The translations under genes and the position numbers were made by a program. A model generated the notes under the pieces. The model saw only the letters and a list, made by a program, of their open reading frames with translations. It ran no database searches and was not told where the DNA came from. This document shows positions 1 to 22,866 of a stretch of DNA of 22,866 nucleotides, one piece after another. The first letter of the stretch is position 1. Each line of letters begins with the position of its first letter. Origin of the DNA: a virus; the IMG/VR virus record IMGVR_UViG_3300028008_002322, positions 1 to 22,866 of that record. One strand, 5' to 3'.

Positions 1-41
1 GTCTTAGCGTCAACCCTTCCAATTCTGCCGCTCATATATAG
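1..41 (+). CDS. Possible 3' end of an upstream gene (partial)
   Basis: Frame 3 is open from the window edge to a TAG at 39-41. That TAG lies inside the TAGGAG ribosome-binding site of the next gene, an arrangement also seen at 17199 and 17464 between the structural genes. Only 12 residues are visible and no family can be recognised. Frame 1 is also open, to a TAA at 46-48, so the frame is uncertain. Confidence 0.25.
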   Translation, partial: LSVNPSNSAAHI

Positions 42-52
42 GAGATAAAAAT

Positions 53-502
53 ATGGGAAAATACTTTAGTACAAAAACTTATGGTCATAACATTGGCCTT
101 AGTGCGGTGTTTAGGCAGCCGAACGCAGATCATTCACATTGTCATTTGCTACACGGTTATAGTTTAGCATTTAAATTTACTTTTGGATGTAATGATCTAG
201 ATAATAAAAATTGGGCAGTTGACTTTGGTGGACTTAAACCGCTGAAGGCTTGGCTTGAAGATAGTTTTGATCACAAAACTTGTATCGACGAAGTAGATCC
301 GATGAAGGACGAACTACTACGTTTAGAAACACTTGGACTTGCAGAGATTAGACAATTCGATGGTGTTGGTGCAGAAAAATTTGCAGAACATGCATTTAAC
401 TTTGCAAACAATTTGATTAGAGAAAAAACAAATAATCGTTGCTATTGTGTAAGTGTTGAGTGTTCAGAGCATGGTGCCAACTCAGCAATCTACGAAGGGT
501 AG
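53..502 (+). CDS. queD: 6-pyruvoyl-tetrahydropterin synthase / QueD-family protein
   Basis: The family contains QueD, which makes 6-carboxytetrahydropterin on the route to the 7-deazaguanine preQ0, and the related PTPS enzymes. The 149-aa product has the family features in order: an N-terminal strand with TYGH (9-12), a C-H-L-L-H-G-Y stretch (30-36) matching the catalytic cysteine and zinc-site region, a VDFG motif near 56-59 (WAVDFGGLK), a DH pair at about 73-74, and a C-terminal EC-EHG motif near 137-141. The canonical HGH zinc motif reads HGY, and the earlier zinc histidine (FxAAH in E. coli QueD) appears as Phe20, so this is a divergent subfamily whose metal site may use other histidines (His27, His29). 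A strong AGGAGA site at 41-46 supports the start. Phages use 7-deazaguanines to modify DNA or influence tRNA queuosine; which applies here is not visible. Confidence 0.85.
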   Translation: MGKYFSTKTYGHNIGLSAVFRQPNADHSHCHLLHGYSLAFKFTFGCNDLDNKNWAVDFGGLKPLKAWLEDSFDHKTCIDEVDPMKDELLRLETLGLAEIRQFDGVGAEKFAEHAFNFANNLIREKTNNRCYCVSVECSEHGANSAIYEG

Positions 503-508
503 TAAATT

Positions 509-1276
509 ATGAGAATAATTGCAGGACCGTGTCAACACGAGACACTAACTGATAGTGCAATGATTGCAAAAGAATGTAAACGTGTTTGTGATAAACACGG
601 TATTGACTATTACTTTAAAGCTAGTTTTGATAAAGCAAATAGATCTAGTATCAAAGGAATACGTGGTATCGGTATGGACGCAACACTTACCGACTTTGAA
701 GCATTGAAAAATGAGTTTGGAGTAAACACAATCACTGATGTACATACTGTAGAACAAATTCAATACATCACTGAAGCATACAACGATGTAGTTGATGCAT
801 TACAAATTCCTGCGTTTTTATGTAGACAAACAGATCTAGTAAAGGCTGCTTGTGCTACAGACAAGATTGTTAATATTAAAAAAGGTCAGTTTCTTGCACC
901 TTGGGACGTTGAAAGTATACTGTCAAAGACAACAGGTGCTAAAGAAGTTTGGATAACTGAGAGAGGAACGAGTTTTGGATACAATACTCTTGTCGTTGAT
1001 TTTACTGGCTTGGACTACATGCTTAGTAATTATAATACCCCTATTGTTCTTGATGCAACCCACGCAGTACAGAAACCAGGCGGCAATGGAAGTAGTAGCG
1101 GCGGCAATCGCGATTACGTTCCTGGCTTATGTCGTGCAGGTAGTGCTTTGGGTATTAGAGACTTCTTTTTAGAAGTACATCAAGATCCAGACAATGCACC
1201 TAGTGACGGTCCTAACGCACTCCATTTACATGACTTTGAAGCTGTTGTTGACAGTATAGTCCGTCATGCTGAGTAA
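509..1276 (+). CDS. kdsA: 3-deoxy-D-manno-octulosonate 8-phosphate synthase (KdsA), metal-type
   Basis: Condenses phosphoenolpyruvate with arabinose 5-phosphate to give Kdo-8-phosphate, the committed step to the Kdo sugar of lipopolysaccharide. The 255-aa product covers the TIM-barrel with the family motifs IAGPC (4-8), KASFDKANRSS (37-47), TDVH (76-79), PAFLCRQTDL (101-110), KKGQFLAPWD (124-133), ERGTSFGYN (151-159) and DATHAVQ (182-188). Cys8, His185, Glu222 and Asp233 correspond to the metal ligands of the metal-dependent class (Aquifex type), whereas E. coli KdsA has Asn at the cysteine position. It is shorter than E. coli KdsA (284 aa), mainly at both ends. It lies 6 bp after the queD-like gene and 6 bp before a glycosyltransferase, which suggests co-transcription and a role in sugar metabolism of the infected cell. 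Another 3-deoxy sugar acid product cannot be excluded. Confidence 0.93.
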   Translation: MRIIAGPCQHETLTDSAMIAKECKRVCDKHGIDYYFKASFDKANRSSIKGIRGIGMDATLTDFEALKNEFGVNTITDVHTVEQIQYITEAYNDVVDALQIPAFLCRQTDLVKAACATDKIVNIKKGQFLAPWDVESILSKTTGAKEVWITERGTSFGYNTLVVDFTGLDYMLSNYNTPIVLDATHAVQKPGGNGSSSGGNRDYVPGLCRAGSALGIRDFFLEVHQDPDNAPSDGPNALHLHDFEAVVDSIVRHAE

Positions 1277-1282
1277 AAATGA

Positions 1283-2098
1283 ATGGCATTAGAAAATCAC
1301 AACTTCACAAAAGCAGAACGTAAAGCACAAAAGGCTGCCAGGCGGTTAGAAAAAGAACTGCGAAAGACAAATAACTTTCGAGACAAGAATGAGAACGGAC
1401 CTGTTACACAAATCCTTTGTGTACGCTTTGGCAACAAGTACGGAAACGAGTATGTTATAAAGTTACGTGACATGGTCGCAAGGCATATTACTGTACCATA
1501 TCGTTTTAACTGTTTAACAGACGATCCTAAACCTCTTGAAGGTGTAAACAATATTGTTGTACCTAATAAAGGTTATGCAAGAGGTTGGTGGCATAAAGTT
1601 CACATGTTTGATCCTACTCTTCCTTTAGAAGGTAGAATATTATACATGGACCTAGATGTTGTTATCCATAAGAACATTGATAAACTATGTAATGTTTGGT
1701 TAGATGATTTTATGGGCATTAGAGACTTTAATAGAAAGTTTCATCCAAACTACAAATACCTAAATAGTTCTGTTATGGCATGGAATGCAAGAACACAATC
1801 TCACGTTTATAATAACTTTATGGCTAATCCGGCACAGGCACAAAGACTGCATGGAGATCAAGATTGGATTTGGCAAAATTGTAGAGAAGTTCTTAAGTTT
1901 TGGCCTGAAGAATGGGTAATGAGTTATAAATGGGAAATACGAGATAAGACTGAACTTCATATGAAAGACGGACAAAGACAGTTTAAAACTATTAGAGATG
2001 ATATAGTTGCTCCAAAAGACAATTCTATCATGGTATTTCATGGCGATCCAAATCCTGGACAAGTAAAAGACAAGTTAATTGTTGACAACTGGAAATAA
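1283..2098 (+). CDS. Putative glycosyltransferase with DxD motif
   Basis: The 271-aa product resembles nucleotide-sugar-dependent GT-A fold transferases (GT8-like). After a lysine/arginine-rich N-terminal helix (about 8-35) come a Rossmann-like strand ILCVRFG (44-50), a CLTDD segment (77-81), a GWWHKVHMF helix (101-109), and YMDLDVV (121-127), whose Asp123-x-Asp125 is the expected metal/nucleotide-sugar motif. Further on are LNSSVMAWN (160-168) and GDQDW (191-195), a typical acceptor-side arrangement, and a late FHGDPNP. The acceptor is unknown; neighbouring kdsA and phosphomannomutase-like genes suggest a surface glycan, though a phage protein or modified base is possible. There is no clear ribosome-binding site. 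A TTGACA hexamer lies 35 bp before the ATG but without a good -10 box. Confidence 0.75.
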   Translation: MALENHNFTKAERKAQKAARRLEKELRKTNNFRDKNENGPVTQILCVRFGNKYGNEYVIKLRDMVARHITVPYRFNCLTDDPKPLEGVNNIVVPNKGYARGWWHKVHMFDPTLPLEGRILYMDLDVVIHKNIDKLCNVWLDDFMGIRDFNRKFHPNYKYLNSSVMAWNARTQSHVYNNFMANPAQAQRLHGDQDWIWQNCREVLKFWPEEWVMSYKWEIRDKTELHMKDGQRQFKTIRDDIVAPKDNSIMVFHGDPNPGQVKDKLIVDNWK

Positions 2099-2110
2099 TG
2101 ACTGTATACT
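2082..2110 (+). promoter_or_regulatory. Sigma-70-type promoter placing transcription start at the next ATG
   Basis: TTGACA at 2082-2087 and TATACT at 2105-2110 are separated by 17 bp. The usual start point, seven bases after the -10 box, is 2117, exactly the A of the next gene's ATG. No ribosome-binding site precedes that ATG. The box lies in the 3' end of the glycosyltransferase gene. Prediction from sequence only. Confidence 0.7.
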
Positions 2111-2116
2111 GTAAGT

Positions 2117-2941
2117 ATGTTTAACTTTAGAAAGAAAAAATCCTGGCTACGTTTCTATTCTTTAGATCCAAATGTAGCAGAATTGTATCCTATTGAGCCT
2201 GCTGGTAAAGCAGACCGTGGATTCAATGATGTTGGAACACGTAGAGTTAGGCCTGAGAGCGGCAATCAACTTTCTAAAAACTGTCCTGGTATTAAGCCAC
2301 TTATGAAGTCAGGGTATATCATGAGAGCTCCTGCAGATTTTGTAATTAAAACAGGTCCCGGAGTAGATAGTGGTGTTGCTTGGGAAGTTCCTTTTAAGTT
2401 TGTAAAACCTAGCACAGGAAATTACCATATACAAGGTTGGGAATATTACATTAATTGGCATGCACCTTGGCAAACTGAGCCACTTATTCCTCATGATACT
2501 GATAACACAAACAAACCTTACTTGAATTCAGCAGTTAAAGTTGAAACGCCTTGGCGTGTAAAAGCAAGTGACGATATGTTACTAATGCAAATGCCTGTAA
2601 CCTACAACAATGAAACAAGATTTACGGCTGCGTATGGTATAGTTGATCCTATGTACATGCATGCCATTCCAATACAATTATTTTGGCATGTACTAGAAGG
2701 AGAAACTCTAGTTAAAGCTGGAACACCACTTGCACAGTTTGTGCCTATTAGTAGAAGTATGCTACATGATCATGAAATTATCATAGATGAAGCTGGTCAA
2801 CTTGAAAAAGATATTGAAGATGCATTTACATATGCAAATCATCACAAGTTTGCAAAAACAGATAATGTTGTTGCAAAGGTGAAGCGTATCAAACAACTGT
2901 TTGATCGTTTTAGAAAGAAAAATCCTAATGCTAAAATTTAG
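2117..2941 (+). CDS. Phage protein of unknown function (resembles DUF6065)
   Basis: The 274-aa soluble protein is not a family I can name firmly. Its layout resembles DUF6065-type proteins: a segment of the form G-x-x-x-P in the first third (SGYIMRAPADF, about 65-75), alternating strands around VAWEVPFKF (88-96), a WHAPWQTEPLIP segment (113-124), then LLMQMPV, FTAAYGIVDP and a GTPLAQFVPI motif towards the C-terminus (about 202-211), followed by a charged helical tail rich in Lys and Arg. It starts MFNFRKKKSW, and the C-terminal FRKKNPN echoes that basic motif. No signal peptide or catalytic motif is apparent. It has its own strong promoter with the predicted start of transcription at the ATG. 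Confidence 0.7.
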   Translation: MFNFRKKKSWLRFYSLDPNVAELYPIEPAGKADRGFNDVGTRRVRPESGNQLSKNCPGIKPLMKSGYIMRAPADFVIKTGPGVDSGVAWEVPFKFVKPSTGNYHIQGWEYYINWHAPWQTEPLIPHDTDNTNKPYLNSAVKVETPWRVKASDDMLLMQMPVTYNNETRFTAAYGIVDPMYMHAIPIQLFWHVLEGETLVKAGTPLAQFVPISRSMLHDHEIIIDEAGQLEKDIEDAFTYANHHKFAKTDNVVAKVKRIKQLFDRFRKKNPNAKI

Positions 2942-2951
2942 AAAGGACATT

Positions 2952-3092
2952 ATGCTTAATACAATAATAAAAGTACTTGTTATAATAGTTTTGCTAGAGT
3001 TTGCAATATTATACGGTTCTCAAGTGTATGACGAATACATGTTTTGGGACCAGTACGAAAGACTATACACTGATATTCCGGTAGAGGAATAA
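2952..3092 (+). CDS. Small single-pass membrane protein
   Basis: The 46-residue product has a hydrophobic helix at residues 3-22 (isoleucine, valine and leucine-rich) followed by an acidic, tyrosine-rich tail. The start at 2952 follows an AAAGGA ribosome-binding site and gives a normal short membrane protein; an earlier in-frame ATG at 2901 would overlap the preceding gene by 41 bp. It is five bases before the HAD gene, so the two are probably translated from one message. Function unknown; the topology is predicted. Confidence 0.6.
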   Translation: MLNTIIKVLVIIVLLEFAILYGSQVYDEYMFWDQYERLYTDIPVEE

Positions 3093-3097
3093 TCAGT

Positions 3098-3832
3098 ATG
3101 AAGTTTATATTTGATGTAGACGGTACATTGACGCCAAGTCGTCAGAAGATGGACGAAGAATTTTCAAAGTTCTTTTTTGACTTCTGCACAGAAAACAAAG
3201 TTTATCTCGTTACAGGTAGCGATAAAAAGAAAACTGTGGAACAGGTAGGTAATGTTATCTACGGCTTGGCTAGACGTGCTTATAATTGTAGCGGTTCAGA
3301 CGTATACAAGTCAAATGAAAACGTAAGACGAAGCGATTGGAAACTTCCACATAACGCTAAAACATTCCTATTAGACAAATTAGAGGAAAGTGAGTTTCCA
3401 TTACGTACAGGACTACATATTGAAGAACGCCCAGGTATGATAAACTTTAGCGTTGTAGGTCGTAATGCTACAATAGGAGAACGTAAGTTGTATGCAAAGT
3501 ATGATACTAAACATAAAGAAAGAAATCTTATTGCTGACTTGTTTAACAAAGAATTTCAGAACTTAAGAGCAACAGTGGGTGGAGAAACAGGGTTAGACAT
3601 TGCACCTATAGGTTCAGATAAAAGTCAGATACTTGTAGACTTTGATAAAGACGATAGTATTTTGTTTTTTGGCGATCGTTGTGATCCTGCAGGTAATGAC
3701 TTTCCTATTGCCGAAGCACTAAGACAAAACTTTAAACGTTCAAAAATTTATCATGTTAATGATTGGAAAGAAACATTTAGAATATTAAGCGATTCACGAT
3801 TGACATCAACCTCACAAGATAGTATACTATAA
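3098..3832 (+). CDS. Phosphomannomutase-like HAD-superfamily protein
   Basis: The 244-aa product matches the eukaryotic-type phosphomannomutase branch (PMM1/PMM2-like) of the HAD superfamily, which converts mannose 6-phosphate to mannose 1-phosphate. Visible motifs are FDVDGTLTPSRQK (5-17; nucleophile Asp6 and acid/base Asp8), the VTGSD motif (38-42), ERPGMINFSVVGR in the cap (110-122), a GSDKSQIL segment with Lys175, and FGDRCDPAGND (191-201), equivalent to the FGD-x3-GGND metal loop. It could instead act as a phosphatase. A GAGGAA site at 3083-3088 supports the start. With kdsA and the glycosyltransferase it suggests activated-sugar supply. Confidence 0.85.
   Translation: MKFIFDVDGTLTPSRQKMDEEFSKFFFDFCTENKVYLVTGSDKKKTVEQVGNVIYGLARRAYNCSGSDVYKSNENVRRSDWKLPHNAKTFLLDKLEESEFPLRTGLHIEERPGMINFSVVGRNATIGERKLYAKYDTKHKERNLIADLFNKEFQNLRATVGGETGLDIAPIGSDKSQILVDFDKDDSILFFGDRCDPAGNDFPIAEALRQNFKRSKIYHVNDWKETFRILSDSRLTSTSQDSIL
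3800..3828 (+). promoter_or_regulatory. Sigma-70-type promoter placing transcription start at the uvsE ATG
   Basis: TTGACA at 3800-3805 and TATACT at 3823-3828 are separated by 17 bp. The predicted start, seven bases later, is 3835, exactly the A of the uvsE ATG. Geometry and -10 sequence match the promoter at 2082-2110. It lies inside the end of the HAD gene. Confidence 0.72.
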
Positions 3833-3834
3833 GC

Positions 3835-4884
3835 ATGAATAAGAGAATAGGCTTTGCCTGCAAATACATGTGGCACGATCAGACGCAGAAGAAGAAACTG
3901 CTAGAAGAGATCCAACGACCACTAAATACTCGCAGTACAACAGTACAATGGCTCAACAGGCAAACACGTGAAGATGCAGAACAACGCTTGTGGGATATCA
4001 TGGTCCACAACATACAGAGCTATGCTAATTTGATAGAGTACGTAGGGAGTTTGACAGATGAGTTGCGAATGGTACGACTGGGTAGCGATGTACTTCCTGT
4101 TTATACTGAGCCTACTTGGGGCTATTATTGGCGTAAGCCAGACGTCCGCGAATACTGTGAGAAACACTTTGCACCGATCGGCGAAAGGGCAAGAGCCCTC
4201 GATGTCCGACTATCGATGCACCCAGGCCAATTTACTGTACTTGCGAGCGACAACCCCGAAATTGTAGAGAGGAGCATAGAAGAATTTGAATATCACACCG
4301 ATGTCATACGCTGGATGGGATACGGCAAGACCTTCCAAGACTTCAAGTGCAATGTCCATATATCAGGTAGACAAGGTCCAGCCGGTATCATACACGCAGT
4401 TAACAAAAGACTTTCTCCAGAAGCGAGAAACTGCATCACAATCGAGAACGACGAAATGTCGTGGGGCATCGAAGCCTCCCTCGAACTTGTCGACACATGT
4501 GCATTGGTATTGGACATACACCATCACTGGGTCCGCACAGGCGAATATATACTGCCCACCGACGATAGATATCTACGCATGATAGATTCGTGGCGTGGTG
4601 TACGACCTGTGATACATTATTCATACAGTCGAGACGAATGGTTACCGCAAGACTTTGCACACGACACAATGCCTAACATGGAACAGTTACTAGAGGCAGG
4701 CCACAAAAAGCAAAAACTTAGAGCCCATAGTGATTACTATCCTAACAATACAGTTAATGACTGGGCTTTGTCCTTCCGTGACTCGGCAGATATTATGTGC
4801 GAAAGCAAGGCAAAAAATCTTGCTAGTAAGGCTTTGTTAGATTATGACCTAAGCCGCAAAACTCTCGCCACAGCCGCAGCTTGA
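3835..4884 (+). CDS. uvsE: UV-damage endonuclease (UvsE/UVDE family)
   Basis: UVDE nicks DNA immediately 5' of UV photoproducts and abasic sites, starting an alternative excision repair. The 349-aa TIM-barrel protein shows the family ligands: the RLGSDVLPVY segment (81-90), MHPGQF with His129, NVHISG with His175, ENDE with Glu204, LDIHHHW with Asp227 and His229-231, IHYSY with His261, and HSDYY with His298 and Asp300. The gene follows the HAD gene by 2 bp but has its own promoter and no ribosome-binding site. Its base composition stands out: about 57% G+C at 4141-4200 and 53% at 4201-4260, against roughly 35-43% in sampled neighbouring lines. Its last 36 bases overlap the convergent iscA gene. 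Confidence 0.93.
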   Translation: MNKRIGFACKYMWHDQTQKKKLLEEIQRPLNTRSTTVQWLNRQTREDAEQRLWDIMVHNIQSYANLIEYVGSLTDELRMVRLGSDVLPVYTEPTWGYYWRKPDVREYCEKHFAPIGERARALDVRLSMHPGQFTVLASDNPEIVERSIEEFEYHTDVIRWMGYGKTFQDFKCNVHISGRQGPAGIIHAVNKRLSPEARNCITIENDEMSWGIEASLELVDTCALVLDIHHHWVRTGEYILPTDDRYLRMIDSWRGVRPVIHYSYSRDEWLPQDFAHDTMPNMEQLLEAGHKKQKLRAHSDYYPNNTVNDWALSFRDSADIMCESKAKNLASKALLDYDLSRKTLATAAA

Positions 4885-5181
4885 CGTTGCATTAGGATTT
4901 CTAATTATAAGTTGGGATCCAAACACTTCTTTAATAAAATCAACTTCAGTACCTGCAACATACATCACACTAAATTGATCAATAGCAAATTGACCGTTTG
5001 GTAAGTCAACTACTTCATCTTTTTCTTCTAAGGCTTCAGTCATGGACCATTCATACTGAAAACCGGCACACCCACCGCCCTTGACTTGAAGTCTGACGAT
5101 GGGTTTACCTTGTTCGTCTATCAGCTTGGTCATGTGATCGACCGCTGATTGAGTTAATTTAACTAGTCCTGTTTTTTCCAT
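4849..5181 (-). CDS. iscA: IscA/HesB-type iron-sulfur cluster carrier
   Basis: A-type carrier that accepts an Fe-S cluster or iron and passes it to apo-proteins. The 110-aa product has the family's three cysteines: Cys38 in GGGCAGFQY and Cys102 and Cys104 in SSCGCGESF, the same spacing as Cys35, Cys99 and Cys101 of E. coli IscA. The ATG at 5181 is preferred; three codons upstream a TTG at 5190 is also possible. Translation overlaps the preceding small membrane gene on the same strand, and the 3' end overlaps uvsE tail to tail by 36 bp. It is the last gene of the leftward sod set and is separated from iscS and iscU by the divergent control region. ErpA or SufA would be alternative names for the same fold. 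Confidence 0.94.
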   Translation of the reverse strand: MEKTGLVKLTQSAVDHMTKLIDEQGKPIVRLQVKGGGCAGFQYEWSMTEALEEKDEVVDLPNGQFAIDQFSVMYVAGTEVDFIKEVFGSQLIIRNPNATSSCGCGESFAA

Positions 5182-5333
5182 AGTGTCCAAATACCATATC
5201 CGATTGCTGCATATGCTGCTAATTTCGCAAATGGTCCTGCGATTAGAACAACTACACCAACTCCAATAAGGACTGCACCGTCCCAGGATGTTCTTTCTTC
5301 TAGTCTATCTTTTACCCAATTAATAGGATTCAT
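5163..5333 (-). CDS. Small two-helix membrane protein between sod and iscA
   Basis: The 56-aa product has a charged N-terminus (WVKDRLEERTSW, 6-17) and two hydrophobic segments, about 19-36 (glycine/valine-rich) and 38-52, separated by a Gly-Pro-Phe-Ala-Lys turn, and ends in KKQD. A likely membrane hairpin of unknown role. The ATG at 5333 follows an AAGGAG site that lies in the last codons of sod; an upstream in-frame start at 5357 would overlap sod by 23 bases and lacks that site. It is placed one base after the sod stop, and iscA begins inside its 3' end, so the three are translationally coupled. Confidence 0.75.
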   Translation of the reverse strand: MNPINWVKDRLEERTSWDGAVLIGVGVVVLIAGPFAKLAAYAAIGYGIWTLWKKQD

Positions 5334-5334
5334 A

Positions 5335-5898
5335 TTATTCTCCTTGTATGCGGTCATTGATTACTGACCAATTTATAATCTTCCAAATATTAGCAAGGTA
5401 CTTTGATTTATCTGCTTGATAATCTAGTGCCCATGCATGTTCCCACCAGTCAACTAACAAAGCAATTTTCATTCCACGTTTATAACCGTGATTTTTAATT
5501 GTTTTGATTCGTCCTTTTGTATCTAAGTACAACCAACCGGAACCTTGAATGCCCATAGCTACTTTTGAAAATTCTTCTTTGAAACTTTCAAAAGAACCAA
5601 AGTTGCTATCAATAAGTTCCTGCGATATGCCTGTAGGTTTATTACCTGCAGAAACAGGTTGTAACTGTGGGAAGAACAAATTATGTAATTTTGCACCGCC
5701 ATAATTAAAATCATCATCGCCATCCTTATCATTGTATCTTTTAACATACGCTGATGCAAGTTTGCCGTAGTGATAATCAAGTGTGTCGCTGCTCATTACT
5801 TCAAGCTCATTCTTCTCATAGGGCAACTTTTCTTGCACTAGATTTTCACGAGCTGTATCTGCTTCAATGACTATTTTTCTGTATAACTTTATGGTCAT
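5335..5898 (-). CDS. sodA: Iron/manganese-family superoxide dismutase
   Basis: Converts superoxide to hydrogen peroxide and oxygen. The 187-aa product aligns by eye with the whole Fe/Mn-SOD fold after a roughly 24-residue N-terminal extension: LPYEKNELE (25-33), DYHYGK (41-46), AKLHNLFF (69-76), FGSFESFKEEF (100-110), GIQGSGWLYL (116-125) and DWWEHAWALDY (150-160). All four metal ligands are present: His43, His72, Asp150 and His154, with gateway Tyr51. Gln118 before GSGW and Gly68 four residues ahead of His72 are the Mn-type arrangement (Fe-type enzymes have Gln at the latter site). The second-sphere His30 of E. coli is Leu47 here. Start at ATG 5898 is chosen; a GTG at 5913 is in frame. No ribosome-binding site is seen, and a late-promoter-like TATAAATA lies four bases before the ATG. 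Confidence 0.93.
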   Translation of the reverse strand: MTIKLYRKIVIEADTARENLVQEKLPYEKNELEVMSSDTLDYHYGKLASAYVKRYNDKDGDDDFNYGGAKLHNLFFPQLQPVSAGNKPTGISQELIDSNFGSFESFKEEFSKVAMGIQGSGWLYLDTKGRIKTIKNHGYKRGMKIALLVDWWEHAWALDYQADKSKYLANIWKIINWSVINDRIQGE

Positions 5899-5902
5899 AC
5901 TG

Positions 5903-5910
5903 TATTTATA
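5903..5910 (-). promoter_or_regulatory. T4-late-type promoter box for the sod-iscA set
   Basis: TATAAATA read on the - strand, ending four bases before the sod ATG. With T4 late geometry (box at about -13 to -6) transcription would begin at or within a base of the ATG, consistent with the lack of a ribosome-binding site. Promoter use is inferred. Confidence 0.55.
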
Positions 5911-5968
5911 CACTTAGGCCCGGCATAAAAAATAAAAACCAATCATTACATATAGTCTTTTTGTGTTG

Positions 5969-5976
5969 TATAAATA
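5969..5976 (+). promoter_or_regulatory. T4-late-type promoter box for iscS
   Basis: TATAAATA on the + strand, 59 bp before the iscS ATG. It precedes the sigma-70-like promoter, so iscS may be transcribed both early and late in infection. Assignment is by match to the T4 late consensus only. Confidence 0.55.
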
Positions 5977-5983
5977 CAGTTGG

Positions 5984-6012
5984 TTGACAATATTACTAAA
6001 TTGTTGTACAAT
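5984..6012 (+). promoter_or_regulatory. Sigma-70-type promoter of iscS
   Basis: TTGACA at 5984-5989, a 17-bp spacer and TACAAT at 6007-6012 (one mismatch to consensus). The predicted start is near 6019, leaving a leader of about 17 bases before the ATG at 6036. Confidence 0.75.
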
Positions 6013-6035
6013 AAACTAAAAAATCATATACATTA

Positions 6036-7307
6036 ATGGATCATAAGCAACACAGAGATGTCACAGCGACCATCGATACCCATGCAGAGTCATCGGGTAA
6101 CAGAATCTATATGGATTATGCTTCTACAACTCCATGTGATAAACGTGTAGTCGAAACCATGGTCAAGTACATGACTGATGAAGGTGAATTTGGTAATCCA
6201 GCAAGTAGAAGTCATAGTTTTGGATGGAAAGCAGACGATGCTGTTGATGAGGCTAGAAAAAATGTAGCTGAATTAATTGGTGCAGATCCTAAAGAAATAG
6301 TATTTACAAGTGGCGCTACCGAAGCAGATAATTTAGCAATTAAAGGTATTGCAGATTTTTATCAAAGCAAAGGCAAACACATTATAACAAGCAAGATAGA
6401 ACATAAAGCAGTACTAGATCCATGTAGAGAATTAGAACGTGACGGATTTGAAGTTACATACTTAGACCCTAACGAAGATGGCATAGTTACAGCAGACATG
6501 GTTATAGACGCTGTTAGAGACGATACTATACTTGTTAGCATTATGTATATTAATAATGAAATGGGTACTGTCAATGACATAGAAGGCATTGGTAAGTATT
6601 GTTTTGAAAACAAAATAATGTTTCATGTTGATGCTGCACAGGCAACAGGAAAAATAGAGTTTAACTTACAAGAACTTCCTGTACATTTAATGAGTTTATC
6701 CGCACACAAAACATATGGTCCAAAAGGTATTGGAGCCTTATATGTTAGAAAGAAACCAAGAGTAAGACTGAGAGCTCAAATACACGGTGGCGGACACGAA
6801 AGAGGTATGCGTTCAGGCACATTACCTACACATCAAATAGTAGGTATGGGCGAAGCATTCAAGTACGCAAGACTTGAAATGGAAAAGAACAAACAGCATA
6901 TTAAAATGCTACATGATAGACTGTTAAGCAAACTTACTACTATTGAAGAATCATACATAAATGGTTCACTAGATCACAAAGTACCAAACATACTTAATAT
7001 TAGTTTTAATTTTGTTGAAGGCGAGTCTTTGATTATGGCATTAGAGAACGTTGCTGTAAGCAGTGGTAGTGCATGTACAAGTGCTAGTTTAGAGCCTAGT
7101 TATGTGCTTAGAGCTATAGGCAGAGACGACGAGTTAGCACACAGTAGCATTAGATTTAGTTTTGGCAGAACAACTACTGTAGAAGAAGTAGATAGTGTTG
7201 CAGAGACAATGCTTAATGTAATTGGCAAACTTAGAATACTATCTCCTCTGTGGGATATGTATTTGGACGGTGTTGACTTTAGTAAGGTTAAATGGAACGC
7301 TCACTAA
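6036..7307 (+). CDS. iscS: Cysteine desulfurase IscS
   Basis: PLP enzyme that takes sulfur from cysteine and hands it as persulfide to IscU. The 423-aa product is complete and close to the proteobacterial IscS pattern: MDYASTTP (26-33), [12 protein letters not shown] (53-64), [14 protein letters not shown] (91-104), His123 in IEHKAV, HVDAAQ (Asp199, Gln202), PLP lysine Lys225 in [25 protein letters not shown] (250-264), the sulfur-carrying Cys347 in [10 protein letters not shown], and the C-terminal LSPLWDMY plus terminal W-N-A-H tail that in E. coli IscS contacts IscU. About 20 extra residues precede the usual N-terminus, with no recognisable targeting role. Composition is AT-rich like neighbouring genes. 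iscU follows by 17 bp, reproducing the bacterial gene order, but iscR is not beside it. Confidence 0.97.
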
Positions 7308-7324
7308 CGAGGTAAATAATTATT

Positions 7325-7753
7325 ATGGCATACAGTAATAAAGTAGTAGACAGATTTAAAAATGTACTTCATGATCCTGAGGCAAATGGAGTTGGTAGGT
7401 TTGATCCTAAAGATCCAAACGTTGCTACTGGAATGACTGGCGCACCTGCATGTGGTGATGTAATGAAGTTAGACCTAAAAATTAATCCTGACACCGATGT
7501 TATTGAAGATGTAAAATTCAAAACATATGGTTGTGGTAGTGCTATTGCAAGTTCGCACATGTTTGTCGAAATGCTAACAGGTATAACTACTGAACAAGCA
7601 CAACAAATCAAAGACAAAGATATAGCAGATGCTTTAGAACTTCCTGCATTGAAACTACATTGTTCAATCCTAGCAGAAGAATCAATCAAAGAAGCAATAG
7701 AGAATTGGGATAATAAAAAATTAAAAAGAAAACACAATAACGGTCCAGAATAA
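7325..7753 (+). CDS. iscU: Iron-sulfur scaffold protein IscU
   Basis: Scaffold on which IscS-derived sulfur and iron form a cluster. The 142-aa product is a full-length IscU with MAYSNKVVDRF at the start, GAPACGDVMKL (Cys43, Asp45), KTYGCGSAIASS (Cys70) and LHCSILAEE (His112, Cys113), so all cluster ligands are intact. The HscA-chaperone recognition motif, LPPVK in E. coli, reads LPALK (107-111). An insertion of a few residues sits near 15-25, and the C-terminus is lysine-rich. GAGGT upstream can serve as ribosome-binding site. The stop codon shares one base with the ATG of the next small gene. Confidence 0.97.
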   Translation: MAYSNKVVDRFKNVLHDPEANGVGRFDPKDPNVATGMTGAPACGDVMKLDLKINPDTDVIEDVKFKTYGCGSAIASSHMFVEMLTGITTEQAQQIKDKDIADALELPALKLHCSILAEESIKEAIENWDNKKLKRKHNNGPE

Positions 7754-7941
7754 TGCCAGTAAAATTTAAACCATCACAAAAAATTAGAAATAAATCCACA
7801 GGTAAAACTGAAACTCAACACTTTTACATGAAGTGTACCTCTACACAAGAGCTAGTAGACTATATAGGTAGCAGTAATGCAAAGCCTAAAACTATAGTAA
7901 AAGTAAAAAAAGAACTTACTAGTAGATCTACTAGAATTTAG
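7753..7941 (+). CDS. Small basic protein of unknown function
   Basis: The 62-residue product is lysine- and threonine-rich, with no cysteine pair, membrane segment or recognised domain; a central C-T-S-T-Q-E-L-V-D-Y segment may form a helix. Its ATG overlaps the iscU stop by one base and there is no separate ribosome-binding site, so it depends on iscU translation. Its end overlaps the convergent zinc-ribbon gene by 11 bp at a 16-bp palindrome. Function unknown; a link with IscU rests only on position. Confidence 0.6.
   Translation: MPVKFKPSQKIRNKSTGKTETQHFYMKCTSTQELVDYIGSSNAKPKTIVKVKKELTSRSTRI
7919..7934. repeat. 16-bp perfect palindrome at a convergent gene junction
   Basis: CTAGTAGATCTACTAG is its own reverse complement and spans the overlap of two convergent 3' ends. 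As it has no loop it would make only a short hairpin in RNA; there is no T-run. It may be a chance feature, a bidirectional terminator element or a protein site. Confidence 0.45.
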
Positions 7942-8218
7942 ATAAAGGTAAGTCTGTGTTTGCAGGCAAATCCCATACTTGTTTCTGTTCTACACCTTTG
8001 CGTTGAGCAAAACGTTTAGCATCACAGTTAGTACACACATGGAAGTAGTTGTTGTTCAACCGGCTTGAGTTCATCTTTTTTAGATCCCTGGTAAATACAG
8101 TATCACAGTTATCACACTGTAGGTGAACAACAGTTTTTTCACGAAGATATTCGTGTTTTTTGCCAAGTTTACTCTGCCGTTTATAGTGAGTATGTACTTT
8201 TTCAGTTTTAATGAACAT
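7931..8218 (-). CDS. Small zinc-ribbon-like phage protein
   Basis: The 95-aa basic protein has two CxxC knuckles, Cys35/Cys38 (CDNC) and Cys62/Cys65 (CTNC), separated by 23 residues: a likely structural zinc site. The N-terminus is rich in Lys and His and could bind nucleic acid, but there is no HNH or nuclease motif. The ATG at 8218 has no ribosome-binding site, while TAAATA on the same strand ends five bases before it, so the message may be leaderless. It is alone on the - strand in front of the tail genes. Confidence 0.75.
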   Translation of the reverse strand: MFIKTEKVHTHYKRQSKLGKKHEYLREKTVVHLQCDNCDTVFTRDLKKMNSSRLNNNYFHVCTNCDAKRFAQRKGVEQKQVWDLPANTDLPLSKF

Positions 8219-8223
8219 GCATG

Positions 8224-8229
8224 TATTTA
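8224..8229 (-). promoter_or_regulatory. Late-promoter-like TAAATA box for the zinc-ribbon gene
   Basis: TAAATA followed by CAT on the - strand, five bases before the ATG at 8218. With T4 late spacing the start of transcription would fall on the A of the ATG. The box is shorter than the full TATAAATA consensus. Confidence 0.4.
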
Positions 8230-8260
8230 CTATTTTACATTAGGCTTGTAAAATTATTGG

Positions 8261-8267
8261 CTAAATA
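8261..8267 (+). promoter_or_regulatory. Late-promoter-like CTAAATA box before the structural cluster
   Basis: CTAAATA 32 bases before the start of the long fibre gene, within TAAATACAT that is mirrored on the other strand at 8221-8229. A late promoter here fits expression of virion genes. A TTGGAG ribosome-binding site follows at 8285-8290. Confidence 0.5.
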
Positions 8268-8299
8268 CATTAGGAATAAGATACTTGGAGACTTAGTAG

Positions 8300-11200
8300 A
8301 TGGCACGTAAGATTGTAGATATAGGCGCAATAGGTAACGACGGTACCGGCGATAGTATTAGAGATTCGTTTCGTAAGACGAATGATAATTTTAAAGAACT
8401 ATATAGCTCGCTAGGACTTGGCGAAAAACTTACTTTTATTGCACTTGACGATACACCCACTACGTTTTTAGGTCAAGAAGGTGCTGTACTAGCAGTTAAT
8501 CCAACAACAGACGGATTACAATTTAAGCAGATTACAGCAGGTTTAGGTATCACAGTAGATGATACTTCAAATTCAAACCAAATTATTGTTGCGACTGAGT
8601 TTAGTGAAATCTCAGGTGACCCTAGCCCACAGCTAGGTGGTAACTTATCTGTTGCATCAGGTGGTAACACATACCGTATTAAAGATATGAATACTCCTGT
8701 TTCAGATGATGAAGCAGCAAACAAAGAATATGTAGATACAAAGATTTCAAGAGCAGGTGTTGATGCTATTGATCCGTCAACAGGTAATCCAAACGTAGCA
8801 TTTGGTACAATGACTGGTCCATTAATTTTAAGCAGAAGCCCAGAACCTTCAGATGACGAGTTATATGACGGCTTGATTGCTGCAACTAAACAATATGTTG
8901 ATAATGCATCATTTGGTAGTAAGGTAAATCTATATGTTGCTACATCAGGTCAAGACGAAAGAGTAGGTGTAAGTGAAGAACTACAAGGTAGAGCTCTTGC
9001 TTATGCTTATAAAACAATTGAAGCAGCATTAAAACGTGCTGAAGAAATAGTATTAGAATCATTAGACGATATTGGTCCTTATAAGAAACAACTTACATTT
9101 AATAACGGCTCAGGCACTGTAACACTTGCACAAATTGATACGTCACCTTCATCAGGTGCAGGATTTGTTGGTAGTGCAAGAATGAGTGTTGATACTATTA
9201 CTATGAATGCATCAGGTGCAAACTATCAAGCAGGCGATATTATTACACTGCAAGGTGGTACAGGTTCAAATGCAACTATTGAAGTATTATCAACAGCAAC
9301 AACACCAGGTGCTATTACAACATTTAAACTTGTAGCACAAGGTGATTACACAGTTTTACCTGGAACAAGCGGCGTTGTTACAACTTCTGATTCAACATTT
9401 GGTATAGGTGCTACATTTGATGTAACATATAAAGTAAACGGTGTTGATATTAGCAGTGGTGGTAACAGTTACAGTTTAGTATCTGTACGTGTTGTAGGAA
9501 CAGGAGCAACAGGTTCTTTTGGTACAGCAGTTATATCCGGTGGTGTTATTACTGGTATTGATATTGCAGATGCAGGTAGTGGATTTACAACAGTTGGAAC
9601 TGTTCAAGTTGACTTGCCAAGATTCTTATTAAAAACAGATGGATATCGTACAGACTACACAGGTGATGTATTAACAGATACTCCGGTAGCATTTAGAACA
9701 AGAGATATTAGAGAAGGTTTACACTTACGTGGCGAAACATCAGGCGCACTTGCGCAGATTCTTGCACACGACGGATCATTAGATAGTAACGGTAACGAGA
9801 TATTTGATGTAGATATTAAGTATGGAACATTTTTAATTGATGAACCTATTTCATATGGTGATATTACTAACCAAGTTCAAATTGCAGTCCTTGTTGAAAG
9901 TGGAATTTATCAAGAAAACTATCCACTTAAAGTACCGCAGAACGTTGCAATCATTGGTGATGAGTTTAGACGTGTTCTTATTAAGCCAAAACCGGGAACT
10001 TCTAGTTCTCCTTGGGCATTCCAGAAATTTAGAAGAGATACAAATATCGATGGGTTGACAACTGCTACGCAATTGTATGGTCATCATTATCTATCAGACT
10101 CAACACAACCAGTTTACCCTAAAATTGATAATAAAGGTGCTTACAGAAAGTCAGCAGCACTTCTCAAACTTAATAAATCATTCATTCAAAACGAAGTTGT
10201 TGATTGGATCGATACGCAAATTGCTGGAAACATTGCACCATTTACAAACACATATACATATATCAAAACACAATGTAAACGTGATGTAGGATTAATTATT
10301 GATGCTATGATATTCGACCTGAAGTACGGCGGATATAATAGAACTATTTCCGCAGGTTTAAAATATTATCAGACTGCAAGTGGTCGGAAAGCAATTACTA
10401 CACAACTTTCACAAACAATTGCAGGACTTGAAAGAGCGCAGTTAGCAATTGATTATGTTGTACAAAACTTAGCACTTCCAGGAACAGTAACTACAGCACT
10501 ACAGATTATTGATACATCATTTACAGCAGAAACAGGAACACAAGCAGTTGTTGCTGAACTATTTGATGCTATTGAAGATGTAATTGACGGATCAGGTAGT
10601 GTTAACTATCCAGAAGAGAACGACAAGTTAGACGTATTCTTAATGAATGACGCTAACATTATTAGAGCTGTTACAGGTCAAGGGCATGGCGGCTTTATGA
10701 TGGTACTTGACCCAGAAGGTCAAATCCTTGCTAAGTCACCATACTGTCAAGAATCAGCATCATTCTCAAAATCCAAAAACGCACAAACGTTTGCAGGTGG
10801 TATGTTTGTTGACGGCTTTGCTGGTAACTTACAATTTAGACACGCTTCATCTACATCACCTACAAGAATTGAAGTAACAGGACTAGACAGAACACCACAA
10901 CTTCCTTGTTCGTTTATTGTTGATGATACAGTATTCAGAGTAAACTACGTTAGAGATTTTGTCTTTAACAAGAACGGTTCTTCAGCATCATTTATCTTAG
11001 ATGAAACTACACCATTTACTAGAACTGCTGGACCTGTTACTGCTACAATTACAAATGCTAACCCTGCTGTTATTACTTCATCAGCACACAAATTACAAGA
11101 AGGTGCTGTTGTTAGATTTACAACAACAGGTGCATTGCCAACTGGATTAGTTGTTGGTACAGATTACTTTGTTTCAGGTGTTAATTTAACAACTAACACA

Positions 11201-14200
11201 TTCCAAGTTAGTACTTCACTAGGTGGTTTATCAGTTGCAACAACAAGTGCTGGTAGCGGAACACACTCAATAGAAAGAATTTATGAAGTATTGATGCCTG
11301 GTAACAGATCAATGCTATCAAATGACTTTACACAGGTTGCTGATATGGGTTACGGCCTACTTGCAACCAACGGTGGTTTAACAGAAGCAGTTTCGATGTT
11401 TACATATTACTGTTATGCATCGTACATGTCACTTAACGGTGCGCAGATTAGATCCGTTGGTGGTTCTTCTGCACATGGTATCTATGCATTGGTTGCAGAT
11501 GGTTCGGATCCACTTGAGGTTCCAACACCAACTTCATTATACAATGACCTTGCACAAACAGTTTACAGTTATTTCCCAAGTGCAGGATTTGCAAACACAC
11601 AAGGTGGACTGTTCCTTTATGTTGACGGATACGACTACACGCCACTTAACAACTCAGAACTTGAAGTTGATCATGGTAATGTAATTTATAGATATCCTGT
11701 AACATCAGTTTCAACTAATGACTTGCCAGCTGGTGTTGCTAAACTTAATTTAACAAGTGACTCAACTGGTAACTTCGATGGATTGTTTGCTGTTATTCCA
11801 GACAATGCTAAAATGTCGTTGCGTTCTAACTCGCAGGTTATGTTAACAGGTGAACTTGTTGACGTTGCTACAAGACCATCAACTGGTTTGATACTACAAG
11901 AATACACAGATGTTTATCGTGTTCTACAGTTTGAGTCATCAGCTGATTCAAGAGGTAACTATGAAGTAGAATTTACAGCAGCAGCACCAGGTGTAGGTAC
12001 ATTCCTTGCAACTATTACTGCAACAACAGCAACTACTAATGTTGCTACGTTTAGTCAGAATCACGGATTAATTATTGGCGATACTATTGTTCCAAGATCA
12101 ACTGCAAATGGAATAACTGCAAGTACAACTTATCATGTTATTAGTGTTCCAAAATACGATCAAGTAGTTTTAAGTACAAGTGCTGGAGGCGCGGCACTAG
12201 TACTAACGACCGGTACACCAACTATTAAATGTGTTGTACCACATAAACAATTATTCAACTATAGATTGAGCTTTACTTCAACAGGTACATTACCAGCAGG
12301 AATTACATCAGGTGAAACTTATTGGGTTAGAGAAGAAAACTTAACCGCAACAAACTTTGAACTTTCAAGTGCTATTAATGGTTCGACACCTGTAACTACA
12401 ACAGATACAGGTACAGGTACACATTCAGCTATTATTGAAGGCTTAACTGTTACAACGCTTAGAGAGAACTACAACTATATTGACTTAACACTGTACAAGC
12501 CAGGCGAAGCAAAAGCAGGTACAACAGAAACTTGTACAATATCTGTTGCATCTCCGGCTGTTATTACAAAAACAACGCATAACTTTACACAAGGTGATCC
12601 AATTGTTTTCACAACAACTGGTTCATTACCAACAGGAATTAACACAAGTACACATTACTTTGTACACACAGTTCTTGATGCAAACACATTTACAATAAGT
12701 GTAGCATATCCAACACTGTCAGGCGCAGTACAAGTTGATACAACAGGTGTTCAAAGTGGAACACATTCGTACTATACACCAACAGGTGCTGTAGGCGATA
12801 GTTCATTTGCTATTGTTGCTGTTGCTCCTCAGGAAAGATCAAGGGTACAAGGAAGTACATTTAACTTCAACGGTGAAGTTTATGTAATTGACTTGTTTGA
12901 AGATGAAACCGTAGTTGGTAATCCTTGGGCAAGGATTACTCTTGATAGGCCATTAGTAGATAGTCTTACACAGTATGAAGCATCATATACAGTTAAATCT
13001 GCTGTAGCAAGAGGAACAGATGGTGCTAATGGTAAACTAACAATTAGAATTTCATTGACTCGTGTTACATCTCATGACTTACTTGAGATTGGTACAGGAT
13101 CATATGCTGATACCAACTACCCAACAGAGATTTATGGACCATCAGTTAATGCGTTCAACCCTGATACAGAAACAGATGAACGAAACGTTGGACGTGTGTT
13201 CTATGTAACCACAGACCAATTTGGTAACTTCAACGTTGGACCGTTCTTTAGAGTTGACCAAGGTACAGGACAGGTTACGTTCTCAGCAGCTATTGCATTG
13301 AGTAACTTGGACGGTATTGGATTTAAACGTGGTGTTCCTGTTTCAGAATTTAGTACAGACTCTGGTATGACTGATAACGCTGTTGATACAGTACCAACAG
13401 AAAACGCAACCAGACTTTACATTGAAAGACGTCTTGGTACCACACACGGTGGTGCTCCAGTAACATCAGCAAACTTAATTCCACCAATCAGTGGTGGCTT
13501 TATGGCGCTGGACGGTTCACTGGCTATGAAAGGCCCAATTGATCAAGGTGGATTTAAACTGATCAATGTTGGTGATCCAACACAGCCACAAGACGTAGTT
13601 AACTTAAGAAACTTAACATTTGGTAACTTACAAGAATTTACACTAAGCAATCTTGAAGCAAATGATATACTTGTATTCACAGGTAATAACAACGATGCTA
13701 TTAATGCATCTGTTGTAGGTGATATTGCTTTAGGTATTGATTCAACTGCAAATACAATTGACGCACAGATTCAACCAGGCGTAATTGATAACGCTGATGT
13801 TAATGCTAGTGCTGCAATAGAACAAAGCAAGTTGAACATGTCAGATGCTCAAGTACGTGCAAATGATACCGGTATTACACAAGCTGACAAAGGTATTGCA
13901 GCATTTGATAATACATTCTTTACTGTTACAAACGGTTGGGTAACACTTACTGATGGCACAATTACAAAAGCAAAACTAGAAAACGTTACTGGTAAGAGTG
14001 TATTAGGTAATAACTTACTAAGTGCTAGTGCTCCTGCAGATATATTAATGACAACTGTTGTTGATCAAGGTGGCTCTGTTAAGAAAACACAATTTAGTAC
14101 AACTGGTTTCTTAAGAAGAACCAGTAGTTCAAGTAATACAGCTGATGTTGATTACGGTATTATCGAAGCAACCGCTAACGCAACTGCAAGTCAACTTGTT

Positions 14201-14953
14201 CAAAGAGATAGTAACGCAGATGCCAGTGCAAGAATTTGGAACGCTACAAGCTCATTTAATATTAACGGTAACACATCAGTAGGTTATGGTACATCAGGAT
14301 CTGCAAGTTACGTAAGATTGTATACAGGTTCAAGTGGTAGTGGTGGTATATATTTACAGAACGGTTCACTTGCAACAGATAAGAGAAACTTATATGATAA
14401 CGACTATCATAAGTTTAGAACACAGAACGGTGTATCACTAGCACCTGTCGAAGCATCACAAATTGTTACAACAGCATTAACAACTGGTGGTAATACTACA
14501 GCAGGTACAGTAACAGGACGTTGGACATTAACAGGAACAACTCCAAGTGAATCAAGGTTTGAAGCAACTTATGCAGCTGACCTTGCAGAATACTACGAAG
14601 GTGACAAGGAATACGAAGTCGGAACAGTGTTAGTATTTGGTGGTGACAAGGAAGTTACAACTTCTAATAAAACAGGAGATCCAAAAGTAGCAGGTGTTGT
14701 TTCAGATAGAGCAGCATATGTTATGTACGCAGGTTGTCCTGGATTTAAAAATCTTGTTGCACTGCAAGGTAGAGTACCTTGTAAAGTAGTTGGCAAGATT
14801 GAAAAAGGTGATTTAATTGTGTGTGCAGGCATACATGGTGTTGGTACAGTAGCTAATAGCGATGTACGAGCAGGTACAATTATTGGTAAAGCAATTGAAG
14901 CATATGATAGTGATCATATAGGCACAATTGAAGTAGCGGTAGGGAGAAACTAA
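8300..14953 (+). CDS. Giant virion structural / tail-fibre protein (2217 aa)
   Basis: A very long mosaic protein. Residues 1-35 (VDIGAIGNDGTGDSIRDSF, then NDNFKELY) match the start of T4 baseplate proteins gp9 and gp10, suggesting baseplate docking. Next come NKEYVDT-type fibre motifs (about 147 and 200), a pectate-lyase-like beta-helix region (from VNLYVATSG near 210 to VAIIGDEFRRV near 553), and a helical region around 620-740. Repeated beta modules follow at about 915-990, 1237-1311, 1323-1377 and 1412-1492, then a typical fibre shaft. The C-terminus (about 2090-2217: DLAEYYEGDKEYEVGTVL, VAGVVSDRAAYVM, GRVPCKVVGKI, then GTIEVAVGRN) resembles the end domain common in cyanophage fibres, possibly an intramolecular chaperone or trimerisation unit. 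No signal peptide. The stop overlaps the next ATG by one base. Confidence 0.88.
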   Translation: MARKIVDIGAIGNDGTGDSIRDSFRKTNDNFKELYSSLGLGEKLTFIALDDTPTTFLGQEGAVLAVNPTTDGLQFKQITAGLGITVDDTSNSNQIIVATEFSEISGDPSPQLGGNLSVASGGNTYRIKDMNTPVSDDEAANKEYVDTKISRAGVDAIDPSTGNPNVAFGTMTGPLILSRSPEPSDDELYDGLIAATKQYVDNASFGSKVNLYVATSGQDERVGVSEELQGRALAYAYKTIEAALKRAEEIVLESLDDIGPYKKQLTFNNGSGTVTLAQIDTSPSSGAGFVGSARMSVDTITMNASGANYQAGDIITLQGGTGSNATIEVLSTATTPGAITTFKLVAQGDYTVLPGTSGVVTTSDSTFGIGATFDVTYKVNGVDISSGGNSYSLVSVRVVGTGATGSFGTAVISGGVITGIDIADAGSGFTTVGTVQVDLPRFLLKTDGYRTDYTGDVLTDTPVAFRTRDIREGLHLRGETSGALAQILAHDGSLDSNGNEIFDVDIKYGTFLIDEPISYGDITNQVQIAVLVESGIYQENYPLKVPQNVAIIGDEFRRVLIKPKPGTSSSPWAFQKFRRDTNIDGLTTATQLYGHHYLSDSTQPVYPKIDNKGAYRKSAALLKLNKSFIQNEVVDWIDTQIAGNIAPFTNTYTYIKTQCKRDVGLIIDAMIFDLKYGGYNRTISAGLKYYQTASGRKAITTQLSQTIAGLERAQLAIDYVVQNLALPGTVTTALQIIDTSFTAETGTQAVVAELFDAIEDVIDGSGSVNYPEENDKLDVFLMNDANIIRAVTGQGHGGFMMVLDPEGQILAKSPYCQESASFSKSKNAQTFAGGMFVDGFAGNLQFRHASSTSPTRIEVTGLDRTPQLPCSFIVDDTVFRVNYVRDFVFNKNGSSASFILDETTPFTRTAGPVTATITNANPAVITSSAHKLQEGAVVRFTTTGALPTGLVVGTDYFVSGVNLTTNTFQVSTSLGGLSVATTSAGSGTHSIERIYEVLMPGNRSMLSNDFTQVADMGYGLLATNGGLTEAVSMFTYYCYASYMSLNGAQIRSVGGSSAHGIYALVADGSDPLEVPTPTSLYNDLAQTVYSYFPSAGFANTQGGLFLYVDGYDYTPLNNSELEVDHGNVIYRYPVTSVSTNDLPAGVAKLNLTSDSTGNFDGLFAVIPDNAKMSLRSNSQVMLTGELVDVATRPSTGLILQEYTDVYRVLQFESSADSRGNYEVEFTAAAPGVGTFLATITATTATTNVATFSQNHGLIIGDTIVPRSTANGITASTTYHVISVPKYDQVVLSTSAGGAALVLTTGTPTIKCVVPHKQLFNYRLSFTSTGTLPAGITSGETYWVREENLTATNFELSSAINGSTPVTTTDTGTGTHSAIIEGLTVTTLRENYNYIDLTLYKPGEAKAGTTETCTISVASPAVITKTTHNFTQGDPIVFTTTGSLPTGINTSTHYFVHTVLDANTFTISVAYPTLSGAVQVDTTGVQSGTHSYYTPTGAVGDSSFAIVAVAPQERSRVQGSTFNFNGEVYVIDLFEDETVVGNPWARITLDRPLVDSLTQYEASYTVKSAVARGTDGANGKLTIRISLTRVTSHDLLEIGTGSYADTNYPTEIYGPSVNAFNPDTETDERNVGRVFYVTTDQFGNFNVGPFFRVDQGTGQVTFSAAIALSNLDGIGFKRGVPVSEFSTDSGMTDNAVDTVPTENATRLYIERRLGTTHGGAPVTSANLIPPISGGFMALDGSLAMKGPIDQGGFKLINVGDPTQPQDVVNLRNLTFGNLQEFTLSNLEANDILVFTGNNNDAINASVVGDIALGIDSTANTIDAQIQPGVIDNADVNASAAIEQSKLNMSDAQVRANDTGITQADKGIAAFDNTFFTVTNGWVTLTDGTITKAKLENVTGKSVLGNNLLSASAPADILMTTVVDQGGSVKKTQFSTTGFLRRTSSSSNTADVDYGIIEATANATASQLVQRDSNADASARIWNATSSFNINGNTSVGYGTSGSASYVRLYTGSSGSGGIYLQNGSLATDKRNLYDNDYHKFRTQNGVSLAPVEASQIVTTALTTGGNTTAGTVTGRWTLTGTTPSESRFEATYAADLAEYYEGDKEYEVGTVLVFGGDKEVTTSNKTGDPKVAGVVSDRAAYVMYAGCPGFKNLVALQGRVPCKVVGKIEKGDLIVCAGIHGVGTVANSDVRAGTIIGKAIEAYDSDHIGTIEVAVGRN
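11042..12774 (+). repeat. Repeated beta modules within the 2217-aa fibre
   Basis: Imperfect copies lie at about 11042-11269, 12008-12232, 12266-12430 (a half copy) and 12533-12774. Each runs: a strand ending in (A)VIT or similar, H-x-L/F-x-x-G-x-x-x-x-F, TTGxLPxG, T-x-YFV, an N-T-F core, and GSGTHS or a similar end. A related copy is in the following gene at 15079-15300. Divergence shows old duplication rather than recent tandem copying. Confidence 0.75.
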
Positions 14954-17199
14954 TGGCATATAATACAAACATAACGCCAGGTAATCCACCACTTTTATGG
15001 GATAAGTTTAAAAGTGCATTAGATGAAGTCAATGCAAACTTTGTAACTATCGGTGCAACACTTGCAGGTGGCGAACAAAAAACAATTACTAATACGACCC
15101 AAGCAAGTCCTGTTGTAGTTACAACTTCAACAGCACACGGACTTACTGACGGACAACGTGTAACTATTACAGATGTAGTAGGTATGACACAACTAAATGG
15201 TAATACTTATTATGCGGATGTACTAACCAGTAACACTTTTGCTCTTTACACAGATGCAGGAATTAGTTCAGCAGTTAATGGCACAGGCTTTACTGCATAT
15301 GCATCAGGTGGTAAAACACAAGGACTAAATGAATTTAGTACACTTAACTTAGAAGCACTTACAACTTCTGTTAAGCCAGCAGACGATGCACAAAAAGTTT
15401 TAGGTGATGCTACACATAAATGGAAAGAAGTACACGTTGCTGAAACACTAGCGACAGCAGGTAATGAAGACAACGGATTGTATTTAGGTACAGCACATGT
15501 TAAAGGCGAAAGCGGTAAAGTTGATTTACCATTTGGTTCAACTATTAACGGTGACTTAATTATTGATCCAGAAAAAAGATATTTCAGATACATCAACTTA
15601 GATGATGGCGACATTGTTGAAGCTGATCATACAAATGATACTTTATCATTTTACGGTGGTACTGGTGTACAACTAGTAGCAGGAAGTGATGCAGACAGTA
15701 TTACATTTATTAACGATGGTGTAACACAAGCAATTGCAAGTACAGGTATTACAGTTAGTTCAGCGACAGGCAATGTAACATTCACTAACACAGGTGTTAC
15801 ATCTGCACAAAACACAACTAACATTCCTGGCAGAGCAACAGGAAGAACACCAGGCGAAGGTGTTACTGTTAGTTCAACAACAGGTGCTGTGCAGTTTACT
15901 AACACAGGTGTGTTAGAAGTACAACAAGGTTTTGGTATTACAGTTTCAACAGATCCTGCAACAGGTGTTGTGACTGTTTCAAACGGTGCTCCGGCAGTTC
16001 CAACATTCCAACAGATTGCTGTTGATGGACAAACAAGTTTAGCAGCAGATAGTACTGCTGATATTTTAACGTTTGAACCTGGTTACGGTATTGGTATTAC
16101 ACTTGATTCACCCAACGATAAGATTACTATTGCAGTTGATTCGAAGATTGATATTACAGGATCAGTGTTTGCAGACGACTCAGGATTACTAGTTGACGGT
16201 GTTGAAGGTAAGATTGTTGGTGCAGTAGATACAACAAGTTTAAGAACAAGTGAATCAAAAATTGCACTTGGTTCAAGTGCAGGTGAAACAAACCAAGGCA
16301 GTGATGCAATAGCCATTGGCGAACAGGCCGGCCAAACAAACCAAGGTGAAGATGCCGTGGCAATTGGCGACGAAGCAGGTCAAAACAATCAAGGTGCAAA
16401 TGCAATTGCAATTGGATATCAAGCAGGTGAAGAGAACCAAGTTTCAAATGCAATTGCAATTGGTAATCAAGCAGGTGAAACAACACAAGGTTCGGCTGCA
16501 ATAGCAATTGGATACCGTGCAGGTGAACTTACCCAACTCGGAGCATCAGTTGCAATTGGCTATCAAGCAGGATATAATTCACAAGCCGAAGAAGCAGTAG
16601 CAATCGGCCATCAAGCAGGTGAAACAAACCAGGCGGCATCATCAATTGCAATTGGTGACGAAGCGGGTCAATCAGGCCAAGGCGGAAATGCAATCGCAAT
16701 TGGTGAAAGAGCCGGTCACTTAAATCAACACGCAAATACAATTGTGATTAATGCCCAAACAGAGACTGAATTAAACACAACTCAAACAGGCGAGTTTATA
16801 GTTAAACCAGTTAGAAATGCAGTTGGTACAACTATGCTAATGTACAATGCTACAACAGGCGAAGTATCGTACACAGGAAGTCCTGTAACTGACATTAAAG
16901 GTAGTGTGTTTGGCGATGATAGTACATTACTAATAGACGCTGTTAGCAGCACAATACCAGCAGCAGTGCTAAATGGTACTGCAACTATTGATATTAGAGG
17001 TTCAGTATTTGGTGATGACTCTTCTGTAGTAATTGATGGTGCAACAGGCACAGTTACAGGTAAGATTGCACCGAACAGTGCTGCTCCAGGTTCAGAAACA
17101 GAAGCAGCAGAAGTTGGCGAAATTAGAGTTGATGACAGTTATGTCTATGTCCGCAAGAGTACGGGCTGGGGCAGAATTGCAATCGGCGGTTGGGTATAG
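14953..17199 (+). CDS. Tail-fibre-like virion protein with YadA-like beta-roll (748 aa)
   Basis: The N-terminus has a divergent docking-like helix (FKSALDEVNANFVTIG, 19-34). One HGL-type beta module follows (43-116), then shaft-like segments of the kind GITVSS-TG-V-FTNTGV repeated at about 260-335. Three DI-x-GSVF-x-DDS motifs start at residues 400, 647 and 680. Residues 442-601 hold ten 16-residue repeats with core A-I-A-I-G-x-x-A-G, like the trimeric left-handed beta-roll of YadA-type adhesin heads. The end (VGEIRVDDSYVYVRKSTGW) is a capping beta structure. It is probably a trimeric distal fibre or adhesin that contacts the host. Start supported by AGGGAG; ATG overlaps the preceding TAA. 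Confidence 0.85.
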   Translation: MAYNTNITPGNPPLLWDKFKSALDEVNANFVTIGATLAGGEQKTITNTTQASPVVVTTSTAHGLTDGQRVTITDVVGMTQLNGNTYYADVLTSNTFALYTDAGISSAVNGTGFTAYASGGKTQGLNEFSTLNLEALTTSVKPADDAQKVLGDATHKWKEVHVAETLATAGNEDNGLYLGTAHVKGESGKVDLPFGSTINGDLIIDPEKRYFRYINLDDGDIVEADHTNDTLSFYGGTGVQLVAGSDADSITFINDGVTQAIASTGITVSSATGNVTFTNTGVTSAQNTTNIPGRATGRTPGEGVTVSSTTGAVQFTNTGVLEVQQGFGITVSTDPATGVVTVSNGAPAVPTFQQIAVDGQTSLAADSTADILTFEPGYGIGITLDSPNDKITIAVDSKIDITGSVFADDSGLLVDGVEGKIVGAVDTTSLRTSESKIALGSSAGETNQGSDAIAIGEQAGQTNQGEDAVAIGDEAGQNNQGANAIAIGYQAGEENQVSNAIAIGNQAGETTQGSAAIAIGYRAGELTQLGASVAIGYQAGYNSQAEEAVAIGHQAGETNQAASSIAIGDEAGQSGQGGNAIAIGERAGHLNQHANTIVINAQTETELNTTQTGEFIVKPVRNAVGTTMLMYNATTGEVSYTGSPVTDIKGSVFGDDSTLLIDAVSSTIPAAVLNGTATIDIRGSVFGDDSSVVIDGATGTVTGKIAPNSAAPGSETEAAEVGEIRVDDSYVYVRKSTGWGRIAIGGWV
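15079..15300 (+). repeat. Single HGL-type beta module shared with the preceding fibre
   Basis: Residues 43-116 of the 748-aa protein follow the same pattern as the modules in the 2217-aa protein: a PVVVTTSTAHGLTDGQ strand-turn, NGNTYY and SNTFALY. This indicates domain sharing between neighbouring fibre genes. Confidence 0.7.
16150..17055 (+). repeat. Three DI-x-GSVF-x-DDS repeats flanking the beta-roll
   Basis: Copies start at 16150, 16891 and 16990. Each reads Asp-Ile-x-Gly-Ser-Val-Phe-(Gly/Ala)-Asp-Asp-Ser followed by a short hydrophobic strand ending in Asp-(Gly/Ala). One lies before and two after the 16-residue repeats, apparently bracketing the roll. Confidence 0.75.
16276..16755 (+). 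repeat. Ten 48-bp repeats encoding a YadA-like beta-roll
   Basis: Ten in-frame units of 16 residues without gaps. The consensus is QAGETNQGSNAIAIGY, with Ala-Gly at positions 2-3, Gln at 7 and (I/V)AIG at 12-15; the last unit degenerates to VIN. Nucleotide copies are also similar (AATTGCAATTGG-like core), so copy number could change by slippage or recombination. Confidence 0.9.
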
Positions 17200-17209
17200 G
17201 AGCGGATAG

Positions 17210-17464
17210 ATGGCAAAACTTACAGTAAACATTGGAACATCCGCAAACGATAGAACAGGCGATACTCTACGTGGGGCGTTTGAAAAAATTAATTCTAACT
17301 TTACAGAATTATATGTTGGGCCACCACAACTAACACAGACTGAAGTAGATGCACTTACACCAGTGTTAGGTATGATGATCTATAATACAACAACAGGAAA
17401 GTTTCAAGGATACGCTGCTGATGCAAACGGTGACAGTACAGCAGGCTGGGCGGATCTACATTAG
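17210..17464 (+). CDS. Short virion protein with gp9/gp10-type docking module (84 aa)
   Basis: Residues 5-35 (VNIGTSANDRTGDTLRGAF, then INSNFTELY) are the gp9/gp10-like N-terminal module. The rest is a single small beta cap (GMMIYNTTTGKFQGY, 54-68, and GWADLH at the end) of a type found at the ends of fibre proteins. It is essentially a docking module plus a cap with no shaft, so it may be an adaptor or plug. TAGGAG at 17197-17202, overlapping the upstream stop, is the ribosome-binding site. Confidence 0.8.
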   Translation: MAKLTVNIGTSANDRTGDTLRGAFEKINSNFTELYVGPPQLTQTEVDALTPVLGMMIYNTTTGKFQGYAADANGDSTAGWADLH

Positions 17465-17473
17465 GAGTGACAA

Positions 17474-18049
17474 ATGGCAGTACAATTAATAAACATAGGT
17501 AATATTGTAAACGATGGGCTAGGTGACGATCTACGAACAGCGTTCCAGAAAGTCAATACAAACTTCTCTACACTAGAAGCAGAACTAACAATTACAGCAA
17601 CCAATACAGGTGCTAATGGTGTTAGTGTGTTTGCAGATAAAGTTGGTTCGAACTTAAACTTTAGAAAATTAGTAGCTGGCGCTAAAATGCAACTTGATGA
17701 AGGTCCTGAGGCAATTATAGTTGCTAGTACAGCACCAGATGCATTTACAAGAATTGATACAGACAGTGGTAGTATGTTGGCAAACGTGCATCAACAAATT
17801 ACTCTAGAAGGTACTAGTGCGCCACAATCAGAAAACGGTTTCAAAGATATTGAAGTTACCGCTGTAGGTAGTACTATTAAATTTAAAACTATTGTACCTG
17901 TAACTGAGTACTTAACAACATACGATTTCGGACCTGTTGGAGCTTCAGGATTTGAAAATGCCATACAATTAGCACTGCAAGGATCTAATATTGATTTTGG
18001 TACACTAACGTATGATTCAGGAATCAATTTAGATGTTGGCGGCATATAG
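17474..18049 (+). CDS. Virion protein with gp9/gp10-type docking module (191 aa)
   Basis: Residues 5-35 (INIGNIVNDGLGDDLRTAF, then VNTNFSTLE) closely follow the start of T4 gp10. The remaining 150 residues are beta-rich and low in Lys and Cys, with no recognised catalytic or binding motif, and end in LDVGGI. Likely a baseplate or short-fibre component. TTAGGAG before the ATG supports the start and overlaps the preceding stop. Confidence 0.8.
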   Translation: MAVQLINIGNIVNDGLGDDLRTAFQKVNTNFSTLEAELTITATNTGANGVSVFADKVGSNLNFRKLVAGAKMQLDEGPEAIIVASTAPDAFTRIDTDSGSMLANVHQQITLEGTSAPQSENGFKDIEVTAVGSTIKFKTIVPVTEYLTTYDFGPVGASGFENAIQLALQGSNIDFGTLTYDSGINLDVGGI

Positions 18050-18063
18050 GGAGCGAAGTCTAA

Positions 18064-20538
18064 ATGGCAATTACTTGGATAACGCCAGCAGGAGACTTAG
18101 GTACTTTCGAAGAAAGGATCACAGTCAACATTCCAATAGAGGCATCTACAGATACTTCTAACCCAATCACATTTTCTATAATTGCTGGTACACTTCCTAC
18201 AGGCTGTGTATTATCCGATGGTGTCATCAAAGGTGCGCCTGGAGAAGTTACAAAACATACAACTAAGAAATTTGTTATTAGAGCAGATGACACTACTGGT
18301 GGCTGTATGGATAGAACATTTAGTATGTCAATTACTGGTGCAGACTTTCCAGAATGGATTACAGAAAGAGGATATTTAAATGTCGGGCTTGGCGAAGCAT
18401 ACTTTGCACTTGACGATTCTAAGATAGATTTTCAATTACAAGCAACAGACAAAGATATTACAGCAGGGGAGGTTCTAAGCTATTATTTGGTGCCTAACAG
18501 CGGTCTTTTACCTCCTGGCTTGTCATTGTCCCAAACAGGAAAGATCAGCGGTTTTACGGAGCCTGTGCAGGCTGTAGAGTACAATGCAGCTAACACTGGT
18601 GCATACGATACACATTCTTTTGATACTGTTCCTCTCGATATTGCAAAAAATACATCAACAGGGTTTGATACGTACTTTTACGACACACAACGATTTGACT
18701 ATGCAGAAGGAAGTCAGATACCTAGAAAGTTAAGTAGAGAATATACTTTTAGTATTGCAGTCACTGACGGCATTAACGCTATACATAGAACATTTAAAAT
18801 TTATGTTGTTACTGAAGAATTTTTAAAAGCAGATAACACATTACTACAAGTTGATACAAATTTATTCCAAGCAGACAACAGTGGTAACAGACAACCGTTA
18901 TGGATCACAGATCCTTACTTAGGTAGGTATAGAGCAAATAACTTTGTAACTATTGCATTAGATGTTTACGATCCACCTACGTTGTCAGGTACAATAACTT
19001 ATTTCTTGGTTGATAATAATCCAGACGGTACTGCAAGTGCTATACCACCTGGACTTACACTTGACACAGTAACAGGTGACCTTTCTGGTAAAGTTCCTTA
19101 TCAAGCAGCAGTAACTAAAAACTATCAGTTCACCATGAGAGCTGTAAACTTTCCTGCAAACTTAGCAACAATTAATTACACACTTGTAGGTGATTGGAGT
19201 AGCACTAGAATTTATAATGTTAATGAAGCAATTGTTTATGATGGTATTATATACATTGCTACTGTGCAAAACCAAAACAGATTGCCTACAGATAGTGATT
19301 TTTGGGTACCAGGTGTTTCAACAGTTGAAAGAACATTCAATGTAGATATTATTGGTGACATCGAAAGTTCGATTGAATGGATAACTCCTTCAGACAGAGG
19401 AAGTATTAAACCCAATGAGCCTAGTAACTTATACGTCGAAGCAAAAAGTTTACTGTACGGCGGTAGAATATTATATACATTAGAGAGCGGAAAGTTACCT
19501 GAAGGTTTAGAATTTTTGCCTACAGGACTTATACAAGGTAAAGTAAAACAATTTGAAGACAATAAAGGGTTAGGCTTAACTAGATTTTATGAAAAAGATA
19601 GTGCTGGCGAAGATTCTTCAACTCGTTCTAAAAATTTTAGTTTAGTATTTGATCAAGAAAGAACATCGTTTGACAAAGAGTTTAAGTTTACAATAAAAGC
19701 CCAAGACGGTGCAAACTTTGCTGAAGCATTAAGAGAGTTTAAAATAAAAGTTGTTGCTGATAATCAAACAGTATTCTCAAACATACTTGTTAGAGCATTA
19801 CAAACGAAAGAGAAAAGATTATCATGGTTTAACTTTATTACCGACTCTACTGTTTTTAAACCTGATGACATATATCGTTATGGTGATAAAAATTACGGAG
19901 TACAAAGTGAACTAACAGCATTACTATTTGCAGGTATTGAAAGTAATACAGCACAAACGTTTGTTTCTGCAATGGGCCAAAATCACTATAACAAACGCTT
20001 TACGTTTGGCGATGTTAAAAAAGCAGTAGCTAAAGATCCAACTACACAATCAACTTTATATGAAGTTGTCTATGTTGATCTAATTGACGATCTTGAAAAG
20101 AACGGTAAAAGCATATCACAAGTAATAGAACTAAAAGACAATATTAACAGTAAAATTATTGTTAGTTACGACAGTATTAGCATTGATAGCGATATTCCGT
20201 TAGTTAGTGATTCAGATCATCAAAGAATTTTTCCTAATTCAGTAAATAACATGAGAAAGAGAATACAAACTGTTGGGGAAAGAGACAGAGAGTTTTTGCC
20301 TTTATGGATGAGAAGTATCCAAGAAACAAAGACTTATGAACTTGGATTTACCAAAGCACTAGTATTGTGTTATACAAAACCAGGGAAGGCTGACAGTATT
20401 TTAGCTAGAATCAAGCAAAAAGCGTTTGATTTTAAGTCTATTAACTTTGTTGCAGATCGCTATATAATAGATATAGTTGACGGACAAATTGAGGATAAAT
20501 ACTTTGTATTCCCGCAACGTGGAGAAAAGAAACCGTGA
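18064..20538 (+). CDS. Large virion protein with four Ig-like (He_PIG-type) units (824 aa)
   Basis: Four units each begin with Trp-Ile-Thr (W5, W98, W280 and W439) and carry the signature of putative Ig-like He_PIG domains: LPxG(L/C)-x-L-x-x-G-x-(I/L)-x-G, at about 44-58, 149-163, 327-342 and 478-492. Between the third and fourth, residues 377-416 (W378, YNVNEAIVYDGIIYIA, W414) resemble a CBM5/12 carbohydrate-binding module. The C-terminal third (about 580-824) is alpha/beta, more charged and not recognised; it may provide assembly contacts. There is no gp9/gp10 docking motif at the start. Probable role: baseplate-associated fibre or carbohydrate-binding structure. The next gene starts with a GTG overlapping the stop. 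Confidence 0.8.
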   Translation: MAITWITPAGDLGTFEERITVNIPIEASTDTSNPITFSIIAGTLPTGCVLSDGVIKGAPGEVTKHTTKKFVIRADDTTGGCMDRTFSMSITGADFPEWITERGYLNVGLGEAYFALDDSKIDFQLQATDKDITAGEVLSYYLVPNSGLLPPGLSLSQTGKISGFTEPVQAVEYNAANTGAYDTHSFDTVPLDIAKNTSTGFDTYFYDTQRFDYAEGSQIPRKLSREYTFSIAVTDGINAIHRTFKIYVVTEEFLKADNTLLQVDTNLFQADNSGNRQPLWITDPYLGRYRANNFVTIALDVYDPPTLSGTITYFLVDNNPDGTASAIPPGLTLDTVTGDLSGKVPYQAAVTKNYQFTMRAVNFPANLATINYTLVGDWSSTRIYNVNEAIVYDGIIYIATVQNQNRLPTDSDFWVPGVSTVERTFNVDIIGDIESSIEWITPSDRGSIKPNEPSNLYVEAKSLLYGGRILYTLESGKLPEGLEFLPTGLIQGKVKQFEDNKGLGLTRFYEKDSAGEDSSTRSKNFSLVFDQERTSFDKEFKFTIKAQDGANFAEALREFKIKVVADNQTVFSNILVRALQTKEKRLSWFNFITDSTVFKPDDIYRYGDKNYGVQSELTALLFAGIESNTAQTFVSAMGQNHYNKRFTFGDVKKAVAKDPTTQSTLYEVVYVDLIDDLEKNGKSISQVIELKDNINSKIIVSYDSISIDSDIPLVSDSDHQRIFPNSVNNMRKRIQTVGERDREFLPLWMRSIQETKTYELGFTKALVLCYTKPGKADSILARIKQKAFDFKSINFVADRYIIDIVDGQIEDKYFVFPQRGEKKP

Positions 20539-21149
20539 GTAATATAAATTATTTGAGCATAAACGAAAACTTTCCTGTAGCAGGTGCCGATAACGACACC
20601 CAAACATTCAGGGATAATTTCGATACTATTAAAACAAGTTTAAACACAGCCAAGACTGAAATTACTAGTCTTGAGTCAACTGCCGCTAGATTATCCAATC
20701 CAGGCGGTGGGTCATACATTAATGACTTTCAACTTAATCAAGTTACTAGAGCTGTTATGGCAAATAACAGAGATAAAACTAATAATTTGGGTACAGTACC
20801 ACTTGTTGGCGGAACAACGACAGAAATTGATTACCAAACTGGCTCTTATTTTATTATTAACGCATCATCTGCACTTAACTTACAGTTCACAAACTTTGCA
20901 GGAGATCCTGCAAATGGTGAAGAAACAACAGCACAAGGTGGAGTAAGTAAAGTAACTTTGGAACTATACGCTTCAGGTGTTGGTGACAGAGCAGTAACAT
21001 TTACAACTACAGGCGGCACTGTAATTAAGAAAGATAGTGCTTTTCCAGCATCACTTACATTAACTTCTACCACAGATCCTGTGTTTATTGAAGTTTGGCG
21101 ACACAGCCAAGAGTTCATTTACATGAGGCATTTGGGCACATTTAGTTAA
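20535..21149 (+). CDS. Virion structural protein, cyanophage-like (204 aa)
   Basis: The N-terminus (YLSINENFPVAGADNDTQ, then TFRDNFDTIKTSL) is typical of a small structural protein seen beside fibre genes in T4-like cyanophages and has the same D-x-x-x-(F/L)-R-x-x-F-x-x-(I/V) core as the docking modules. A coiled helix (about 35-52) is followed by a beta-rich body with VTLELYASGVGDRAVTF and ends in a strand with MRHLGTFS. The GTG at 20535 is the likely start: it overlaps the upstream TGA in a GTGA junction. Confidence 0.75.
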   Translation: MSNINYLSINENFPVAGADNDTQTFRDNFDTIKTSLNTAKTEITSLESTAARLSNPGGGSYINDFQLNQVTRAVMANNRDKTNNLGTVPLVGGTTTEIDYQTGSYFIINASSALNLQFTNFAGDPANGEETTAQGGVSKVTLELYASGVGDRAVTFTTTGGTVIKKDSAFPASLTLTSTTDPVFIEVWRHSQEFIYMRHLGTFS

Positions 21150-21150
21150 T

Positions 21151-21387
21151 ATGTTTCATCCATTAGAAGAAAACTTATCCGAAGTATCTACTAGTGATGT
21201 AGAGCTTAAACTAAGCGAATTGAACAAAAAATATTACCAAGCCCAGCGTTTAGGGAACAATCAACTGTTGACACAACTTCAAACTTTTGTTACAATATAT
21301 AGAAATGAACTACGTCAGAGAGCAATACAAGCAAAATTTGACGAAGAACAAGAGAAAGATTTGGATCAACTAATAAATGTGGACTGA
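21151..21387 (+). CDS. Small helical protein of unknown function (78 aa)
   Basis: A charged, almost wholly helical protein (two predicted helices, about 14-33 and 35-66, rich in Gln, Leu and Glu) with an acidic end. No enzymatic motif. It starts one base after the preceding stop without a clear ribosome-binding site, so re-initiation is likely, and its 3' end overlaps the next gene by 11 bp. Similar small proteins occur in T4-like phages between fibre and other genes, but I cannot name this one. Confidence 0.65.
   Translation: MFHPLEENLSEVSTSDVELKLSELNKKYYQAQRLGNNQLLTQLQTFVTIYRNELRQRAIQAKFDEEQEKDLDQLINVD
21268..21296 (+). promoter_or_regulatory. Possible internal sigma-70-type promoter
   Basis: TTGACA at 21268-21273, a 17-bp spacer and TACAAT at 21291-21296, inside the 78-aa gene. 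The predicted start, near 21303, would give the DnaE-like gene (ATG 21377) a leader of about 74 bases. Confidence 0.45.
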
Positions 21388-21850
21388 GAATAATACTACT
21401 GATCAACTAATTAAAGGCATAGTTAAGTATGGCCCTGACATACTTGAGAACTGTGTGTGCAATGATGATCTAAGCAAATACAAAAATAAGATAGAAAAAG
21501 AGTTTCTTAACTATCCTCTTCCTAAACAATCAATAGATTCTACCAATTGGTTCCTTCCTTACAAATATCAAGACATGGACATTAAGCAACATTTGTTAGC
21601 CAAATGTTCGAATGATACTGAGGTGGAACGTGTAAATATAGAACTAGCAGAGTATGAGAAGCGAGATTTATTTCCGCTACTCAAACAGATGGCATATATA
21701 ATAGATACACTTAGAGAAAAGAATATTGTTTGGGGTGTTGGTAGAGGTAGTAGTGTTGCTAGTTTTGTACTCTATTTAATGGGGGTACACAAGGTAGATA
21801 GTATTAAATACAATATACCACTAAATGAATTCTTTAAAGGAGAAATATAA
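21377..21850 (+). CDS. Stand-alone fragment resembling DNA polymerase III alpha (DnaE) nucleotide-binding region
   Basis: Residues 82-153 of the 157-aa product resemble C-family polymerases before their catalytic aspartates: ERVNIELAEYEKR, then a helix ending in I-V-W, GVGRGSSVAS (120-129, matching the GxGRGSAAGS triphosphate-binding loop), and LMGVHKVDSIKYNIPLNEFF, matching the LGITD-DPL-YNLLFERF segment. The protein ends before the region that would carry the paired catalytic Asp residues, so it cannot polymerise alone. The N-terminal 80 residues are unlike the PHP domain. It may bind nucleotide, associate with the host replisome, or serve a structural role. Because it is an intact small ORF with coupled ends, it looks like a maintained gene rather than decay. 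Confidence 0.7.
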   Translation: MWTENNTTDQLIKGIVKYGPDILENCVCNDDLSKYKNKIEKEFLNYPLPKQSIDSTNWFLPYKYQDMDIKQHLLAKCSNDTEVERVNIELAEYEKRDLFPLLKQMAYIIDTLREKNIVWGVGRGSSVASFVLYLMGVHKVDSIKYNIPLNEFFKGEI

Positions 21851-22071
21851 TGGCACTAGTAAGAAGTATGAGAGGTAAGGAAGTTGACATGGAGAAACTT
21901 AATCTCAAAAATGAAGAACTTCCAGCAGTTGGTAATGCTAAAGTAAATGCACGTGGCGACGAGTTAGGCGCAGGTGGAAAAATTGTTAGAACAAGAGAAG
22001 AAGTTCTATCAGATTACTATAAGCAGAATCCAAGAGCAATCAAAGAAGAAATTGTAAGTAGAAAAAAATAA
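21850..22071 (+). CDS. Small phage protein of unknown function (73 aa)
   Basis: A charged, soluble protein with a glycine-containing middle (GDELGAGGKIV, 36-46) and a C-terminal helix rich in Lys, Glu and Tyr. No domain is recognised. The start follows AAAGGAG and its ATG shares the last A of the preceding TAA, so it is coupled to the DnaE-like gene. Confidence 0.7.
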   Translation: MALVRSMRGKEVDMEKLNLKNEELPAVGNAKVNARGDELGAGGKIVRTREEVLSDYYKQNPRAIKEEIVSRKK

Positions 22072-22093
22072 ATTTTTAGATAGGACAAGGCAA

Positions 22094-22489
22094 ATGATCA
22101 AAGGTAAACTCACTCCCCTCCACGATGATGTTTTAGTATACGGAATGCATTTCGGTGAAACTAAAACTAAAGGCGGTATTATCATGGCCGCTGACGATGC
22201 AAAAGCACACGGTGTTAAAAGTCGTTGGGCAAAAGTCTATGATAAAGGTTCTGAGAACAAAGACGATTACCAAAAAAACGATTGGATCTTAATTGAACAT
22301 GGTCGTTGGACAAGAAAGATAAAGGTAGACGATCCCGACCTAGGTGAGGTCGAGATACAAAAAGTTGAAAAGTCTGCAATTCTTGCTGTTGGTACAGACG
22401 ACTTTGAACCTGAATTAGCCTACTGGGGACAACATTATAGCGATGGTGACACTGCTACATTTGACGCAGGTGACTTCGGTGCTCAATAA
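22094..22489 (+). CDS. GroES-like co-chaperonin (T4 gp31 functional analogue)
   Basis: Caps the host GroEL folding chamber; T4 gp31 does so for the major capsid protein. The 131-aa product has the Hsp10 pattern: LTPLHDDVLVY (6-16), a loop with KGGIIM (26-31) matching the GroES mobile loop (GGIVL) that binds GroEL, a DWILIEHGRWTRKI strand pair (63-76), a turn, and KSAILAV at the end of the barrel (93-99). About 32 acidic and aromatic residues follow that normal GroES (97 aa) lacks. The ATG follows GGACAAGG. Its end overlaps the convergent small gene by 7 bp. Confidence 0.85.
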   Translation: MIKGKLTPLHDDVLVYGMHFGETKTKGGIIMAADDAKAHGVKSRWAKVYDKGSENKDDYQKNDWILIEHGRWTRKIKVDDPDLGEVEIQKVEKSAILAVGTDDFEPELAYWGQHYSDGDTATFDAGDFGAQ

Positions 22490-22671
22490 GCGTATTCTAA
22501 ATCCGGCATTAATCTAAACGTCAAGGCCTTACGTGGGCCTTGGGTCGTATTAATTGTAACTTCCCCTGATTTTTCATGGAACTCTATTTTCGTAATTCTA
22601 GCACGTTTATTGTTTTTACCGACAAGGATTTCTTGTCCTACTTCAAGGTTTAGTGAAAGATTTCTAATCAT
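22483..22671 (-). CDS. Small beta-rich protein of unknown function (62 aa)
   Basis: The ATG at 22671 has a clear AGGAG site upstream on the - strand; an in-frame TTG at 22731 would extend it by 20 residues but has no such site. The product (LEVGQEILVGKNNKRARITKI, then a GEVTINT strand) looks like a small SH3-like or KOW-type barrel, consistent with nucleic-acid or protein binding, but no family can be assigned. It lies opposite the co-chaperonin gene with a 7-bp tail overlap. Confidence 0.65.
   Translation of the reverse strand: MIRNLSLNLEVGQEILVGKNNKRARITKIEFHEKSGEVTINTTQGPRKALTFRLMPDLEYAY
22522..22542. repeat. 7-bp inverted repeat, possible weak terminator
   Basis: CAAGGCC and GGCCTTG flank a 7-base loop, 32 bases after the co-chaperonin stop. 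There is no following T-run on the + strand and the element lies in coding sequence of the opposite gene, so termination is doubtful. Confidence 0.3.
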
Positions 22672-22709
22672 GGGTTGTTCTCCTGTTAACCAGCGAATGC
22701 TGTTAAAAA

Positions 22710-22715
22710 TATTTA
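22710..22715 (-). promoter_or_regulatory. Late-promoter-like TAAATA box for the 62-aa gene
   Basis: TAAATA on the - strand, 38 bases before the ATG at 22671, so the gene would have a leader carrying its AGGAG site. A weaker match than TATAAATA. Confidence 0.3.
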
Positions 22716-22724
22716 CCTTAGGGG

Positions 22725-22753
22725 TTGACAAGTATAAAGTACTATTATATAAT
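22725..22753 (+). promoter_or_regulatory. Consensus sigma-70 promoter
   Basis: TTGACA at 22725-22730, a 17-bp spacer and TATAAT at 22748-22753: a perfect consensus. The predicted start is near 22760, giving a 22-base leader with an AAAGGA ribosome-binding site before the ATG at 22782. Suggests early transcription by host RNA polymerase. Confidence 0.85.
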
Positions 22754-22781
22754 AAAGCAATAAACAGTAAAGGAAATATAG

Positions 22782-22866
22782 ATGTCTACAGTAGATCTAA
22801 ACAAGTATAAAGACTTTGTAAAAGAAGTAACATCAGAAGAGTCAAACGATTGGGCTTATACACAGG
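22782..22866 (+). CDS. Start of a gene cut by the window edge, possibly MazG-like
   Basis: Twenty-eight codons are visible (beginning MSTVDLNKYKDFV and continuing with VTSEESNDW). The ATG follows AAAGGA and a consensus promoter. The opening resembles the N-terminus of MazG-type nucleotide pyrophosphohydrolases of T4-like cyanophages as I remember them, but no catalytic motif is in view, so this is a guess on identity; that it is a gene is well supported. Confidence 0.6.
   Translation, partial: MSTVDLNKYKDFVKEVTSEESNDWAYTQ

Follow-up and report, generated by a model that had tools for sequence, protein, structure and literature searches.

The 22,866-nucleotide stretch of viral DNA analysed here in full (IMG/VR record IMGVR_UViG_3300028008_002322; the window) comes from a large, marine bacterial virus and brings together genes for a cysteine desulfurase (IscS), a divergent scaffold (IscU), an A-type Fe-S carrier and a superoxide dismutase (SOD). 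The best explanation for this island is probably partial cofactor building for the phage's own proteins, with SOD a separate gene that shares the locus.

Genes and layout of the island

A first-pass annotation had described four phage-borne genes, those for Fe-S assembly with intact catalytic cysteines, and both the families and the residues bear this out. IscS (6036..7307, plus strand) was identified by NCBIfam equivalogs, Pfam and alignment with E. coli IscS, with which it shares 65% identity. It scores above the IscS equivalog cut-offs (NF010611, 688.4 bits against 548; TIGR02006, 685.3 against 643.2), keeps the long C-terminus of the IscU-binding form, and has K225, C347 and H123 in invariant columns, which we take to be the PLP lysine, the active-site cysteine and the active-site histidine; the features by which an IscS is recognised are thus all present. 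The scaffold gene, which begins 17 bases after the end of iscS (7325..7753, plus strand; Pfam NifU_N, 2e-38), encodes a divergent IscU homologue, scoring under the IscU equivalog cut-off (152.6 vs 192.4 bits). The protein is extended at its C-terminus, contains an insert of 6–7 residues and has LPALK instead of LPPVK, which in E. coli is the IscU site for HscA. Across 32 aligned IscU rows, this site reads LPPVK in 17, LPPIK in 11 and otherwise in 4. C43, D45, C70, H112 and C113 are retained, presumably as the three cysteine ligands and the equivalents of Asp39 and His105.

The third protein (4849..5190, minus strand, starting at ATG 5181 or TTG 5190; Pfam PF01521, 5e-17) had been called IscA. 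Its A-type carrier identity holds (TIGR00049, 103.8; cut-off 58.8), as do C41, C105 and C107 in the alignment, but the IscA assignment does not: the score lies far under the IscA equivalog (TIGR02011, 76.2 vs 150.6), and the best equivalog is ErpA, at 105.7 yet under the cut-off of 117. Its closest PDB sequences are AQ_1857 and HI1723. The dismutase gene (5335..5898, minus strand) matches Pfam Sod_Fe_C, with Sod_Fe_N exactly at the cut-off, and more likely starts at ATG 5898 than at the listed GTG at 5913. Numbered from this ATG, H43, H72, D150 and H154 are invariant in 23 phage SODs; by alignment with solved SODs, these four positions are the metal ligands. A structural model with a mean pLDDT of 90 retrieved only SODs among the 50 Foldseek matches listed. 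Against the Fe and the Mn equivalog of NCBIfam, the protein scores far under cut-off. The predicted fold and the four ligands point to an Fe/Mn SOD of the short alpha-hairpin type, with dismutase activity predicted. Between sod and the carrier lies an open reading frame for a 64-residue protein (sm64; 5163..5357, minus strand), which is 100% identical in L003 and L014–L017 and has no PHROG or Pfam match.

The two sets, sod–sm64–carrier on the minus strand and iscS–iscU on the plus strand, diverge from one control region, as had been claimed. Two copies of TATAAATA, which presumably resembles the T4 late −10 element, lie directly before sod (5903..5910, minus strand) and upstream of iscS (5969..5976, plus strand); given that 2.15 copies are expected in the window by chance, their placement alone is notable, and the iscS-upstream copy is absent at that position in the iscS-less phages G010 and G011. 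The top-scoring site of the region (11 of 12) is a predicted sigma70-like promoter, TTGACA-17-TACAAT (5984..6012, plus strand), from a scan that found 21 such sites vs 13.8 expected. In the iscS-less loci L014–L017, TTGACA-17-TATAAT stands in front of iscU, so that the promoter is retained across the junction of iscS presence and absence.

The layout also differs from the bacterial isc operon, as originally stated. Like E. coli iscRSUA-hscBA-fdx-iscX, the island has homologous IscS and IscU with iscS immediately before iscU; unlike it, the window has an ErpA-like carrier, a divergent sod and an IscU without the canonical LPPVK. Tblastn searches with E. coli IscR, HscA, HscB and Fdx (E 1e-6) gave no match in L002, L003, L004, L008 or L009, or in G001 (L110–L113), a 77-kb contig, itself a fragment, that is near-identical to the window and contains its genes.

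On one side the island is flanked by a UvsE-like UV endonuclease gene (3835..4884, plus strand; Pfam PF03851, 9e-38; TIGR00629 109.6, under the cut-off of 124.45). On the other, iscU is followed by p62 (7753..7941, plus strand; 62 residues), homologues of which lie downstream of iscS–iscU in another phage context (L179–L182, L187 and L194), and by p95 (7931..8218, minus strand), a Cys-rich 95-residue protein with a weak, below-cut-off zinc-ribbon match that marks the boundary between island and fibre genes. Beyond it are genes for a 2217-residue tail fibre protein (8300..14953; PHROG 9851, 5.5e-42), a DNA polymerase fragment (21377..21850; PHROG 11127, 1.2e-41) and a GroES-like/head morphogenesis protein (22094..22489; PHROG 931 and 3188), all on the plus strand. 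The phage appears to be related to the Arenbergviridae jumbo phages, such as Pseudomonas phages Paride and MIJ3, with which it shares the order polymerase–p73–GroES–clamp loader–PhoH–DnaJ and the short form of SOD. Among cultured phages, the G001 clamp loader is most similar (54.9%) to those of MIJ3, Paride, PA5oct and relatives, PA5oct being assigned to this family as well. For a phage known from fragments, the order of the replication genes and the nearest core protein thus both agree with the family; a terminase search, likewise among fragments, matched in 2 of 23 records. The family differs in that the 8 records matching IscU include none of its members.

Recurrence and separate history of iscS–iscU

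The first-pass annotation had proposed searching viral contigs for the same divergent island. It was found in five further IMG/VR contigs, complete with four genes in L002, L003, L008 and L009 and cut inside sod at the contig end in L004, while sister phages have the same locus minus iscS. Low dN/dS values against relatives (iscS 0.040–0.143, iscU 0.086–0.141, sod 0.033–0.091, carrier 0.143–0.161) indicate purifying selection on all four genes. Between the window and the iscS-less L016, dS is 1.98 for iscU, near saturation, vs 0.49 for sod and 0.44 for the carrier. In the IscS tree, the window falls inside a ferritin-context clade beside L005 (96/92), within a separate phage IscS clade (100/99), throughout which iscS and iscU stay adjacent in every context; in the IscU tree, the window again groups with L005 (87/95), and the iscS-less sisters L014, L016 and L017 fall outside. 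Judged from these sequence comparisons, the iscS–iscU pair has a history of its own, separate from the rest of the locus. Alternatively, iscS may have been lost in the sisters rather than gained in the window type.

The IscS tree leaves out a Burkholderia row (wrong frame) and the near-copies L178 and L190. The scan of bacterial contigs behind it yielded 45 mostly Clostridia-like loci, with no gamma- or betaproteobacterial locus identifiable from the titles, and the bacterial part of the tree is therefore thin. A wider viral scan gave 41 loci, with L198–L209 set aside as partial or at most 40% identical, and IscS occurs in eight arrangements across phage contigs. L184–L186 were judged bacterial rather than phage because of their iscR–iscS–iscU order. 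One partial locus, L207, has iscR adjoining.

Around the p95 landmark, 80 loci were collected, and in 56 of them the contig extends 3.5 kb or more towards the island; among these, the carrier is present in 45, SOD in 36, IscU in 31, IscS in 3 and none of them in 11. IscS was likewise found in 0 of the 34 clamp-loader contigs searched, the same query matching 8 of 49 records elsewhere. In 25 clamp-loader contigs 50 kb or longer, SOD and IscU show a nominal association (odds 6.7; p = 0.047 before any correction, on contigs that are related to one another). SOD is encoded by Paride, MIJ3 and the 349-kb Vibrio phage 2.275.O record, and all three of these cultured records are without radical-SAM, A-type-carrier or IscS matches; Paride and MIJ3 thus show both functions to be separable in cultured phages. 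Conversely, 0 of the 13 IscS-bearing contigs of other arrangements searched, all fragments, has a SOD match. Because the genes for SOD, carrier, IscU and IscS turn up in incomplete subsets, the proposal of a single SOD–Isc programme, with SOD guarding the clusters, is not upheld. Nor do the proposed clients fit such protection well, as radical-SAM enzymes that have been tested are largely resistant to superoxide: Rohaun and Imlay report that HemN is not affected and that viperin is inactivated only slowly (PMC9576991, consulted in part).

Candidate clients and competing explanations

Radical-SAM clients, at first no more than a guess, do exist in G001, which has 11 radical-SAM matches, outside the window, with one IscU and one carrier match; a scaffold or carrier and several radical-SAM genes thus share one phage contig. 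G001 also encodes a 4Fe-4S ferredoxin, which scores 41.2 bits against Pfam Fer4 (cut-off 21.1) and comes closest to FdxA among the NCBIfam models, at 124.3 and so under the cut-off of 135. The radical-SAM island includes a 250-residue protein with an SGGADS motif, which we take to be PP-loop-like, with no Pfam or NCBIfam family match. The sister phages G010, G011 and G012 have 2, 8 and 7 radical-SAM matches, respectively, and no IscS match, so that IscS looks dispensable for such clients.

More widely, radical-SAM matches occur in 7 of the 19 IscS-bearing records searched and are absent from IscS-bearing G004 (63 kb), G006 (62 kb) and G088 (96 kb). A general association with IscU was rejected by a null result in 25 of 80 clamp-loader loci, those on contigs of 50 kb or more, which had been selected without regard to Fe-S genes: both are present in 9, radical SAM only in 7, IscU only in 5 and neither in 4 (Fisher p = 1.0; G054, with one match below cut-off, scored as lacking radical SAM). 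A protein encoded after iscU in L196 matches the radical-SAM protein of L183 over the full length (30%, 156 bits); it was left uncounted as a radical-SAM protein because the PF04055 search was empty in its contig (G090).

In the explanation we prefer, the iscS–iscU pair would move horizontally, in some contexts with p62, and would have come to adjoin the sod–sm64–carrier group under a sigma70-like promoter that iscS-less sisters also have before iscU. In the infected cell, IscS would draw sulfur from cysteine, IscU would use its conserved Cys/Asp/His ligands to assemble the cluster, and this would be passed by the ErpA-like carrier to phage proteins, namely the 4Fe-4S ferredoxin and radical-SAM enzymes encoded upstream, with the host supplying reductant and any chaperone still required. 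SOD would be a separate redox-protection gene of the lineage, probably older, at the same locus. A bolder extension, possible if doubtful, is that a jumbo-phage line is evolving host-independent Fe-S biogenesis, from a mobile IscS paired with a divergent IscU whose degraded LPPVK would free it from HscA/HscB, to an almost complete minimal ISC set on the single contig G084. This 184-kb relative has IscS, IscU and ISC-type Fdx all above cut-offs, a carrier, a ferredoxin-reductase-like protein and 25 radical-SAM matches, the products of which the set would mature.

The proteins might instead serve the host, as an auxiliary set sustaining host Fe-S enzymes in a long infection while SOD guards host dehydratases. 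Viral Fe-S genes have been read as boosting the host oxidative-stress response (PMC8940887, in the part consulted), and superoxide-sensitive dehydratases are, in the part of PMC9576991 consulted, cellular enzymes; L005 and L006, where iscS–iscU lies beside a ferritin-like gene, also have cytochrome c, peroxiredoxin, ClpX, ClpS and Hsp20, and the three ferritin-context contigs G004–G006 are without a radical-SAM match. Given the divergent IscU, the radical-SAM genes and ferredoxin of near-identical G001, and two radical-SAM matches in G081, also of ferritin context, we consider host service rather unlikely.

IscS is also a sulfur hub, which makes it conceivable, if improbable, that here it supplies sulfur generally, for the thiolation of tRNA or DNA, instead of taking part in cluster assembly. 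The nrdA–iscS–nrdB order of L188–L193 and the PP-loop-like protein of G001 would suit such a role, as would the published IscS-DndBCDE-DndI phosphorothioation system (PMC11662687, consulted in part); however, the tight spacing to iscU, the pair unbroken throughout its clade and the retained IscS C-terminus argue for cluster assembly, and the PP-loop-like protein falls in no family. Tail proteins can carry clusters, lambda gpL being one, and loading of a tail protein by carrier and scaffold would account for the position beside the fibres, the carrier lying between uvsE and the p95–fibre junction in 45 of 56 loci; iscS–iscU, however, also occurs away from fibres, in phoH–dnaJ and ferritin contexts, and we hold this to be very improbable. 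Chimaerism or host contamination, named at the outset as what would overturn the reading, has next to no probability: bacterial-looking stretches do exist in IMG/VR and INPHARED (L184–L186; Acinetobacter phage MD-2021a contigs), but recurrence in further IMG/VR contigs rules out a chimaera, and the neighbours are intact: several contigs run unbroken from the island into fibre, polymerase and radical-SAM genes, there is no iscR or hsc match, and the IscS has a clade of its own.

Relation to known systems and meaning for phage biology

That T4-like marine environmental viral genomes carry an A-type carrier and/or IscU with many radical-SAM genes, one of them a carrier with 12, is already known (Nishimura et al. 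2017, PMC5332604, consulted in part), and there, too, the assembly proteins were proposed to serve viral proteins. The main text of that paper contains neither 'desulfurase' nor 'superoxide'; IscS, SOD, the shared promoter and the presence, absence and transfer of iscS–iscU are added here. Virus-like contigs from Cariaco likewise carry Fe-S assembly genes, but there two contigs have NifU, while nifS lies apart on a putative transposable element, and the text does not mention superoxide (PMC7785012). None of six Fe-S or SOD terms occurs in PMC4053976, and open-access main texts yielded no publication on a phage IscS–IscU–SOD island.

It is commonly assumed that viruses borrow cofactor assembly from the host. 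A recurring IscS step with scaffold and carrier, in a setting where some phages have many radical-SAM genes, suggests that some phages bring cofactor-hungry chemistry together with part of its supply, and the SOD-only phages Paride and MIJ3 make the separation of SOD from Fe-S functions testable in cultured phages.

The four-gene island and its phage

The island on this 22,866-base IMG/VR virus record is bordered by the gene for a UvsE-like endonuclease at 3835-4884 and that for a tail fibre of 2217 aa at 8300-14953. Its minus strand carries sod, the gene for a protein of 64 aa and that for an A-type carrier; its plus strand carries iscS, iscU and the gene for a 62-aa protein. IscS scores above the NCBIfam IscS cut-offs, and IscU is recognised by Pfam without reaching the NCBIfam IscU cut-off. 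The gene initially annotated as iscA does encode an A-type carrier, albeit one nearest to ErpA rather than IscA among the NCBIfam models, scoring just under the ErpA cut-off. SOD carries the Pfam Fe/Mn SOD domains; its predicted structure has a mean pLDDT of 90, and all 50 Foldseek matches listed are SODs. By alignment, its α-hairpin is about 20 residues short, and H43, H72, D150 and H154 are invariant in 23 phage SODs. All four proteins retain, in alignments, the residues that we take to be catalytic or ligand positions, in keeping with the intact catalytic cysteines of the first-pass annotation.

Patterns derived from IscS retrieved eight viral loci. The island is real and phage-borne, as originally proposed: the same order is complete in L002, L003, L008 and L009 and truncated within sod in L004, these loci having different IMG numbers, although L002 is close to L009 and L003 to L008, and they may not be independent samples. 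Compared with relatives, dN/dS is 0.03-0.16 for all four genes. Four sister loci (L014-L017) lack iscS and carry, in the window's order, sod, the 64-aa protein, the carrier, iscU, the 62-aa protein, a 95-aa Cys-rich protein and the fibre. The sod-iscS gap is about 490 bases longer in L003 and L008 than in the window.

The window's genes recur in the contig of L002 (G001, 77,087 bases), with products 97-100% identical. The best cultured matches of the G001 clamp loader (62517-63431, window orientation), at 54.9%, are Pseudomonas jumbo phages PA5oct, MIJ3, Paride and relatives; the MIJ3 and Paride records are classed under Arenbergviridae and share with G001 the gene order polymerase, p73, GroES-like, clamp loader, PhoH and DnaJ. 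MIJ3 and Paride also have a SOD of this short type, adjoining ClpS, Hsp20, QueD and ClpX. The window also encodes a KdsA (509-1276) above both Kdo-8-phosphate synthase cut-offs (333.5 vs 242; 320.7 vs 314), next to glycosyltransferase and HAD-IIB protein genes.

SOD read as separate from the Isc genes

The initial proposal that SOD and the Isc proteins form one coordinated programme was not supported. SOD is read as separate because SOD and IscS can occur apart, because of the association tests, and because the radical-SAM enzymes studied largely tolerate superoxide. SOD is present in Paride, MIJ3 and Vibrio phage 2.275.O, none of which gave a radical-SAM, carrier or IscS match, and it was found in none of 13 IscS-bearing contigs of other arrangements (G004, G006, G081-G091). 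Among 25 contigs of at least 50 kb collected through the clamp-loader gene, radical SAM was above cut-off in 16, IscU in 14, the carrier in 20 and SOD in 13; in tests that are weak given such fragmentary contigs, radical SAM showed no association with IscU (p = 1.0) and SOD a weak one (p = 0.047, uncorrected). Passages of Rohaun and Imlay (PMC9576991) describe HemN as unaffected by superoxide, viperin as slowly inactivated, far less than fumarase, and radical-SAM pathways as functional in SOD-deficient E. coli. SOD is probably the older component, since it is present in the Pseudomonas relatives.

History and contexts of iscS

The iscS-less sisters have a promoter-like TTGACA-17-TATAAT upstream of iscU, whereas in the window TTGACA-17-TACAAT precedes iscS, which iscU follows. 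In the IscS tree, the window falls within a clade whose other members are L005-L007 (96/92 with L005), where iscS adjoins a ferritin-like gene in phages different from the window's; in the IscU tree, window-type contigs and L005 group together (87/95), with the iscS-less sisters outside. Between the window and L016, synonymous divergence is 1.98 for iscU, near saturation, vs 0.49 (sod) and 0.44 (carrier). Together, promoter arrangement, trees and divergence show that the iscS-iscU pair has a history unlike that of its neighbours; iscS may have been lost in the sister phages. Among 32 aligned IscU, the LPPVK site reads LPPVK in 17, LPPIK in 11 (other divergent IscU), and LPALK, LPTLK or LPKLK in the remaining four, which are L005 and the window group.

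Counting viral IscS of at least 60% identity on contigs read as phage, eight arrangements were found: the window's own (L002-L004, L008, L009); near a ferritin-like gene (L005-L007, L177, L178); the phoH-dnaJ interval, with the 62-aa protein (L179-L182, L187, L194; L179 ends before dnaJ); the nrdA-nrdB interval (L188-L193); the dnaJ-def interval (L195); before iscU (L196); near ferredoxin (L197); and between a ferredoxin-reductase-like gene and radical SAM (L183). Phage IscS form three supported clades in a tree with a thin bacterial set, and IscS was absent from all 34 clamp-loader contigs searched. The 183,842-base contig G084 (L183, L383, L384) combines IscS with one IscU, one carrier, an ISC-type ferredoxin above cut-off (172 vs 132.1), a ferredoxin-reductase-like protein and 25 radical-SAM matches; a SOD search of it gave no match.

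Several neighbourhoods deserve mention. L005 (6640-17790) and L006 (6672-17436) encode ClpX, cytochrome c, a ferritin-like protein, IscS, IscU, Hsp20, ClpS, a SufS-type aminotransferase and peroxiredoxin, a stretch read as an iron and redox set. Contig G058 has sod-iscU-iscA inside the nrdA-nrdB interval (L385 64-4440), and G073 has carrier, canonical IscU, 62-aa protein and divergent IscU genes adjacent in the dnaJ-phoH interval (L380 7611-8985). It should be noted that some records of the phages collection, e.g., Listeria phage LM 4-11-1 and Acinetobacter phage MD-2021a, resemble contigs of bacteria, which raises match counts for host genes.

Candidate clients and precedents

Radical-SAM matches occur in 7 of 19 IscS-bearing records searched (G001 11, G007 4, G008 9, G081 2, G084 25, G089 9 and G091 21, the last with IscS and carrier); the ferritin-context contigs G004-G006 gave none, G081 being related to them. 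The suggestion that radical-SAM or ribonucleotide-reduction enzymes are the clients is answered in part, by 11 radical-SAM matches and a ferredoxin in G001, a contig near-identical to the window and not the window itself. The radical-SAM genes lie at 6.6-35.0 kb (window orientation), all upstream of 38.9 kb, where the window begins. Of ten of their proteins compared with NCBIfam, three exceed the 'twitch domain-containing radical SAM' cut-off, six have sub-cut-off radical-SAM model matches only, and one has no match. The ferredoxin (63675-64025) is above cut-off for Pfam Fer4 and under it for DUF3470 and NCBIfam FdxA (124.3 vs 135). Within the radical-SAM island of G001, L112 10903-11655 (minus strand) encodes a protein of 250 aa that contains SGGADS, a PP-loop-like motif, and has no match in Pfam or NCBIfam. 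Elsewhere, the product of L196 11996-12982 (plus strand) matches a radical-SAM protein over its full length (30%, 156 bits), yet went unreported in the search with PF04055.

Phage carriers or IscU with many radical-SAM genes are of a known kind: Nishimura et al. 2017 (PMC5332604) found genes for the carrier or IscU in 16 environmental viral genomes, described a T4-like genome in which a carrier gene is accompanied by 12 radical-SAM genes, and proposed that carrier and IscU serve viral proteins; the words 'desulfurase' and 'superoxide' are both absent from its main text. Parts of other papers report sufE and nifU (PMC8940887), nifU plus nifS on a putative transposable element (PMC7785012), and a gene for Fe-S assembly that presumably serves a viral ferredoxin (PMC7678222). 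As far as the literature searches reach, what is new is IscS in several phage contexts, an IscS locus in common with SOD, the history of iscS-iscU, and G084 with its near-complete set.
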